Positions 1 through 64,000 of a stretch of DNA of 64,000 nucleotides are shown here, one piece after another; position 1 is the first letter of the stretch; every line of letters starts with the position of its first letter. Origin of the DNA: Modicisalibacter luteus DSM 23508 (GTDB taxonomy: Bacteria; Pseudomonadota; Gammaproteobacteria; Pseudomonadales; Halomonadaceae). The DNA is taken from NCBI RefSeq assembly GCF_000378505.1, contig NZ_KB899995.1, positions 124,001-188,000 on the forward strand, written 5' to 3'. A model generated the notes under the pieces. That model was not told where the DNA came from and searched no databases. It was given only the letters and a program-made list of their open reading frames with translations. The position numbers and the translations under genes are program-made.

Positions 1-630
1 ATGGACTGGCGCGAGGGGACTGTTGCCGGCGTACCGGCGCGCGTCTTCCGGATTTCCTTCACGGGCGAGCTGGCCTATGAGATCAATGTGCAGGCCAACT
101 ACGCCATGCATGTCTGGACGACGCTCTTCGAGCATGGCGAGAAGTACGACCTGACGCCCTACGGCACCGAGACCATGCACGTGCTGCGTGCCGAAAAGGG
201 CCTGATCATTGTCGGTCAGGATACCGATGGCTCGGTCACGCCCGAAGACCTGGGCATGCAGTGGGCCATTGGCTATGACAAGCCGTATTCCTGGATCGGC
301 AAGCGCGCCCTGTCCCGCCCCGATACTCGGCGCACTGACCGCAAGCAGTTTGTCGGCTTGAAGCCCAAGGACCCCAACGTCGTATTGGAAGAAGGGGCGC
401 AGATCGTCTTCGACCCCAACCAGAGCATTCCCATGAGCATGGTGGGTCATGTGACCTCCAGCTACTACAGCCCTACGCTGGGACATGGCTTTGCCCTGGC
501 GGTAGTGAAAGGTGGACATGAGCGAATGGGCGAAACCGTCTATTTGCCCATGGTCGATGGCAAGGTTCACGAGGCCGAAATCGTCAGCCCCGTATTCCTC
601 GACCCCAAAGGAGAGCGCCAGAATGTCTGA
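1..630 (+). CDS. soxA: Sarcosine oxidase alpha subunit, C-terminal part (cut by left edge)
   Basis: The last 209 residues of a heterotetrameric sarcosine oxidase alpha subunit. The visible part is the GcvT-like aminomethyltransferase domain, including FTGELAYEINV, ETMHVLRAEKG and the C-terminal barrel (GHVTSSYYSPTLGHGFALAVVKGG). The enzyme demethylates sarcosine to glycine and passes the methyl carbon to tetrahydrofolate. The frame is open from base 1, so the ATG there is internal and the FAD and NAD domains lie outside the window. The stop overlaps the start of soxG by 8 bases, as expected for the soxBDAG operon. Confidence 0.93.
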   Translation: MDWREGTVAGVPARVFRISFTGELAYEINVQANYAMHVWTTLFEHGEKYDLTPYGTETMHVLRAEKGLIIVGQDTDGSVTPEDLGMQWAIGYDKPYSWIGKRALSRPDTRRTDRKQFVGLKPKDPNVVLEEGAQIVFDPNQSIPMSMVGHVTSSYYSPTLGHGFALAVVKGGHERMGETVYLPMVDGKVHEAEIVSPVFLDPKGERQNV

Positions 631-1258
631 CGTGAAAGAGTTCGATACCCGGCCTACCGGAAGCCCGAGTTCCGAGTCGCCGTTGGCGTGGTCTTTTCAT
701 CGCCGAGGCACGCCGCCTCGTGAAGCCAGTGCAGGAGTCACGCTACGCGAGAAAGCCTTCCTGGGGCACCTGATCCTGCGCGGTGGCGCCATTGTCCTGG
801 ACGAGGCCGTGCGTGAGGTGCTGGGCATCACATTGCCTGCCCGGCCCAACACGTTGGCGCTGGATAATAGCGGTGAGCGTTCGATCCAATGGCTGTCGCC
901 CGATGAGTGGCTCGTCATCGTGCCCGGTGGCGAGGAGTTTGCGCTGGAAGGCCGGTTGCGCAAGGCGCTGGGGCAGGCGCACTACAGCATCGTCAATGTC
1001 AGCGGGGGGCAGACCGTATTGACGCTACGGGGCGAGAAAGCGCGAGAAGTGCTCATGAAGTCCACACCCTACGATGTGCACCCGCAAGCATTCCCGGTGG
1101 GCAAGGGTGTCACCACGGTATTTGCCAAGGCTTCGGTCGTTCTACGCAGGCCAACCGAAGAAGGGTGGGAACTCGTGGTACGCCGAAGTTTCGCCGATTA
1201 CTGCTATCGCTGGCTTCTGGATGCAGCGGCAGAATATGGCGTCATTGTAGAGCGATAA
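623..1258 (+). CDS. soxG: Sarcosine oxidase gamma subunit
   Basis: A 211-aa SoxG family protein, the small subunit of heterotetrameric sarcosine oxidase. Recognisable stretches are the SIQWLSPDEWLVIVPGG core, a VNVSGGQTVLTLRGEKAREVL segment and the C-terminal VVRRSFADYCYRWLLDAA. The ATG at 623 has GGAGAG just upstream (610-615) and overlaps the soxA stop, indicating translational coupling. A strong intrinsic terminator follows at once, so soxG appears to end the sox transcription unit, with purU next. Confidence 0.92.
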   Translation: MSDVKEFDTRPTGSPSSESPLAWSFHRRGTPPREASAGVTLREKAFLGHLILRGGAIVLDEAVREVLGITLPARPNTLALDNSGERSIQWLSPDEWLVIVPGGEEFALEGRLRKALGQAHYSIVNVSGGQTVLTLRGEKAREVLMKSTPYDVHPQAFPVGKGVTTVFAKASVVLRRPTEEGWELVVRRSFADYCYRWLLDAAAEYGVIVER

Positions 1259-1264
1259 GTGCTC

Positions 1265-1287
1265 AGGCCGGCTTGGGCCGGCCTTTT
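1265..1287 (+). terminator. Rho-independent terminator after soxG
   Basis: An 8-bp perfect stem (AGGCCGGC at 1265-1272, GCCGGCCT at 1277-1284) with a TTGG loop, followed by TTT. It starts six bases after the soxG stop and lies ahead of the purU ribosome-binding region. Confidence 0.75.
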
Positions 1288-1318
1288 CCCATATAAGCCG
1301 ACAACACGTAGGGACACC

Positions 1319-2185
1319 ATGAGCCGAATGGCCGATACCTGGATTCTTGCCGCCCAGTGCCCTAGCCGTCTGGGGACGGTAGATGTCGTGACGCGCTTCC
1401 TGAAAGAGCAGCGTTGTTACATCACCGAACTCAATTCCTTCGATGATCGATTGGGTGGCCGCTTTTTTATCCGTGCCGAGTTTCGCCCCGAAGTGGAGGG
1501 ATTCCGTGGGGAGGCGTTTCAGGAGGCCTTCGCGTCGCGTGCCGCGGAGTTCGATATGGACTTTGAGCTGACCCCGCCGGAGAAACGCACGCGGGCCGTT
1601 ATCCTTGTCTCAAAAGCCGATCACTGCTTGAACGACCTGCTGTATCGCTATCGCATTGGGCAATTGCCTCTCGATATTCGTGCCGTCGTTTCCAACCATC
1701 CGGACCTTGAGCCGCTGGCGAAGTGGCATGGCCTGCCTTACTACCATTGTCCGATCACTCCGGAGACCAAGCCGCAGCAGGAGGCGCAGGTAAGGAACAT
1801 CATCGAGGAGACCGAGGCGGAACTGGTCGTATTGGCGCGCTACATGCAGGTGCTGTCACCGGCCATGTGTGAGCTGTTGGCTGGGCGTGCCATCAATATT
1901 CACCATTCTCTTCTGCCTGGGTTCAAGGGCGCCAGGCCCTATCACCAGGCGTACGAGAAGGGCGTCAAGCTCGTCGGCGCGACGGCGCATTATATCAACA
2001 CCGATCTCGATGAGGGGCCGATTATCGCGCAAGGCGTCGAGCCGGTCGATCATGCGCATTATCCGGAGGATATCGTAGCGAAGGGGCGTGATATCGAATG
2101 TCTGACTCTGGCGCGGGCCATTAACTATCACCTGGAACGTCGCGTTTTTCTCCACGCGGGGCGAACAGTGGTGCTGGGTAACTGA
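1319..2185 (+). CDS. purU: Formyltetrahydrofolate deformylase
   Basis: A 288-aa PurU. It hydrolyses 10-formyl-THF to formate and THF. An N-terminal ACT domain (about residues 5-80, WILAAQCPSRLGTVDVVTRFL) precedes the formyltransferase catalytic domain, with the Asn-His pair in INIHHSLLPGFKGARPYHQAYEKGVKLVGATAHY and the Asp in DEGPIIAQGVEPVDH. The ATG at 1319 is preferred because upstream in-frame codons run through the soxG terminator. Its place behind the sox genes suggests it recycles THF loaded with methyl carbon from sarcosine. The formate could feed the fds formate dehydrogenase further along this window. Confidence 0.94.
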   Translation: MSRMADTWILAAQCPSRLGTVDVVTRFLKEQRCYITELNSFDDRLGGRFFIRAEFRPEVEGFRGEAFQEAFASRAAEFDMDFELTPPEKRTRAVILVSKADHCLNDLLYRYRIGQLPLDIRAVVSNHPDLEPLAKWHGLPYYHCPITPETKPQQEAQVRNIIEETEAELVVLARYMQVLSPAMCELLAGRAINIHHSLLPGFKGARPYHQAYEKGVKLVGATAHYINTDLDEGPIIAQGVEPVDHAHYPEDIVAKGRDIECLTLARAINYHLERRVFLHAGRTVVLGN

Positions 2186-2295
2186 TATAGATATTCGGAA
2201 GCTCGTAGCGGCCTGCCATGACTGTCTCCTGGTTGGCGATCAGGAACAGCCTGGCAACTATGACTTTTCAGACAGGACCTAATGGGTATTTGACG

Positions 2296-2328
2296 CATCA
2301 CGCCGCTGAAGAGGCCAGCGGCGTGATG
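2296..2328 (-). terminator. Stem-loop downstream of the betaine-binding protein gene
   Basis: A 13-bp perfect inverted repeat (arms 2296-2308 and 2316-2328, 7-base loop) just past the 3' end of the minus-strand binding-protein gene. There is no real U-tract on either side, so termination efficiency is uncertain. It could also stop read-through from purU on the other strand. Confidence 0.6.
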
Positions 2329-2348
2329 TATCTGAGTTGGTCGAGCAG

Positions 2349-3227
2349 CTATGAAGATGTTGCCGTTTCCGGGATCCACTCGCTCACGATTTCAGGATTG
2401 TCTTCGACCCACTGCTTGGCGTTCTGATAAGGATCTGACCCTTCTTTCTGGTTCATTAGCATTACCTCACCGAGTTCCTTTGGGGTCCACTCGAAATTGT
2501 CGAGGATGGCGTAAGCTTCGGGCATATCCTCTTCGAGACCCTGTCGGACAATAGTATGAATCTGTTCGGCACCACCAAAGGCATTTTTGGGGTCTTCCAG
2601 GTATTTCAGATCCCAGCGGGCAAACATCCAATGGGGCGTCCAACCGGTCACGACGATCTCTTCGTTATTCTTGATCGCCGCTTCCAGGGCGGCAGTCATC
2701 GTGGCGCCACTACCACTTTGTAAGTTGATATCCAGGCCATACTCCTCGATAGCTTCCTCAGTCACGCCCATCATGCCGGCACCGGGGTCGATACCTACGA
2801 TCTTGCCGCCTAACTCGTCGCTATGCGTATTGATATCGCTAATGCTATCAAGCGAGGAGTTTTTCGGTACGACCAGACCCAGTTTGGTCCCGTCCAGGTT
2901 AGCGCCGAAATCCTCTACTTGGTCGCCTACGCGCCCGTAGTAATCGGCATGCGTCGTTGGTAGCCAAGCAGTGGTAATTGCGTCGGCATCTTGAGTTGCC
3001 AGCGCCTGCCACATGACAGCAGCCGAGAGAGAGGTGAGCTCGACGTTATAGCCTGCTTTCTCCAGCACGGCCCGCATAACATTGGTCGAGGCAACGGCGT
3101 CAGACCACTCGACATAAGCCAGGTTGACCGTGCCCTTTTCTTGCGCCTGCGCCACTCCGGACATGACACCTGCGCTTGCCAGAAGCATGAATGAAGTAAT
3201 TTTGACGATAGGTTTGAAGGAAAACAC
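2349..3227 (-). CDS. Glycine betaine/proline-betaine-type ABC substrate-binding protein (OpuAC family)
   Basis: A 292-aa periplasmic binding protein. An N-terminal signal peptide (about residues 1-28, ending AQAQ) is followed by an OpuAC/ProX-type domain. Its Trp-rich segments (VEWSDA, TAWLPTTHADYYG, GWTPHWMFARWDLKYLEDP) are the usual source of the aromatic cage for quaternary amines. The start is a GTG preceded by GGGGAC. No permease or ATPase gene is adjacent, so this is an orphan binding protein. Between the sarcosine oxidase operon and an amino acid catabolic island, a role in betaine, dimethylglycine or proline-betaine capture is likely, but the exact ligand is not visible. Confidence 0.85.
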   Translation of the reverse strand: MFSFKPIVKITSFMLLASAGVMSGVAQAQEKGTVNLAYVEWSDAVASTNVMRAVLEKAGYNVELTSLSAAVMWQALATQDADAITTAWLPTTHADYYGRVGDQVEDFGANLDGTKLGLVVPKNSSLDSISDINTHSDELGGKIVGIDPGAGMMGVTEEAIEEYGLDINLQSGSGATMTAALEAAIKNNEEIVVTGWTPHWMFARWDLKYLEDPKNAFGGAEQIHTIVRQGLEEDMPEAYAILDNFEWTPKELGEVMLMNQKEGSDPYQNAKQWVEDNPEIVSEWIPETATSS

Positions 3228-3609
3228 GTTGAGTCCCCTGTGTTGTGATTGTCTTTAAGCATGCAGAGTTCACACGTTGGTGGCAAATCTCTGGCCGACA
3301 CCATGCTGCTGGCGATGTATAGCCTTGGCAGGCCTGTAAGGCTTTTTCTGACACACCTGAAGGTAGCCATGGCGTTAGCAACGCTTGACGGAAAGGATGG
3401 TGGCCCCGCCAGCGGCGTGAGTGGTGTTGGGCAGGGCTTAGGCGTATGGGGCCACATTCTTAGCCACACCCTGAGCGGCTATAGGAGAAGATAACCCAAA
3501 GTAATCAGTTGACAATAAAAATGGTTTCTTTTTCCAAAAATGGATTGGTGTTTATCTTAACTGTATGCCGTAGAAACTACACAACATTCATTACAACAAG
3601 GTGGCTAAG
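3228..3609. promoter_or_regulatory. Divergent intergenic region, AT-rich toward the right
   Basis: A 380-bp region between the minus-strand betaine-binding protein and the plus-strand catabolic genes. The last 120 bases are clearly AT-rich and contain a TTGACA box (3509-3514) and a twice-repeated AAAATGG. No convincing -10 at the right spacing was found. No gene is supported here. The lyase RBS (AAGGTGG) is at 3598-3604. Confidence 0.35.
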
Positions 3610-4500
3610 ATGAACTTTGATGGCATCTGGACTCCCGTCGTAACTCCATTCTCAGAAGATGGCGCTATTAATTTCAATTCATTAGAGAGGGTGGTTGATA
3701 CGTTAATTGAGCAAGGCGTACATGGTCTAATCATCGGGGGGACAACTGGTGAGTATTACGCCTTAAGCAAGGAAGAGCGTAAAGAAGTACTGAGCTTCGT
3801 TGCAGAGCATGCCAAGGGCCGTGTTCCTATTATGGCTGGCATCAATGCTACAACTACTGATTACAGCCTTGAGCTAGGCCAATATGCTAAATCGATTGGC
3901 TACGATGCTATTTTAATAGCAGCACCTTATTATGCCCAACCGAGTCAGGACGAGCTGTTAGTGCATGTTTGCCGTATTGACGACGCCCTCGACATGCCCA
4001 TCATGCTTTACAATTTCCCTGATCGTACGGGCATTCCGATGAGTTTCGAATTCATCGATGGGTTACGTGACCGTCCCAATTTTCAAGCTATCAAAGAAAG
4101 CACCGGCTCGATTGAACGCATGCATGCACTGGCCAATGACTATCGTGGCCAGTTGCAGCTGAGTTGCGGTATGGACGATCAGATCCTGGAGTTCTTTGTA
4201 TGGGGCGCGCGCAGTTGGGTCGGTGGGGCCTCAAACTTCCTGGCTCCTGAGCATGTAGCCCTGTACCAAGCCTGTGTCGTAGAACAGGACTTTGTCGCTG
4301 GTCGCGAGATTGCCCAACGTCTTCTTCCGATGCTCAATCTGCTTGAGCAAGGCGGCAAATTTTGTCAGTACATAAAATATGGTTGTGAACTGGCAGGACT
4401 CCCCGTTGGGCCGGCACGTGCTCCTCTTCTTTCACTAAGCGAAGATGAGAAAGCGGCGTTTAAGCGCAACTATGAGGAATTGGTGAAATACCGCGATTGA
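3610..4500 (+). CDS. DapA/NanA-family lyase, likely 1-pyrroline-4-hydroxy-2-carboxylate deaminase
   Basis: A 296-aa class I aldolase-fold protein of the dihydrodipicolinate synthase family. It has GGTTGEYYALSKEER near residue 45, the Tyr of MLYNFPDRTG (Y134) and the Schiff-base Lys in FQAIKESTG (K162). I take ATG 3610 because AAGGTGG lies 5-11 bases upstream; a GTG at 3601 is in frame. True DapA is unlikely, because the neighbours are a D-amino-acid oxidase-type flavoenzyme, a semialdehyde dehydrogenase and proline-racemase-superfamily enzymes. That set matches trans-4-hydroxy-L-proline degradation, in which this family deaminates pyrroline-hydroxycarboxylate to 2-oxoglutarate semialdehyde. 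The substrate is inferred. Confidence 0.7.
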   Translation: MNFDGIWTPVVTPFSEDGAINFNSLERVVDTLIEQGVHGLIIGGTTGEYYALSKEERKEVLSFVAEHAKGRVPIMAGINATTTDYSLELGQYAKSIGYDAILIAAPYYAQPSQDELLVHVCRIDDALDMPIMLYNFPDRTGIPMSFEFIDGLRDRPNFQAIKESTGSIERMHALANDYRGQLQLSCGMDDQILEFFVWGARSWVGGASNFLAPEHVALYQACVVEQDFVAGREIAQRLLPMLNLLEQGGKFCQYIKYGCELAGLPVGPARAPLLSLSEDEKAAFKRNYEELVKYRD

Positions 4501-4524
4501 AGGCTTGTCCTTGAGGTTCACCAA

Positions 4525-5853
4525 ATGAAGCTAAAATGTCATTACTTGCCTCAGAATGACGGGCGCTGTGGCTGGTATGAAACGCTTCCTGCGCCGCTTC
4601 CTGCCCAGACGCTCCAGGGTGAAGTCACTGCCGACTGGGTTGTGCTGGGCGCAGGACTCGCAGGGCTTGCTGCGGCTAGGCGGCTGGCGGAGCTTCAGCC
4701 TCACGCATCCATTGTTTTAGTGGATGCCCGTCGCGTTGGCTTCGGTGCTGCCGGCCGAAATTCAGGTTTTATTATTGATCTGCCGCATGACCTGAACTCG
4801 CATAGTTATACTTCGGATAAGTCGAAAGACCGAAACGTTATTCAGCTTAACCGTGGGGCGATTGAATACTTAAGACATTTAGTAACGACCCATGCTATCC
4901 AATGCGATTGGCGTGAGCAGGGTAAGATACATGGCGCAGTCGAGCCCCACGGTATTTATGCGCTGGAAATGTTTGCCAAAGGATTGTCGGCCCTGAACGA
5001 GCCATATCGTGAACTTGGCTCAAGTGCCATGAAAGCCATAACAGGAACCGACTTTTATCTAGCGGGGCTGCACGCACCTGGGGCAGTGCTGGTACAGCCT
5101 GCCGCCTTGGTACGTGGGCTTGCCGCAACGTTGCCGGAAAACGTCAGGCTTTTCGAAGATACCCCCGTACGCTCAATTGGCATCGGTAAGCCCCATATTC
5201 TCGTTACCGAACGCGGACAGATCAAGGCCCCTCGTATGGTACTGGCCAATAATGCCTATGCTGCCCAGTTCGGTCAGCTGGGGTTTAGAAGCCGCCTTTT
5301 ACCGGTTTACACCTATGGGAGTCTCACTCGTCCCCTCAGCCCCGTAGAAAAGACAGAGCTGGGTGGGGAAGACAGCTGGGGGTTGATACCGGCCGATCCG
5401 ATGGGAACGACGGTACGGCGTATGGGTGATGGCAGGATATGCATCAGGAATAGCTTTACTTTCGACCCGAAGCTTCACGTAAGCGAAGGCAGGCTGAAGG
5501 AGGTTCGGGCTGCCCATCAACGGTCATTTGCCAGGCGCTTCCCGATGCTTCCCGGTGTGGACTTCGAATATACCTGGGGGGGGGCATTGTGCCTGACCCG
5601 CAACGGAGGAACGCCTTTCGGAGAAATCGCCCCCGGCGTCTACAGTGCCGTTTGTCAGAATGGCCTGGGTCTGGCGCGAGGCACTATCTCTGGAAAGCTG
5701 ATTGCTGAGTACGCACTCGGCTTTGAAAGCGAATTACTCAGCATCATGCTGGAGCAGGCCAAACCTGCCTGTAATCCACCTGAACCATTTCTCGGCCTGG
5801 GGGTGCGCTCAACATTGGCGTGGAAAGCGCGCCAGGCTGGCAAGGAACTTTAA
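4525..5853 (+). CDS. DAO-family FAD-dependent amine/amino acid oxidoreductase
   Basis: A 442-aa flavoprotein with an N-terminal dinucleotide-binding motif (VVLGAGLAGLAAARRL, about residues 39-54), the GAAGRNSGF segment that follows it in this family, and a C-terminal FAD-contacting region (GVYSAVCQNGLGLARGTISGKLIAEY). It resembles the gamma-glutamylputrescine oxidoreductase/D-amino acid dehydrogenase group. It starts 24 bases after the lyase, and the aldehyde dehydrogenase follows 26 bases later, so the three form one operon. In a hydroxyproline pathway it would oxidise cis-4-hydroxy-D-proline to the pyrroline. An amine-oxidase role is the main alternative. Confidence 0.72.
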   Translation: MKLKCHYLPQNDGRCGWYETLPAPLPAQTLQGEVTADWVVLGAGLAGLAAARRLAELQPHASIVLVDARRVGFGAAGRNSGFIIDLPHDLNSHSYTSDKSKDRNVIQLNRGAIEYLRHLVTTHAIQCDWREQGKIHGAVEPHGIYALEMFAKGLSALNEPYRELGSSAMKAITGTDFYLAGLHAPGAVLVQPAALVRGLAATLPENVRLFEDTPVRSIGIGKPHILVTERGQIKAPRMVLANNAYAAQFGQLGFRSRLLPVYTYGSLTRPLSPVEKTELGGEDSWGLIPADPMGTTVRRMGDGRICIRNSFTFDPKLHVSEGRLKEVRAAHQRSFARRFPMLPGVDFEYTWGGALCLTRNGGTPFGEIAPGVYSAVCQNGLGLARGTISGKLIAEYALGFESELLSIMLEQAKPACNPPEPFLGLGVRSTLAWKARQAGKEL

Positions 5854-5879
5854 CCACTCTTAATCAGGAGAGAATAAGA

Positions 5880-7385
5880 ATGTCTACTTACCTGACTTCA
5901 GATAGCATTTCGCAACACGTTAAAAGCCTGGAATACCGTAATCTTGCCTTTATTAATGGGCGTTTTGTTCCTGCACAGTCCGGAGCTACATTCGAGACGT
6001 CAAATCCTGCCACCGGAGAGGTAATAACACAAATAGCGGCTTGTGATGCCGAAGATGTTGACCTTGCCGTCCAAGCTGCTCGGCAGGCCTTCGAAGCAGG
6101 CGTTTGGTCAGCGTTGGCTCCCGCTGAGCGAAAAGCCATCATGGTGCGTTTCGCTGAACTAATCGATGAGCATTGTATGGAGCTGGCCGTGCTGGAAGCC
6201 CTGGAGGCAGGTAAGCCAATCAGTGAATGCTTCAATGTTGATATTCCCGATACAGCGAATACCATTCGCTGGCATGCGGAAGCCGCTGACAAGCTCTATG
6301 ATGCTATCGCTCCAACTGGCAAGAAGGAGCTGGCCACGATTACCCGTGAGCCTATTGGTGTGGTTGGGGCCGTATTACCGTGGAACTTTCCAGCCATGAT
6401 GGCGGGATGGAAACTTGGCCCGGCACTGGCTACCGGGAACAGTGTGATCCTCAAGCCCGCTGAGCTAACGTCACTAAGCACCCTGCGGCTTGCTGAGCTG
6501 GCTCATGAGGCTGGCATTCCTTCCGGTGTATTCAATGTCGTTCCTGGGCTAGGTCATACGGCTGGCCAGGCTATTGGGATGCATTCGGACATTGATCTTG
6601 TTGCCTTCACTGGCTCGACTGAAATTGGCCGGCGTTTTCTTGAATATTCCGCACGGAGCAACCTCAAGCGAATCGTGTTGGAGTGCGGTGGCAAGAATCC
6701 TCAAATCGTAATGCCTAGTGTCAGTGATCTCAAAAATGTCGCAAGCCACGTTCTGGCTGCTGCCTTTTGGAACATGGGGGAAAATTGCTCGGCGGGCTCA
6801 CGCTTGATCGTTCACCGCTCGATCAAGGATGACCTGCTCAGCGAGCTTCTGAAGCAGCTCGAATCGGACTGGGTGACAGGCGACCCGCTCGACCCTGACG
6901 TTCAGCTAGGTGCGCTAATTGAAAAAGCCCATATGGAAAAGGTCGTGTCCCACATCGAGCAGGCCAAGTCCGAGGGGCTCAAATTAGTCGCTGGGGGCGA
7001 GCGGATTCGTAGCGAGAGCGGTGGTTACTTTGTGACTCCAACGATCTTCGACGATGTACCAAGGGATGCTTCAATTGCCAAGGAAGAGATTTTTGGTCCG
7101 GTGTTGGCAGTCATCCCCTTCGATACTGAGGAAGAGGCGATCTCTATTGCGAATGATACTTGCTATGGGTTAGCTGCATCGCTATGGAGTGATGACCTGA
7201 ACACCGCTCACCGTATGGCAGCCGCTATTCATGCGGGCACTGTGTCAGTCAATTGTTTCTCGGAAGGCGACGCTACCACGCCTTTCGGAGGATACAAGCA
7301 ATCTGGCTTCGGGGGGCGGGATAAATCGGTGTATGCCCATGATCAGTACTGCGAGCTTAAGACGACTTGGATCCAACTTTCCTGA
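5880..7385 (+). CDS. Aldehyde dehydrogenase, probable semialdehyde dehydrogenase
   Basis: A 501-aa NAD(P)-dependent aldehyde dehydrogenase. It has PWNFPAMMAGWKLGPALATGN (cofactor site), FTGSTEIGR, the catalytic Glu in LECGGKNPQIV, the catalytic Cys in GENCSAGSR, and EEIFGPVLAV. It is closest in style to the PuuC group. CAGGAGAG lies seven bases before the ATG at 5880. The first two operon genes suggest it oxidises 2-oxoglutarate semialdehyde to 2-oxoglutarate, the last step of the 4-hydroxyproline route. An aminobutyraldehyde substrate cannot be excluded. Confidence 0.8.
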   Translation: MSTYLTSDSISQHVKSLEYRNLAFINGRFVPAQSGATFETSNPATGEVITQIAACDAEDVDLAVQAARQAFEAGVWSALAPAERKAIMVRFAELIDEHCMELAVLEALEAGKPISECFNVDIPDTANTIRWHAEAADKLYDAIAPTGKKELATITREPIGVVGAVLPWNFPAMMAGWKLGPALATGNSVILKPAELTSLSTLRLAELAHEAGIPSGVFNVVPGLGHTAGQAIGMHSDIDLVAFTGSTEIGRRFLEYSARSNLKRIVLECGGKNPQIVMPSVSDLKNVASHVLAAAFWNMGENCSAGSRLIVHRSIKDDLLSELLKQLESDWVTGDPLDPDVQLGALIEKAHMEKVVSHIEQAKSEGLKLVAGGERIRSESGGYFVTPTIFDDVPRDASIAKEEIFGPVLAVIPFDTEEEAISIANDTCYGLAASLWSDDLNTAHRMAAAIHAGTVSVNCFSEGDATTPFGGYKQSGFGGRDKSVYAHDQYCELKTTWIQLS

Positions 7386-7637
7386 GTCACCTTCTAGCTC
7401 GCGGCACATTCTGCATTCGCCATTCACGGTCCTGCGAATGGCGAGTCGGTAGCAAAAATTAGCACATGGTGATAAAAGCATGTCCCATGAAAATCGGCAA
7501 CGATAACCTCAGGTTTTGATTTGCACTGAAGAAAAGTCACTTCCATTGACCTGGCCGCAGTAATAGTTTGGAAAAAAGCTTGGCGTTGTCAGGCAAAAGA
7601 TGAGCCCAATTACAATAGCTCGTTCGGAGAAAGTATT

Positions 7638-8666
7638 ATGGTATTGAACTATTCAAGAAAAATTAGCTCTAGCATAGCTGCAGTATCATGCATTGCCGCC
7701 CTTGGCTTCTCAGCTCTCACTTGGGGAAGCGATAAAGAAATAAAGCTGACAATGGCCACGGAGTCCGGGGACCGTGAATCTCCCCACGGGATGGCAGTCA
7801 AGCGAATTTCTGATATTGTCGAAGAGAAGTCCGATGGAAGAATTTCCATTAACGTCTTCTACCAAGGTGAGATCGGTGGCCCACAAGAGCTTTTTGACCA
7901 GCTGGTCAGAGGAAATCTTGATCTCTTCCTCGGCTGGCCCCAGACTTCTTACGATGAGCGGCTTGGCGTACTGCAGTTACCCTATCTGACCTTAAGTTGG
8001 GATGAAGCACTAGAGGCCTATAACAAGGATGGCTGGATATCGGAGGTCATCAAGCCAATCCTTTCTGATATCGGTCTTGAGTATCTCGGGCCTTTCCCTG
8101 AAGGTTTTGGTGGTATAGCGACTGCAGATACCTATGCGACGAACTATGAAGATGCGCAGGGTATCAAGTTACGGTCACAGCCTATCTTCCCGCTGCCTCA
8201 AACAATTCAGGCCATGGGGTTCCAAGCGGTGCCCATTGACTGGTCCGAGGTGTATACCTCCATTCAGACAGGGGTGGTCGATGGAGATTCCAGCAATGTT
8301 ATTTTCTGGGATTATACGTATTTCAATGACCTGCTCGACTACTTCGTTCACTCCAAGCACAACTTCTCCTTTTACACTTTCCTGATGAACCAAGACTCTT
8401 GGCGTTCGCTCGACGAAGAGGATCGCGGCATCATCGCGGATGCTGTAGAGACGGTTGCCAATGAGCAGTTCGACAATGCCAAGGCCGAAGACGAAAAATG
8501 GATCCAAAAGGCACAGGAGGATGGCATGGAGTATATCGTGCCGACCGATGAAGAGATGGCTGCCTGGATCGAACGTGTACGTGATGATGTCTGGGTACAG
8601 GCGGAGGAGCCTCTAGGAACCGATATCATGGATGCCGTGCGTGCTCATGCATCGGAGCCGAAATAA
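7638..8666 (+). CDS. dctP: TRAP transporter substrate-binding protein DctP
   Basis: A 342-aa DctP family periplasmic binding protein with a signal peptide (about residues 1-30, ending LTWGS). The body has the usual KLTMATESG start, FYQGEIGGPQELFDQLVRGNLDLFLG and the ligand-binding Arg region in GIKLRSQPIFPLPQTIQAMG. It lies 252 bases after the aldehyde dehydrogenase and so probably has its own promoter. A strong stem-loop follows, separating it from dctQ. The context suggests an imported amino acid such as a hydroxyproline or betaine rather than a C4-dicarboxylate. Confidence 0.9.
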   Translation: MVLNYSRKISSSIAAVSCIAALGFSALTWGSDKEIKLTMATESGDRESPHGMAVKRISDIVEEKSDGRISINVFYQGEIGGPQELFDQLVRGNLDLFLGWPQTSYDERLGVLQLPYLTLSWDEALEAYNKDGWISEVIKPILSDIGLEYLGPFPEGFGGIATADTYATNYEDAQGIKLRSQPIFPLPQTIQAMGFQAVPIDWSEVYTSIQTGVVDGDSSNVIFWDYTYFNDLLDYFVHSKHNFSFYTFLMNQDSWRSLDEEDRGIIADAVETVANEQFDNAKAEDEKWIQKAQEDGMEYIVPTDEEMAAWIERVRDDVWVQAEEPLGTDIMDAVRAHASEPK

Positions 8667-8683
8667 TAAGTACCTGCCGGTTG

Positions 8684-8719
8684 ACATGGAGCGGCTCTGT
8701 TATCAGAGCCGCTCCATGT
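8684..8719 (+). repeat. Intercistronic stem-loop between dctP and dctQ
   Basis: A 16-bp perfect inverted repeat (arms 8684-8699 and 8704-8719) with a TTAT loop and no U-tract. A hairpin here would protect the dctP message from 3' decay or reduce read-through, giving more binding protein than membrane subunits. Confidence 0.7.
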
Positions 8720-8742
8720 TCGATACCTTTTAGGGTAGCGTT

Positions 8743-9258
8743 ATGAAAGCTATTATTGGTTATATCGTTGCTGTTGATAACGCCTTGGCGTTTATATTGA
8801 AAGCTGGGGTTGTTGCGTTAGGTATTTTCATTTCTTTTGCGATGGTGGGAGGCATCGTATTCAGGACACTATTGGGTGTTCAGGTGTTTGGTATTGAGGA
8901 GCTCATATTGATGGGCGCTATTTGGTTGTATATGCTCGGGGCGGCCCTGGCCTCTCGAGAGCGCTCTCATTTAAGTGCCGATTTCTTTCAAGCCTTTTCA
9001 AACAACGAGACCTTGCTTGACATCATGAGTCTTGTTGCTACCACTCTCTCGTTAGTAATAGCTGTATTTTTTGTTGTCTGGAGCTACAGCCTATTTTCCT
9101 GGGGTTTTGATCAGGTTCAAGTCACGCCAGTGTTTCGCATTCCGCAATATTTTTCACAGGCCAGTCTTCTCGTGGCGAGTATTTTGCTCTTCTGCTACGC
9201 GCTGCGTGATCTCGTTAAAGATGTCAGCAGGGTTTACACAAAGGCTGTGGGAAGATAA
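8743..9258 (+). CDS. dctQ: TRAP transporter small permease DctQ
   Basis: A 171-aa membrane protein with four predicted hydrophobic helices (about residues 15-40, 48-70, 88-112 and 130-155). It has the FGIEELILMGAIWLYMLGAALASRERSHL segment typical of DctQ. It sits between dctP and dctM. Its base composition is noticeably AT-rich compared with the later pqq and fds genes. Confidence 0.88.
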   Translation: MKAIIGYIVAVDNALAFILKAGVVALGIFISFAMVGGIVFRTLLGVQVFGIEELILMGAIWLYMLGAALASRERSHLSADFFQAFSNNETLLDIMSLVATTLSLVIAVFFVVWSYSLFSWGFDQVQVTPVFRIPQYFSQASLLVASILLFCYALRDLVKDVSRVYTKAVGR

Positions 9259-9303
9259 GGCATAATTCAAATTTAGAAACACTGACAATAATTGGAGAAA
9301 TAC

Positions 9304-10599
9304 ATGGGTGCCTTGTTAGCGATAGGGACAGTCATCATATTAATGGTTATAGGTGTGCCAGTCGTCTTCTCGTTCGCCGCCATGACGCTCGTGCTCTCGT
9401 TCGCTTACGATGTCGACATATCGTCATTAATGACAACGGGGTTTTGGTCCATCAATTCCATAATTTTGCTGGCTCTCCCGTTGTTTATCATGACAGGGTA
9501 CCTGATGCAGTCTGGAGGAATTGCGGCTAGGTTAATACGCTTTGTCGAAGCAATCGTTGGCTCGTCCCGCAGCGGCATGGGCACGTCAATGGTGGTGGCC
9601 TGCGGCGTGTTTGGCGCCATTTCTGGCACAGCCTCGGCCGCAGTGGCCTCGATTGGCACTATCATGATCGATCCTATGGAAAAACACGGTTACAGCCGCC
9701 CTTATTCCACGGCCCTGGTCGGAATTTCTTCACTGTTAGGCCTGTTGATTCCCCCCAGTATTACCATGATTCTATACGCTGTAGTAACACGGCAGTCCGT
9801 CGCGGCCGTGTTTCTGGCTACCATCGGGCCAGGCATATTGCTGATCATCTTTCTATGCACGATCAATGCCTACAAGATGCGCAAGAATCCTGCCTACAGC
9901 CCAACAGTGCTTACACTGAGTGATCGATTTCGAGACATCGGCAGTACTGGTTGGAAGGCCTTCCCAGCGTTGATGCTGCCGATCATTATCTTGGGCGGTA
10001 TTTATGGAGGCATCTTTACTCCAACGGAGGCGGCCGCCATCGCCGTCGTTTATGCCATCCCCGTTGGGTTGTTCGTTTATCGAGACCTCGATTTGAAGGC
10101 CTTGGCCAGATGTTTCGTTCAAGCCGCCACGACCACTGGCGTTATCATGATCATTCTGCTTTTTTCCTTCGTGGCCAGCCGCATATTCACCTTCGAGCGA
10201 GTGCCACAGCAGTTGACCGAGTTGTTGCTTGACCTGTTCCATAACAAACTGATCATTCTCCTCATGGTCAACATCTTCTTGATCCTGATGGGCATGATTA
10301 TGGATGACGTAAGTGTCGTGGCCATCCTCAGTCCGTTGCTGCTGCCGGTCATGGAGAGCATCGGCATTCATCCGGTGCATTTTGCCGCCATCGTAGGCAC
10401 CAGTGTTGTCATCGGTTGTAATAGCCCACCCATGGCACCCATCCTATTCATGAGCTGTCGTATCGGTCGGGTCGGTATGTCGCAGGTCATGAGGCCTGCG
10501 TTCAGCCTCATGTTGCTTGCTGCTTTGCCTGTGATGCTGATCACCACCTACTGGCCATCGTTGTCGCTTTTCTTACCCCGTCTGCTTGGCTATATCTAA
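9304..10599 (+). CDS. dctM: TRAP transporter large permease DctM
   Basis: A 431-aa DctM with about twelve hydrophobic segments. Family landmarks include LPLFIMTGYLMQSGGIAARL, ACGVFGAISGTASAAVASIGTIM, LLGLLIPPSITMILYAVVT, GGIYGGIFTPTEAAAIAVVYA and GMIMDDVSVVAILSPLLLPVM. ATG 9304 is chosen over the in-frame TTG at 9292 because GGAG (9294-9297) lies six bases upstream. A terminator follows immediately. Confidence 0.92.
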   Translation: MGALLAIGTVIILMVIGVPVVFSFAAMTLVLSFAYDVDISSLMTTGFWSINSIILLALPLFIMTGYLMQSGGIAARLIRFVEAIVGSSRSGMGTSMVVACGVFGAISGTASAAVASIGTIMIDPMEKHGYSRPYSTALVGISSLLGLLIPPSITMILYAVVTRQSVAAVFLATIGPGILLIIFLCTINAYKMRKNPAYSPTVLTLSDRFRDIGSTGWKAFPALMLPIIILGGIYGGIFTPTEAAAIAVVYAIPVGLFVYRDLDLKALARCFVQAATTTGVIMIILLFSFVASRIFTFERVPQQLTELLLDLFHNKLIILLMVNIFLILMGMIMDDVSVVAILSPLLLPVMESIGIHPVHFAAIVGTSVVIGCNSPPMAPILFMSCRIGRVGMSQVMRPAFSLMLLAALPVMLITTYWPSLSLFLPRLLGYI

Positions 10600-10609
10600 G
10601 CCGGAGCCG

Positions 10610-10639
10610 AAAAAAGCTGCCCACATGGGCAGCTTTTTT
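10610..10639. terminator. Bidirectional intrinsic terminator
   Basis: A 13-bp stem (arms 10610-10622 and 10627-10639) with an A-run on the left and a T-run on the right, so it works in both directions. It separates the convergent dctM and racemase-superfamily genes. Confidence 0.9.
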
Positions 10640-10687
10640 CTTGAGTAACAGCGTCGAAGCGATGAAGCCCCTCGAGGTGCGGTATGA

Positions 10688-11722
10688 CTAGCTCTTGAAT
10701 GATGGCCAGGTATCGGTCAGCCGATAGCCCTCCGGCCAAGGGTCCTCGGGGTCCAGCATGTGTTGATGAGTGCCCGTGATCCAGCCCCGCCCAGATATCT
10801 CAGGAATGATAGCCTTCTGACCACCGATCATAGTTTCGCTCTTGAGGCGACCCTGGAATTCGGAGCCGATAATCGAGCGTCCCTTGAAGTAATCCCCCAC
10901 TGCCATCTCACCCCGGGCATGCAGTAGTGCCATACGGGCTGAAACCGCGGTCCCGGTGGGGGAGCGGTCAATCTTACCTGGCTGAATCGACACTGCTGAG
11001 CGTGCCGAGAGCTGGTTACCTTCCCGTTCAATGGGGCCTGCGAACAAGCAGAACGAGAAATGCGTCCAGTCCGGGTTATCGGGGTGGCGGAAAGTCAGCT
11101 GTTCGTTGGCTGCGTTGGTGATGCGTACGCCAAGCTCTGCAAGGTAGCGGGCTTCGTGTTCTTCCAGGCTGAACCCGAGCTCGTTCGCATCGACGACGAC
11201 AAAGCTATCGCCACCATAAGCGGTATCGACTCGGACCTTGCCGATACCCGGCACATCCAGTGTCTGGTCGAGTTCGCAGACAAAGGCAGGCACATTCTCG
11301 ACCGTTATCCGTTGTGCCTTGCCACCATGACACTCCGCCGTCACTTTCACCAGACCGCCTGGCGCCTCCAGGACCATCTCTGTTACCGGCTCTTGCATAG
11401 GAATGATGCCACTATCCAGCAATACCGTGGATACACAGATGGAATTTGACCCTGACATCGGTGGGGTATCCTCCGGCTCCATGATAATCCAGCCCATCTG
11501 TGCTTCAGGGTGCTTGGGTGGAACCAGAAGATTGACGTGGCGAAAGACGCCGCCACGCGGTTCGTTGAGAACGAAGTTACGCAGCGTCTGGTCGTTATCG
11601 ATCCAACTGCGTTGTTCCCAGAGCGTGTTACCTGGCGGAGGCGCGACGCCTCCGACAATCACGTCGCCCACTTCGCCCTCGGCATGACAAGAAATGACGT
11701 GAATGGTCTTGGAACTTCTCAT
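10688..11722 (-). CDS. Proline racemase superfamily protein with Ser90/Thr256 in place of the catalytic cysteines
   Basis: A 344-aa proline-racemase-fold protein. The two catalytic positions are PPMSGSNS (Ser90 where the first Cys normally sits) and DRSPTGTA (Thr256 where the second Cys sits, after Asp252). Proline racemases and 4-hydroxyproline epimerases usually carry Cys/Cys. Trans-3-hydroxy-L-proline dehydratases carry Cys/Thr. The Thr suggests a dehydratase-like one-base reaction, but the first base is also changed. It is the third gene of a minus-strand unit after a Ser/Cys paralogue and an Ldh-family reductase. The substrate is probably a hydroxyproline isomer; the reaction is uncertain. 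Confidence 0.75.
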
Positions 11723-11858
11723 AGATCACCTATTAGGTAGTGCTCGCGAAACGCTAGCGAAACTTGATAGGAGGAAGGTATGCAGGGAGAAACGTCAGGC
11801 TCAGCCCCGTATCATGATCTGCTCCGTAAATGCCCGGTCAGTGCCGACTTTCTGCTCC

Positions 11859-12851
11859 TCACAAGAAGCGCCGGATCTTTTCAAGCACCACAGTGTCGAC
11901 AGTGACGCGGTCCTCGTCCGTTATCTTGCTCCGCACCGGGCGGCGGCCAGGCACATAAGCCCCACGTTCGGCGACCCGGTCAAGTTGCTCGGTGAGACGG
12001 CTGGAAAAGCGCTCATCGATAGCGGTGGGCTGGATGGCAATAATCGTCATCCCTGCATCTATTACCCGGTCCCCATGTTGAAAATCGGGCATGTCGAGTG
12101 ACCATGAGGCTCCGGATAACCCGGCAGCTAGACACTCGATCATCAATGCCACGTTCGCACCTTTCGCTCCCCCAAACGCCAGAAGTGCGCCACGCAGGCC
12201 GGCTGCTGCATCGGTCGTTACTCGGCCTGTCTCGTCGATTGCCCAGCCTTCAGGGATCTCGCTGCCTTCTTCTGCAGCCTTGGCAAGATTGACAAAGGCA
12301 GTTGCGCTCGACGCCTGATCGATGACCAGCGGCGCATCCACATCGGCTAAAGGCGCAGCGAAGGCCATCGGATTGGTACCGAAAGCGATCTTGCCCCCGG
12401 GTGAGCCTGCAACGACTGCCGGGCTATTGGACGCAGCAAGGGCGACTACCCCTTCCAAGGCAAGATGGCGAACGTAGTAGCCCAGCTCGCCAGTCGTATA
12501 GCTGTTGGATTGAGTAAAGAGGGTAACGCCGAGTTCTCGGGTTCTCTCGACGAGTGTCGATGCTGCCAGGTCGAAACCGAGCTGCGCTATTCCTCCATCA
12601 GCATTGGAGTGGAGAATGGCGGGCAAGGGCGAAGTGAGCTCAGGCTCGGCATCGCCATTGATCCGCCCGGCACGGAAGCTGGAAAGATAATCCAGCAGAT
12701 GCGGAAAGCCGACACCGGGCCGCCCAAAAAGCGCTGCCGATACGGTTGCCTTGGCCAACGAGCGTGCCGTGGCAGGGTTGGCGCCTGCGGCGAGACAGGC
12801 ATGTTCAGCCAGTTTCTCTGCCTCGTGAGCGGAAAGCGTCTGCTGATCCAC
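11859..12851 (-). CDS. Ldh-family (malate/lactate/ureidoglycolate dehydrogenase-like) oxidoreductase, possible imino acid reductase
   Basis: A 330-aa member of the Ldh_2 superfamily, which includes delta-1-pyrroline-2-carboxylate reductases. Visible landmarks are the C-terminal GALLAFGGAKGANVALMIECLAAGLSGA and GGKIAFGTNPMAFAAP in the NAD(P) domain. Two usual motifs are altered. The Ser-His-Gly segment reads GRPGVGFPHLLDYL (about residue 45), and the S-N-H-F-G segment reads QSNSYTTGELGYY (about residue 115). It lies 35 bases from the upstream paralogue and 136 from the downstream one. Reduction of pyrroline-2-carboxylate to L-proline fits the context. Confidence 0.7.
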   Translation of the reverse strand: MDQQTLSAHEAEKLAEHACLAAGANPATARSLAKATVSAALFGRPGVGFPHLLDYLSSFRAGRINGDAEPELTSPLPAILHSNADGGIAQLGFDLAASTLVERTRELGVTLFTQSNSYTTGELGYYVRHLALEGVVALAASNSPAVVAGSPGGKIAFGTNPMAFAAPLADVDAPLVIDQASSATAFVNLAKAAEEGSEIPEGWAIDETGRVTTDAAAGLRGALLAFGGAKGANVALMIECLAAGLSGASWSLDMPDFQHGDRVIDAGMTIIAIQPTAIDERFSSRLTEQLDRVAERGAYVPGRRPVRSKITDEDRVTVDTVVLEKIRRFL

Positions 12852-12886
12852 GATAGTGACCTCTCAATGTTCGCTCTTGATTTGGC

Positions 12887-13939
12887 TCAAGCCCAAATAT
12901 CCTGCACGCTGAACCCTTCGGTGAAGGGGTCATCATTATCCAGAACGTAGGTGTTAATCCCGTAGATCCAACTGGTACCCGAGATAGTCGGCACTACCGC
13001 TTTCCTGTCGCCAATGCTTGTTTCTTCGACAAGGCGGCCGGTGAAAACATTACCGAGGATTCCCTGGTGACGAAAATCCTGATTCATCGCGAGTTCGCCC
13101 TTGGCATGCAGAACCGCCATCTTGGCGCAGGTTCCCGTACCGCAGGGACAACGATCGATGGCGCCTGTCCAGGTGCTCGGATTGTCCCAATCGAATCCCC
13201 CGGAAGCGACGGTGACCGCATTCTTCCAGTCAGCGTCTGGGCTACTTGCCGGCCCGGAAAGCTGCGATATCGTGATCCCGACTCCCGGGTACTCGGGGTG
13301 CTCAACCGGTAATTGCTCGATAGCTGCCTGCCTGATCATGGCCGAAATTCGTGCTATCTCAGCCCCATGCTCAGGGATTAGCTCGATGCCGGGAAACTGT
13401 CGGACATCAGCAATGACATAAAACATGCCTCCCCAGCCGACATCCACCGTCACCTTGCCAAGATGGGGAACCTCTATTTCTGCGTCGAGATAGGCTGCGA
13501 AGGCAGGAACGTTCTTGAAGGTGACGCTTTTTACCTTGCCATTCTTGCATTCGGCTGTGATTCGAATAAGGCCGGCGGGTGCTTCAAGAACAAGCTCAGT
13601 GACTGGCTCGCGCATCGGTAACATGCCCATCTCAAGCAGCACGGTTGCCACCGAAATCGTGTTGCCCCCTGACATGACCGGATACTCGACCTGCTCCATG
13701 ATGATGTACCCAGCATCCGCATCGGGATGGCAGGGGGGAACGATGACATTGCAACACAGTGGAGGGTAGCCACGCGGCTCACGCAGCATTAACTGACGCA
13801 ATTGGTCGTCGTTTTCCCGCAACCAAACCATTTTTTCATAAACCGTACTTCCCGGAATATTGGGCACACCCCCCGTGATAACCCGCATGGGCTCGCCAGC
13901 ATGGGTATCAATGGCATGAATTGTTCTTTTAAACGACAT
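12887..13939 (-). CDS. Proline racemase superfamily protein, Ser90/Cys266 type (4-hydroxyproline 2-epimerase-like)
   Basis: A 350-aa proline-racemase-fold enzyme. The first catalytic position reads PVMSGGNTIS (Ser90) and the second DRCPCGTGTCAKMA (Asp262, Cys266). Ser/Cys is a recognised variant of the two-base site, so epimerase or racemase activity is plausible. It leads the minus-strand operon with the Ldh-family gene and the Ser/Thr paralogue. Together with the lyase, flavoenzyme and aldehyde dehydrogenase at 3.6-7.4 kb, it would supply the first step, trans-4-hydroxy-L-proline to cis-4-hydroxy-D-proline. The substrate is inferred. Confidence 0.78.
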   Translation of the reverse strand: MSFKRTIHAIDTHAGEPMRVITGGVPNIPGSTVYEKMVWLRENDDQLRQLMLREPRGYPPLCCNVIVPPCHPDADAGYIIMEQVEYPVMSGGNTISVATVLLEMGMLPMREPVTELVLEAPAGLIRITAECKNGKVKSVTFKNVPAFAAYLDAEIEVPHLGKVTVDVGWGGMFYVIADVRQFPGIELIPEHGAEIARISAMIRQAAIEQLPVEHPEYPGVGITISQLSGPASSPDADWKNAVTVASGGFDWDNPSTWTGAIDRCPCGTGTCAKMAVLHAKGELAMNQDFRHQGILGNVFTGRLVEETSIGDRKAVVPTISGTSWIYGINTYVLDNDDPFTEGFSVQDIWA

Positions 13940-14013
13940 GGTTTATCTCTTTACTGTAGTGGCCATGCGGAAATTAAGTGTTTTTTATAATGGCTCGGCA
14001 CGAGCAGTCAGTA

Positions 14014-16050
14014 TCAAAGGTCCTTGACGAGCCGTAATGCATCGTAAATCGCCGCATGCGTGTTCCTATGCGAGATCGCGTCGCCCACTCTAAACAGTTG
14101 GAACTTTCCGTCCGGGTTGGTATCGACCGATTGCGGGTTGCCGGCGATCAGGTTGTCGTAATTGACAGCGCCCAGATTGCTCGACAATGGCTTGAGTTCT
14201 TCATATAAATCTTCCATCGGCAAGGTGCCGAAATTGACCACGACCTGGTCTACACGACGCTCTTTGTTGACCTGGGTGTAATCGCTGCTGACCGAGGCGA
14301 GGAGGTCGCTGCCCTCGCGCCGAATCTTGCTCAGGCGGAAGGTCGGCGTAAACGTCACGTCCAGCAACTGCAAGGTGCGCATGTACGGCACCAGGTTCAT
14401 GGCCATGACTTCCGGCGCCAATGCGCGGTCGGCCGTCATGTACTCCACCTTGCCACCCGCCTTGGCAATGATTTCCGCTGCCTGCAGGGCCGTATGGTCG
14501 CCGGCATCATCGTACACCAGTACATTGCTGCCCGGCTTGGCATGGCCGGAAAGGATGTCCCACCCGGTGATGGCCAGTTCGTTACCCTCATCAAGTGCCT
14601 GCTCGTTAGGTAGACCACCGGTGGCCACGATCACCACGTCGGGAGACTCGGCCAGCACTTCGTCCTGTTCGGCAAACACGTTGAAATGAAAAGTCACGCC
14701 CATGGCCTGACAACGCTCGAAACGCCAGTCGATGATGCCCATCATTTCGCGCCGGCGTTCACTCTGTGCCGTCAGACGGATCTGGCCACCGGGGGCATCG
14801 GCCGCCTCGAATACGACCACCTCATGTCCACGCTCGGCGGCCACGCGAGCGGCCTCGAGCCCCCCGGGGCCGGTGCCGACGACCACAACCTTGCGCTTGG
14901 TCTGGGCCGGCGGAATGGTGTGCGGCATGGTGGTCTCGCGGCCAGTTGCTGCATTATGGATGCAGTAGGCCGCACCGCCCTGATAGATGCGGTCGAGGCA
15001 GTAGTTGGCGCCGACGCAGGGGCGGATTTCTTCCTCCCGGCCCTCGATGACTTTTCTCATCAAGTGGGGGTCTGCCATGTGGGCCCGCGTCATGCCGACC
15101 ATGTCGATCTTGCCTGAGGCAATCGCATGACGCGCTGTGGCGACATCCTGGATCTTGGCACCGTGGAACGTGGGGAAATCGACTTCGCGCCTGATATCCC
15201 CGGCGAAATCGAGATGCGGGGCGCTGGGCATGCCTTGGATCGGTATGACATCGGTCAGGCCAGGGTCGGTATCGATATGGCCTTTCACGACGTTGAGGAA
15301 ATCCACAAGACCACTGGCTTTCAGACGATGGGAGATTTCCATGCCGTCACGTGCATCGAAGCCACCGGGCAAGCACTCATCACCGGTGTAGCGCACACCT
15401 AACAGGAAGCGATCACCCACCCGCTCGCGAATCGCCTGAAGAACTTCGAAGGTAAATCGAAGCCGATTCTCCAGACTACCGCCGTACGGTGCATCGAGTT
15501 CATTGGTCAGTGGTGACCAGAACTGATCCATCAAATGGCCATAAGCCTGGATCTCGAGACCATCCAATCCAGCGGCATGCATGCGCTCGGCGGCATCCGC
15601 ATAGTCCTTGATCAATCGCTCGATGTCCCAGAGTTCGGCCTTCTTCGGGTAAGCGCGGTGGGAGGCTTCGCGGTGATTTGAGGCCGAGACGGCCGGCAGC
15701 CAGTCGCCTTTGTCCCAGCGGGTCCGGCGGCCCAAGTGTGTCAGCTGGATCATGACCGCCGTGCCGTGTTCGTGGCAGGCGTCGGTCAGCTCGCGCATCC
15801 ACGGCACCACTTCATCCTTGTAAGCGAGGATATTGTTGAAGACGGGCGGGCTATCTCTCGATACCGCAGCGGAGCCTGCCGTCATGGTCAGCGCCACGCC
15901 TGCCTTGGCACGTTCAACGTGGTAAGCCCGGTACAACTCCTTGGGCATGCCGTCTTCGGGGTAGGCGGGCTCATGCGAGGTCAGCATGACTCGGTTTTTT
16001 AGCGTCAGGTGCTTGAGTTGTAGGGGTTGTAGCAACGGATCGTTTTTCAC
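14014..16050 (-). CDS. NADH:flavin oxidoreductase/2,4-dienoyl-CoA reductase-type demethylase (DgcA/N-methylproline demethylase-like)
   Basis: A 678-aa two-part flavoprotein. An N-terminal FMN TIM-barrel (LTLKNRVMLTSHEPAY, GLDGLEIQAYGHLMDQFWSPLTNELD) and a 4Fe-4S cluster (CVGANYCLDRIYQGGAAYCIHN) are followed by a C-terminal FAD/NAD domain (VVVVGTGPGGLEAARVAAERGHEVVVFE). I place the start at GTG 16050, preceded by AAGG. An in-frame ATG at 16119 would put the promoter and operator inside the gene. Relatives include the dimethylglycine demethylase subunit DgcA and N-methylproline demethylases, which pass electrons to an ETF. proC, putP and etfBA nearby favour N-methylproline. No DgcB-type iron-sulfur partner is adjacent. 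Confidence 0.75.
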   Translation of the reverse strand: MKNDPLLQPLQLKHLTLKNRVMLTSHEPAYPEDGMPKELYRAYHVERAKAGVALTMTAGSAAVSRDSPPVFNNILAYKDEVVPWMRELTDACHEHGTAVMIQLTHLGRRTRWDKGDWLPAVSASNHREASHRAYPKKAELWDIERLIKDYADAAERMHAAGLDGLEIQAYGHLMDQFWSPLTNELDAPYGGSLENRLRFTFEVLQAIRERVGDRFLLGVRYTGDECLPGGFDARDGMEISHRLKASGLVDFLNVVKGHIDTDPGLTDVIPIQGMPSAPHLDFAGDIRREVDFPTFHGAKIQDVATARHAIASGKIDMVGMTRAHMADPHLMRKVIEGREEEIRPCVGANYCLDRIYQGGAAYCIHNAATGRETTMPHTIPPAQTKRKVVVVGTGPGGLEAARVAAERGHEVVVFEAADAPGGQIRLTAQSERRREMMGIIDWRFERCQAMGVTFHFNVFAEQDEVLAESPDVVIVATGGLPNEQALDEGNELAITGWDILSGHAKPGSNVLVYDDAGDHTALQAAEIIAKAGGKVEYMTADRALAPEVMAMNLVPYMRTLQLLDVTFTPTFRLSKIRREGSDLLASVSSDYTQVNKERRVDQVVVNFGTLPMEDLYEELKPLSSNLGAVNYDNLIAGNPQSVDTNPDGKFQLFRVGDAISHRNTHAAIYDALRLVKDL

Positions 16051-16095
16051 GGTAAGAGACCTTTTTGTTTTGGTGTTGACACAAGCTAGCCTTCG

Positions 16096-16134
16096 CTGTA
16101 CACCTTTGTCAATAAACATGACAGTGGTGTACAG
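16096..16134. promoter_or_regulatory. Candidate TetR operator and divergent promoters
   Basis: CTGTACACC (16096-16104) and GGTGTACAG (16126-16134) form a perfect 9-bp inverted repeat with a 21-bp spacer. Candidate promoters overlap it: minus strand TTGACA (16107-16112) with TAGCTT 18 bases on, and plus strand TTGTCA (16106-16111) with TACAGA (16130-16135). The position between the demethylase and the TetR gene fits autoregulation and control of the catabolic gene. Confidence 0.5.
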
Positions 16135-16192
16135 AGGGGTGAAAAACTACCTGATACCATGGCTGCCATGTCAATCGAATAGAGGGAACTGC

Positions 16193-16882
16193 GTGAAGAA
16201 CGATCGTCCCAACATGAATAAGGTTGCTTGGATAGACGCAGCGTATGACCTGCTGATCAACTCGGGGGTCAGTGCCGTCAAGATCGTGCCATTAGCCAAG
16301 ACACTAGGAACATCACGCACCAGTTTTTACTGGTTGTTCAAGGATCGAGAGGAAGTGCTTGCCGCACTGCTGGAGCGCTGGGAGCAGCAGAATACGAAGG
16401 CCCTAGTATTGCAGACCGAAAAGTATGCCTCATCCATCGTTGAGGCCATGTTGAATGTCTTCGACTGCTGGTTTGATCCTTCCCTCTTCGACTCGGAATT
16501 CGAATATGCCGTTAGAAGCTGGAGCCTGCAGGATAGTGCCGTCGCCGAGCGGGTGCGCCAAGCCGATGAGCAACGTCTAAAAGCGCTGCAGGAAATGTTC
16601 ATTCGTTATGGATACGAAGCCCTGGAAGCCGACACCCGGGCCAGAACCGTTTACTTGCTTCAGATCGGCTACATCTCGATGCATACCCAAGAGACCAAGG
16701 ACACCCGTATCAGCCGCGTGGCCCAATACGTCAATATCTTTACCGGACAGCTCTGCACACCCGCAGATCTGGAGCGTTTTGCCGCACGGCACACGGCACG
16801 GTTCTCCTCCGAGGAACTGGCTGCTGCCCAACAGGAGATGACTCATGACGCAGACACCGACGCTCGGAATCATCGGTGGTAA
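16193..16882 (+). CDS. TetR/AcrR family transcriptional regulator
   Basis: A 229-aa regulator. The N-terminal HTH is WIDAAYDLLINSGVSAVKIVPLAKTLGTSRTSFYWLFKDREEVLAALLERWE. The remainder is a helical ligand domain. GTG 16193 is chosen because AGAGGGAA lies directly upstream (16181-16188) and earlier in-frame codons run through the divergent promoter region. It is divergent from the demethylase and overlaps proC by 38 bases, so it probably controls both. The ligand may be an N-methylated proline or a breakdown product (inference). Confidence 0.85.
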   Translation: MKNDRPNMNKVAWIDAAYDLLINSGVSAVKIVPLAKTLGTSRTSFYWLFKDREEVLAALLERWEQQNTKALVLQTEKYASSIVEAMLNVFDCWFDPSLFDSEFEYAVRSWSLQDSAVAERVRQADEQRLKALQEMFIRYGYEALEADTRARTVYLLQIGYISMHTQETKDTRISRVAQYVNIFTGQLCTPADLERFAARHTARFSSEELAAAQQEMTHDADTDARNHRW

Positions 16883-17639
16883 TGGCTGGCTTGGCAGTGC
16901 AGTAGGGCACTCAGTACTAACGAGTGGTCTGGTTGCCCCTGACCAGCTTGTCGTGACGGCTAGCCGTACGGGCCATCACTATCAAGAATGGCCCGAAGTT
17001 ACTTGCGTCGATAGCGCCGAAACACTTCTGGAAATGGCCGATGTCGTCATCGTGTCGGTTCGGCCAGAGCAGTTTAAGGCGTTGACACTACCGCTTGAGA
17101 AGCGGCTGGTGATTTCGCTGATGGCCAAAGTGCCGATAGCTGCGTTGGCCCGGGCCACGGGTAGCGATCGTATCGTGCGCGCCATGCCTAATGCCGCTGC
17201 AGCCGTTGGGTATTCCTATACGCCGTGGTATGCCACGCCTGACGTGACCGAGGCCGAGCGAGCGTTCGTTCATCGTTTACTCTCTGCTTGCGGTCCCAGC
17301 GATGAGGTCGAAGACGAATCCCAGGTTGAGTACTTGACGGCCCTGACCGGGAGTGGCCCGGCCTTTCCAGCGTTACTGGCCGATGCGTTGATCAGCCACG
17401 CCATGGCGCAAGGTCTACCCGAGGCTATTGCTCGGCGCAGCGTGCTACACACGTTTTCAGGCGCCAGCCAGTTGATGCTTGATGAAGCCTCGTCGCCCAG
17501 TGAGTTGGTCAAGCGGTTTCTCGATTACGGCGGCACGACTACTGAAGGCCTGAACGCCATGCTTCAATGCGGCTTTCGACAGGCTGTTCATCGTGGGCTG
17601 GATGCTGCCCATGACGCCGCCAAGCCTACGCCCGACTAA
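16845..17639 (+). CDS. proC: Pyrroline-5-carboxylate reductase family protein
   Basis: A 264-aa ProC-fold protein. It has an N-terminal GIIGGNGWLGSAV nucleotide-binding loop, VSVRPEQFKAL and RAMPNAAAAVGYSYTPW, and the C-terminal signature (ALTGSGPAFPALLADALISHAMAQGLPEAIARR, ending in DYGGTTTEGLNAML). The loop (GGNGWLG) departs slightly from the common GxGxMA form. Its start lies inside the end of the TetR gene, so the two are co-transcribed. In this catabolic cluster it may act on an imino acid intermediate rather than in proline biosynthesis. Confidence 0.82.
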   Translation: MTQTPTLGIIGGNGWLGSAVGHSVLTSGLVAPDQLVVTASRTGHHYQEWPEVTCVDSAETLLEMADVVIVSVRPEQFKALTLPLEKRLVISLMAKVPIAALARATGSDRIVRAMPNAAAAVGYSYTPWYATPDVTEAERAFVHRLLSACGPSDEVEDESQVEYLTALTGSGPAFPALLADALISHAMAQGLPEAIARRSVLHTFSGASQLMLDEASSPSELVKRFLDYGGTTTEGLNAMLQCGFRQAVHRGLDAAHDAAKPTPD

Positions 17640-17689
17640 GTGATCCAACACAACGTATTTCTTCAACAACTACATAAAAGGAAGAGAGC

Positions 17690-17841
17690 ATGACGTCCAA
17701 CAATACAACCGTATCCCAGTCTCCTGGCTGGGCCCACAAGCTCGCCACTCTACTCGGAAATCCAGCTTCAGCAACAGCCATCCCTCTCGGCTCGCGATCT
17801 AGGCGACGGCACTCGTAACCATTGCTCTGATCAACGACTGA
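17690..17841 (+). pseudogene. Broken small membrane-protein ORF upstream of putP
   Basis: An ATG at 17690 with a good RBS (AAAAGGAAGAGAG) opens a 42-codon frame (MTSNNTTVSQSPGWAHK..., ending at TAA 17816). Its N-terminal 34 residues look like a real protein. The frame then turns Arg-rich (SRSRRRHS). The next frame reads ATALVTIALIND and stops at 17841, which would complete a hydrophobic helix. One lost base near 17793 plus the TAG at 17800 would explain this. The rest of the 300-bp gap (17640-17939) holds only the putP RBS. Confidence 0.45.
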
Positions 17842-17939
17842 GCCACCCGCACAGCGATTGATCAACCTAAACAGTAACAACAACAGCGGCGCTACAGCGT
17901 TGCTAGGCCGGCTTTTGCCTGAAATAAGGAGAACGTACG

Positions 17940-19451
17940 ATGCTGGATAACAATAACGCAGTAGTTATCGCTACTTTTGCACTCTATTTCGTGGCGATGT
18001 TTGTTATCGGTGTTGTCGCCTGGAAAAGATCCTCTGACTTCTCCGATTACGTACTAGGTGGCCGTTCGCTAGGCCCTTTTGCCACTGCCATTTCGACCGG
18101 AGCGTCTGAAATGTCCGGCTGGCTAATGGTGGCCATGCCAGGCGCTGCCTATCTTTCGGGCATGTCTTCCTTCTGGATTGCCGCCGGGCTGCTAGCCGGT
18201 TCATTGCTTAACTGGCTGATCGTCGCCCAACGACTTCGCGTCTACAGCTTCGTGGCCAACAATTCACTGACGATTCCCGAGTTTCTCGCTGAGCGATTCC
18301 AACAGCACACCAAAGGGCTACGGCTGGTCGCCTCGCTATTTATAATTGTGTTCTATCTCTTCTATACCAGCTCGGGGTTAGTCGCTGGCGGCAAGCTGCT
18401 CAATACCGTCTTTGGTATGAACTACGAGCTCGCTGTAATACTTGGGACGCTCGCTATCATCTCTTACACCTTCTTCGGCGGTTATCTGGCCGTATCCTGG
18501 ACCGATGTCCTGCAGGGCATCATGATGCTATTCGCCTTGGTCGCGGTGCCGATAGCTGCGGTTATGGAGATGGGGGGAATCGATGCATCACTGGCATCGG
18601 CGCAGGCCGCCTCCCCGCATGTCCTGCAATGGTTTACCGATGCTGCCAGTGGCGAGAGCCTGACCTGGATTGCCATCGCCAGCTCTCTGGCCTGGGGGCT
18701 GGGGTACTTCGGCCAACCCCATGCGCTGGCACGCTTTGCCGGCATCAATGACCATCGCAACATCCCCTTTGCCCGCCGCGTGGCAGTCTCTTGGACCGGC
18801 ATAGGTCTGGTATGTGCCTTGATGATTGGCGTCCTGGGAAATGGTCTTTTCCCTGACGGGATCGCAGACCAAGAGCGCATCTTCATGTTCATGGTCGACA
18901 TGCTGTTCAATCCGGTCGTCTCCAGTGTCCTGTTGACCGCCATTCTGGCCGCGGTCATGTCTACGGCGGATTCGCAGCTCTTGATCTGCTCCTCGACGAT
19001 CGCCGACGACATATATAAAGCTGTCTTCCGCAAGCATGCCTCGCAGAAAGAACTGGTGCTCGTCGGTCGTCTGGCCGTACTCGGCGTTTCCTCGGTGGCG
19101 CTGCTCTTGGCCTTGGCACCTGGCTCGGACGTGCTGGCGCTGGTGTCCTATGCATGGGCCGGTTTCGGTGCCTGCTTCGGCCCGACCCTGATTCTCTCTC
19201 TGTACTGGAAGCGCATGAACCAGTGGGGAGCGCTGTCGGGCATCGTTGTCGGCGGCCTCACCGTCATCGTCTGGTCTCGGCTGTCGGGAGGCCTTTTTGA
19301 CCTCTACGAAATTGTCCCTGGCTTCGTGTTCTCGTTGATGTCCATTGTGCTGGTGTCACTGACTACAGCGGCTCCCCTTGCCTCGGTCGCTCGTCAATTC
19401 GATGAAGTGCAGTTCGAACTTCAGGAAAAACAACAGGAGGTTACCGCATGA
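17940..19451 (+). CDS. putP: Sodium/proline symporter family transporter
   Basis: A 503-aa sodium:solute symporter with about thirteen membrane segments. PutP-type features are the [36 protein letters not shown] segment, [32 protein letters not shown] and [20 protein letters not shown]. The RBS AAGGAG lies upstream of ATG 17940. The stop overlaps the etfB start (ATGA), so uptake and electron transfer are co-expressed. The substrate may be proline or an N-methylated derivative. Confidence 0.88.
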
Positions 19452-20200
19452 AAATTCTTGTCGGCGTCAAGCGCGTCATTGATTACAACGTTCAGGTACG
19501 GGTGCGCTCGGACAACTCCGATGTCGACCTGAGCAACACCAAGATGGCCATGAATCCCTTCTGTGAAATCGCTGTAGAAGAGGCGATCCGTTTGAAGGAG
19601 AAAGGCATCGCCACCGAAATCATCGCCATCAGCATCGGCCCCAAGGGGGCCCAGGAGCAGCTGCGGACCGCGCTGGCGCTCGGTGTCGACCGTGCCATCC
19701 ATGTCCAGAGCGAGGAGCAGGTCGACTCGCTGGATGTCGCACGCGTCATGGCCAGTATCGTCGAAGAGGAGAAGCCCGGGTTGGTAATCCTGGGCAAGCA
19801 GGCCATCGATAGTGACAACAACCAGACCGGCCAGATGCTGGCTGCGCTGACCGGCATGGGGCAGGGCACTTTCGCCTCTGAACTGGAGGTGGGTGATGAG
19901 CAGGTGACGGTGATCCGCGAAGTCGATGGTGGCCATCAGACCCTGTCGCTGCGTCTGCCTGCCGTCATCACGACGGACCTGCGCCTGAACGAGCCCCGCC
20001 ATGCCCGGCTACCCGACATCATGAAGGCCAAGAAGAAACCCATTGACGCCCGCGCACTTGAGGATATGGGAATCGAACGCACCCCCTATCTCACACTCGA
20101 GCGTGTCGAGACGCCCGCGCAGCGCCAGGGTGGGGTCAAGGTCGGCTCGGTCGGCGAGTTGGTGGACAAGTTGAAAAACGAAGCGAAGGTGATTTCATGA
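19448..20200 (+). CDS. etfB: Electron transfer flavoprotein beta subunit
   Basis: A 250-aa EtfB. It has [38 protein letters not shown], the AMP-site region ([31 protein letters not shown]) and [16 protein letters not shown]. It overlaps putP upstream and etfA downstream by four bases each. In this locus it most likely accepts electrons from the demethylase at 14.0-16.0 kb and passes them with EtfA to ETF:quinone oxidoreductase. Confidence 0.93.
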
Positions 20201-21129
20201 GCATCCTGATTGTAGCGGACCATCACGAAAACAAGCTGGCCGAAGCAACCGCCCATGTCGTCAACGCGGCCCAACAGATTGGGGCAGACATCGATATTCT
20301 CGTCGCCGGCGAGCAGGTCGAGGCCGTGGCCGAGGCAGCCGCTAGTCTGGATGGCGTGCGAACAGTGCTGAAGGCAGACCACGCCGTGTATGCCCATCAA
20401 TTGGCCGAGCCGATGGCTGAGTTGATCAATACCTTGGTGGCGGACTACACCCACCTGCTGGCCGGCTCCTCCACCACGGGCAAGAACATTCTGCCACGCG
20501 TCGCGGCGCTCAGGGGGGTTCCCCAGGTCTCCGATATCATCGCTGTCGAGTCGGCCGAGACGTTCAAGCGGCCCATCTATGCTGGCGGTGCGGTTGCCAC
20601 GGTCAGCAACAACGCTCCGCTCAAGGTCGTGACGGTTCGAGCCAGTGCCTTCGATGCCGTCGAAGCCAGCGGCAAGGCAGATATCAAGCCTCTCGAGACG
20701 GCCGTCGACAATGCGCTCTCTGCCTTCGTCAGCGAAGAGCGCGCCGCCAATCAGGGGCCGGAGTTGGGCAGTGCTCGCGTGGTCATTTCCGGTGGGCGCG
20801 GGCTTGGCAGTGGCGAGAACTTCAAACTGCTTGACGGCGTGGCAGAAACGCTGGGTGCGGCCATCGGCGCTTCTCGCGCCGCGGTAGATGCCGGTTATGT
20901 GTCCAACGACATGCAGGTTGGGCAGACCGGCAAGGTCGTGGCGCCCGAACTCTATATCGCTGTCGGTATCAGCGGTGCCATTCAGCACTTGGCGGGAATG
21001 AAGGATTCCCGTGTGATCGTGGCGATCAATAACGATGAGGACGCGCCAATCTTCAAGGTCGCTGACTATGGCCTGGTCGGGGATCTGTTCGAAGTGCTGC
21101 CCGAGTTTGAGCGCCAGCTTACGGCCTGA
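20197..21129 (+). CDS. etfA: Electron transfer flavoprotein alpha subunit
   Basis: A 310-aa EtfA. The C-terminal FAD domain is clear: [40 protein letters not shown], then [30 protein letters not shown] and [12 protein letters not shown]. It ends the putP-etfB-etfA unit. Confidence 0.93.
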
Positions 21130-21575
21130 GCCGTCCCGATCGGAACTCACTTACCGTAAATCCACTGACCCTTCCCGCGGATGAGGCCAGGAAGTTGGCG
21201 CAACAGGCCAGCCTCTCCGCGGGTGCCAATCAAGCCGCTGCCTGCACCTTGGCTTCCGTAACCAAGGGGGCCAGCAATAATAGTTTCTGTCCCACAGGGC
21301 TTGGCATAATGCTTTGAAGCTTATTTGACTGCGTTGATCATCGGCAGTCTGTTTTAAGCCCTCTCTGGTCACCTAGCGATACCCAGGCTAACGCCGTCAA
21401 ATATCCAGAACCGAAGGCTCCCTTTTGAGCGATCGCGATTGTTCTTTGACAATTAATTGTTCGACGTGCCTTGAGGAAGCAGGCCGAGACTAAAGTCGTC
21501 TTTTCCTGATTTCGTTTACTCAGTATCAGTACAGGTACAAGAACTAATATTGGCCCAGAATAGAAGGGCGATTTC
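21130..21575. promoter_or_regulatory. 446-bp intergenic region between etfA and the PQQ-associated cluster
   Basis: No gene is supported here. There is a perfect 12-bp palindrome, ACAATTAATTGT (21449-21460), overlapping a TTGACA box (21446-21451), but no good -10 at 16-18 bases. It may hold the promoter of the ABC genes that begin at 21576. Confidence 0.3.
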
Positions 21576-22649
21576 ATGAATGATGGCAACGTTTACGCAA
21601 TATATCGCCCTACGATGGCTCATCATTCCAGATGTGCTTGGCAGTGCCGCCATTTTCTTCTTCTATTGATATTTCTACTGCTCGTTGGCAGCTCGCTAAC
21701 AGCACAAGCTCAATTTCAGAGCAGTACTCAGAGTGAGTCTGAAACCCTGCGTGTCGGTGTGCTCAAGTTTGGCACGGTCAATTGGGAGCTGCAGGTCGTG
21801 CAGGAGCACGCCTTGGCAGAGAAGCGTGGTATCCAGATCGAGGTGCTGCCTCTGGCTTCCGAGAATGCGCTGGCCGTTGCCCTGCAGGGGGGCCGTGTCG
21901 ATCTGATTGTCTCCGACTGGTTATGGGCAGCCCGCCAGCGTCAGGCAGGACGCAACTATCAATTCGCGCCCTATTCCCTATCGGTAGGCGCCGTCATGAT
22001 GGCACCGCAAGCCGGTATTGCCAGCCTGGAGGATTTGAAGGGCCATAAGCTTGGCATCGCCGGTGGACCGGTCGACAAGACTTGGCTCTTGTTGCGCGCC
22101 TATGCTCAGCAGACCAAGGATATCGAACTCACCGCTTTCGTGGAGCCGACCTATGCGGCACCACCCATGATCAATAAGCTCATGATCGATGGCGACCTAC
22201 CGGCAGTCATCAACTTCTGGCATTACAACGCCCGGCTCTCCGCGTCGGGCATGCGACCGCTGCTTACTGTCGAGCAGATGTTGCGAGACCTGGGTATCGA
22301 GACGACGCCCCCACTGCTGGGTTGGGTGTTTGCCGAGCAGTGGGCCGATGAGAATCGTGAAGCGCTACGGAGCTTTATCCAGGCTACCTACGAAGCCAAG
22401 CAGATCCTGGCAGAGTCCAGTCAGGCCTGGGAACGCTTGCGACCACTCGTAAAGCCTGAAAACGAAGCCGTGTTTGCTGCCATCAAGGAAGGCTACCGCA
22501 GCGGGATTCCCCAGCGTTATGGCGCGGCTGAAATCGAGGCTGCCCAACGGCTCTTCGCCATATTGGCGCAAGAGGGTGGCGAGGACCTTGTCGGGAGGAT
22601 GCAGCAACTGGATACAGAGGTTTTCTGGGATGGATTCCGCTTGCCATGA
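21576..22649 (+). CDS. ABC transporter substrate-binding protein (NitT/TauT-like), PQQ-cluster associated
   Basis: A 357-aa secreted binding protein. A hydrophobic signal segment (about residues 26-46, ending AQAQ) is followed by a NitT/TauT-type fold: LRVGVLKFGTVNWELQVVQEHALAEKRGIQIEVLPLAS, VDLIVSDWLWAARQR and LEDLKGHKLGIAGGPVDKTW. It starts a four-gene coupled run (binding protein, permease, two ATPases). The same arrangement is known beside PQQ alcohol dehydrogenase genes. The ligand is unknown; candidates are PQQ, a metal complex or an alcohol-derived compound. Confidence 0.78.
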   Translation: MNDGNVYAIYRPTMAHHSRCAWQCRHFLLLLIFLLLVGSSLTAQAQFQSSTQSESETLRVGVLKFGTVNWELQVVQEHALAEKRGIQIEVLPLASENALAVALQGGRVDLIVSDWLWAARQRQAGRNYQFAPYSLSVGAVMMAPQAGIASLEDLKGHKLGIAGGPVDKTWLLLRAYAQQTKDIELTAFVEPTYAAPPMINKLMIDGDLPAVINFWHYNARLSASGMRPLLTVEQMLRDLGIETTPPLLGWVFAEQWADENREALRSFIQATYEAKQILAESSQAWERLRPLVKPENEAVFAAIKEGYRSGIPQRYGAAEIEAAQRLFAILAQEGGEDLVGRMQQLDTEVFWDGFRLP

Positions 22650-23392
22650 TCTCGAGGCAGGCATTGCTGCGGGTAGGCTCCCTGATGGGGCTGGTCGTGC
22701 TGTGGGCGCTGGTGGCGTGGGTCGCCGATTCTTCGGTGCTGCCTTCGCCATGGCAGGTACTGATGAGTTTGGGCCGGCATACTCTGTCCGGGGAGTTGCC
22801 CTTCCATCTTGCCATCACCCTGTGGCGGGTGCTGGTGAGCTTCCTGCTGGCGATGTGCATCGGTACGCTGATCGGCATCGTCATGGGGCGTTACAAGACC
22901 CTGGATATCGCCATGGATGGCCCCCTCGTACTGGGGCTGAATATACCTGCCCTGGTGATGATCATTCTCTGCTATATCTGGCTCGGTCTGACGGATGTCG
23001 CCGCGATAGTGGCGGTGGCGCTGAATAAGATTCCTACCGTGATTGTCATGGTGCGTGAAGGAGCGCGTGCCGTGGACTTGCGGCTGCTGGAAGTGGCTCA
23101 GGCGTATCGCCTGCCCCGCCTGCGCATGCTGAGACAGGTCTACCTGCCCCAGCTCTATCCCTACCTGATGGCGGCTGCACGAAGTGGGCTGGCACTGATC
23201 TGGAAGATCGTACTGGTCGTGGAACTGCTGGGCCGCAGCAACGGAGTGGGCTTCCAACTGCATATCTATTTTCAATTCTTCGATATCACCAGCATCCTGG
23301 CTTATACCCTGGCCTTTGCCGGGGTGGTACTGCTGATCGAGGCGCTGATCATGCGTCCGCTGGAACATCGCCTGACGAGGTGGCGCGGATGA
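22646..23392 (+). CDS. ABC transporter permease (SsuC/TauC type)
   Basis: A 248-aa inner-membrane permease with about six helices. The BPD_transp_1 loop is EGARAVDLRLLEVAQAYRLPRLRMLRQVYLPQLYPYLMAAARSGLALIWKIVLVVELLG. It overlaps the binding-protein stop by four bases and the ATPase start likewise, so the three are stoichiometrically coupled importer subunits. Confidence 0.87.
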   Translation: MISRQALLRVGSLMGLVVLWALVAWVADSSVLPSPWQVLMSLGRHTLSGELPFHLAITLWRVLVSFLLAMCIGTLIGIVMGRYKTLDIAMDGPLVLGLNIPALVMIILCYIWLGLTDVAAIVAVALNKIPTVIVMVREGARAVDLRLLEVAQAYRLPRLRMLRQVYLPQLYPYLMAAARSGLALIWKIVLVVELLGRSNGVGFQLHIYFQFFDITSILAYTLAFAGVVLLIEALIMRPLEHRLTRWRG

Positions 23393-24171
23393 GCGGCCTG
23401 AACGTACGAATCGACGAGAAACGCTTCGATGACGTGAGCGTAGTACGCGACCTGGCGTTCAGTGCCCAGAATGGGGAGTTCCTCGCTCTGGTCGGGCCAT
23501 CGGGAGCGGGAAAGAGTACGCTATTGAACATGATCAGCGGCCTCGACACCGATTTCGTTGGCTCGGTGTGCTGGGATGATCAGCCCTTGTACGCGGCGGG
23601 CCAGTCGCCGGCGCATCTGGGCATGATGTTTCAAGAGCCACGCCTGATGCCTTGGCTGAGCACCCTGGATAACGTAAGCCTGGTGCTCTCCGATCCTCAT
23701 GCGGAACGCCAGCGGGCGATAGCGCTACTGCAGGAGGTGGGGCTGGGTGACGTGCTCGAGGCCTGGCCTTCCCAGCTATCGGGTGGCATGCAGCGGCGGG
23801 TGTCGCTGGCGCGCGCATTCGTGGTTGCACCCCGCTTGCTGCTGATGGATGAACCCTTCGTGTCGCTGGATATGCCAACCGGCAACCGGCTGCGCGATTT
23901 GCTGCTTGCCCTTTGGCAGCGCGATCGGCCCCTGGTGCTGTTCGTTACCCATGACTTGCGTGAAGCCTTGGCGCTGGCGGACCGCGTACTGTTTCTGTCT
24001 CCTTCGCCGAGTCGGGTCATGCTGGACTATACGGTCCCGCTTGAACGGCCACGGCGTCTGGAAGGGACCGATATAGCTCGATTACAGGAAGAACTCTTTC
24101 GCCAGCATCCGGACCTGTTGTCCGGTGTCCTCGCCACTCAGGAAGCCGTAGCCGGAGGCGTAAAGGAATGA
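23389..24171 (+). CDS. ABC transporter ATP-binding protein (SsuB/TauB type)
   Basis: A 260-aa importer ATPase. It has Walker A GPSGAGKST, Q-loop MFQEPRLMPWLSTLDN, signature LSGGMQRRVSLARA, Walker B LLLMDEPF and H-loop LFVTHDLREAL. ATG 23389 overlaps the permease stop and has GAGG upstream; a GTG at 23380 is in frame but less likely. It pairs with the permease before it. Confidence 0.88.
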   Translation: MSGLNVRIDEKRFDDVSVVRDLAFSAQNGEFLALVGPSGAGKSTLLNMISGLDTDFVGSVCWDDQPLYAAGQSPAHLGMMFQEPRLMPWLSTLDNVSLVLSDPHAERQRAIALLQEVGLGDVLEAWPSQLSGGMQRRVSLARAFVVAPRLLLMDEPFVSLDMPTGNRLRDLLLALWQRDRPLVLFVTHDLREALALADRVLFLSPSPSRVMLDYTVPLERPRRLEGTDIARLQEELFRQHPDLLSGVLATQEAVAGGVKE

Positions 24172-24923
24172 GCCAGGCAGTGTTGCATGTCGACTCGGTC
24201 AGTAAGTCCTATGGTGCGCTGAAAGCCCTGAACGAGGTTTCGTTGAGTGTGGCTAGAGGTGAGTTCGTGGCTTTGCTGGGCCCCAATGGGGCGGGCAAGA
24301 GTACCTTGTTCCAGTTGTTGACCGGTTTGTTCGTGCCGGATACGGGACGCATAGAGATCGATACTCATGATCTTCGCCGCCAGGGAAGCCAGGCCTTGGC
24401 GGCATTGGGTGTTGTCTTTCAACAGTCGACCCTGGACCTGGACCTGACCGTACGTGCCAACCTGCGTTTTCATGCTCGGCTGCATGGCATGGGGAGGGCC
24501 GCCCGTGAGCGTATCGACGCCGAGCTTGAGCGCATTGGCCTGGTCGAACAAGCCAACAGTCCGGTACGGGCATTGTCCGGGGGCAACCGGCGCAAGGTCG
24601 AAGTGGCGCGAGCCCTTCTGCATCAGCCGGCCCTATTGTTGATGGATGAGCCTACTGTCGGGCTGGACCCCGCGTCACGCCGGGCATTGCTGGAATATGT
24701 CCATGAGCTACGTGCCGGTCGCGGCCTTGGCGTGCTCTGGGCGACGCATCTGGTCGATGAAGTCGAGGACGCGGACCGAGTCATCGTGCTCCATAAGGGT
24801 CGCCGTCTTGCTGCGGCAACGCCTGACGCTTTATGTGGGCAGGCTGGCACGGCCAACCTGGCGGGTGCCTTCCTGACACTTACCGGCGAGACTCCCCGAA
24901 CACAGGAAGGGGTCGTTTCATGA
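24168..24923 (+). CDS. ABC transporter ATP-binding protein, PQQ-dependent alcohol dehydrogenase system (ABC-2 exporter type)
   Basis: A 251-aa ATPase with Walker A GPNGAGKST, Q-loop VFQQSTLDLDLTVRANL, signature LSGGNRRKVEVARALL, Walker B LLLMDEPTVGLDPASRR and H-loop WATHLVDEVEDADRV. It belongs to the multidrug/ABC-2 exporter group, unlike the importer ATPase before it. Its likely membrane partner is the ABC-2 permease at 27164-27970. The intervening propeller protein and binding protein are the usual companions in PQQ-dehydrogenase loci. Confidence 0.85.
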   Translation: MSQAVLHVDSVSKSYGALKALNEVSLSVARGEFVALLGPNGAGKSTLFQLLTGLFVPDTGRIEIDTHDLRRQGSQALAALGVVFQQSTLDLDLTVRANLRFHARLHGMGRAARERIDAELERIGLVEQANSPVRALSGGNRRKVEVARALLHQPALLLMDEPTVGLDPASRRALLEYVHELRAGRGLGVLWATHLVDEVEDADRVIVLHKGRRLAAATPDALCGQAGTANLAGAFLTLTGETPRTQEGVVS

Positions 24924-24957
24924 CTTCTGGGGCAACGATAACAACGAGGAAATGCTG

Positions 24958-25944
24958 ATGAACAAAGCCGCAAAGCTGTTGGCCTGCATGCTGCTGGCGG
25001 GCGCTGCACAGACCGCATCCGCAGCGGGTACCGGTTATCTCTTCGTATCCAGCGAGGAGGATGACGTCGTTACGGTCCTGGATGCCCAGAGCCTCCAGAA
25101 GGTCGAGGAAATTGCCGTCTCCGAGCGTCCACGGTGGCTGGCTTTTTCGCCGGATCACACGCGACTGTATGTTGCCTGCGGTGATGGCAATTCCATCGAT
25201 ATCATCGATGTCGGCAAGATGGAGGTGGTCGACCGGATCGAGGATGTAGACGATCCCGAGATCTTTGACCTGGGGCCGAACGGGGACCGCCTGTATATCT
25301 CCAACGAGGACGATGCCCAGTTCACGATCTATGACATTGCCTCGAAAGAACTGCTGGAGCGCGTCGAGGTCGGTGAAGAGCCTGAAGGGGTGCTGGTCAC
25401 GCCGGATGGCAAGACGGCCTATGTGACTTCTGAAGTCGCCAACATGGTCCACCGGATCGACCTGGAATCCAACGAACTGACTGATAACATCGTCGTGGGC
25501 AACCGGCCGCGTCGATTCGCACTATCCCCGGATGGGCAAGAGCTATGGGTGTCCAATGAGTTGTCCGGTTCGGTCAGCATTATCGATACCGACAGCAACC
25601 AGGTCGTGGAAGACATCAGTTTCCAGCCGGAAGGCTTCCGCCCGGAGGATGTAACACCGGTGGGGATTCTTCTCACCCCGGATGGCAAGTCCGCCTATGT
25701 CACGCTGGGGCGCGCCAATCATGTCGCGGTAGTCGATGCCCAATCGCGTGAGATCCTCGATTACGTACTGGTAGGCAGCCGGGCCTGGGGGCTGGCGCTA
25801 TCCGAGGATGGCCGCCGCCTCTATGTGACTAATGGTCTGTCGGACGACCTTTCGGTCGTCGACACCACTGAGAGAGAGCAACTGCGCTCGGTTCCCGTCG
25901 GTCGTGTGCCGCATAGCGTCGTGATCGATACGACAGGAGGCTGA
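24958..25944 (+). CDS. YVTN-type beta-propeller protein, PQQ-dependent catabolism associated
   Basis: A 328-aa secreted protein. A signal peptide (about residues 1-23, ending ASAA) is followed by six to seven repeats of the YVTN/beta-propeller type (for example LVTPDGKTAYVTSEVANMV, LSPDGQELWVSNELSGS, LTPDGKSAYVTLGRANHVA, LSEDGRRLYVTNGLSDD). ATG 24958 is chosen over 24952 because GAGGA (24945-24949) gives a better eight-base spacing. It is a conserved companion of PQQ alcohol dehydrogenases of unknown biochemical role, perhaps a periplasmic scaffold. Confidence 0.85.
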   Translation: MNKAAKLLACMLLAGAAQTASAAGTGYLFVSSEEDDVVTVLDAQSLQKVEEIAVSERPRWLAFSPDHTRLYVACGDGNSIDIIDVGKMEVVDRIEDVDDPEIFDLGPNGDRLYISNEDDAQFTIYDIASKELLERVEVGEEPEGVLVTPDGKTAYVTSEVANMVHRIDLESNELTDNIVVGNRPRRFALSPDGQELWVSNELSGSVSIIDTDSNQVVEDISFQPEGFRPEDVTPVGILLTPDGKSAYVTLGRANHVAVVDAQSREILDYVLVGSRAWGLALSEDGRRLYVTNGLSDDLSVVDTTEREQLRSVPVGRVPHSVVIDTTGG

Positions 25945-25946
25945 TG

Positions 25947-27152
25947 ATGCGTCGTGCATGCAGGAGAGCCGCCGGCCTGGTAATGGGCTGGCTACTGGCA
26001 ACGGCGGCGACACTCGCCGCCGCGCAATCGGAGCTCCAGCCCTTTACCTTCGGTTATGTGGGACTGGCTGATGATCCGCGCTACTCCGAGGCACGCCTGG
26101 AGAACCGCTTCCAGGGCGAGCCTTGGGGGCGACCGATAGCCGGAGCCAAGGTGGCAATCAAGGAATCTCGGTTTCCCGGCATGGCCGCGGGTGTCGAGTT
26201 CGGCCTGAACGAGCAGCTGGTTGCTGACAGTCAGGCTGCCATCGAGGCGGTGCGGCAACTGCAGGGAAATGGGCATCGCTTCGTGCTGCTGGACTTGCCT
26301 GGCCCGACGACGGCTGAGGTTGCTGACGCCTTTGCTGGCGAGGAGATGGTGTTATTCAATGTCAGCGCTTCCGACGATAGGCTGCGTGGCCAGGCGTGCC
26401 AGGCCAACCTGATGCATACCCTGCCTAGCCATGCCATGCAAAACGATGCTCTGGCGCAATTTCTGCTGTCCCGGCAGTGGAGCGAAGTGCTGGTGCTGGT
26501 AGGGCAGGAGGAGGCCGATCGTAAATTGGCCGATTCCTTCGCCCGGTCGGCCAAGCGTTTCGGGCTTGATATCGTCGACGAGCGGGAATTTCTGCTGGGA
26601 AACAATCCGCGCCAGCGCGAACAGAACAATCCTCGGTTGCTCACTTCGGGTATCGATTACGATGTCGTATACGTTGCCGACACCCAAGGGGAGTTTGCTC
26701 GCGAGCTGAGCTATCAGACGCAACTTCCACGGCCGGTCGTGGGTAGCGGGGGGCTGGTGCCGCAAGCCTGGCATTGGGCCTGGCAGCGACACGGCGCTCG
26801 TCAGCTCAACAATCGCCTGGAAGAACTCGCCGGGCGTCACATGACGGGGCATGACTGGGCGGCCTGGATCGCGATCAAAGCCGTGGTCGAAGCCGTGCAG
26901 CGACAGAAGACGTCCCAGTTCGCTCCTCTGCGTGATTACTTGGTCAGCGATGACATCGTGCTGGATGGCTTCAAGGGCTATCGCATGGGCTTTCGCGACT
27001 GGAACGGCCAGCTTCGTCAGCCGATTCTGCTGGGATCCGGGAACTGGGTCGTGGCTCGAGCGCCGTTCGAAGGGTTTCTCCATCAAACCAATGCCCTGGA
27101 TACGCTGGGTTTCGATCCACGCGAGAGCAAATGCAAACTCGCCGATAACTGA
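25947..27152 (+). CDS. Periplasmic ABC-type binding protein, PQQ-dependent alcohol dehydrogenase system
   Basis: A 401-aa secreted protein with a signal peptide (ending LAAAQS) and a branched-chain amino acid receptor-like type I binding fold (FTFGYVGLADDPRYSEARLENRF, FNVSASDDRLRGQACQANLMHTLPSHAMQNDALAQFL, VYVADTQGEFARELSYQT). Of the two tandem ATGs (25944, 25947) the second has the better spacing to AGGAGG (25935-25940). It sits between the propeller protein and the ABC-2 permease. How a binding protein works with an exporter-type ABC is unclear. Confidence 0.82.
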   Translation: MRRACRRAAGLVMGWLLATAATLAAAQSELQPFTFGYVGLADDPRYSEARLENRFQGEPWGRPIAGAKVAIKESRFPGMAAGVEFGLNEQLVADSQAAIEAVRQLQGNGHRFVLLDLPGPTTAEVADAFAGEEMVLFNVSASDDRLRGQACQANLMHTLPSHAMQNDALAQFLLSRQWSEVLVLVGQEEADRKLADSFARSAKRFGLDIVDEREFLLGNNPRQREQNNPRLLTSGIDYDVVYVADTQGEFARELSYQTQLPRPVVGSGGLVPQAWHWAWQRHGARQLNNRLEELAGRHMTGHDWAAWIAIKAVVEAVQRQKTSQFAPLRDYLVSDDIVLDGFKGYRMGFRDWNGQLRQPILLGSGNWVVARAPFEGFLHQTNALDTLGFDPRESKCKLADN

Positions 27153-27163
27153 AGGCCACTGCA

Positions 27164-27970
27164 ATGAGTTCTGCCAGCCATGCATTTCAGGCGTTGGTCG
27201 CCGTCGCCTCCCGGGAAACCGTCAAGTTCTTCCATCAGCGGGGGAGATTGCTTTCCGCCGTGGTGCGTCCAAGCCTGTGGCTGATCATCTTTGCGGCGGG
27301 CTTCAAGAATGTGTTCGGCGTTGCTGTATTGCCGCCCTACGAGAGCTACATCGAATACCAGGTGTATGTCGTGCCGGGGCTGCTCGGTATGGTCCTGCTC
27401 TTCAATGGCATGCAATCGTCCCTGGCCATGGTCTATGACCGCGAGATGGGGATCATGCGGCTGCTGTTGACCGCACCGCTACCTCGCAGCTACCTGCTGT
27501 TCTGCAAGCTTCTGGCGGGAACGTTCCTGTCATTGCTGCAGGCCTATGCCTTTCTGATCGTCTGTGCCCTGTTCGATGTCAACCTGCCCTGGTGGCCAGG
27601 GCTTGTCTATGCGTTACCGGCGATGTTCCTTACCGGCTTGATGCTGGGCGCACTAGGACTGTTGCTATCAGTATCCATCAAGCAACTTGAGAACTTTGCC
27701 GGGATGATGAACTTCGTGATTTTCCCGATGTTCTTTCTGTCCCCAGCGCTGTATCCGCTATGGAAGCTCAAGGAATCGGGGGCCGAAGTCATCTACCATC
27801 TCTCGCTTTACAATCCCTTCACGCACGGTGTCGAGCTGATCCGCTTTGCCATGTACGGCCAGTTCAACATATTGTCGTGTGCGGTGGTCCTGGGCACACT
27901 GGTGGTGCTCTTCCTGCTGGCTGCCTGGGGGTATGATCCGCAGCGGGGGCTAGTGCGTAGAAGAGGGTAG
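27164..27970 (+). CDS. ABC-2 type transporter permease, PQQ-dependent system
   Basis: A 268-aa membrane protein with six helices and ABC-2 features (RPSLWLIIFAAGFKNVFG, MVYDREMGIMRLLLTAPLPRSYLLFCKLLAGTFLSLLQAY, FPMFFLSPALYPLWKLKESG, YNPFTHGVELIRFAMYGQ). It pairs with the exporter ATPase at 24168. It converges with the minus-strand genes that follow, with only 14 bases between. Confidence 0.88.
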   Translation: MSSASHAFQALVAVASRETVKFFHQRGRLLSAVVRPSLWLIIFAAGFKNVFGVAVLPPYESYIEYQVYVVPGLLGMVLLFNGMQSSLAMVYDREMGIMRLLLTAPLPRSYLLFCKLLAGTFLSLLQAYAFLIVCALFDVNLPWWPGLVYALPAMFLTGLMLGALGLLLSVSIKQLENFAGMMNFVIFPMFFLSPALYPLWKLKESGAEVIYHLSLYNPFTHGVELIRFAMYGQFNILSCAVVLGTLVVLFLLAAWGYDPQRGLVRRRG

Positions 27971-27984
27971 CGCGCAGACAGGCG

Positions 27985-28536
27985 TTACTGCTGTTTATGA
28001 GCGGTCCGCCGGTAGCTACGCAGCAGGTCGTCTTCGATCAATCGATGTGCGGCTCGGGACCAGGACTCATCCGTATTTCCTCGCATGTCCACGGAGGCGC
28101 CTGCAATGTCCTGGCCGGTAGCGGCATCGCGAATCACGATGTTCATGTTGAGTATGAGGTTGCTGACTTTCTGTACCCAGCCGACCATGACCAACTCGGC
28201 ATTCGCGGCATGTGCGAGGTCGAGCTCGCACCCGTTGCAGTCATACAGGTAGCGATAACGGTGTTTTTCTCTCTCTATCAGTTCATTAATGGCAGCATTG
28301 TCGAGAACTGAGAATTCTGTCCGCGCATTCGTTAATTGCCGGACAAGATGCTGGATTCGGTCGAGTCGCGCGAGGTCGCTGGCCTGCGGGCCTTGATTCA
28401 GCTCGTTCAGTGGGCTGGTGTCTATCAGGTCGAAAGGTATCACGAGGACAGTTCTTGGCACCGATAGGTCGGCGCCAGGAACTGTCGTTGCCCAGAGAAG
28501 ACAGGCGAAAGGTAGCCAGTAGCGGAACCTGTTCAA
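27985..28536 (-). CDS. Secreted DUF2380/DUF3280-like protein of PQQ loci
   Basis: A 183-aa protein with a signal peptide (about residues 1-22, ending VPGA). The mature part starts VPRTVLVIPFDLIDTSPLNELNQG and holds YDCNGCELDLAHAANAELVMVGWVQKVSNLILNMNIVIRDAATGQ, similar to small secreted proteins annotated DUF2380/DUF3280. A Cys pair (CNGC) is present. It sits four bases after the gene upstream of it, so they form a two-gene unit. The function is unknown. Confidence 0.7.
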   Translation of the reverse strand: MNRFRYWLPFACLLWATTVPGADLSVPRTVLVIPFDLIDTSPLNELNQGPQASDLARLDRIQHLVRQLTNARTEFSVLDNAAINELIEREKHRYRYLYDCNGCELDLAHAANAELVMVGWVQKVSNLILNMNIVIRDAATGQDIAGASVDMRGNTDESWSRAAHRLIEDDLLRSYRRTAHKQQ

Positions 28537-28540
28537 CGTC

Positions 28541-29227
28541 CTACTCTTTCAATGGTTCGACGTGATCCAGAATCAGGTGCTCCACCACTGGCTGGCCGCC
28601 GTCATTGGCTGGAAGGGTGGTCTGCATCTCGTAGACATCGCCGGGAATCGCCTCGGCAAGTAGAAAGCTATAGGTTTTATCGAGATAGGCCGCCATCTCG
28701 TTGCGGTGTGTGCGTTCGTCGGCGAACGGCTGAAGCGTGATACGCTGGCCGGCAACGTCGCTACCGTTATAACGCAGCGTGACCGGTTCGATCCTGGCTG
28801 CGTTTTCCAGTGCCAGCTTGATTTGCTTCTGGAAGTAGCGCCAGTTCCCTCCCGTGCGACTGGACATCTCCGAGACGTCGCGCTGCAAGAACAACATGAT
28901 GATGGGATTGCCCTTGGCACTGGCTATGTCGGGAATATGGCGTTGGCGATCGCCGCTGAAGTACTCGACATGGACCTGTTTGGTCTGATCGTCATTGTTG
29001 TGCGTATCCATGACGATCGTGTCGTTGAAGCTGTCCGCTGTGCCCGTGCTGGAAAAGCGGTAATGGTAACGGGCAGGATATTCGACATCGGTAAGATGAT
29101 CGTCAAGAAACAATAGCTGGTTGGCCGGTGAGAAAGAAGCTGCCTCTTTTTCATCGGCGGCTTCGACCAATGGGGCCATCAGCAGTAGCGTACCGATGAC
29201 AAGCCTGGCGAGAGAGCTGCTGGGCAT
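28541..29227 (-). CDS. Secreted hypothetical protein in the alcohol-oxidation cluster
   Basis: A 228-aa protein with a clear signal peptide (about residues 1-23, ending VEAA). I do not recognise a domain. The mature sequence is mostly beta-rich (YHYRFSSTGTADSFNDTIVMDTH, VTLRYNGSDVAGQRITLQPF, LLAEAIPGDVYEMQTTLP), suggesting a lipocalin- or DUF-type periplasmic fold. It precedes the DUF2380-like gene by four bases and follows xoxJ by 58, so it probably belongs to the same transcript as the xox genes. Confidence 0.6.
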   Translation of the reverse strand: MPSSSLARLVIGTLLLMAPLVEAADEKEAASFSPANQLLFLDDHLTDVEYPARYHYRFSSTGTADSFNDTIVMDTHNNDDQTKQVHVEYFSGDRQRHIPDIASAKGNPIIMLFLQRDVSEMSSRTGGNWRYFQKQIKLALENAARIEPVTLRYNGSDVAGQRITLQPFADERTHRNEMAAYLDKTYSFLLAEAIPGDVYEMQTTLPANDGGQPVVEHLILDHVEPLKE

Positions 29228-29285
29228 AATGTTTTCTCCTGGGCGCTGAAACAGGAATATCGTTCAAGCCTGGTGTCAGGCGAGA

Positions 29286-30185
29286 TCAGTCATCGTCATC
29301 CACGGGAGGACGATGGTCTTCGGGCTGCAGCGGCACCAGCGGCACATGGTAATCGCGGAGGATATCGAGTATCTCCTCGTGATTGTCATCGATCAGTTGC
29401 TGTACGGTAGCCAGCCATTGATCATTGCCATAACGCACTCCCATCGAGACAGGAAAGTCGAAGCGCCCTCCGTCGCTGCGCTGGAAGGGAACCACTTCGA
29501 TATCCACCTCATCGACGGTCTCGGCATAGTAGCCGCCGATGGGCCCCCAGATCATGGCGACGTCGATATCACCGTTGACCAGGTCCTGTGTCACCATGTC
29601 GCTGGGATCCTCCTCCCAGCTGCCCGACTGGGCACGATAACTGACGAGTTGGTCGATCAGGTCATGCTTGAGCATCCAGTCCACTGTCGGCGACCCGGTA
29701 AATGCACCGATTCGCAGCGACTGTTTCGTCTCGGCGGGAAGGGTTGCCAGGTCGGAAGGAGAGGCGACACCATCCAGGCCGCGGCCCTTGACGTAGGCCA
29801 GCACATAAGTCGAGCGATAATAGGGGCGGGTGGCCTTGCCGACTTCAAAGGCGCTGCCGACCCGGACAATGAGGTCGCAAGCGTAACGCTGCTCTTCCGG
29901 TAGCCAGCGCTTTAATGTATTGCGGGCAAACCCCATCTGTTCCGGCAACCAGTCATACTCCACCGGGACGCCCAGCTTGCTACCGAGGAACTCGGCAATC
30001 TTGTTTTCGAAGCCTTCCTGCTGCTCATTGGAGAACGGCATATTGCTGGGGTCCGCGCAAACACGTAGCGATTCGGCGGCCGGCGTTTGAGCGGCAAATG
30101 CTGAACCAGCCAGTAGCGGAATACCCAGTAGCCCGAGGGCAAACAGTGACCGGCGGATCAGGGGAGTCGGTAAGCGAATTATCAT
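29286..30185 (-). CDS. xoxJ: Quinoprotein dehydrogenase-associated periplasmic binding protein (XoxJ/MxaJ family)
   Basis: A 299-aa secreted protein. The signal peptide (about residues 1-32, ending SAFA) is followed by a solute-binding fold: LRVCADPSNMPFSNEQQEGFENKIAEFLGSKLGVPVEYDWLPEQMGF, then ACDLIVRVGSAFEVGKATRPYYRSTYVLAY. This is typical of MxaJ/XoxJ, which helps activate methanol dehydrogenase. The start is ATG 30185, since the longer open frame has no signal sequence at its N-terminus. The C-terminus is Asp-rich (PPVDDDD). It follows xoxF and xoxG in the expected order. Confidence 0.82.
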   Translation of the reverse strand: MIIRLPTPLIRRSLFALGLLGIPLLAGSAFAAQTPAAESLRVCADPSNMPFSNEQQEGFENKIAEFLGSKLGVPVEYDWLPEQMGFARNTLKRWLPEEQRYACDLIVRVGSAFEVGKATRPYYRSTYVLAYVKGRGLDGVASPSDLATLPAETKQSLRIGAFTGSPTVDWMLKHDLIDQLVSYRAQSGSWEEDPSDMVTQDLVNGDIDVAMIWGPIGGYYAETVDEVDIEVVPFQRSDGGRFDFPVSMGVRYGNDQWLATVQQLIDDNHEEILDILRDYHVPLVPLQPEDHRPPVDDDD

Positions 30186-30361
30186 AGTAGTTCCAGCCGA
30201 ACGAGCGTTCGGGACCTCTTCGTCAGTCTGACCCGGGCGAGCGGAGCAGACGGTAAAACAGGCTGGCAGCCATCTGGATAGCCGCCAGCGGCGGGCTCTG
30301 TTTGTTATAGTCGATTCGATAACGTGCAGGGTTTCCTCCGGTCCGAAAGACATGGCCCACA

Positions 30362-31039
30362 CTACATCTGTTCTGGCCGCCCCGCCTTGAGGGCCCCGTC
30401 AGACCTTGCCTTAAGGAAGGCCCAGATACTGTCGATATTGTCCATGACGGATTTGTTGCTTCCCCAGGGGGGCATGACAGAATACGTGCCAGTACCGGGG
30501 TTCATGCTTGTTTGGCCGTTGGAAACGATATTCACGAACGTTTCCTTATCCATGCCTTTCAACTGCTGAACAAGGCTCGGGGCAAAGGTGCTTCCCTCTG
30601 CGGTTTCGCCATGACACTGCGAACAATGGCCGACAAACTTTTGATAACCTAGCACCACAGCTTCATTTGCCTTGCAGGCACCACTGCTACAGTCGACTTC
30701 GTAAGGTGCTCCCCCTGCCTGAGCGCTGTTGGCTAGGGTGTTCTCGCTGCCTGCTTGTTCGCTGCTGTCCCCCTGGGAAGCGCCTGAGTCCGAACTACCG
30801 TATTCAGCAGCACCGTAGTTACTGTAATCATTGACTGTGGGTTCACTCGATGCCGTGGAGGCAGTACCGGCCGACGTGTTGGCTTCGCTGGAGCTATCAC
30901 TGTATTCCGCGGCGCCGTAGTTGCTGTAATCGTTCACGACTGGGTCATCGCTGCCTTGTGCAATAACGATAGACGAAATAAAAAGAGGGGTTAATGCGAG
31001 GCATAGCTTGGTGATAAACGCATGTTTTCTTATAGCCAT
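30362..31039 (-). CDS. xoxG: Secreted c-type cytochrome, XoxG-like, with a duplicated linker motif
   Basis: A 225-aa periplasmic cytochrome c. A signal peptide (about 1-27) is followed by a long Ser/Ala/Gly-rich linker (28-115), then one haem domain with CSQCH at 139-143 and the likely Met ligand in SVMPPWG (M189). Two near-identical copies of VNDYSNYGAAEY lie in the linker (residues 35-46 and 69-80). An extra Cys pair (117, 122) precedes the haem domain. Downstream of xoxF, it is the probable electron acceptor of the dehydrogenase. The gene symbol rests on context. Confidence 0.8.
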   Translation of the reverse strand: MAIRKHAFITKLCLALTPLFISSIVIAQGSDDPVVNDYSNYGAAEYSDSSSEANTSAGTASTASSEPTVNDYSNYGAAEYGSSDSGASQGDSSEQAGSENTLANSAQAGGAPYEVDCSSGACKANEAVVLGYQKFVGHCSQCHGETAEGSTFAPSLVQQLKGMDKETFVNIVSNGQTSMNPGTGTYSVMPPWGSNKSVMDNIDSIWAFLKARSDGALKAGRPEQM

Positions 31040-31081
31040 AGTTCATACCTTACATATACGGGGCGATGCTTGACCGAAAGA

Positions 31082-31119
31082 AACCCTTACCAAGGCCGGC
31101 CTTGGTCCAGGTAAGGGTT
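31082..31119 (-). terminator. Intercistronic stem-loop between xoxF and the cytochrome gene
   Basis: A 10-bp stem (AACCCTTACC at 31082-31091, GGTAAGGGTT at 31110-31119) encloses a smaller GGCC-centred palindrome. Read on the minus strand it is followed by TTTCTTTC. Partial termination or mRNA protection here would give more dehydrogenase than cytochrome. Confidence 0.6.
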
Positions 31120-31156
31120 AACGAGACTATTTATGCTTGTCAGTTACGTCTGATGA

Positions 31157-33028
31157 TCAGTTCGCTGCGACATCCTTGGCTGCTGATTCAGGCAGTGTAA
31201 AGACCGTCAATACGCCCCCTAGCTGGGTGTAGTTGGACAGATCTCTATAGCCACCTACAGCACCGAGGCCTTCAGTCGACTCGGTCAGGCCTGCTGCCAT
31301 GCCGATACCGGCCCAGCCCCCGATACCCGAAAGCACACCGATGTATTGCTTACCGTCATGGCTCCAGGTATTGACGTTGCCGATGATGCCGGAGGGTGTC
31401 TTGAAGCTGTAAAGCTCTTCACCCGTGTTGGCATCCACGGCTTTGAGGTAACCCTCGAGTGTTCCGTAGAACACCACATCTCCGGCGGTCGCTAGGGCGC
31501 CACTCCATACCGAGAATCGCTCGGGAATCGACCACTTGATCTCGCCAGCAGTGGCATCCCAGGCGATAAAGGTTCCCATGCGATTGGCATCGATCTCCTT
31601 GACGGGGTTGGTGATATTGCCCGGACCGGGGTACATGGACAGCGTGGCCCCGACATAAGGCTGGCCCGCGGTGTAATCCACCTGGTACGGCTCGTAGTCC
31701 ATGCAGACGTGGTTGGTAGGCACATAGAACAGGCCGGTCTTGGGCGAGAAGGAAGCCGGCTGTTGATCCTTGGAGCCCAGCGCGGCAGGACAGATGCCTT
31801 CAACATTGACATCTTCCTTTCCCACCGTAGCGTACTGATCGTTGACGACGGGGCGACCGGTCTCCATGTCGACGCTACTCGCCCAATTGATGTCCTGATC
31901 GTACTTGTTGGCGGAAAGCAGCTCACCCGTTTCACGATCCTGGGTGTAGGCGAAGCCGTTACGATCGAAATGCACCACCAGCTTACGCATTTCGCCATCG
32001 ACTTCCTGGTCCACCAGGATCTTTTCATTGACGCCGTCGTAATCCCACTGGTCGTGCGGCGTCATTTGATAGACCCATTTCGCCTCGCCGGTATCCGGAT
32101 CGCGAGCGAAGAGGGACATCGACCATTTGTTGTCACCGGGACGCTGGGTGGGGTTCCAGGTGCCAGGGTTACCGGTACCGTAGTAGACCAGATCGAGCTC
32201 GGGGTCATAGGTGAACCAGCCCCATGTAGTACCACCGCCGATCTTCCACTGGTCGCCTTCCCAACTCTTCAGGCTGGAGTCCTTGCCCACTGGCTGGCCG
32301 GTTGCCGCGTCAATCGTTTCGTCGGGATTGACCAGCATCGAATCATCGGGGCCGGTGCTGTAAGCACGCCAGGCAAGCTTGCCATCATCGATGTTGTAGG
32401 CCGTCAAATAACCTCGAACACCGAACTCGCCACCGGAAATCCCGGTAATGACCTTGTCCTTGACGACTAGAGGGGCATTCGTTGCGGTTTGCCCCTTGCT
32501 GGGGTCACCATTGATGCTCTGCCAGGCGACTTGTCCGGACTCCGCGTCCAGGGCCACCAGGGTGGTATCGGCTTGCTGCAAGAAGATTTTGCCATCGGCA
32601 TAGGCCAAACCACGGTTAACCGTATCACAGCACATGACACCGATAACCTGCGGGTTCTGGCTGGGTTCATATTTCCACTTGATCTCTTGGGTATTCAGGT
32701 CGATTGCAATGACCTTGTTGGGAAATGGCGTTTGGATATACATGGTATCTCCAAGCACCAGCGGGCCACCCTCATGACCGCGCAATACCCCCGTGGAGAA
32801 GGTCCAATCGGGTTGTAGCTGGCTGACGTTACTTTTGTTGATTTGGTCAAGCTCGCTGTAACGCTGTCCGTTGTATTGCCCTCCCCACATAACCCATTGG
32901 CTGGGGTCTTTCTGAAGCTCGAGCAGTTCCTGATTGGCCAGGGATGCGTCAGAAAGCATGAATACCGATGCGGCAAGACCACCGATAAGAAGCCGTTGGG
33001 ATTTACCGCCTGGATACTTCTTTTTCAT
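31157..33028 (-). CDS. xoxF: PQQ-dependent methanol/ethanol dehydrogenase with lanthanide-type metal site (XoxF/ExaF-like)
   Basis: A 623-aa periplasmic quinoprotein alcohol dehydrogenase with a signal peptide (about 1-31). It shows the vicinal disulfide C133-C134 ([10 protein letters not shown]), metal/PQQ ligands E201 (GGEFGVRG) and N287 (GTGNPGTW), and catalytic D329 in [12 protein letters not shown]331, two residues after the catalytic Asp, is the extra carboxylate found in lanthanide-dependent XoxF/PedH/ExaF enzymes and absent from calcium-type MxaF. Tryptophan-docking repeats occur throughout. ATG 33028 has GGAG six bases upstream. Substrate preference (methanol versus longer alcohols) cannot be read from the sequence. 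Confidence 0.9.
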
Positions 33029-33096
33029 GGTAATCTCCATGTTTACCTTATACTTGTTTTCTCTCCGGGCCCGCTGGCGTGTGCCCGTTACAATTG

Positions 33097-33124
33097 ATTA
33101 TGGTAGCTCTTTAGAAACCGTCAA
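33097..33124 (-). promoter_or_regulatory. Sigma-70-type promoter for xoxF
   Basis: On the minus strand, TTGACG (33119-33124), a 16-bp spacer and CATAAT (33097-33102). This leaves a 5' leader of about 60 bases before the xoxF ATG at 33028. Confidence 0.55.
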
Positions 33125-33202
33125 TTACTAATTTTCCCGCTTACCATAAAGACTAATGGCTGGATGGTGGACAGAAATATATTCATTTCTCAGTGGAAAA
33201 TA

Positions 33203-33224
33203 ATTATTGCCACCTGGCAATAAT
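33203..33224. promoter_or_regulatory. 22-bp palindrome upstream of the xoxF promoter
   Basis: Perfect 10-bp arms ATTATTGCCA (33203-33212) and TGGCAATAAT (33215-33224) around a CC spacer. It lies about 80 bp upstream of the xoxF -35 box and just before a small plus-strand ORF. It looks like a dimeric regulator site. The regulator is not in view. Confidence 0.5.
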
Positions 33225-33235
33225 AAGAGGAGCGC

Positions 33236-33310
33236 ATGCCGCAAAAGAAAACAACCAGTCTCGACTCCAAGACAGAATCAATGCTTTCAGTTCACGCTTT
33301 ATGTGAATGA
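33236..33310 (+). CDS. Possible 24-codon ORF in the xoxF upstream region
   Basis: ATG 33236 has a good ribosome-binding sequence (AGAGGAG) and opens a 24-residue frame (MPQKKTTSLDSKTESMLSVH...). I recognise no family. It could be a leader peptide, the stub of a decayed regulator, or chance. The surrounding 33125-33477 interval otherwise holds the palindrome at 33203-33224 and a 7-bp hairpin at 33381-33401 that may terminate the minus-strand gene at 33478. Confidence 0.2.
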   Translation: MPQKKTTSLDSKTESMLSVHALCE

Positions 33311-33477
33311 TATTGTTGGGGATGCGCGGGAGTACGCACGCCATGAGGGGCGCTTGATTTGTCGAAACTAATGAGTGGAGGCCTGCCTTTACCGGGCAGG
33401 CTATCCGGGTCGAGAGAGCTCAGCTTGTCCGTGGACAGCGGCTTAATAGGGAGGCGCTTTCCTGCTGTCTTCGTTGA

Positions 33478-33846
33478 TCAGGGGGCGTTGCCTGCGATCA
33501 GGCATTGTTCTGCCGCGCGCTGTTTGATCTTGTCAAACTGTGAACGGCTCGATTCTGCAAGCCGACCTTCCCTCAGTATTTCGGGGCGTTCACCACCTGC
33601 CTTTGCTCCTCGAGCAAAGGTGTCCATGGTGACGAAATCCTCATAAGGTATCTGGTCAGCGATCCGGTCAATACTGCAAGAGCATTTATAGAGATTGTCG
33701 TAATTTTCTCCGCCCAGTTGTTTCATGCAATAGAAAGCATATTCTACCCGCGCCTGGGTCGGGTAATCGTGTTTAGGAGTATCATTGGCAAGAGCGCTGG
33801 CGGGCCACAGCGAGGCGAACAATAGCGCTATATAAGTAGTTTTCAT
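33478..33846 (-). CDS. Small secreted Cys-containing protein of the PQQ locus
   Basis: A 122-aa protein with a signal peptide (about 1-20, ending ASALA). The mature part has four cysteines (FYCMKQLGG, YKCSCSIDRIA, AEQCLIAG) and no other domain I recognise. ATG 33846 is chosen because GGAGAG sits just upstream; nine further in-frame residues precede it. Similar small Cys proteins occur near quinoprotein dehydrogenases. It is divergent from pqqA, with about 260 bp between. Confidence 0.65.
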   Translation of the reverse strand: MKTTYIALLFASLWPASALANDTPKHDYPTQARVEYAFYCMKQLGGENYDNLYKCSCSIDRIADQIPYEDFVTMDTFARGAKAGGERPEILREGRLAESSRSQFDKIKQRAAEQCLIAGNAP

Positions 33847-34108
33847 TTCTCTCCATCCGTCTGATATCGGCACTGCAATTCACCCTTTTATGGTTCTATT
33901 TATAGCTTATGTATAGGCTTGCGAATGGATCTGGTGAGTTGGAAATTGGTTTCAGCAATCCCGGGATGCTGTGGCGACGTATCTAGGCTAGCAGTGTTTG
34001 TAAGCATAAGTATCCATGATTCACCTAAAGTATATGATCACAGACTCCACAGGAGTGCTTTACTGTGAGTGCAACACCCAACAATAAATGCCTATAGGAG
34101 TATCCGCC

Positions 34109-34180
34109 ATGTGGACCAAGCCCGCTTACACCGACCTGCGCCTTGGCTTTGAAGTTACCCTTTATATCGCCAACCGGTGA
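34109..34180 (+). CDS. pqqA: PQQ precursor peptide PqqA
   Basis: A 23-aa peptide, [19 protein letters not shown] followed by IANR. It has Glu15 and Tyr19, the two residues cross-linked by PqqE and turned into PQQ. The ATG at 34109 has ATAGGAG upstream. It lies directly before pqqB with a stem-loop between. Confidence 0.96.
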
Positions 34181-34196
34181 AATCAAGCAGTGCAGT

Positions 34197-34221
34197 CAGG
34201 CGCTCCGCATCGGGGCGCCTG
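34197..34221 (+). terminator. Stem-loop between pqqA and pqqB (partial terminator/stabiliser)
   Basis: An 11-bp stem with one G-U pair (arms 34197-34207 and 34211-34221) and a CAT loop; no long T-run follows. A hairpin here fits the known need for more PqqA message than pqqBCDE message. Confidence 0.65.
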
Positions 34222-34246
34222 TACTATCTGGTAAGGAGTCCTATCT

Positions 34247-35176
34247 ATGCAGGTGCTGGTCCTGGGGTCGGCAGCGGGAGGTGGTTTTCCTCAATGGAAC
34301 TGTAATTGCCCCAACTGCCAAGGAGTACGTAACAACACCATTGCCGCAGAATCCCGCACCCAGTCCTCGATCGCAATCAGTAGCGATGGCGAACGCTGGT
34401 TGTTATGCAACGCCTCGCCGGATATACGGGCCCAGATCGCAGCCAACACAGAGCTTCATCCCAGGCAGAATCTGCGGGATACCGGCATTGCCGGGGTGCT
34501 GTTGGTCGATGCACAAATCGATCACGTGACGGGGTTGTTGTCACTACGTGAAGGGTGCCCGCTGGATGTCTGGTGCACTCCCAATGTCCATCAGGACCTG
34601 AGCACGGGCTTTCCCTTGTTCGAGATGCTTGGGCATTGGCAGGGTGGCTTGCGTTGGCAGCCGATAGATATCGATACATCCCGGCATGAAGCGGGTTTCA
34701 CGGTCGGCTTCTGTCCGGAGTTGAAATTTACCGCGGTAGCGCTGGATAGCAACGCGCCGCCTTATTCTCCAAGGCGGGGCGCGCCCACGCCGGGAGACAA
34801 TATCGGCCTTTTCATAGAGGACACGGCCAGTGGTAGCTCGCTCTTCTATGCCCCGGGGCTGGGGCGGATAAGTGACAGTACACGGGCCTGGCTGCGCCGC
34901 GCCGATTGCGTCCTTGTCGATGGAACCCTATGGCACAACGACGAGATGCAGCGCCTGGGCGTAGGAAGCGCAACAGGATCGGATATGGGGCACCTGGCGT
35001 TGGCGGGTGAACATGGGCTGCTATCCGAACTCGACAGGCTGCCCGAAACGACCCGACGCATTCTCATCCATATCAATAATACAAACCCGATTCTCGACGA
35101 AGCCTCGGCTGAGCGGGCGGTACTCGATGCGCGAGGGATCGAAGTAGCACGCGATGGCCTTAAGCTGTCCTTGTAA
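34247..35176 (+). CDS. pqqB: PQQ biosynthesis protein PqqB
   Basis: A 309-aa metallo-beta-lactamase-fold protein ([26 protein letters not shown] at the N-terminus, [48 protein letters not shown]). It acts as a hydroxylase in forming the quinone precursor from the PqqA-derived Glu-Tyr. The CPNC pair lies at the zinc-binding N-terminus. TAAGGAG lies upstream of the ATG. Confidence 0.96.
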
Positions 35177-35217
35177 AGCCAAAGCTGGCCCTTTCGTCCC
35201 TGTGTTAAGGAGCCGCC

Positions 35218-36012
35218 ATGATTTCCACTTCATCCACGCTTTGTAACCTGTCTGCCGGTGGCGCTTCCCAGGGCGCGATGGATCGTGAAGCCTTTCGCGC
35301 CGCGCTGATGGCCAAAGGCGGTTATTACCATATCCATCACCCCTACCAGGTCGATATGGCCGAAGGGCGAGCAACGCCCGAGCAGATTCGCGGTTGGGTC
35401 GCCAATCGCTTCTATTACCAGATAAACATACCTCAGAAGGATGCGGCACTGCTTGCCAACTGCCCCGATGCCTCGGCCCGGCGGCGCTGGATCCAGCGCC
35501 TGCTGGACCATGATGGGCATGATGACGACGCAGGAGGCATCGAGGCCTGGTTGACCCTTGGCGAAGCAGTGGGGCTGACCCGGGAAGAACTGTGGTCGCA
35601 GGAGTATGTGCTGCCCGGCGTGCGCTTCGCCGTGGATGCCTACGTCAATTTCGTACGACGCGCTGACTGGCGGGAAGGGGCAATCTCCTCACTCACCGAG
35701 CTGTTCGCACCGGCGATTCATCAGAATCGCCTGAGCACCTGGCCGGAGCATTACCCCTGGATCGATGCCAGCGGATACGCCTATTTCCGCAAGCGCCTGA
35801 ACGAAGCCCGGCGCGATGTCGACCATGGGCTCGAGGTGGCGTTATCCGTCTGTATTACCCATGAGCAACAGCAACGTGCCCTGGAAATACTCCAGTTCAA
35901 GCTGGATGTGCTGTGGAGCATGCTCGATGCCATGAGCATGGCCTACCAGCTGAGTCGTCCGCCGTATCACACGGTAACCGACCAACGCGTCTATCACCGG
36001 GGACTGGCATGA
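35218..36012 (+). CDS. pqqC: Pyrroloquinoline-quinone synthase PqqC
   Basis: A 264-aa PqqC, the oxidase that makes the final ring closure and eight-electron oxidation to PQQ. Family landmarks are [76 protein letters not shown] and [24 protein letters not shown] 35218 has AAGGAG nearby; a second ATG at 35278 would still leave a full domain. The stop overlaps pqqD. Confidence 0.96.
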
Positions 36013-36278
36013 ACGAGAACATGATCTATGGCCTGCGCCCAGGCTGGCGGTTGCAGTGGGAGCCTGCCCAGCAGCGCCATGTGCTGCTGTATCCGGAGGG
36101 GATGGTTCAGCTCAACGATAGTGCCGGAGCGATCCTGGAGTTGATTGATGGCCAGCGAAACGTTGCGGACCTGATCGCAGAGTTGCAACAGCGTTATCCC
36201 GATGCACCTTCGCTTGGACAGGACGTGCGGGAGTTTCTTGTCGAGGCTGAACATAAAGGGTGGATACGCCATGACTGA
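36009..36278 (+). CDS. pqqD: PQQ biosynthesis peptide chaperone PqqD
   Basis: An 89-aa RRE-domain protein that presents PqqA to PqqE. Typical features are [39 protein letters not shown] and a winged C-terminal half ending [15 protein letters not shown]. It overlaps pqqC by four bases and pqqE by eight. Confidence 0.95.
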
Positions 36279-37419
36279 TTACTCACCTTCCCATGCTGAA
36301 CTCAGTGCAGGCGCGCCGCTCTGGCTTCTGGCCGAACTCACCTATCGTTGCCCATTGCAGTGCCCCTACTGCTCCAACCCGCTGGATTTTGCGGCACAGG
36401 ATCACGAACTGACCACGCAAGAGTGGATTGATGTGCTCCATCAGGCCCGGGCAATGGGTGCCGTTCAGATGGGGTTCTCGGGTGGCGAGCCGCTGGTCCG
36501 CAAGGATCTCGAAGAGCTGGTGGCCGAGGCCCGCCAACTTGGCTTCTATACCAACTTGATCACATCGGGGCTGGGACTGGACGAAGCCCGCATTCAGGCT
36601 TTGCGGAATGCGGGCTTGGATCATATTCAGATCAGCCTGCAGGCAGCTGATAGTGACATGGCCGGGGCACTGGCCGGCTCGAGCAAGGCTCACGCCCGGA
36701 AGCTGGCGATGGCTCGTGCCGTCAAGGATGCGGGCTACCCCATGGTGCTCAACGTTGTTCTGCATCGGCATAATATCGACCAGATCGATCGCATCATCGA
36801 GCTGTGTGTCGAACTGGGCGCCGATGCGGTGGAACTGGCCAACTGCCAGCTTTACGGCTGGGCTCACCTCAACCGGACCGGCCTGCTGCCCAGCAAGGCC
36901 CAGCTTGATGCGGCAGAGGCCGCTACCGAGCGCTGGCGGGAACGGCTCGCGGGCGAAGGGAACGATATGCGCCTGCTCTTCGTAGTGCCGGACTACTACG
37001 CCGAGCGACCCAAGGCCTGCATGGGAGGGTGGGGCGCCATCTTCATGACCGTGACCCCCGATGGCACCGTGCTGCCATGCCATAGTGCGCGAGATCTGCC
37101 CATGACCTTTCCCACGGTGCGCGAGCAGGCACTCAGGAGCATCTGGTACGACAGCTTTGCCTTCAATCGCTTTCGCGGCGAGGCCTGGATGCCGGCGCCC
37201 TGTCGCAGTTGCGATGAACGCCACAAGGATTACGGCGGCTGCCGCTGCCAGGCCTTCCTGCTGACCGGGGACCCGGCAGCGACCGATCCGGTCTGCGCGC
37301 TGTCTCCCGATCACGGCCTGATCGAGACAGCGCGTGAAGAGGCGGCTCAGGATGTGCGTAGCGTCGCGCAGTTGACGCCGCGCAACGCGCGCGAGTCGAA
37401 AGTGTTCTGTCGCGCATGA
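36271..37419 (+). CDS. pqqE: PqqA peptide cyclase PqqE (radical SAM)
   Basis: A 382-aa radical SAM/SPASM enzyme that links Glu15 and Tyr19 of PqqA. The SAM cluster motif is CPLQCPYC (about residues 30-37), followed by [13 protein letters not shown]. The C-terminal SPASM cysteines are in [14 protein letters not shown] and [19 protein letters not shown]. The start at 36271 lies inside the end of pqqD. Confidence 0.96.
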
Positions 37420-39221
37420 CTTCCGAGGCGTTGCGTGCCGCGGCCCGCCCGGCGGATGGTTTAAGCGAGCTACGAGCGACCTCCCATGGCGTATTCTGGC
37501 TGGCGTCCGCCCCCGAGCGTGGCTGCAAGCGGTTATGGCGCTGGCTGGATGGCGAGGCGTATGCCGTAACACCGCCTGGCATCGACGTGGGTAGCCGCGT
37601 CAATGGCTACGGCGGCGGCGCTTATGCCTGCCTTGGGGACAACATTATCCTGGTCGAGAGTCAAAGCCAGGCCCTGCTCCGCCAATCGCTGGATTCCGAC
37701 ACGCCTCGTTCCTGGTGGGCACGCCCTGAGGCGCGCTACGGGGGGCTGCTAGCCGACTTGTCTCGCCAGCGAATCCTGGCCGTGGAGGAGCAGGGCGATG
37801 GCCGACATGCTACGCAGCGCCTGGTGACGGTGACCGAGGGGCACTGTGGCATCCTGGCCGAAGGAGCCGACTTCTATGGGGCACCCGCGCTCTCCCCGGA
37901 TGGCTGCTGGCTTGCCTGGGTCGAGTGGGATCTCCCCCATATGCCTTGGCAGCGCTCGCGATTACGTGTCGCCCAGCTTGACCACGCAGGGCATATCGGA
38001 CGAGTGGAGACGTGGGATGGCGGCGCTGCCGTCACCCAGCCAACCTTTGGCGGCGACGGGCAACTGGTCTTCATGAGTGACCATGAGGGCTGGTGGCGGC
38101 CCTACTGTCTGGAAGGCATGAGCGTTCGGTGTATATGCAAGGCTCCCGCGGACCATGTGCCCACGCCCTGGCAGCTTGGAGAATGTCATCATCTCTGGCG
38201 GGGCGGCACGGAGCCGGCCGACGGTGCCACCCTGTATTTTGAGGAGGGTGCGGCGCATGTACTGCATGTCGATGCCCGGGGAGAGGCCATTGCCCGCTTG
38301 TTGCCCGAGGCGACACGCGTGATAGGCCTGGCCCAGATAGAGGGCTGGCTCTATGCCCTCACCCAGGGGCCGAAACATGCCGCGCGGCTGGAGCGGGTGC
38401 ATCTCGCTAGCGGTGAGATCCAACAGCTTGTTGCTCTGGCGACACCCGAAGATGCGCCTGAGCCATCCACCGTATCCGTCAGGGTGGGCGATGCCGAGCA
38501 GGTGACAGCGTTTATTTATGCACCAGATGGAACCGGTACGCGCTTGCCGGTCATTGTGCGCGTACACGGAGGTCCTACCTCGGCAAGCTACCCGGTCTAT
38601 GATCCGCTGGTCTACTGGTGGGTGCGCCAAGGCTTCGCCGTGGCTGATATCAACCCGAGGGGCAGTGGCAACTGGGGCAGGAAGTTCCGGGAGCGGCTTG
38701 CTGGTGAATGGGGCCGTCTGGATGTAGAGGATGTCATTGCGCTAGCCGAGGCATTGATTACACGGGGCCTTGCTGACCCTGAGCAGCTCTTCATTCGGGG
38801 TCAGAGTGCCGGTGGCTTCACGGTGCTGAACGCACTGGCAACCACGTCATTGTTCCGGGCTGGCGCCAGTTTATACGGTGTCACCGATGCGCCGCATCTG
38901 GCGGAGCAGACCCACCGCTTCGAGTCCGGTTATCTCGATTGGCTATTGGGTGACACTGAATCTCAGCGTTCGCGTAGCCCCCGTTACCGCGTCGAAGATA
39001 TCCAGGCCCCAGTCATATTCTTTCAGGGGACCCAGGATCGAGTCGTCGTGCCGGCCCAGACGCTGGTCATGGCCGATGCGCTACGTGAGCGTGGCATAGT
39101 TACCGAGGTGGTGATGTTCGAAGAGGAGGGGCATGGCATTCGTCATCCGGACAACCGGCAACGCATGATCAGCGATGAGATGGCCTTCTACATGGCTGCA
39201 TTGAGTTCGGAGTCGCAGTAA
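37416..39221 (+). CDS. S9-family prolyl oligopeptidase-type peptidase of the pqq operon
   Basis: A 601-aa protein with an N-terminal beta-propeller-like half and a C-terminal alpha/beta hydrolase domain. Catalytic residues are Ser in RGQSAGGF, Asp in QGTQDRVVV and His in [12 protein letters not shown]. It overlaps the pqqE stop by four bases, so it is part of the operon. An S9 peptidase here probably helps trim PqqA or the cross-linked peptide, together with the M16 protease downstream. The exact substrate is not known. Confidence 0.85.
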
Positions 39222-39227
39222 CTGGCA

Positions 39228-41807
39228 ATGAATCGTCCTCAGTCAGAGCAAATCGTCGAGTGCACCTACCCCGAGTTGCCTGCCGGTAGCCGAGGAGCCA
39301 CGCAGTGTCTGGATAATGGCTTGCAACTGCTGGCTGTCGAGGTGCCTACGGCACGTCAGGTACGGTTGGTGGGTGCTGTCGGAGTTGGGTATCTCGACGA
39401 GCCTGCGGTGTTGCCGGGCTTGGCTCATCTTCTTGAGCATGCGCTCTTTCTCGGCTCGAGGGAGGCGCCCATGCCCGGCGAGTTCGCCGCTTGGGTTGGG
39501 AGCCAAGGGGGGCGCTACAATGCGCGTACCCATGAGCGGGTCACCGATATCCATATGGTTCTGCCCCCCGCTGCTGCCAGGGAGGGTGTGGCTCGTCTAC
39601 AGGATCTGCTGATCCAGCCTTGCCTGGATGAGGCTAACGTTGGCCGAGAGGTCAGCGTTCTCGATGCCGAGTTTAAGGCCCGTCTAGCCGATCCGGCATT
39701 TCACCGGCAAGCGGCGCTGTCCCGTTTCTTCCTGCCATCTCACCCCGCGTACATATGCCATGCCGGTAACCAGGCGAGTCTTGATGTGAGCCCGCGGGAG
39801 CTTCGTAGGCAACTTGTTGCTTTCCACGAGGCGCACTATCGCAGCGAGCGCATGAGCCTGGTGATGCTCGGCCCCATAGCATTGGAAGAACAGCTATCGG
39901 TGTTACGGGCGGCGGGACGGGGGATACCCAGTGGTGCGTCTCCCTTGAAAGGGAAAGCCGAGAGTTGGCGATGGGGGGATACCGCGCAACTCCAGTGGTG
40001 TTTGCCTGAGGCGCTTCCCGAGCGGTCTCCGATACTGGAACTAATCTGGCCGTTGCCACCGATGGTGGCTGAGCAATCCCCAGGCCCGCTTGGGCTGCTC
40101 GTTTCATCACTGTGCGATGGTGCGCTGGCACAGACCCTGCTTGATAGAGAGGCCATTAGTGACATGTCTGCGAGCCTGGCGGCCGAGGCTGTCGGCACCG
40201 GGCTCTCCTTGGCATTAACCCTGAGGGATACAGGGAAACATCAGGTCGATCAGACAGTGGCTACATGCCAGGCAGCGGTACAGGAGCGATTGGCGCATGT
40301 TTTCTCACCCTCAAGGCGACATTCTCTTTCAAGGGCGATGCCTGCCCACCTGGACCAGTGGACCCTGGATCAGGCACGACGCTTGGCGCAGCGATTGCCT
40401 CCGCTTGATCAGGCTGATCGCCAGCTACCCGAGAAGGGAGGCGCACTAAGCTCTTGGCTGGTACCTGCTGCGTGTCGAGTGCTGGAGGAAGTGAGGACAC
40501 TTGAATCTTCCTGCCGTGTGCCAGAAACCCAAACCCGGTATCGTGAAATCCAGCGTGCTTCCAGTCAGGATTCATTGCCCTGCGCAACGGAACGTTGCCT
40601 TCGGACAGCGCCGGCCATAGCCGGTCAGCCACCTATTGCCGATGACGCAGTGCCTTCACCGGGTCTGATTGAAACCCGGCCAGTTGCTCTTTGGTGGGGT
40701 GGGGGGCCTGAGCAGAAAGAGGCCAGTTGGTGTCTGGGGTGGTCTGCGCCTCTACACGAGCAGCGCGGACGCCTGATGAGATGGCGCCAGTGGTCTCTCG
40801 CTGCACGTCAGGCAGCACGGACTCATGGGGTGAGCATTACGCTAGGAGGCGATGGCCTGGGGGACTGGGTGGTGGCAAAGGGGCCGTCGACGTATCTAGA
40901 GTCGTCGATAGCGCAGGTATGCGCTACCTGGCCAGCGAGACAGGAACCTGCGAGTGTGTATGGCGTAGAGTCGGCATCCTCGGGTCTGCTGGCGCAACGC
41001 TTGCTTGCCAAGCTGGAAACAGCGCCTGTGTCGGTTGAGTTGGGGAGGCTAACGAGAAAGCCAACGCTACAAGCGCCCGCAAGGTTGAGTTGGGTCAATG
41101 GGGAACTAAGTGCGACCCAAGCCCGGGAAGGCTGCCGACGCTTGGCGAGCCTGCTGCCGTCGTGGACTGAGACATCTTCGACCCATGAGGTCGACCTGGA
41201 GCTAGAAAGTACTTCTATACGCTGGGTCCCGCCTCAGGCGGAGGATTACGCAGTGATGCTTCAGATCGAGGCTGCAGATGCTAGCCCGACAAGCCGATTG
41301 TTGATGAAACTGCTCGAGTGGTGTCACGACGCCGCCTTTTTCAAGGAGCTGCGTCAACAGCGAGGCTTGGGCTACATCGCTGCGGTACGTTATCGCGAGA
41401 TAAATGGTTGGCCCCGGTTAGGGTATGTCGTGCAATCGCCACATACCGATATCGAAGAACTTCAGAAAGCGATTACTGAGTTCATTGATGATCAGGCGGA
41501 GGCCTTGGCAGCAATAGACATAGAGACCATGGAGCATCGGCGAGGCAGCCTGCGTGCTATCTGGGGGCCTCCGGAAACCACGGACGAAGCGACACTGGCT
41601 GGCTGGCACGCACTTCGTGTTGCCACGTGCGATACGCCCTTTCGCTCCCCCACGGTTGGCGACAACGCTTTTCGGCTGGCGCCCTGGGAAAGAATGGATA
41701 CGGCGTTGGAAAGCCTTACCCCTGAGTGCCTGGCTAGTTTTGCCGAAGCCGTGACCCGCCGGGAATTAGCCTGGACGTGGTGGGCACATGTGCCGTCGTC
41801 CCGTTAA
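39228..41807 (+). CDS. pqqF: M16-family zinc peptidase PqqF
   Basis: An 859-aa pitrilysin-type peptidase. The inverted zinc motif HLLEH is in PGLAHLLEHALFLGSREAPMPGEFAAWVGSQGGRYNA (about residues 65-69), with the downstream catalytic-domain segment REVSVLDAEFKARLADP. The C-terminal half keeps the M16 fold (FKELRQQRGLGYIAAVRYREINGWPRLGYVVQS) but no second zinc motif, as in PqqF. It follows the S9 peptidase by six bases and ends the pqq operon. Confidence 0.9.
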   Translation: MNRPQSEQIVECTYPELPAGSRGATQCLDNGLQLLAVEVPTARQVRLVGAVGVGYLDEPAVLPGLAHLLEHALFLGSREAPMPGEFAAWVGSQGGRYNARTHERVTDIHMVLPPAAAREGVARLQDLLIQPCLDEANVGREVSVLDAEFKARLADPAFHRQAALSRFFLPSHPAYICHAGNQASLDVSPRELRRQLVAFHEAHYRSERMSLVMLGPIALEEQLSVLRAAGRGIPSGASPLKGKAESWRWGDTAQLQWCLPEALPERSPILELIWPLPPMVAEQSPGPLGLLVSSLCDGALAQTLLDREAISDMSASLAAEAVGTGLSLALTLRDTGKHQVDQTVATCQAAVQERLAHVFSPSRRHSLSRAMPAHLDQWTLDQARRLAQRLPPLDQADRQLPEKGGALSSWLVPAACRVLEEVRTLESSCRVPETQTRYREIQRASSQDSLPCATERCLRTAPAIAGQPPIADDAVPSPGLIETRPVALWWGGGPEQKEASWCLGWSAPLHEQRGRLMRWRQWSLAARQAARTHGVSITLGGDGLGDWVVAKGPSTYLESSIAQVCATWPARQEPASVYGVESASSGLLAQRLLAKLETAPVSVELGRLTRKPTLQAPARLSWVNGELSATQAREGCRRLASLLPSWTETSSTHEVDLELESTSIRWVPPQAEDYAVMLQIEAADASPTSRLLMKLLEWCHDAAFFKELRQQRGLGYIAAVRYREINGWPRLGYVVQSPHTDIEELQKAITEFIDDQAEALAAIDIETMEHRRGSLRAIWGPPETTDEATLAGWHALRVATCDTPFRSPTVGDNAFRLAPWERMDTALESLTPECLASFAEAVTRRELAWTWWAHVPSSR

Positions 41808-41937
41808 TGAAAAGTATTCGTCAGGCCAAGCCCTGCTTAACGCATTATTGTCATACTGCAATAGTCTTGTGCACTAAGTTAATTAACAGATTTTCCAAAA
41901 AGTGCCTAAACTTTAACTAGCTTTAGCGATCTCTTAA

Positions 41938-43086
<1,149 letters not shown>

Positions 43087-43179
43087 GGAGGGCGGGATAT
43101 GACGTGGCTAAAGAAGATTTTCGGGGGTTCGAGTACAGAGAAGAATGAAGCGCCTGCTTTTCAACAAGGAGAACAAAAA

Positions 43180-43767
43180 ATGAGCGATGCCAGCATTCAT
43201 ATACATCCATTAGTAGACAAGGGTTTCGGCCCTACTGACGAGACCTTTCAAGGTGGAAAGCTTCACTGTCATTGTAGTCAGAACAAAGTGGAAGTTACTG
43301 TAAAGGCCCAGTGTGCGCATAATCACGCCTGCGGTTGTACTAAATGCTGGAAGCCTTCAGGCGCTCTATTCTCGCTTGTGGCGGTTGTGCCGAAAGATGC
43401 TGTCAGTGTAACTGCCAATGAAGATAAGCTGCATGTAGTTGACCCGACTGCTGCCATTCAGCGGCATGCCTGCCGAGAATGCGGTGTCCATATGTATGGC
43501 CGCATAGAAAATACTGACCATCCTTTTTATGGCCTGGACTTCATTCACGTAGAACTTTCAGATGATAAAGGATGGGCTGCACCTGAGTTTGCGGCTTTTA
43601 CCTCCTCGGTTATCGAATCGGGAACGGATCCAGAGGATATGGGTGCCATTCGCGCCAGATTGAAAGATCTAGGGCTGGAGCCTTATGACTGCCTTTCTCC
43701 CCCGTTGATGGATGCCATTGCTGCTCATAATGCAAAAGCATCAGGGGCGCTCAAGAAAACAGCCTGA
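43180..43767 (+). CDS. gfa: Glutathione-dependent formaldehyde-activating enzyme (GFA family)
   Basis: A 195-aa zinc-binding GFA protein ([39 protein letters not shown], then [33 protein letters not shown]). It promotes or carries S-hydroxymethylglutathione formation from formaldehyde. ATG 43180 is preferred: AAGGAG lies eight bases upstream and the protein then starts with the usual [10 protein letters not shown]. An in-frame ATG at 43099 also has a strong RBS (GAGGAGGG) and would add a 27-residue Lys-rich tail. The gene is AT-rich compared with its neighbours. Confidence 0.9.
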
Positions 43768-43786
43768 TCAGCCTGGACTATTAGAT

Positions 43787-43813
43787 CCCGCTGCCAAGCT
43801 GTTTGGCAGCGGG
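43787..43813. terminator. Bidirectional stem-loop between gfa and the AhpD-like gene
   Basis: An 11-bp stem (CCCGCTGCCAA at 43787-43797, TTGGCAGCGGG at 43803-43813) placed between two convergent genes. The T-tracts are weak. Confidence 0.7.
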
Positions 43814-43821
43814 TTAAATCG

Positions 43822-44124
43822 CTATTTGAACAGGTGAGTGGCGTGGGTAATAGCACCCCCAGCACGAATGGCCGCGGCTACTAGCGCTGCCTCACTTAAC
43901 TCGGCATCATCTGCGCCCGCATCGCGAGCAGCTTTGGTATGCAGTTCAATACAGTAAGGACACTGTGTGGTCATGGCTACCGCGACAGCCAACAATTGCT
44001 TCGTCTTGCTGGATAACGCACCTTCCTCGAAAGCAGCCTTGTCAAAAGCCCAGAAAGCATCCATGCCGTGCTTCGCACTGGCATTTAATTTCTCTAGGTT
44101 ATTTAGGTTATTGGAATCGTACAT
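43822..44124 (-). CDS. AhpD-like carboxymuconolactone decarboxylase family protein
   Basis: A 100-aa small helical protein with the AhpD-type redox motif in TTQCPYCIELHTKAARDAGA (CxxC) and the family start AFWAFDKAAFEEGALSSKTKQLLAVAVA. It is probably a peroxidase-like or thiol-disulfide redox protein. It converges with gfa. Its RBS (AAGGTGA) is clear. It is AT-rich like gfa. Confidence 0.85.
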   Translation of the reverse strand: MYDSNNLNNLEKLNASAKHGMDAFWAFDKAAFEEGALSSKTKQLLAVAVAMTTQCPYCIELHTKAARDAGADDAELSEAALVAAAIRAGGAITHATHLFK

Positions 44125-44453
44125 GTTTCACCTTCTTGTAAATTTTTATGGTCAGAGGTTTTATGGCGTTTGCGCTCTTTTGTATTAGTGAAGAAAGCGC
44201 TAAATTAACATAGCCTATGCTTAGAAGGGCATCAATCACCATTGGGTAGGGTACAAGAATATTCGGGTCATGTGGTGGCTGTCTTATGTGCTAGCACTAG
44301 TGGTGAGGCTACAATGATAACTACGTGGCGGTTTAAGGTTTATATAGTCAGCTTCGGCTCCAGACAATTGTGTTACACCTATAAAAATCTATGTTTGACA
44401 TAACCACGGTCAGGCATAGCGCTAAAACAAGAAGTTATTGAGGAGCTATGTGG
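44125..44453. promoter_or_regulatory. Divergent intergenic region before the fds operon
   Basis: About 330 bp, AT-rich, with no credible ORF. A TTGACA box lies at 44395-44400, about 55 bases before the fdsG start, without a convincing -10. The fdsG RBS AGGAG is at 44441-44445. Confidence 0.35.
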
Positions 44454-44903
44454 ATGCCTAGCAATTCCAATGCGTTAGAAAGCGATTCCTCGCTGATAAA
44501 GACCATCACTGAAAAACACCGGCATCAGCCTGGTGCGCTACTGCCAGTACTCCATGAAATTCAGGCGTCCTTCGGTTTCATTCCGAAGGATGCAGTGAAG
44601 CAGATCGCTGAGGGTCTCAACCTGTCGCGTGCCGAGGTGCATGGCGTGATCAGCTTCTATCACGACTTTCGCTACACAGCGGGGCCGCAGGCAAGGGTAT
44701 GCATGGGCGAGGCTTGTCAATCCATGGGTTCTGCCGCGCTTCTGGATCGCGCGAAGGCGCTCCTCGGTGACGGCGTGGAACCGGTGTACTGCATTGGCAA
44801 TTGCGCCTGTGCGCCGAATATCGAGGTCGATCACGTCTATCACGGGCGCGTGAGCCCTGAAGTACTCGACGCTCTGCTCAAGAAGCGGGAGGCAGCAGCA
44901 TGA
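44454..44903 (+). CDS. fdsG: NAD-dependent formate dehydrogenase gamma subunit
   Basis: A 149-aa NuoE-like 2Fe-2S protein. Cluster ligands lie in RVCMGEACQSMG and VYCIGNCACAPN; HRHQPGALLPVLHEIQASFGFIPKDAVKQIAEGLNLSRAEVHGVISFYHDF is the usual N-terminal half. Of the ATGs at 44448 and 44454, the second has the better eight-base spacing to AGGAG. It overlaps fdsB by four bases. Confidence 0.92.
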   Translation: MPSNSNALESDSSLIKTITEKHRHQPGALLPVLHEIQASFGFIPKDAVKQIAEGLNLSRAEVHGVISFYHDFRYTAGPQARVCMGEACQSMGSAALLDRAKALLGDGVEPVYCIGNCACAPNIEVDHVYHGRVSPEVLDALLKKREAAA

Positions 44904-46462
44904 GTATTACCGTCTATATTCCCCGTGATTCGGGAGCGCTCGCTGTCGGTGCCGAGGCCGTTGCGGATGCAGTCCTGGCTCAAGCCCATTCGCGCGGCAT
45001 CGAGATCGACCTGGTGCGCAACGGCTCGCGTGGGCTGTATTGGCTGGAGCCCTTGGTCGAGGTGGAAACACCCCAGGGCCGGGTGGCCTATGGCCCGGTG
45101 GCCATTGATGATGTGCCTGCCCTGTTCGAAGCCGACTTTCTTCACGGCGGCGATCATGCTCTGTGTCAGGGGCTTACCGAGGCCATTCCCTATCTCAGGG
45201 CCCAACAGCGCCTGACTTTCCAGCGTGTGGGAGTGACCGATCCATTGAGCCTCGATGACTATCGTGACCATGATGGCTATCGTGGCCTTGCCCGGGCACT
45301 CGAGATGTCGCCGGCCGACATTGTCGAGGCCGTGACCGACTCGGGATTGCGTGGACGCGGCGGCGCGGCCTTTCCTACCGGCATCAAATGGAAGACGGTA
45401 CTGGACGCGGCGGGGCCGACCAAGTACATCGTCTGCAATGCCGACGAGGGCGATTCCGGTACCTTCTCGGACCGCATGGTGATGGAAGGCGATCCTTATC
45501 TACTGATCGAAGGGATGACCATCGCCGGGCTGGCCGTGGGTGCCGAGCAGGGCTACATCTATCTGCGCTCGGAATACCCGCACGCCGAGCGTACGCTTGA
45601 GGAGGCCATCATCCGTGCCGAGGCGGCTGGCTATCTGGGCGACGACATCCAAGGCAGCGGCAAACGTTTTCACCTGGAAGTCCGGCGCGCCGCGGGGGCG
45701 TATGTCTGCGGCGAGGAAACAGCCCTGCTGGAGAGCCTGGAAGGCAAGCGTGGGCAGGTGCGTGCCAAGCCACCGCTGCCGGCGATACAGGGTCTGTTCA
45801 ACAAGCCCACCGTGGTCAACAACGTCATCTCGTTGGCCAGCGTACCGGCGATTCTCGACAAGGGGGCGGCGTTCTATCGGGACTATGGCATGGGCCGTTC
45901 ACGCGGGACACTGCCCATCCAGCTCACCGGCAATATTCGTCGCGGTGGGCTGATAGAGCTCGGCTTCGGCATCACCCTCAAAGAGCTCATCTATGACTAT
46001 GGCGGTGGCACGGCAAGCGGCCGGCCGGTCAAGGCCGTCCAGGTCGGTGGGCCGCTCGGTGCTTATATCCCCGCTGACCAGCTCGACACCCCACTGGACT
46101 ACGAAACCTTCATTGCCGCCCAAGGCACGGTGGGGCACGGCGGGATTGTGGTCTTCGACGAGACGACCGACATGGCGCACATGGCCCATCACGCCATGGC
46201 CTTCTGTGCCTTCGAGTCCTGCGGCAAGTGCACCCCATGTCGTATCGGTTCCACACGGGGTGTTGAACTGCTGGAGCGCATCATGGCCGAACGAGGCCAG
46301 GGCTCCGACCCGGCTCAGGTCGAGCTGCTGCGCGAACTCTGCGACACGTTGGTAAACGGCTCGCTCTGTGCGCTGGGTGGCATGACGCCGTTCCCTGTGC
46401 TGAGCGCACTCGAACATTTCCCGGCAGACTTCGGTCTGGTGGCCGAAACCGCCCACGCCTGA
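44900..46462 (+). CDS. fdsB: NAD-dependent formate dehydrogenase beta subunit
   Basis: A 520-aa NuoF-like diaphorase subunit. An N-terminal thioredoxin-like 2Fe-2S-type domain is followed by the FMN/NADH domain (GLRGRGGAAFPTGIKWKTV, NADEGDSGTFSDRMVMEGDPYLLIEGM, GAYVCGEETALLESLEGKRGQVRAKPP) and the 4Fe-4S motif SCGKCTPCRIGSTRG near the C-terminus. It passes electrons from formate oxidation to NAD. Confidence 0.95.
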   Translation: MSITVYIPRDSGALAVGAEAVADAVLAQAHSRGIEIDLVRNGSRGLYWLEPLVEVETPQGRVAYGPVAIDDVPALFEADFLHGGDHALCQGLTEAIPYLRAQQRLTFQRVGVTDPLSLDDYRDHDGYRGLARALEMSPADIVEAVTDSGLRGRGGAAFPTGIKWKTVLDAAGPTKYIVCNADEGDSGTFSDRMVMEGDPYLLIEGMTIAGLAVGAEQGYIYLRSEYPHAERTLEEAIIRAEAAGYLGDDIQGSGKRFHLEVRRAAGAYVCGEETALLESLEGKRGQVRAKPPLPAIQGLFNKPTVVNNVISLASVPAILDKGAAFYRDYGMGRSRGTLPIQLTGNIRRGGLIELGFGITLKELIYDYGGGTASGRPVKAVQVGGPLGAYIPADQLDTPLDYETFIAAQGTVGHGGIVVFDETTDMAHMAHHAMAFCAFESCGKCTPCRIGSTRGVELLERIMAERGQGSDPAQVELLRELCDTLVNGSLCALGGMTPFPVLSALEHFPADFGLVAETAHA

Positions 46463-46473
46463 CGGAGGCAATC

Positions 46474-49362
46474 ATGACGGTGAGTATCTACGAACCCGAT
46501 TTAGGCACCCCCGCCCCCGCGTGTGGCGGAGCGCCCGTAACGCTTGAAATCAATGGCATGCCGGTTACCGTACCGGAAGGTACCTCGGTGATGCGTGCCG
46601 CCGCCGAGGCGGGGCTTTCCATCCCCAAGCTTTGTGCTACCGATAGCCTCGACGCCTTCGGCTCCTGCCGCTTGTGCCTTGTCGAGATCGAGGGCCGTCG
46701 CGGCTATCCCGCGTCCTGTACTACCCCGGTCTCTGAGGGCATGGTCGTGCGTACGCAGACCGATGCCCTGGCCCGGCTGCGGCGCAACGTGATGGAGTTG
46801 TACATTTCCGATCATCCGTTGGATTGCCTGACCTGCTCGGCCAACGGCAACTGCGAATTGCAGGACATGGCCGGTGCAGTCGGCCTGCGTGAGGTGCGCT
46901 ATGCGCCGGGCGAGAACCATCTTGCGGCCGAGGTGGATACCTCCAATCCTTATTTCCAGTTCGACCCCTCGAAATGCATCGTCTGTAGTCGCTGCGTCCG
47001 CGCCTGTGACGAAGTGCAGGGGACCCTGGCACTGACCATTGATGGCCGAGGCTTTGCGTCCATGGTGTCGCCGAGCGCTCAGGACAGCTTTGCCGAGTCG
47101 GAGTGCGTGTCCTGTGGTGCCTGTGTGCAGGCCTGCCCGACAGCGACACTGATGGAAAAATCGATCGTCGACCGGGGCCAGCCCGAGCAGGCCGTTATCA
47201 CCACCTGTGCCTATTGTGGCGTGGGGTGCAGCTTCCGCGCCGAGGTAAAGGGCGAGGAGGTTGTGCGCATGGTGCCGCACAAGGACGGCAAGGCCAATCA
47301 TGGCCATTCCTGCGTCAAGGGGCGTTTCGCCTGGGGGTACGCCACCCATCCCGATCGCATCACCACGCCGATGATCCGCCGCTCTATCGATGAGCCTTGG
47401 CAGGAAGTGAGCTGGGAGGAGGCGATTCGCTACACGGCCGACGAGTTCCGGCGTATTCAGGCCGAGCGTGGCAGGGATTCGGTCGGGGCGCTGACCTCCT
47501 CGCGCTGCACCAATGAAGAGACCTACCTGGTCCAGAAACTGGTGCGCACTGCCTTCGGCAACAACAACGTCGATACCTGTGCGCGTGTCTGTCATTCGCC
47601 GACCGGCTACGGATTGAAAGCCACGCTGGGGGAATCGGCCGGTACGCAGGATTTCGACTCGGTGCATCAGGCCGACGTGATTTTCGTCATCGGCGCCAAC
47701 CCCACCGATGCTCACCCTGTGTTTGGCTCGGTGATGAAGCAGCGCTTGCGCGCCGGGGCCAAGTTGATCGTGGCCGACCCACGCACCATCGATCTGGTGC
47801 GTTCGCCGCATATCGAAGCGGCGCATCATCTCAAGCTCAAGCCCGGCACCAACGTGGCACTACTGAATGCCCTGGCGCATGTCATCGTCACCGAGGGCTT
47901 GGTCGACGAGGCATTCGTAGCCGCACGTTGTGAGCCGGATAGCTTCGCCCAGTGGCGCGAGTTCGTGTCGCGCCCCGATAATTCGCCTGAACGTCTGAGT
48001 GGCGAACTCGGCATTCCCGCAGGGGAGCTTCGCGCCGCGGCAAGGCTATATGCCACGGGTGGCAATGCCGCCATCTATTATGGCCTTGGGGTGACCGAGC
48101 ACAGCCAGGGGTCGACGACTGTCATGGCGATTGCCAACCTCGCCATGGCCACCGGCAACCTCGGTCGCCCCGGGGTGGGGGTCAATCCGCTACGCGGACA
48201 GAACAACGTGCAGGGCTCCTGTGACATGGGCTCCTTCCCGCATGAGTTGCCGGGGTATCGCCATGTCTCGGATACGGCCACTCGCCAGCTTTTCGAGCAG
48301 GAGTGGGGGGTAACCCTCGACCCGGAGCCGGGGCTGCGCGTTCCCAACATGCTGGATGCGGCATTGGCCGGCCAGTTCCATGGACTCTATCTGCAGGGCG
48401 AGGACCCGGTACAGTCCGACCCGAACACGCAGCATGTGCAGGCGGCGCTCAAGGCCATGCAATGCGTGGTGGTGCAGGATCTGTTCCTCAACGAGACGGC
48501 AAAGTACGCACACGTCTTCCTGCCGGGGGCGTCCTTCCTCGAGAAGGACGGGACATTCACCAATGCCGAGCGGCGAATCTCGCGCGTGCGTCGAGTCATG
48601 CGCCCGCGGGCGGGCAAGGCCGATTGGGAAGTGACAGTGGCGCTGGCCGAGGCACTGGGATACCCGATGCCTTATGCACATCCCTCCGACATCATGGACG
48701 AGATTGCGCGGCTGACGCCGACGTTTACCGGCGTAAGCTATGCCAGGATCGATGAGCTCGGCAGTATCCAGTGGCCCTGCAACGCTAGCGCCCCCGAAGG
48801 TACGCCGATCATGCATGGTGAGCAGTTCGTGCGTGGGCTGGGTCGGTTCATGCTGACCGCGTACGTACCCACGGAAGAACGCACCAGCCGCAAGCGGCCG
48901 CTTCTGCTCACCACGGGGCGTATCCTGTCGCAGTACAACGTCGGCGCGCAGACTCGGCGCACCGGCAACGTTCATTGGCATGCGGAGGACAGGCTCGAAA
49001 TCCATCCCAGCGATGCCGAAAACCGCGGCATTCACGATGACGACTGGGTCGCGATCACCAGTCGCAGCGGGGAAACGACACTGCGCGCGCTGGTCACGGA
49101 GCGGGTGCAGCCGGGCGTGGTCTACACCACGTTTCACCATCCCGAATCCGGGGCCAACGTCATCACCACGGATAATTCGGACTGGGCGACCAACTGTCCG
49201 GAGTACAAGGTCACCTCGGTCGAGGTGGTGAAGGTGATGCAGCCGTCGGACTGGCAGCGCGAGTACAGTGAGTTCACGGCACGACAACAGGCTTTCTTGC
49301 CTGGAGCGGCTAGTGCGGAGGCTATCGCCGAGGGTGGTGTCCGGGTACGGCTTCCTACCTGA
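46474..49362 (+). CDS. fdsA: NAD-dependent formate dehydrogenase alpha subunit (molybdenum/tungsten)
   Basis: A 962-aa FdsA. An N-terminal 2Fe-2S domain (CATDSLDAFGSCRLC...C), a His-type 4Fe-4S region (HPLDCLTCSANGNCELQ) and two ferredoxin-like clusters (CIVCSRCVRAC, CVSCGACVQACPT) are followed by the bis-MGD catalytic domain. The Mo-ligand is Cys373 in DTCARVCHSPTGYG, so this is a Cys rather than a selenocysteine enzyme. Formate is oxidised to CO2 with NAD as final acceptor through FdsB. It lies 11 bases after fdsB. Confidence 0.95.
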   Translation: MTVSIYEPDLGTPAPACGGAPVTLEINGMPVTVPEGTSVMRAAAEAGLSIPKLCATDSLDAFGSCRLCLVEIEGRRGYPASCTTPVSEGMVVRTQTDALARLRRNVMELYISDHPLDCLTCSANGNCELQDMAGAVGLREVRYAPGENHLAAEVDTSNPYFQFDPSKCIVCSRCVRACDEVQGTLALTIDGRGFASMVSPSAQDSFAESECVSCGACVQACPTATLMEKSIVDRGQPEQAVITTCAYCGVGCSFRAEVKGEEVVRMVPHKDGKANHGHSCVKGRFAWGYATHPDRITTPMIRRSIDEPWQEVSWEEAIRYTADEFRRIQAERGRDSVGALTSSRCTNEETYLVQKLVRTAFGNNNVDTCARVCHSPTGYGLKATLGESAGTQDFDSVHQADVIFVIGANPTDAHPVFGSVMKQRLRAGAKLIVADPRTIDLVRSPHIEAAHHLKLKPGTNVALLNALAHVIVTEGLVDEAFVAARCEPDSFAQWREFVSRPDNSPERLSGELGIPAGELRAAARLYATGGNAAIYYGLGVTEHSQGSTTVMAIANLAMATGNLGRPGVGVNPLRGQNNVQGSCDMGSFPHELPGYRHVSDTATRQLFEQEWGVTLDPEPGLRVPNMLDAALAGQFHGLYLQGEDPVQSDPNTQHVQAALKAMQCVVVQDLFLNETAKYAHVFLPGASFLEKDGTFTNAERRISRVRRVMRPRAGKADWEVTVALAEALGYPMPYAHPSDIMDEIARLTPTFTGVSYARIDELGSIQWPCNASAPEGTPIMHGEQFVRGLGRFMLTAYVPTEERTSRKRPLLLTTGRILSQYNVGAQTRRTGNVHWHAEDRLEIHPSDAENRGIHDDDWVAITSRSGETTLRALVTERVQPGVVYTTFHHPESGANVITTDNSDWATNCPEYKVTSVEVVKVMQPSDWQREYSEFTARQQAFLPGAASAEAIAEGGVRVRLPT

Positions 49363-49452
49363 TTCGGCAGTGGACGAGTACCGGCCAGGGACGGCTGAAG
49401 GATATCAACAACATGGTTCGCGCATTCTGTGTCGCGTGACAGGAGAACGGCT

Positions 49453-49710
49453 GTGACCCCAGAAAAACTTGTCCGTATGGCCAACCAGATTGGCGCCTAT
49501 TTCGAGGCTGACCCGCAGCCGGAGCATGCCCGCCAGCAGATCGCTGAGCATATCAAGAAATTCTGGGCTCCCACCATGCGGCGCACCCTGGTCGATTCCC
49601 TTGACCAGGGGGCTGCATCGGAGCCTCAGTTGAATGAGCTAGTCGCGCAGGCAGTCGTGGAGCATCGTGAGCTTCTGGTGGGCCGCAACCCTGAGCGGGT
49701 AAGTTCATAG
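49453..49710 (+). CDS. fdsD: NAD-dependent formate dehydrogenase delta subunit
   Basis: An 85-aa FdsD-like protein (KLVRMANQIGAYFEADPQPEHARQQIAEHIKKFWAPTMRRTLVDSL). GTG 49453 is chosen because AGGAGA lies eight bases upstream; the frame also opens at GTG 49429. FdsD is needed for assembly of the enzyme. The usual fdsC (FdhD homologue) that separates fdsA and fdsD elsewhere is absent. Confidence 0.88.
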   Translation: MTPEKLVRMANQIGAYFEADPQPEHARQQIAEHIKKFWAPTMRRTLVDSLDQGAASEPQLNELVAQAVVEHRELLVGRNPERVSS

Positions 49711-49726
49711 CCAGCTTTTAGCGTCG

Positions 49727-49762
49727 AATCAGCCCTCATGGCCATAGCCATGAGGGCTGATT
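49727..49762 (+). terminator. Strong stem-loop after fdsD
   Basis: A 16-bp perfect inverted repeat (arms 49727-49742 and 49747-49762) with a CATA loop, 17 bases past the fdsD stop. It lacks a T-tract, so it may stabilise the fds mRNA end as much as terminate it. Confidence 0.65.
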
Positions 49763-49775
49763 CCGGTATCGACCG

Positions 49776-49880
49776 GTATTGCGCTGCATCTTCCAGTGAA
49801 ATCACCTGAGCATTGACGATTTCGGCGATGTTGAGCCTGCCGCGCAGGATGGCCTGCATGAGCTGACGGTTGTACTGCAC
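49776..49880 (-). pseudogene. Remnant of glutathione-independent formaldehyde dehydrogenase (FdhA), C-terminal region
   Basis: On the minus strand, the frame reads VQYNRQLMQAILRGRLNIAE followed by IVNAQVISLEDAAQY. This matches the conserved C-terminal end of Pseudomonas-type formaldehyde dehydrogenase (YxRxLMQAI, SIAxxVNAxVISLDDA pattern, from memory). There is no catalytic zinc domain upstream and the sequence decays on both sides. It is a short relic, not a working gene. Confidence 0.6.
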
Positions 49881-50005
49881 CGCTGATGTCTGTTGGCAGC
49901 TATTGAGCCAGGTAGACGCCCGATCAACCGAGCCAGCGTGGTATGCAACACAGGGGCAACTTGGCGGGACTGCGCTGGTAGGCCGGATTACGCTTACTAT
50001 CGTTG

Positions 50006-50034
50006 ATCTCTTACATGGCCACATAACATAGGTT
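50006..50034 (+). promoter_or_regulatory. Promoter/activator site of the first CsrB-like RNA
   Basis: ATCTCTTACA (50006-50015) and ACATAGGTT (50026-50034), 10 bases apart. The same two boxes with the same 10-base spacing lie before the second RNA. GATCTCTTACA equals the right half of the UvrY/SirA inverted repeat known upstream of enterobacterial csrB. Confidence 0.6.
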
Positions 50035-50040
50035 GAATAA

Positions 50041-50294
50041 TAAGCCAGCCATGTCTGCCAGACTGCTTTTCGTCGAGCAAAGGAAGGCTCAGCAAGGAAG
50101 ATTGAGCCAGGAAGGCTCTGCAGCACCCCAAGGATGCATGGACAGGATGTCTGTGTTGGGACTCAAGGAAGATGGGCCAGGATGGCTCTGGTGTCACCCA
50201 AGGAAGCGCGGGCAAGAAGCCGGCGATGGTTTGATTCAAGGAAGACGGCGCTAGAAGCGCAAACCCGGTCATCATTGGCCGGGTTTATTTATTT
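50041..50294 (+). ncRNA. CsrB/RsmZ-type CsrA-sequestering small RNA, copy 1
   Basis: A non-coding transcript of about 250 nt. The start is estimated from the promoter boxes. There are eleven GGA motifs between 50082 and 50242 (50082, 50096, 50110, 50132, 50140, 50145, 50159, 50167, 50180, 50202, 50240), many in AAGGAAG or CAGGATG form and flanked by short complementary bases, so they sit in hairpin loops or linkers. A strong terminator ends it. Such RNAs bind several CsrA/RsmA dimers and relieve translational repression. No conserved ORF overlaps it. Confidence 0.85.
50261..50294 (+). terminator. Intrinsic terminator of CsrB-like RNA 1
   Basis: A 10-bp stem with one G-U pair (AAACCCGGTC at 50261-50270, GGCCGGGTTT at 50277-50286), followed by TTTATTTATTT. 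Confidence 0.88.
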
Positions 50295-50405
50295 CCGGTC
50301 GAGATAGCCTGATTCCTGGGTTATCACAGAATTACCGATGCCCTTCATTCTGCCTCCCGCATCAGTGCGAGTAAGGCGCGTTATCGCGCATAAAGCGGAG
50401 GATTG

Positions 50406-50765
50406 TTATCTCTCTTCCTCGTCAATCGGGTTATTGATGCGTTCGACGGTGACCCGGTGGTGGCTCATGTGGGCCATGGCCGTTGCTCCGCTTTTCGCTT
50501 CCGCTTCGGCGTCTTCCAGCGTGCGTGCTTTCAATTCGTATTCGAGGGTTTCGCCGTCCACGTTGAAGGTCGCTGAGTAGCCACCCGCTTTTCGGCACGC
50601 CACGGCAGCACGGCGGCTAAGCTCGCGGTCAGCCTGTGCCCACTGGTTGATTAGCTCAGCCGGTGCGCCGTCGCCATCGTTATCCAGCATGTCGATGCGG
50701 TCGCTCAGGTCATCTGCCAGGGCGCGCAGTTCGTCATCACTCAAGCTTTCAGGGCATTTAGTCAT
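50406..50765 (-). CDS. 119-aa acidic protein, paralogue of the protein at 51719
   Basis: Function unknown. The N-terminus (LSDDELRALADDLSDRIDMLD) is an acidic helical stretch. The second half (GGYSATFNVDGETLEYELKARTLEDAEAEAKSGATAMAHM) looks like a small alpha/beta domain. ATG 50765 has GGAGG upstream. It converges with CsrB-like RNA 1. The paralogue is the same length and shares the DELR-L-D-L, R-LSRR, GGY-A and LEDAEAEA-SGA pattern. Confidence 0.75.
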   Translation of the reverse strand: MTKCPESLSDDELRALADDLSDRIDMLDNDGDGAPAELINQWAQADRELSRRAAVACRKAGGYSATFNVDGETLEYELKARTLEDAEAEAKSGATAMAHMSHHRVTVERINNPIDEEER

Positions 50766-51010
50766 TGATGGGCCTCCAGGCGTGTAAGTTTCAAGCCTAT
50801 GCCATAACGGTAGGCATGATGCGTTCGTCGCGGTAGGCGGACAGGCGGTAGGATAGGTGTGCATGTCGGCATCGCCTCACAGGGGAGGCTTGTGAGCACG
50901 GTCTCGGGACGCCTCCAGCACTTTGGTGCCTGCCTAACCTTTCCAGTCCAGCATCGAGCAATGTAAACCGCTTATCAGGCGTACTAGCTAAACGATAAAC
51001 AGGAGATGTT

Positions 51011-51550
51011 ATGTCAAGGTTATGTGGGGCTGCGCGCTCGGTGCTAATCCTTGTCGACTTTCAGGAAGGCCTGTTGCCTGTCATTCAGGATGGCGAAGCT
51101 GTTGTCGAGCGCGCGGTGCTGCTCGCGAAAGCGGGAAAAGAATTGGGAGTCCCTATCCTGGGAACCGAGCAGAATCCTGAAGGCCTCGGAGCTAACCATC
51201 CTCAGATTCGTCAGCTAAGCGACCAAACCTTCGCTAAGACGTATTTCGATGCCTGCAGCCAGCCCGGCTTTTTATCCTACCTCGAGCCTCACCGAGATGA
51301 ACTGATTATTGCTGGCTGCGAAGCTCATGTTTGTGTGCTGCAGACCACCCTTAGTCTGATCGAACACGGCTACCGCGTCAGGCTGGTGGCAGATGCCATT
51401 GGCTCACGGCGTTCATCGGATAGGGAGGTGGCGATAGCTAGAGCCGGCGCTGCCGGTGCAACAGTGGTGACAAGCGAAATGGTGATTTTCGAATGGATGC
51501 GTCATAGCGGTCATCCATCGTTTCGGTCAGTGCTGGCGTTGGTGAAGTAG
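51011..51550 (+). CDS. Isochorismatase-family cysteine hydrolase
   Basis: A 179-aa hydrolase with the catalytic triad Asp16 (LILVDFQEGLL), Lys76 (TFAKTYFDA) and Cys108 (AGCEAHVCVLQT). It is closest in style to the YcaC/hydrolase group rather than true isochorismatase. Its place between the two paralogous 119-aa proteins and the two sRNAs may be incidental. The RBS AGGAG is clear. The substrate is unknown. Confidence 0.85.
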   Translation: MSRLCGAARSVLILVDFQEGLLPVIQDGEAVVERAVLLAKAGKELGVPILGTEQNPEGLGANHPQIRQLSDQTFAKTYFDACSQPGFLSYLEPHRDELIIAGCEAHVCVLQTTLSLIEHGYRVRLVADAIGSRRSSDREVAIARAGAAGATVVTSEMVIFEWMRHSGHPSFRSVLALVK

Positions 51551-51718
51551 GGCGACCAGTGCCCCTCCTGCCCAGCAGCTTCCTGGTGCAGTCGGTATGC
51601 CGGCATCAAGGCTAAACTGAAAAGTGGATGCAAGCCATGATGGTTAAGCGTGAGTGACCCTGGGGGACGTTGTGCTGCCCTTGCAAAGGTCGCAAAGATA
51701 CTTTCTGAGGTTCCAGCC

Positions 51719-52078
51719 ATGAGCAACCGCTACGAAGACCTGTCTCTCGACGAGCTGCGCGTCTTGCATGACGAACTGGGTGATGAAATAGACCTGTTCG
51801 GTACCGAATCCGCATCCGATGATCTGCTGGAAAAGGAACATCAGGTGGGCCGAGAGATCTCCCGCCGTGAAGCTGACGAGGTTCGACGGGTCGGAGGGTA
51901 TGCAGCAGAGCTGGTCGTTGTGGAAGATGGCCAGGCGGTAGATCGATTCGAGTACGCACTGAAGGCAGAGAACCAGGAAGACGCCGAGGCGGAAGCCCGG
52001 TCAGGGGCTGGATCGATGGCATCGATAACCGGCCACGACGTGCGTGTGGAGGCTATCAAGGGGCCGCTGGTGGACTGA
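51719..52078 (+). CDS. 119-aa acidic protein, paralogue of the protein at 50406
   Basis: Function unknown. It reads MSNRYEDLSLDELRVLHDELGDE, then REISRREADEVRRVGGYAAELVVVED, then NQEDAEAEARSGAGSMASI. Length and layout match the minus-strand paralogue. ATG 51719 has TGAGG upstream. It lies about 85 bases before the estimated start of CsrB-like RNA 2, on the same strand. Confidence 0.75.
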   Translation: MSNRYEDLSLDELRVLHDELGDEIDLFGTESASDDLLEKEHQVGREISRREADEVRRVGGYAAELVVVEDGQAVDRFEYALKAENQEDAEAEARSGAGSMASITGHDVRVEAIKGPLVD

Positions 52079-52128
52079 TGGGCTGGCTCGACTGAACATT
52101 CGTCTTAATCGTATGCGTCGTGGCGGCA

Positions 52129-52157
52129 ATCTCTTACACGTTTGAGGCACATAGGTT
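52129..52157 (+). promoter_or_regulatory. Promoter/activator site of the second CsrB-like RNA
   Basis: ATCTCTTACA (52129-52138) and ACATAGGTT (52149-52157), 10 bases apart, identical in sequence and spacing to the boxes upstream of RNA 1. The bases between and around them differ, so this looks like selection rather than a recent copy. Confidence 0.6.
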
Positions 52158-52163
52158 AGTACG

Positions 52164-52335
52164 AGGGTCACAATACCTGCGTATCATGAGACCTGTAGAG
52201 CAAGGATGCTCAAGCAAGGAAGACCGAGTACATGGATGACTCAAGGCACCAAGGATGCACGGGCAGGAAGCCTGTGGTGGTAGCAAGGAGTGCAGTGCAA
52301 GATAGCCCGGCCCGAGTGGCCGGGCTTTTCTTTTT
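52164..52335 (+). ncRNA. CsrB/RsmZ-type CsrA-sequestering small RNA, copy 2
   Basis: A non-coding transcript of about 170 nt. Six GGA motifs (52204, 52218, 52234, 52253, 52266, 52287) occur mainly as CAAGGATG, CAAGGAAG and CAGGAAG, flanked by short complements such as GCA/TGC and GGC/GCC. An intrinsic terminator ends it. It is shorter, with fewer sites, than RNA 1, like RsmY/RsmX versus CsrB. Confidence 0.82.
52304..52335 (+). terminator. Intrinsic terminator of CsrB-like RNA 2
   Basis: A 9-bp GC-rich stem (AGCCCGGCC at 52304-52312, GGCCGGGCT at 52318-52326) followed by TTTCTTTTT. Confidence 0.9.
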
Positions 52336-52455
52336 GCACAGCACCCGCTTCCGGTTCACTTCGCTCTATGCTTTGCACGAGTCGGTGAGCGTCAACTTGG
52401 GCTGGCCCTCGTTCCTCCTCGAGGCCAGTAGCTTCACCTCCCGATCAGGTAAGAC

Positions 52456-53199
52456 TCATGCTGCATCGCCCCCTTCCAGATGAAGGTAGAGAGGGTCGAA
52501 CTCGCCCGCTACCGTCAACTTCTCCCAATCAGGGATGGTCACCTGGGTTCTCTTGGTCTGGATCAGCCCATCGGCACGAAGCGCCTGTAGCACTCGGTTC
52601 ACATGGACAGAGCTGGTACCAATCACGTCTGCCAGTTCAGCCTGGGTAATTGGCAAATCGAAGAAGCCGTCCTCAACAAGCCCTACTGCCTCTAGGCGCA
52701 TCAGGAACTCGCAGAGAAGATGGGCCATCCGGGTGTAGGCCTCGCGCCGCCCGATATTGAGCAGCCACTCACGGAAGATCGAGGCGTCTACCAGCGTCTC
52801 GCGCCAGAAGGCAGCGGTAAGGCGAGGATAGTGTTCACACACGCGGCGCAAATCCTCATGCTGGATGAACCCGACCGTGCAGGGGCTGATCGAGGCAATG
52901 CTGTTGTCCATGACCTTTAGGTGCAGGCTTTGCAGGTCCGGGATGTCTCCGGGGACATGCAGGGCCATGATCTGGCGCTTGCCCTCGGAAGTCAGCTTGT
53001 AGACACAGGTGAAACCCTCGAGGACCAGGCAGCACTGGGACGGGCGGTCGCCGATACGCACGATGTCCTGATCATCCTTGAGGCTTATGACCTGTATTGG
53101 CAAGTCCCGGAGCGCCTGCTTCTCCTCGTCGGAGAGAGTGAAGATGCTTTCCAGCTTGCGAATCATCAGAATGTTGGGGAAGTGGGGGTCTGCGGTCAT
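52456..53199 (-). CDS. Crp/Fnr-family transcriptional regulator
   Basis: A 247-aa regulator. A cyclic-nucleotide-type sensor domain (about 30-130, VRIGDRPSQCCLVLEGFTCVYKLTSEGKRQIMALHVPGDIPDLQSLH) is followed by a Crp HTH (DLPITQAELADVIGTSSVHVNRVLQALRADGLIQ). There is no Fnr-type N-terminal Cys cluster, so this is not an oxygen-sensing FNR. It is divergent from the zinc-peptidase-like gene, with about 230 bp between. Targets are not visible. Confidence 0.88.
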   Translation of the reverse strand: MTADPHFPNILMIRKLESIFTLSDEEKQALRDLPIQVISLKDDQDIVRIGDRPSQCCLVLEGFTCVYKLTSEGKRQIMALHVPGDIPDLQSLHLKVMDNSIASISPCTVGFIQHEDLRRVCEHYPRLTAAFWRETLVDASIFREWLLNIGRREAYTRMAHLLCEFLMRLEAVGLVEDGFFDLPITQAELADVIGTSSVHVNRVLQALRADGLIQTKRTQVTIPDWEKLTVAGEFDPLYLHLEGGDAA

Positions 53200-53426
53200 G
53201 CTTGCGCTCCGTGCCTGAGGCAGGAATGAAGCCCGTGGCCACAGTGTCCCTGCTCATCTGGTTGAACACCATTTTCGAGTTGCAGACGCTAATTATGATG
53301 CACAGCCGGATGTGCTTTCCATGCGTCTCATACGCAATAGATGAGGATTTGGCGCTCGCTTTAAAGGGCAGGGCTTCTATTCTTAAGACATGTCGTCCTT
53401 TGCGGCCCTTCTCACGGAAACCTGTT

Positions 53427-54392
53427 ATGCGCGTTTTTTCCAATCCCGTCGGTTCCGGCTCACTCTGGTTCGACAACCTCGCTACCGCAGATGGCACTCC
53501 CGTCGCTTACGACCCGCAGGCGCGGGCTTTCCTGCCCATGCCGCCCTTCTGCGCCAATCGTGACGTGATCAGTTGTAACTGGATCGCTCCCGAGCATGGC
53601 GCATTCTGCCGGTCCTGCGCCATGACGGCGCTGGCTCCAGATCCCTCTATTCCCAATGCTATCCCTAATTGGGCGCAGACCGAGGCCGCCAAGCGCTGGG
53701 CACTCGATAATCTGGGACGTTGGAGCTGGTTCCGGCCGGAGGATCCGGGCGCTCCCCCCGTGTTCCATATGCTTGCCGAGGGGCCAACCCCGGTGCCCAT
53801 GGGGCATGTCGAGGGGGTGGTGACTATCAGCGTGGCCGAGGCGGATCCTGTCCTGAGAACTATCCGTCGCCAGGCGCTTGAGGAGCCCTACCGAACCATG
53901 ATTGGCCATATGCGTCATGAAATAGCGCATATGATCTGGTGGCGGCTCAGCTTGCGTGCTGATTTCCTCGATGCCTTCCGTGCCATGTTCGGAGACGAGC
54001 GGGCGGATTACCCAGCCGCACTCCAGCAGCATTATAACGACGGCCCACCTCCCGACTGGAAGCAACGTTTTCTGACTACGTACGCCTCCGCGCATCCACA
54101 CGAAGACTGGGCCGAGACGACAGCGCACCTGCTGCACCTGACCGATATCGCTGATAGCTTCGTTGCGGCGGGCCTGTCCTCGCCCCAGTTACCGAGCCCG
54201 AACTGGGATCCCTACTCGGAGCCGGATGCCGAGCGCCTGATCTATGTTGCTGCTTCACTGTCTGTCGGCGTCAATCATGTCAATCGCTCGATGGGGCTCT
54301 CGGACCTGTATCCCTTCGTGTTGTCAGACATCTCGCGACGTAAGCTTGCCTTTGTCCATGACTGGCTGCGCCGGGGGGCCCAGGGACGTTGA
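53427..54392 (+). CDS. Putative zinc-binding metallopeptidase
   Basis: A 321-aa protein with an N-terminal zinc ribbon (C42, C50, C61, C64 in FCANRDVISCNWIAPEHGAFCRSC) and a metallopeptidase motif HEIAH (164-168), followed by HPHEDWAETTAHLLHL. This matches a family of bacterial putative zinc peptidases. ATG 53427 starts the zinc-ribbon domain directly; the longer open frame is poorly structured. The substrate is unknown. Confidence 0.82.
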   Translation: MRVFSNPVGSGSLWFDNLATADGTPVAYDPQARAFLPMPPFCANRDVISCNWIAPEHGAFCRSCAMTALAPDPSIPNAIPNWAQTEAAKRWALDNLGRWSWFRPEDPGAPPVFHMLAEGPTPVPMGHVEGVVTISVAEADPVLRTIRRQALEEPYRTMIGHMRHEIAHMIWWRLSLRADFLDAFRAMFGDERADYPAALQQHYNDGPPPDWKQRFLTTYASAHPHEDWAETTAHLLHLTDIADSFVAAGLSSPQLPSPNWDPYSEPDAERLIYVAASLSVGVNHVNRSMGLSDLYPFVLSDISRRKLAFVHDWLRRGAQGR

Positions 54393-54586
54393 TAAGGCTG
54401 TAGCTGGCCTTGGCCGAATGATGCGTAGTGCGATAGATATGAATCCAGTAGCAAGCATGAGCGTTATCCTTGTATAAGCGCTCGTAGAGCCCTGACAGGC
54501 GCTTTATTGGCAGTCTCGACCCCCTGATCGCATCTCGCCATAAAATCCGTCATAACGCCTCGGTGAGCTTTCTTCGGTATGTCTGC

Positions 54587-54615
54587 TTGACTGCTTTAAT
54601 TCGGTGTGGCATGAT
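54587..54615 (+). promoter_or_regulatory. Candidate promoter of the cold-shock gene
   Basis: TTGACT (54587-54592), a 17-bp spacer and CATGAT (54610-54615). It would give a leader of about 135 nt before the csp ATG at 54757, as is usual for cold-shock mRNAs. The rest of the 54393-54756 gap has only a weak stem-loop near 54475-54503 that may end the upstream gene. Confidence 0.45.
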
Positions 54616-54756
54616 GCGTTCAGTTGGTTAGCAAGATGTATATGTCAGTTGTAATCGAATCATTCGGTAGCCTGGTTATATCCCTTGTTTTGCCCACTTC
54701 ATCTGGGGTAGCACCCGGCAATCGCATAAAGCGCCTAGCGCGTAAGGAATTCGAAC

Positions 54757-54960
54757 ATGGCAACTGGCACAGTTAAGTGGTTCAACGACTCCAAAGGCTT
54801 CGGTTTCATCTCTCCCTCTGACGGCGGTGATGACCTGTTTGCCCACTTCTCTGAAATTCAGGCTGACGGCTTCAAGTCCCTGCAGGACGGTCAACAAGTC
54901 TCTTTTGACGTGACCCAGGGCAAGAAAGGCCTTCAGGCTGCGAACATTAAGCCTCTCTAA
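54757..54960 (+). CDS. CspA-family cold-shock protein
   Basis: A 67-aa single cold-shock domain. RNP1 is [10 protein letters not shown] and RNP2 DLFAHFSEI, with [12 protein letters not shown] at the N-terminus. It acts as an RNA chaperone. A strong intrinsic terminator follows. The AAGGAATTCGAAC leader before the ATG gives a good RBS. Confidence 0.97.
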
Positions 54961-54999
54961 CTCCGGTTAGTCTGCGCTTTCGAGCCGTAAGGCTTCGAG

Positions 55000-55029
55000 C
55001 ACAAAAGCCCGCTTACGCGGGCTTTTGTG
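55000..55029 (+). terminator. Intrinsic terminator after the cold-shock gene
   Basis: A 13-bp perfect stem (arms 55000-55012 and 55017-55029) with a TTAC loop. The GC core is flanked by A-run and T-run, so it may work in both directions. Confidence 0.9.
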
Positions 55030-55160
55030 TATCTGTATGTCTGGTTTCTGAGTGGCTCTTTTCCATCGGCTGCCACAAGGACGCGACTGTCATCCTGACC
55101 TACCAAGGGCCTGCTTACGCTAGCAGGCCCGTTTCATTTCGATAGCGGCCCTTATAAGTG

Positions 55161-55496
55161 CTATCTGTCCTGGTTCATGATCGTAGTTCTGAGCTCTGGT
55201 GTTGCATTGCGGAGCTGCTCCAGCGCCTTGAGAGCGTCCTGGCGCAAGGGTAGACGAAGAGCCCATTCGATATCGCTGCGCTGGTAGCCCATGTCACGAA
55301 GAATCGTGTCGTCATGGGTCAGCAGGGGCAGAACGTGTTGGCGGAAACGCCTCCGCCGACGCCAGGCCTGCCATGTGGTTTTCAGTGCCGCCGCCAGGCC
55401 CAATGGCGGCATGGCGGGCATGTAGAAATCCCTCATTGGCGGGGGCGGGTTCGGTGACTTGCGTAACGAACGGCGAACGTGTTCGAGATCGGACAT
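55161..55496 (-). CDS. DUF1127 domain protein
   Basis: A 111-aa protein with a C-terminal DUF1127/YjiS-like region (WQAWRRRRRFRQHVLPLLTHDDTILRDMGYQRSDIEWALRLPLRQDALKAL). The Arg cluster may bind nucleic acid or membrane. It is divergent from the LysR gene at 55654, a common pairing for DUF1127 genes. Confidence 0.85.
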   Translation of the reverse strand: MSDLEHVRRSLRKSPNPPPPMRDFYMPAMPPLGLAAALKTTWQAWRRRRRFRQHVLPLLTHDDTILRDMGYQRSDIEWALRLPLRQDALKALEQLRNATPELRTTIMNQDR

Positions 55497-55627
55497 GACG
55501 ATATCTCCTAACGACGACCAGGAATGGTGTCGCTGTTGAAACGGCTTGGAATCGTTGAGGGTCGCGACCTCATTGACAGGATGCGCGGTGCGAATGGTTC
55601 AGACAAACAAAAAGGACTACACTCTCA

Positions 55628-55644
55628 GTTCAGTAAAACTGAAC
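55628..55644. promoter_or_regulatory. Inverted repeat (T-N11-A type) ahead of the LysR gene
   Basis: GTTCAGT and ACTGAAC arms around AAA, giving a T-N11-A box at 55630-55642. It lies ten bases before the chosen LysR ATG, inside the divergent region shared with the DUF1127 gene. It is a candidate site for the LysR protein. Confidence 0.45.
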
Positions 55645-55653
55645 GGTACTGGC

Positions 55654-56553
55654 ATGACGCTCTCCTCTCCATCGGTCAATCGACGTACCCTGCCATTGCT
55701 GGATACGGACGTGCTTCGCATGTTCGTCGCCATTGCCGATAGCGGTAGTTTCACGCAAGCCGCACGGCAGGTGTACCGCACGCCATCGGCACTGAGCATG
55801 CAGGTCAAGCGGCTCGAAGAAACGCTCGGCCAGGCGCTGTTCGTACGCGAAGCGCGACGGGTAAGGCTGACGCCGGAGGGTGAGGTCTTGCTGAGCTATG
55901 GCCGGCGCCTGCTCAAGCTCAACGAGGAGGCCGTTACCCAGTTTCTCGCGCCACCCCTGGAAGGTACGGTGTGCTTCGGTACGCCCGATGACGTAGGGTC
56001 GCGCATTCTGCCCCGCGTTCTCGCGCAGTTTGCGCGTTCGCACCCTGCCGTACAGGTCAATGTCGTTGTCGGGCGTAGTGTGGACATGGTTGAACTGTTG
56101 GCACAGGAAGAGCTTGACCTGATTCTACTCACGGCCGGCTACGATGCATTGACGGAGGAGCGTGGCGAGATCGTCCATTCGGAGCCGCTGGTCTGGGCAG
56201 GGCTGGAGGGTGGTTCCGCTGTGCGGCGTTCGCCCTTGCCGCTGGCCTTGGCGAACCACGGGTGTGCCTGGCGTAGCATGGCGCTGTCCGCGCTGGATCA
56301 ACAGGGATTGCCCTATCGTATTGCCTACTCCAGTGAGAACTGTACTGCACAAGAGGCGGCGCTATTGTCCGACCTGGCAGTGGCTCCCTTCCCGCACAGC
56401 ATGGTGCGGTCGCCGCTGCGCAAGCTGGGAGCGGAGTCAGGCCTGCCGACGCTCGGCGATTACCAGATCATGATGATTCGCAGGGCGGGGGCAGGAGCGG
56501 CTAGCGAGGCGCTTGCCGGGCACGTGAAAGATGCCTTTCAAGCGCTTCGCTGA
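55654..56553 (+). CDS. LysR-family transcriptional regulator
   Basis: A 299-aa LysR protein. The HTH is LLDTDVLRMFVAIADSGSFTQAARQVYRTPSALSMQVKRLEETLGQALFVREARRVRLTPEGEVLLSYGRRLL; the effector domain follows (GTVCFGTPDDVGSRILPRVLAQFARSHPAVQVNVVVG). ATG 55654 is the best start by homology, but its RBS is weak; ATG 55594 is in frame. It is divergent from DUF1127, its likely target. Confidence 0.85.
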   Translation: MTLSSPSVNRRTLPLLDTDVLRMFVAIADSGSFTQAARQVYRTPSALSMQVKRLEETLGQALFVREARRVRLTPEGEVLLSYGRRLLKLNEEAVTQFLAPPLEGTVCFGTPDDVGSRILPRVLAQFARSHPAVQVNVVVGRSVDMVELLAQEELDLILLTAGYDALTEERGEIVHSEPLVWAGLEGGSAVRRSPLPLALANHGCAWRSMALSALDQQGLPYRIAYSSENCTAQEAALLSDLAVAPFPHSMVRSPLRKLGAESGLPTLGDYQIMMIRRAGAGAASEALAGHVKDAFQALR

Positions 56554-56590
56554 GCAAGCAGTCTTCAAAGCGCCCTGCATTCTAGCCTCG

Positions 56591-56842
56591 TCACTGCATG
56601 GCCAGTAGATCGAGTATCGTGTCGTCCTTGGGCGTGAATGTATCGCTGTCGTCCAGGCTCACGAGCTGTCCGTGATCATACTTGACGACGCGGCCATCCG
56701 AAGTGAAAAGCTCGATGGGTCCCAGCAGGAAATCCGCTTCCCCGTTAACGGGCGTGGCATCGGCGCCGAACTGAACAAAGGCGATCAATGTAGCAGCCTC
56801 GCCACTTCGGTCCATTGCTGAAAACTCGAAGGCCTCGATCAT
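56591..56842 (-). CDS. Small acidic hypothetical protein
   Basis: An 83-aa acidic protein (MIEAFEFSAMDRSGEAATLIAFVQFG, then FLLGPIELFTSDGRVVKYDHGQLVSLDDSDTFTPKDDTILDLLAMQ). I do not recognise a family. ATG 56842 has GGAGG at five to nine bases upstream. It sits alone between the LysR gene and mmsA. The 56855-57095 gap after it shows no other gene. Confidence 0.55.
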   Translation of the reverse strand: MIEAFEFSAMDRSGEAATLIAFVQFGADATPVNGEADFLLGPIELFTSDGRVVKYDHGQLVSLDDSDTFTPKDDTILDLLAMQ

Positions 56843-57095
56843 ATCCACCTCCAACCTTGCTCTTATTGTCTTTCAAGGTAGCGTCTGCTTATGACTATCC
56901 TGTGTCCAGGCATACTAGCTAAGCTAATTGGTCCATCTTTCGTTGTCCAGTATATGTGGAATCAATTTCCAAAAAATTAGAGCCTGGTCAATAAGGGAGC
57001 ATTTAGGTAGTTCAGATTTTAGTCTCGCTATCCGCGGGGCCTGCCGCCGAACCAGCTAGGCTGGCTCAGCGACCTCTCGTCACTCCCTTCGGCGT

Positions 57096-58586
57096 TTAGG
57101 AAGGAAAGGAGAACTGGGCATTCTCGCGGACGCCTGCGGATGGCCAGCGCTGGGTGATGGTCTTGCGCTTGGTATAGAAGCGCACGGCATCCGGGCCGTA
57201 GGCAGCCAGGTCGCCGAACAACGAGCGCTTCCAGCCACCAAAGCTGTGATACGACACAGGCACCGGCAGCGGCACGTTGATACCGACCATGCCTACTTGG
57301 ATATTGTCGCTGAAGTAGCGGGCCGCCTCGCCGTCGCGAGTGTAGATACAGGTACCGTTACCATACTCGTGATCGTCGATCAGCTTCATGGCCTCCTCCA
57401 TGGAATTGGCACGGACTACCAGCAGGACCGGTCCGAAGATCTCTTCCTTGTAGCAGGTCATCTCGGGTGTCACGCGGTCGAGCAAGGTGCCACCAACGAA
57501 AAAGCCGTTCTCGGCGCCGTCTACCTTGGGCCGGCGCCCGTCCACCACGACCTCGGCTCCCTGCGCTTCGGCACTGTCGATGTAGCCCACCACCTTGTCG
57601 CGGTGGGCCCCGGTGATCAGCGGACCAAAGTCATTAGCCTCGTCCGAGAACACGCCGACCTTGAGGCTTTCCATTTGGGCCTTCATCTTGCCGACGAGGG
57701 CATCGGCGGCTTCATCACCCACGGCTACCGCCACGGACAGCGCCATGCAGCGTTCGCCGGAAGAGCCGAAGGCGGCGCCAGTGAGGGAGTTGACCGCATA
57801 GTCCATGTCGGCGTCGGGCATCACGATAGCGTGGTTCTTGGCCCCGCCCAGTGCCTGGCAGCGTTTGCCATTGGCGCTCGCGCGCGTGTAGATGTACTCG
57901 GCGATCGGTGTGGAACCCACGAAGCTTACGGCCTGGACACGCGAGTCATCCAGCAGGGTATCGACGGCTTCCTTGTCGCCATTGACCACGTTCAGCACGC
58001 CGGCGGGCAGGCCTGCCTCCAGAGCCAGCTCGGCAATATAAAGCGTCGAGGTCGGATCACGTTCGGAGGGCTTGAGCACGAACGTATTACCACAGGCGAT
58101 AGCCATGGGGTACATCCACAGCGGGACCATAGCCGGGAAGTTAAAGGGGGTGATACCGGCGACCACGCCCAGCGGCTGGAACTCACTCCAAGAATCGATG
58201 CCGGGGCCGGTGTTCTTGCTGTACTCGCCCTTGAGCAGTTCCGGCACGCCGCAGGCATACTCCACGTTTTCAATGCCACGCTGCAACTCGCCCTTGGCAT
58301 CGTGGCAGATCTTGCCGTGCTCGAGGCCGATCAGGCGACAGATTTCGTCGGCATGCTGCTCCAGAAGTTCCCTGAAGCGATACATGATGCGCGCGCGCTT
58401 GGCCGGTGGGGTGTTGCGCCAGGCCGGGTAAGCAGCTTGGGCTGCCGCGACGGCTTCTTCGACGGTGGCCTTGCTGGCCAGGCGCACCTGGCCGGCGACC
58501 TCACCGGTAGAGGGATTGAAAATGTCTTGTGTGCGGCCTTCGCTATCGTTGCGGGTGCCGTTGATCAGATGGCCGAGAATCGTCAT
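57096..58586 (-). CDS. mmsA: CoA-acylating methylmalonate/malonate-semialdehyde dehydrogenase
   Basis: A 496-aa MmsA/IolA-type aldehyde dehydrogenase. It has GVVAGITPFNFPAMVPLWMYPMAIACGN, FVGSTPIAEYIYTRASANGKRCQALGGAKNHAIVMPDAD and the catalytic Cys in GSSGERCMALSVAV. These enzymes convert malonate or methylmalonate semialdehyde to acetyl- or propionyl-CoA. It lies 33 bases after an omega-amino acid aminotransferase, so beta-alanine (or a similar amine) is the likely substrate chain. Confidence 0.92.
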   Translation of the reverse strand: MTILGHLINGTRNDSEGRTQDIFNPSTGEVAGQVRLASKATVEEAVAAAQAAYPAWRNTPPAKRARIMYRFRELLEQHADEICRLIGLEHGKICHDAKGELQRGIENVEYACGVPELLKGEYSKNTGPGIDSWSEFQPLGVVAGITPFNFPAMVPLWMYPMAIACGNTFVLKPSERDPTSTLYIAELALEAGLPAGVLNVVNGDKEAVDTLLDDSRVQAVSFVGSTPIAEYIYTRASANGKRCQALGGAKNHAIVMPDADMDYAVNSLTGAAFGSSGERCMALSVAVAVGDEAADALVGKMKAQMESLKVGVFSDEANDFGPLITGAHRDKVVGYIDSAEAQGAEVVVDGRRPKVDGAENGFFVGGTLLDRVTPEMTCYKEEIFGPVLLVVRANSMEEAMKLIDDHEYGNGTCIYTRDGEAARYFSDNIQVGMVGINVPLPVPVSYHSFGGWKRSLFGDLAAYGPDAVRFYTKRKTITQRWPSAGVRENAQFSFPS

Positions 58587-58619
58587 GTGATACCTCTAAT
58601 TGGCGTTGTTTAGAAATGG

Positions 58620-59963
58620 TCAGTCGAGTTCGGTGATGGCGTCGCCAAGCGCATTGATGAGCCGGTCGATCTCCTCGCGCTCGACAATGAAAGGCAGGCC
58701 GAGCTGGATGGTGTCGCCACCGTAGCGAACGTAGAAACCCTTTTCCCAGCACTTCATGGCAATTTCGTACGGCCGGCGGGCCGGCTCGCCAGGGTAGCTC
58801 TCGATCTGCAGGGCGCCGGCAAGGCCGTAGTTGCGGATATCGCTGATATAGCGGGTGCCCTTGAGGCTATGTAGCGCATCCTCGAAAACAGGGCTCACCT
58901 CCTTGACGCGATCGACCAGGCGATCATTCTCCAGCACGTCCAGCGCGGCAAGTGCCGCGGCACAGGCCACCGGGTGCCCCGAATAGGTATAGCCATGGGG
59001 AAGCTCCAGCATATAGTCGGCTCCCCCTTGTTCCATGAAGGTCTGATAGATGTCTCGTTGCACGATAACCCCACCCATGGGCACGGCACCATTGGTCAGC
59101 TGCTTGGCGACGTTCATGATGTCCGGCACCACGCCAAACTCCTCGGCGCCTGTCATGGATCCCATACGGCCGAAGCCAGTAATGACTTCATCGAAGATCA
59201 GCAGGATGTCGTGCTGGTCGCAGATCTCGCGCAGGCGCTGCAAGTATCCCTTGGGCGGCGGGAGCACCCCGGCCGAGCCGGCCATGGGCTCGACGATTAC
59301 GGCGGCAATGTTGGAGGCATCATGTAGCGCGATCAGCTCCAGAAGCTCCTCGGCACGCTCGACGCCCCGCTCGGGCATGCCCCTCGTGAAGGCATTTTCC
59401 TTCAGCAGAGTGTGGGGCAGATGATCCGCATCGACTCCTTGGCCGAAGAGGGTGCGGTTAGCCCCGATACCGCCCAGACTGAAGCCACCGAAATTGACGC
59501 CGTGATAGCCCTTGGCCCGGCCGAGGAGCTTGGTCTTGGTGGGCTTGCCCTTCTTTCGCCAGTAAGCGCGAGCAATCTTGAGCGAGGTATCGGCACTCTC
59601 GGAGCCTGAGCCCGTGAAGAAGACGTAATCCAGCCCTTGCGGAGTCAGCCCGCGTATACGGTGAGCCAGTTCGAAGGCCTTGGGATGGCCGTATTGGAAT
59701 GCCGGCGCATAGTCCAGTTGCCGGAGCTGCTGCGCAACGGCCTCGGCAATCTCGGGGCGGCCATGCCCGGCACCACAGGTCCACAGCCCGGACAGGCCAT
59801 CATAGATGTGACGTCCATCAGCATCAGTAAAATAGCTACCTTCGGCACCGACAATGATCCGTGGATCACGTTTGAATTGACGGTTACCCGTATAGGGCAT
59901 CCAGTAGGCGTCCAATTGGTCTGGGGTCAAACCTGCGGCGTGATGAGACATTGACTCTGACAT
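58620..59963 (-). CDS. Omega-amino acid/beta-alanine:pyruvate aminotransferase (class III)
   Basis: A 447-aa class III PLP transaminase. It has YDGLSGLWTCGAGHGRPEIAEAV, GSGSESADTSLKIARAYWRKKGKPTKTKLLGRAKGYHGVNFGGFSLGG, LLIFDEVITGFGRMG, and the PLP Lys in MNVAKQLTNGAVPMG. It is similar to beta-alanine:pyruvate transaminases. It heads an operon with mmsA. The ATG at 59963 has GAGG upstream; ATG 59951 is also possible. Confidence 0.88.
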   Translation of the reverse strand: MSESMSHHAAGLTPDQLDAYWMPYTGNRQFKRDPRIIVGAEGSYFTDADGRHIYDGLSGLWTCGAGHGRPEIAEAVAQQLRQLDYAPAFQYGHPKAFELAHRIRGLTPQGLDYVFFTGSGSESADTSLKIARAYWRKKGKPTKTKLLGRAKGYHGVNFGGFSLGGIGANRTLFGQGVDADHLPHTLLKENAFTRGMPERGVERAEELLELIALHDASNIAAVIVEPMAGSAGVLPPPKGYLQRLREICDQHDILLIFDEVITGFGRMGSMTGAEEFGVVPDIMNVAKQLTNGAVPMGGVIVQRDIYQTFMEQGGADYMLELPHGYTYSGHPVACAAALAALDVLENDRLVDRVKEVSPVFEDALHSLKGTRYISDIRNYGLAGALQIESYPGEPARRPYEIAMKCWEKGFYVRYGGDTIQLGLPFIVEREEIDRLINALGDAITELD

Positions 59964-60061
59964 GATGTCGCCCTCGTTGATTTCTCGTTGTAAGAGGTTC
60001 TTTCAGCATGCTAGGCGTGACTTTCACGACGTTAAATCCATGGATGATTAATTTCAGGTAA

Positions 60062-60081
60062 GCAAAAACTTAACTTTTTGC
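60062..60081. promoter_or_regulatory. Inverted repeat in the aminotransferase/LysR divergent region
   Basis: GCAAAAA (60062-60068) and TTTTTGC (60075-60081) around CTTAAC. It lies about 50 bases before the LysR ATG and 100 from the aminotransferase start. It could bind the LysR protein. Confidence 0.35.
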
Positions 60082-60131
60082 ACGGCAGGCCCTAGTCTCG
60101 AAATGTTACGGCATATGAGGAGAGGCCGGCC

Positions 60132-61052
60132 ATGCCGCCCCGTAAGGAGACGTTGTCGGGTCAGCTCAGCGATGCGGACCTGCGCTTGCTCAGAATCTAT
60201 AAGAAGGTAGTGGAGTGTGGCGGCTTCTCGGCGGCGGAAGTCGACCTGAACATCAGTCGTGCCGCCATCAGTATGGCTATTAACACGTTGGAGGCGCGGC
60301 TCTCCCTGCGGCTGTGCCAGCGAGGCCGAAGCGGTTTCGCCCTGACCGACGAAGGCAAGGAGGTCTATGAGTCCTCGCTGCAGCTCCTGGCGGCAATCGA
60401 GGGCTTTCGTACGCGGGTCAACAGCCTGCATGAATGTCTCAAGGGCGAGCTCAACATTGGCATTACCGACAATCTGGTTACCATGCCGGAAATGCACATC
60501 ACTCATGCCCTCAGCGCGCTCAAGGAGCGAGGCCCTGAGGTGCGTATCAACATCCGCATGATGCCGCCCCGCGATATCGAGCTGGCCGTCATGGATGGGC
60601 GCCTGCATACCGGTGTCGTGCCGGCCCTGGAGACGTTGGCCGGTTTGCATTACCGGTCGCTATACGAAGAAACCTCGCAGCTTTATTGTGCTTCGAATCA
60701 TCCCCTGTTCGAGGCCGAGAAGGTAGACCAGAACTGCCTGGGGCGCTGGGATGCCGTAATACCCGCATATGCCCAGTCCCCCGAGATCCGATCAAAGCAT
60801 GAACCGCTGAAGGCAGCTGCCTCGGCGACGGACCGGGAAGGCGTGGCTTTCCTGATCCTCTCCGGGCGCTACATCGGCTACCTGCCGACCCACTATGCTC
60901 AGGGCTGGATACGCGATGGCCGCATGCGCGCACTGAACCCCCGAGCTTGCCAGTATGTCACCCGGTATAGCGTCATCACTCGCAAGGGAGGGCCACCCAA
61001 TCGGGTATTGAATACTTATCTCGAGGAACTGGCTCAGCTACTCCAGGCGTAG
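60132..61052 (+). CDS. LysR-family transcriptional regulator
   Basis: A 306-aa LysR protein. The HTH is LSDADLRLLRIYKKVVECGGFSAAEVDLNISRAAISMAINTLEARLSLRLCQRGRSGFALTDEGKEVYESS. The effector domain starts at LKGELNIGITDNLVTMPEMHI. It is divergent from the aminotransferase-mmsA operon and lies 44 bases before hglS, so it may control either. Confidence 0.86.
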   Translation: MPPRKETLSGQLSDADLRLLRIYKKVVECGGFSAAEVDLNISRAAISMAINTLEARLSLRLCQRGRSGFALTDEGKEVYESSLQLLAAIEGFRTRVNSLHECLKGELNIGITDNLVTMPEMHITHALSALKERGPEVRINIRMMPPRDIELAVMDGRLHTGVVPALETLAGLHYRSLYEETSQLYCASNHPLFEAEKVDQNCLGRWDAVIPAYAQSPEIRSKHEPLKAAASATDREGVAFLILSGRYIGYLPTHYAQGWIRDGRMRALNPRACQYVTRYSVITRKGGPPNRVLNTYLEELAQLLQA

Positions 61053-61096
61053 CCAGGCCCTGAAACCATGAACAAGAAACCAGGGAGGCATAATCC

Positions 61097-62458
61097 ATGA
61101 GTCGCCAGGCATTCGTTTCCCCGAACGAGATCCGCGATCGCTTTTCCAAGGCCATGTCGGCCATGTACCAAGCCGAGGTGCCCCAATACGAAACCCTGCT
61201 CGAGCTGGTCGATCAGGTCAATAAAGAAACGCTTGAGCGTGACTCGGCATTGGCCGAGCGTCTGGCGACCCATGATGAACTGAACCGCCTGGGGGTCGAG
61301 CGCCATGGTGCCATTCGCGTGGGTACCGCCTCGGAACTGGCAACGCTGCGTCGGCTCTTTGCCGTGATGGGCATGGTCCCGGTCGGATATTACGACCTGT
61401 CGGAAGCCGGTGTGCCCGTACACTCGACGGCCTTTCGTCCTATTAATGATGACGCCCTGGCCTACAACCCCTTCCGGGTGTTTACGTCCCTGCTGCGTCT
61501 CGAGCTGATCGAGAGCGACACCCTGCGTGAGCGAGCCGCGACGATCCTGGCCGAGCGCGACATCTTTACCCCCGGAGCGCGTGAGCTGATTTCTTGTCAT
61601 GAATCGCAGGGCGGGCTCACCGATGAAGAGGCCGATCGCTTCGTGAGCGAGGCGCTGGAAACCTTCCGTTGGCACCAGGATGCCACGGTGGACCTGGACA
61701 CCTACGAGGCGCTACACGCCGAGCACCGACTGATAGCGGATGTGGTCTGCTTCCGGGGGCCGCACATCAATCACCTGACACCGCGCACCCTGGATATCGA
61801 TGAGGTTCAGCGGCGCATGCCGCAGGCGGGAATGAATCCCAAGGAGGTCATCGAGGGGCCGCCGCGTCGTGACTGCCCGATCCTGCTGCGCCAGACCAGT
61901 TTCAAGGCGCTGGAAGAATCGACCCGCTTCGTCGGCGAACGCCAGGGCACCCACACGGCTCGCTTCGGCGAGATTGAACAGCGCGGTGTGGCACTGACCG
62001 CGAAAGGCCGTGAACTCTATGATCGGCTGCTCGGCGAGTCGCGCCGACAAACGGCGGGGCTGGACAATACCGAACACCAGCGCGTCCTGACCGAGATCTT
62101 TACCGACTTTCCCGATACGGAAGCGGAGCTGCGCCGCCAAAAGCTGGCATTCTTCGAATACCGATTGACCGAGGCAGGCCGCAACTCAGGCAAGGTGAGC
62201 GATACGAATCTCGAAGCATTGATCGAGCAGGGCCTCGTAGAGGCCCGGCCGATTACCTACGAGGACTTTCTCCCGATCAGTGCGGCAGGCATCTTCCAAT
62301 CGAACCTCGGCGGCGATAACAACGAGGCCTATGCCGGCAACGCGAACCGGGACGCCTTCGAGGCCTCCCTGGAAGGCAAGGTCCTTGATGAGCTGACGCT
62401 CTACGCCGAGCGCGAGAGCGCATCTTGCCGGGCGGTGCTGCAGGCATTGCAAGGCTAA
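61097..62458 (+). CDS. hglS: 2-oxoadipate dioxygenase/decarboxylase (HglS, DUF1338 family)
   Basis: A 453-aa VOC-type non-haem iron enzyme. The metal ligands reported for Pseudomonas HglS are at the same numbers here: His70 (VERHGAIRVGT, with Arg74), His226 (RGPHINHLTPR) and Glu294 (RFGEIEQRG). HglS turns 2-oxoadipate into D-2-hydroxyglutarate in D-lysine breakdown. ATG 61097 has GGGAGG upstream. It follows the LysR gene on the same strand. Confidence 0.88.
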   Translation: MSRQAFVSPNEIRDRFSKAMSAMYQAEVPQYETLLELVDQVNKETLERDSALAERLATHDELNRLGVERHGAIRVGTASELATLRRLFAVMGMVPVGYYDLSEAGVPVHSTAFRPINDDALAYNPFRVFTSLLRLELIESDTLRERAATILAERDIFTPGARELISCHESQGGLTDEEADRFVSEALETFRWHQDATVDLDTYEALHAEHRLIADVVCFRGPHINHLTPRTLDIDEVQRRMPQAGMNPKEVIEGPPRRDCPILLRQTSFKALEESTRFVGERQGTHTARFGEIEQRGVALTAKGRELYDRLLGESRRQTAGLDNTEHQRVLTEIFTDFPDTEAELRRQKLAFFEYRLTEAGRNSGKVSDTNLEALIEQGLVEARPITYEDFLPISAAGIFQSNLGGDNNEAYAGNANRDAFEASLEGKVLDELTLYAERESASCRAVLQALQG

Positions 62459-62475
62459 TCCGGTCCGTTCACCCG

Positions 62476-62509
62476 CGGCCCTTGCCTTCCTTGAGGCGAG
62501 GGCCGTTTT
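62476..62509 (+). terminator. Intrinsic terminator after hglS
   Basis: An 11-bp stem with one G-U pair (CGGCCCTTGCC at 62476-62486, GGCGAGGGCCG at 62495-62505) followed by TTTT. It touches the end of the convergent CocE-family gene. Confidence 0.85.
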
Positions 62510-64000
62510 CAGACGAGGTCGCGCGGGATTTCCTCGTCCCAACTCTTGGCAAAGACCCGGCTATCGCCTTCGTAGGCATCCAGTGTCGCCCGCAAGCGAA
62601 AGCTTTCTGCATTGGACGTCATCAATGTACGGGTCACACTTCGTACTTCCCAGTCGCCACGTCGGAAACTGCGCTCCCATTCGGTCCAGCCGCTCAGGCT
62701 GTCGTAGTTGCCGTAGGCATAGGTATAGCGCTCGACAACACGTGACGAGAGTTGGAGATCGATATCATCGAGACGGAAGGTGCCCTCGTCATTGATGACT
62801 TCGAGTGTGGTCTGATCCTTGGCCAGGTCTCGTATCACCCGCCATGCTTCTTGGCTTGGCTGTATCAGGGTCACCGCTAGCGGCGGCGCGCCCTCCGGCG
62901 GGCCGAAGTGGGGCAGGGCCGCTTCTTCCTGGGGCCGGGGCTCGCGGCATGGCAGGATCAGCCGGCAGCCGGCAGGGTGTACTGTCAGCTTGACGGGAAC
63001 CGGCGATGGCCAGGCCAGCGGCCAGTAACTGGTCGAGAGCGAGAGCCGGATGGCGTTACCCACCGGAAACTTCTGCGCGATGTGTTTAAGCGGTACACGC
63101 ACGCGATAACGCTTGCCGGGTTCCAGTGGCTGGGGAAATTCGTCACTGTCACGGTGAGTCAGGTTGAGCAGGCCATAGGATATCCGGGTCGCCTTGTCGT
63201 CTTCCGCAATGTCGCTGAGCCGTAGCGCCACCATGGCTACCGGTTGGTCGGCCTCGATGTCGAGCTCGACCACGGGTTGTCCGCAAATTTCGATGTCGTG
63301 ATCGAGTCGTGCCGTCTGGAATATCAGCGCACCGCCATCCTCGTCGCGTTGATCGTGAGGCAGATCCGGCGGGGCATTGTAGGAACACCACTTGCCGGCA
63401 TATAACCCTACCGACAGCGGCGAGCGCACAGAGAGGGGAGTATCGTCGCCCGTTACGGCAGTCGCAGGATCCTGCGGGGCAGGCACGAGGTCATGCCCGC
63501 TGGTGAGACGGAAATGCTTCGGCTCGATCCGCGGTGAAGGCCAGCTCGGTTCGGCAACCCAGCGCCCCGGTCGAAATTCATAGCGGGCCGACGGTGGAAC
63601 CGATTCCTGCATCCATACGCGCAGCATCGGCTCGTCCATGATGCTCGTTTCCTTGCCCTTCAACCAATGATCCCACCAGCGCAGCGACTCCTGTAAAAAG
63701 CCGATGGCCGGGCCTGGAACGCCAAGGTGGGGGTACTTGTGCGCCCACGGGCCAACCAGGCCCTTGCGTGGCACGTCGAGCCCCGCGAGCAACCGGAACA
63801 CGGCATTGCAGTAACCGTCAGCCCAACCGCTGATGGCATAGACGGGGCAGTGAATGCGTGAGAAATCCTCGCAGACCGAGCCATGCTTCCAGTAGTCGTC
63901 GCGCCGCTGATGCTGGAGCCAGGTAGCCAGCCAGAGGCCGCTATCCTCAAGGCGCTCCCGCCACATGTCCCGCCAGCGCTCGCCGACCAGTAACGGGTCG
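62509..64000 (-). CDS. CocE/NonD-family hydrolase, cut by the right edge
   Basis: A C-terminal 496-codon part of an X-Pro dipeptidyl-peptidase (S15)-type hydrolase. The frame stays open past the ATG at 63966 to the edge (DPLLVGERWRDMW), so the N-terminal Ser domain is outside the window. Visible are CPVYAISGWADGYCNAVFRLL (acid residue region), GPWAHKYPH (catalytic His region), LRWWDHWLKGKE and the C-terminal jelly-roll domain. The substrate is unknown; members act on esters or amides. Confidence 0.86.
   Translation of the reverse strand, partial: DPLLVGERWRDMWRERLEDSGLWLATWLQHQRRDDYWKHGSVCEDFSRIHCPVYAISGWADGYCNAVFRLLAGLDVPRKGLVGPWAHKYPHLGVPGPAIGFLQESLRWWDHWLKGKETSIMDEPMLRVWMQESVPPSARYEFRPGRWVAEPSWPSPRIEPKHFRLTSGHDLVPAPQDPATAVTGDDTPLSVRSPLSVGLYAGKWCSYNAPPDLPHDQRDEDGGALIFQTARLDHDIEICGQPVVELDIEADQPVAMVALRLSDIAEDDKATRISYGLLNLTHRDSDEFPQPLEPGKRYRVRVPLKHIAQKFPVGNAIRLSLSTSYWPLAWPSPVPVKLTVHPAGCRLILPCREPRPQEEAALPHFGPPEGAPPLAVTLIQPSQEAWRVIRDLAKDQTTLEVINDEGTFRLDDIDLQLSSRVVERYTYAYGNYDSLSGWTEWERSFRRGDWEVRSVTRTLMTSNAESFRLRATLDAYEGDSRVFAKSWDEEIPRDLV

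Follow-up and report, generated by a model that had tools for sequence, protein, structure and literature searches.

Two GGA-rich non-coding stretches, R1 and R2, lie on the same strand of the Modicisalibacter luteus DSM 23508 genome, 2.1 kb apart, within the 64,000-nt stretch of DNA analysed here (the window). They pose the question whether they encode Csr/Rsm-type RNAs that titrate CsrA and whether, as a preliminary description had proposed, the pair amounts to a doubled switch. Our recount of the GGA motifs agrees with that description, and a terminator stem followed by a T-run was located at both stretches; the start it gave for R1 (50041) is ~30 nt too early, and the 250-nt and 170-nt sizes it expected exceed those predicted here (Table 1). 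A terminator scan of 2.8 kb gave five terminator-like sites, against 2.2 expected from shuffles, with the stems of R1 and R2 the longest.

Table 1. Predicted features of R1, R2 and the adjoining regulator gene (window coordinates)
Feature	Position	Strand	Remarks
R1, predicted CsrA-titrating sRNA, ~224 nt, 11 GGA	50071..50294	+	start placed from -10-like box
R1 hairpin modules, two	50092-50162 and 50163-50246	+	
R1 intrinsic terminator stem-loop, then T-run	50261..50286	+	
R1 GacA/UvrY-type box TATCGTTGATCTCTTACA	49998..50015	+	centre ~-64.5; right half perfect, left degenerate
R1 palindrome TAAC-ATAG-GTTG	50024..50035	+	7/8 to TAAC-N4-GTTA, centre ~-41.5
R1 putative -10-like hexamer CAGACT	50059..50064	+	
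R2, predicted CsrA-titrating sRNA, ~142 nt, 6 GGA	52194..52335	+	start placed from -10-like box
R2 hairpin module, single	52214-52293	+	
R2 intrinsic terminator stem-loop, then T-run	52304..52326	+	
R2 GacA/UvrY-type box TGGCGGCAATCTCTTACA	52121..52138	+	right half perfect, left degenerate
R2 degenerate palindrome GCAC-ATAG-GTTA	52147..52158	+	6/8, ~-41.5
R2 putative -10-like hexamer TATCAT	52182..52187	+	
Crp/Fnr-type regulator (cNMP_binding + HTH_Crp_2), convergent with R2	52456..53199	-	

The GGA density of R1 is extreme, since in the 64 kb, both strands considered, all windows of that length with at least 11 GGA fall in R1 (a fraction of 0.00018). The GGA count of R2 is by itself unexceptional (six GGA per 109 nt also occur at six other plus-strand places and in 100 minus-strand windows of the 64 kb), and it is the promoter, the hairpins and the relatives that make the case for R2. 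The mean unpaired probability of GGA is 0.76 in R1 and 0.74 in R2, the values for other GG triplets being 0.18 and 0.12. The proposed placement of the motifs in loops and linkers thus holds for most of them but fails for two of 11 in R1 (50140, 50159) and two of six in R2 (52218, 52287), with unpaired probabilities below 0.5. With z scores of -0.96 for R1 and -1.69 for R2, the minimum-free-energy folds do not stand out in stability, for which reason covariation was preferred over single-sequence folding. A clean internal duplication of R1 was considered and dropped; its modules align with each other only in part, so that R1 is described as having two modules rather than a proven duplication.

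Across the 64 kb, R1 and R2 included, no Rfam family matches at its gathering cut-off. R1 has a sub-threshold match to CsrB/RsmB (RF00018; 33.2 bits, gathering 71), in an alignment that spans the first through the last model position. For R2 there is nothing Csr-like among the Rfam matches listed at E up to 10, and for the CsrC, RsmX, RsmY and RsmZ models R1 and R2 give no match at gathering and none among those listed at E up to 10 (the best match per overlap, two lower-scoring same-clan overlaps being excluded). The CsrB model reaches its cut-off in none of 14 genomes of the genus and matches below it in four. The CsrB model of Rfam misses these RNAs. The wider identification as CsrA-titrating RNAs draws on the sub-threshold match of R1 and on other features: R1 and R2 contain multiple GGA motifs, several of them in AGGA hairpin loops with conserved, covarying stems; both are intergenic, with a promoter (judged by sequence) and an intrinsic terminator of their own; a GacA/UvrY-type site lies upstream; and the genome encodes CsrA/RsmA in three copies, together with a GacA/UvrY ortholog (290.5 bits, above the NCBI cut-off of 280). 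Their assignment to the Csr/Rsm type is supported, with CsrA binding predicted.

The upstream regions of R1 and R2 have in common a gapped element, ATCTCTTACA-N10-ACATAGGTT, which matches twice in the window (0.00 expected from 100 shuffles), and the full GacA-type box scores 8/12 at R1 and 9/12 at R2. Genome-wide, the promoter pattern has five matches, all 5' of predicted GGA-rich RNAs with terminators. A simple sigma-70 scan found no promoter, and the -10-like box was derived from an alignment of 40 promoters (see below).

A covariance model was built from R1, R2 and three relatives and then refined. The refined model matches 19 loci in the host genome, the counts for Modicisalibacter xianhensis and Halomonas sp. 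McH1-25 being 15 and 14, and none in four of the 14 genus genomes; three of the 76 loci in all have E above 1e-3 (a single locus in each of M. xianhensis, McH1-25 and genome G051). An alignment of 63 modules has 94.8% of its cells paired, with two-sided changes at all 11 pairs, and the covariation score is 0.66 compared with 0.28 for shuffled and at most 0.15 for slid alignments, the alignment itself having been fitted to the structure. The six founding rows give 0.39 against 0.23 in shuffles; of the five measures used, further pair types is the one not above the shuffles. Over the 76 loci, the unpaired probability is 0.70 for GGA (n=544) and 0.27 for other GG triplets (n=1012), and a terminator is called within 200 nt downstream at 69 loci, compared with six antisense upstream and none shuffled; two of the seven loci without a called terminator belong to the host genome. 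Several weak matches were taken as false (two at 18.1 bits; C4:124440, 20.0 bits; C5:118918, 19.6 bits), and a metagenome-assembled genome labelled Poseidoniales (L090) that matched the DNA pattern and not the model was attributed to chance. A further locus, C1:8868 (21.2 bits), resembles a Csr RNA on visual inspection and is outside the 19 counted. A BLAST search of R1 against plasmids gave no match. In the order-wide search no more than 15 candidates per genome were scored, so that counts from it are floors.

R1 and R2 very probably belong to a large array of Csr/Rsm-type sponge RNAs, with ~19 genes in this genome. The proposal of a doubled switch is accordingly wrong in scale, and also in descent, since the two RNAs are not each other's closest copies: among the 76 loci, R1 is nearest to C24:15856, and R2 to a McH1-25 copy and to C9:77438. 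An ordinary two-copy CsrB/RsmX-like pair from local tandem duplication, otherwise unremarkable, would account for the short spacing, common strand and common promoter element, and tandem rsmX pairs are described in Pseudomonas in the accessible text of PMC7911923; given these non-mutual best matches and the 17 further loci in the host genome, it is very improbable. Even less credible is a reading of the stretches as small proteins or mRNA leaders, with GGA as a Shine-Dalgarno-like motif: short ORFs do run over R1 (50033-50254, 73 aa, TTG start) and R2 (52232-52483), but both stretches lie between genes and end in terminators, and their hairpins covary. It is also improbable, if somewhat less so, that the loci form a dispersed repeat family or are decaying copies mostly non-functional as sponges. 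At some loci the promoter is poor or no terminator is called (C17:9430, C5:254150), and other loci consist of two or more modules fused together (C32:6737; contig C35 of G104), yet the copies diverge widely while keeping hairpins, promoter and terminator, and the compensatory changes, together with syntenic copies in M. xianhensis and McH1-25 whose flanks are ~80% identical, argue for selection.

The promoter elements recur across the array. A half box ATCTCTTACA matching at least 8/10 lies upstream of 44/76 loci (11/76 antisense), and a palindrome TAAC-N4-GTTA matching at least 7/8 upstream of 45/76 (4/76 antisense). In the alignment of 40 of the 76 loci, chosen for a half box of at least 7/10 at the usual distance, the half box follows from the selection itself; the palindrome and the -10-like box, for which the loci were not chosen, stand at fixed spacing from it and from each other. 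In Pseudomonas the GacA-type box likewise lies near -65. In the host genome the GacA-type box is absent at 5/19 loci and the palindrome (at least 7/8) is present at 9/19, so that part of the array may have decayed or be under different control. Modules from another genus, g11, carry the palindrome in 16/17 cases (a figure with no control count) and the half box at 8/10 or better in none, the 9/12 full box occurring in two modules only, ~145 nt upstream; a GacA ortholog is present. As a family-level consensus, with the start site placed from the -10-like box, the element is a 5-4-5 palindrome centred at -41.5, a symmetry and position which we take to be those of Crp/Fnr sites. FNR binds TTGAT-N4-ATCAA and PrfA TTAAC-N4-GTTAA, and -41.5 is the position of a class II activator.

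Crp/Fnr-type genes are also close neighbours of these RNAs. Among the HTH_Crp_2 matches listed, such a gene lies within 1 kb of 20/76 genus loci (4/19 in the host genome), where ~0.5-1 would be expected by chance: 0.49 with the 96 matches used, from which weak matches and most of those in sRNA-less genomes were excluded, and nearer 1 with all (10-29 matches per genome). Many of the 20 loci are orthologs and not independent events, and the linkage could stem from joint duplication. Paralogs of the R2-side regulator adjoin three further host-genome sRNAs. From the HTH_Crp_2 matches listed, 34 proteins were hand-picked; in a tree of 33 of them (one below 200 aa excluded; root for drawing only, with a warning of long branches), all 15 sRNA-adjacent regulators are among the 27 with a VHxxR-type helix and none among the six FNR-like ones. 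The exact palindrome occurs upstream of six of the 34 chosen genes; two of these occurrences (G114 C30, G104 C21) are promoters of adjacent sRNAs and the remaining four come from a single set of closely related genes, which gives the Crp/Fnr reading weak support. Palindrome-bearing sRNAs without a box are commoner near Crp-type genes (6/20, compared with 6/56 elsewhere, among the HTH_Crp_2 matches listed). The idea that sponges beside Crp genes have lost their GacA boxes was set aside as a tendency only (box in 10/20 near and 38/56 far loci).

That Crp/Fnr-type regulators act on the array is a tentative proposal, to which we give somewhat less than an even chance. With the array real, the palindrome might instead be read by something else (a second GacA-type site, another regulator, a -35 substitute), the regulator genes having simply travelled along, and this stands close to even. 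The GacA half site contains CTTA, to which GTTA is similar; g11 keeps the palindrome and its GacA ortholog without the half box; other neighbours of the sRNAs (small unknown genes, KGG-repeat genes) are likewise paralogous between loci; and, once sRNA promoters are set aside, the palindromes 5' of Crp-type genes are confined to one related group. The symmetry and position of the palindrome, however, fit Crp/Fnr sites, and the excess of palindrome-only sRNAs near Crp-type genes speaks in the same direction.

The csrA genes are multiplied as well: M. xianhensis has two copies and McH1-25 three, like the host genome, while 114 of 121 genomes of the bacterial family have exactly one. The extra csrA genes adjoin an sRNA, and the core residues are common to all three CsrA of the host genome. 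The numbers of csrA and sponge genes rise together, but not always: three genomes (G014, G039, G104) have 8-9 modules and one csrA, and two with extra csrA-like matches (G022, G028) lie outside the set of 56 genomes in which an sRNA was matched.

In the favoured reading, that of a sponge array, each short untranslated RNA would alternate AGGA-loop hairpins with single-stranded CAAGGAWG linkers and bind several CsrA dimers per molecule, which would free the target mRNAs of CsrA. Some 19 such sponge genes, scattered over the genome alongside three csrA genes, would be transcribed under the control of GacA, judging from the GacA/UvrY-type box near -65 before most copies. The palindrome at -41.5 before about half of the copies would most likely be bound by Crp/Fnr-type regulators (one or several) from the VHxxR clade, the genes of which show strong linkage to sRNA loci, and several signals could contribute separate doses of sponge RNA to a single CsrA pool. 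More speculatively, and in our view rather unlikely in its full form, Halomonadaceae would possess a distributed array in which a set of VHxxR Crp/Fnr regulators, several beside their own sponge, switch sponges through TAAC-N4-GTTA at -41.5 and partly replace GacA, many signals being summed as RNA dose on a multiplied CsrA pool and a divergent csrA-sponge pair forming its own feedback unit.

GacA is usually seen as acting through one Csr sponge RNA or a few redundant ones. With ~19 divergent copies, extra csrA genes and linked Crp/Fnr genes, this genome offers a natural system for asking why sponges multiply, possible reasons being dose, separate inputs and matching to different CsrA proteins, and the array supplies a concrete site (TAAC-N4-GTTA) and a regulator class (Crp/Fnr) as candidates.

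The RNAs resemble RsmX, RsmY and RsmZ of Pseudomonas and Azotobacter, which likewise comprise ~100-250 nt with AGGA hairpins and linkers, a terminator and a GacA-type box and are multicopy in some species, and they have in common with CsrB/RsmB the repeated CAGGAUG hairpins. According to the accessible text of the sources, P. syringae has up to seven Rsm sRNAs (PMC7911923, PMC7600136) and A. vinelandii RsmZ1-7 plus RsmY (PMC8988225, PMC4824345), so that ~19 copies is more than twice the largest published count we found; in the same portions of the published accounts of Pseudomonas and Azotobacter Rsm sRNAs we found neither the palindrome nor the Crp/Fnr linkage. In Halomonas anticariensis, of the same bacterial family as the host, GacS/GacA controls quorum sensing, exopolysaccharide and biofilm, and its sRNA partner is given as 'Unknown' in a 2020 table in the accessible part of PMC7366521; the array RNAs are candidates for this missing partner in Halomonas relatives. 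A Crp-family protein also feeds into CsrB/CsrC levels in Yersinia (PMC3523269, accessible text); there Crp acts with cAMP and largely via UvrY, whereas here another Crp/Fnr clade would act at -41.5, partly from neighbouring genes. The co-occurrence of several CsrA/RsmA proteins with several sponges has a parallel in P. amygdali pv. phaseolicola, with seven genes of each kind, in the accessible text of PMC7600136, where the numbers of sRNAs and of proteins are also said to be uncorrelated across genomes; the host genome differs in having three csrA and ~19 sRNAs, with extra csrA beside an sRNA.

The predicted CsrA-titrating sRNAs R1 and R2 both lie on the plus strand of the window. The intrinsic terminators placed at the ends of the two stretches by the preliminary description are present at both, and its GGA counts of 11 and 6 are reproduced on recounting (11 in R1, 6 in R2). 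No other place in the 64-kb window equals R1 in GGA density; the density of R2, taken by itself, is reached at six further places on the plus strand. R1 and R2 share a gapped promoter element, ATCTCTTACA-N10-ACATAGGTT, for which no chance match is expected in the window. With one mismatch, this element has five matches in 121 Halomonadaceae genomes (one for the backwards control): three in M. luteus, one elsewhere in the genus (GTDB Modicisalibacter, 14 genomes) and one in a different genus. A GGA-rich stretch and a terminator lie downstream in all five.

A first covariance model was built on the five RNAs found with this element. The modelled unit (module) consists of an AGGA-loop hairpin, a CCAAGGATGC linker, a second AGGA-loop hairpin and a CAAGGAAG linker, in that order. 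Covariation in the six founding rows scores above both shuffled and slid controls; one of five covariation measures, further pair types, does not rise above shuffles. The score also exceeds both controls in 63 modules found later, a result biased towards the structure because their alignment was fitted to it. Over 76 loci of one or more merged modules, the mean unpaired value is 0.70 for GGA vs 0.27 for other GG triplets. Sequence and covariation together identify R1, R2 and their relatives as a predicted family of Csr-type RNAs titrating CsrA (sponge RNAs).

At E up to 0.01 the first model detects 20 modules in the M. luteus genome; of the 121 family genomes, 56 contain matches. A second model, built from 63 modules, finds 82 at E up to 0.01 in 10 of the 14 genus genomes, merging into the 76 loci: 19 in M. 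luteus, 15 in M. xianhensis CGMCC 1.6848, 14 in Halomonas sp. McH1-25, and 7, 6, 6, 4, 3, 1 and 1 in the remaining seven. At E up to 1e-3 the first three counts are 19, 14 and 13. Terminators are present 3' of 69/76 loci, vs 6/76 and 0/76 in two controls. In an order-wide sample of 293 genomes, searched under strict filters, 10 gave matches with E up to 1e-4, nine of these genomes being Halomonadaceae. The predicted M. luteus RNAs are about 133-263 nt long (rough lengths) and carry 5-15 GGA apiece, 146 in total. Among the 76 loci, the closest copy to R1 is C24:15856 (contig:position), and the closest to R2 are a McH1-25 copy and C9:77438. Neighbour genes of several copies are kept in M. xianhensis or McH1-25 (∼80% identity), and the array is therefore no recent single-strain burst. 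RNAs with multiple modules include R1, C32:6737, one on C27 of genome G114 and a four-module RNA of G104. By eye, the C32 RNA resembles two fused sRNA genes with the first terminator lost.

Coordinates of predicted sponge sRNAs and neighbouring features (L, named stretch; G, genome; G000, M. luteus; C, contig)
Feature	Stretch	Position	Strand	Remark
R1	window	50071-50294	+
R2	window	52194-52335	+
Small paralogous gene	window	50406-50864	-	beside R1 or R2; no Pfam match
Small paralogous gene	window	51650-52078	+	beside R1 or R2; no Pfam match
Small paralogous gene	L051	4330-4821	-	beside C32 sRNAs; paralog of the two window genes
Sponge RNA	L051	6737-6940	-	two-module
Sponge RNA	L142 (G104:C35)			four-module
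Sponge sRNA	L052 (G000:C12:19000-23000)	1973-2047	-	divergent to csrA pair
Tandem extra csrA ORFs	L052	2170-2454 and 2824-3069	+	divergent to sponge sRNA
KGG-repeat-type gene	L053	4547-4900	+	beside sponge sRNA
KGG-repeat-type gene	L056	2328-2741	-	beside sponge sRNA
GacA/UvrY gene	L128 (G019:C10:130100-132300)	C10:131640-132269		G019 probably Halomonas sp. EAR18; sponge sRNA ∼420 bp away
TAAC-N4-GTTA	L140 (G104:C21)	40899-40910		single; between Crp/Fnr-type gene and divergent sponge sRNA

The three small genes beside the R1, R2 and C32 sRNAs share 45-53% identity and were possibly co-duplicated with the sRNAs; a Pfam search of the two window genes gave no match. The L053 and L056 genes, adjoining sponge sRNAs C1:193073 and C4:49487, encode KGG-repeat stress-type proteins that share 79% identity.

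Alignment of forty promoters, anchored on the GacA-type half box (the right part of a GacA/UvrY-type box), gives the consensus TGTCGGCA-ATCTCTTACA-N8-TAAC-N4-GTTA-N23-yAnAnT. Provided that yAnAnT is the -10 element, the GacA-type box would be centred at -64.5 and the TAAC-N4-GTTA palindrome at -41.5. The half box scores at least 8/10 at 44/76 loci (antisense, 11/76) and the palindrome at least 7/8 at 45/76 (antisense, 4/76); in M. luteus the GacA-type box is found at 14/19 loci and the palindrome at 9/19. Perfect TGTAAG-N6-CTTACA boxes at three M. luteus copies (C12:20972, C1:193073 and C4:48904) stand ∼20 nt farther upstream than usual. The GacA/UvrY ortholog encoded by M. luteus scores 290.5 bits against a cut-off of 280. 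Genus g11 of the family also encodes a GacA ortholog; there the palindrome is kept at unchanged distance in 16/17 modules, the half box reaches 8/10 at none of the 17, and a full box is matched at 9/12 in two modules, ∼145 nt upstream. None of ten genomes of genus g16 (G015, G036, G050 and others), each with one csrA, yields a GacA/UvrY hit with E up to 1e-60; Csr RNAs of this genus, if any, would require another activator.

The M. luteus sRNA neighbours examined include four Crp/Fnr-type paralogs, one adjoining R2. Among the matches listed, HTH_Crp_2 lies within 1 kb of 20/76 genus loci (∼0.5 expected, perhaps 1 with weak matches), these 20 including orthologs and hence not being independent. 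In a tree of 33 Crp/Fnr-type proteins, all 15 sRNA-adjacent regulators fall among the 27 rows with VHxxR-type recognition helices, and none among the six FNR-like rows. The exact palindrome occurs upstream of 6/34 Crp-type genes vs 0/34 coding controls, and seven alternative palindromes occur 0 or 1 times each; two of the six are neighbouring sRNA promoters and four belong to one close-relative group. Linkage and upstream palindromes motivate, without proving, Crp/Fnr control of the sponge sRNAs. The L140 palindrome could serve the regulator gene and the sRNA alike.

The three csrA genes of M. luteus have invariant core residues, and the one product compared matches solved CsrA/RsmE chains. 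A single csrA match is the rule in the family (114 of 121 genomes); one genome lacks any, and six exceed one. In three of these six the surplus comes from weak or partial hits, which leaves M. luteus (3), M. xianhensis (2) and G023 (2) as unambiguous; a separate search gave three in McH1-25. Sponge modules are numerous in all four. Mismatches are G022 and G028, with extra csrA-like matches and no sRNA match, and G014, G039 and G104, with a single csrA and 8-9 modules. In the portions available, PMC7600136 describes sRNA and protein numbers as uncorrelated and PMC7911923 as correlated. Divergent csrA/sRNA pairs involve two tandem csrA genes in M. luteus and McH1-25 (C23) and one in M. xianhensis (C28). 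In L052, a perfect GacA-type box lies between the sRNA and the csrA genes.

No description of Halomonadaceae Csr sponge RNAs was found in titles and abstract starts of the papers retrieved by full-text search, subscription journals being mostly outside the scope. In the accessible parts of three papers, the GacS-GacA system of Halomonas anticariensis is tabulated with the sRNA entry 'Unknown' (PMC7366521), CsrA is modelled in Halomonas hydrothermalis with 'CsrB' absent from the main text (PMC12889724), and Halomonas is named solely for engineered PrrF1 (PMC13414033). As predicted from sequence, the family is unusual among sponge RNAs in its copy number, its co-multiplied csrA, and its second promoter site with Crp/Fnr-linked loci. 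The largest published counts found, in the source text available, are those of Azotobacter vinelandii (RsmZ1-7 plus RsmY) and P. syringae (seven sRNAs; PMC7911923, PMC7600136), compared with 19 loci in M. luteus.
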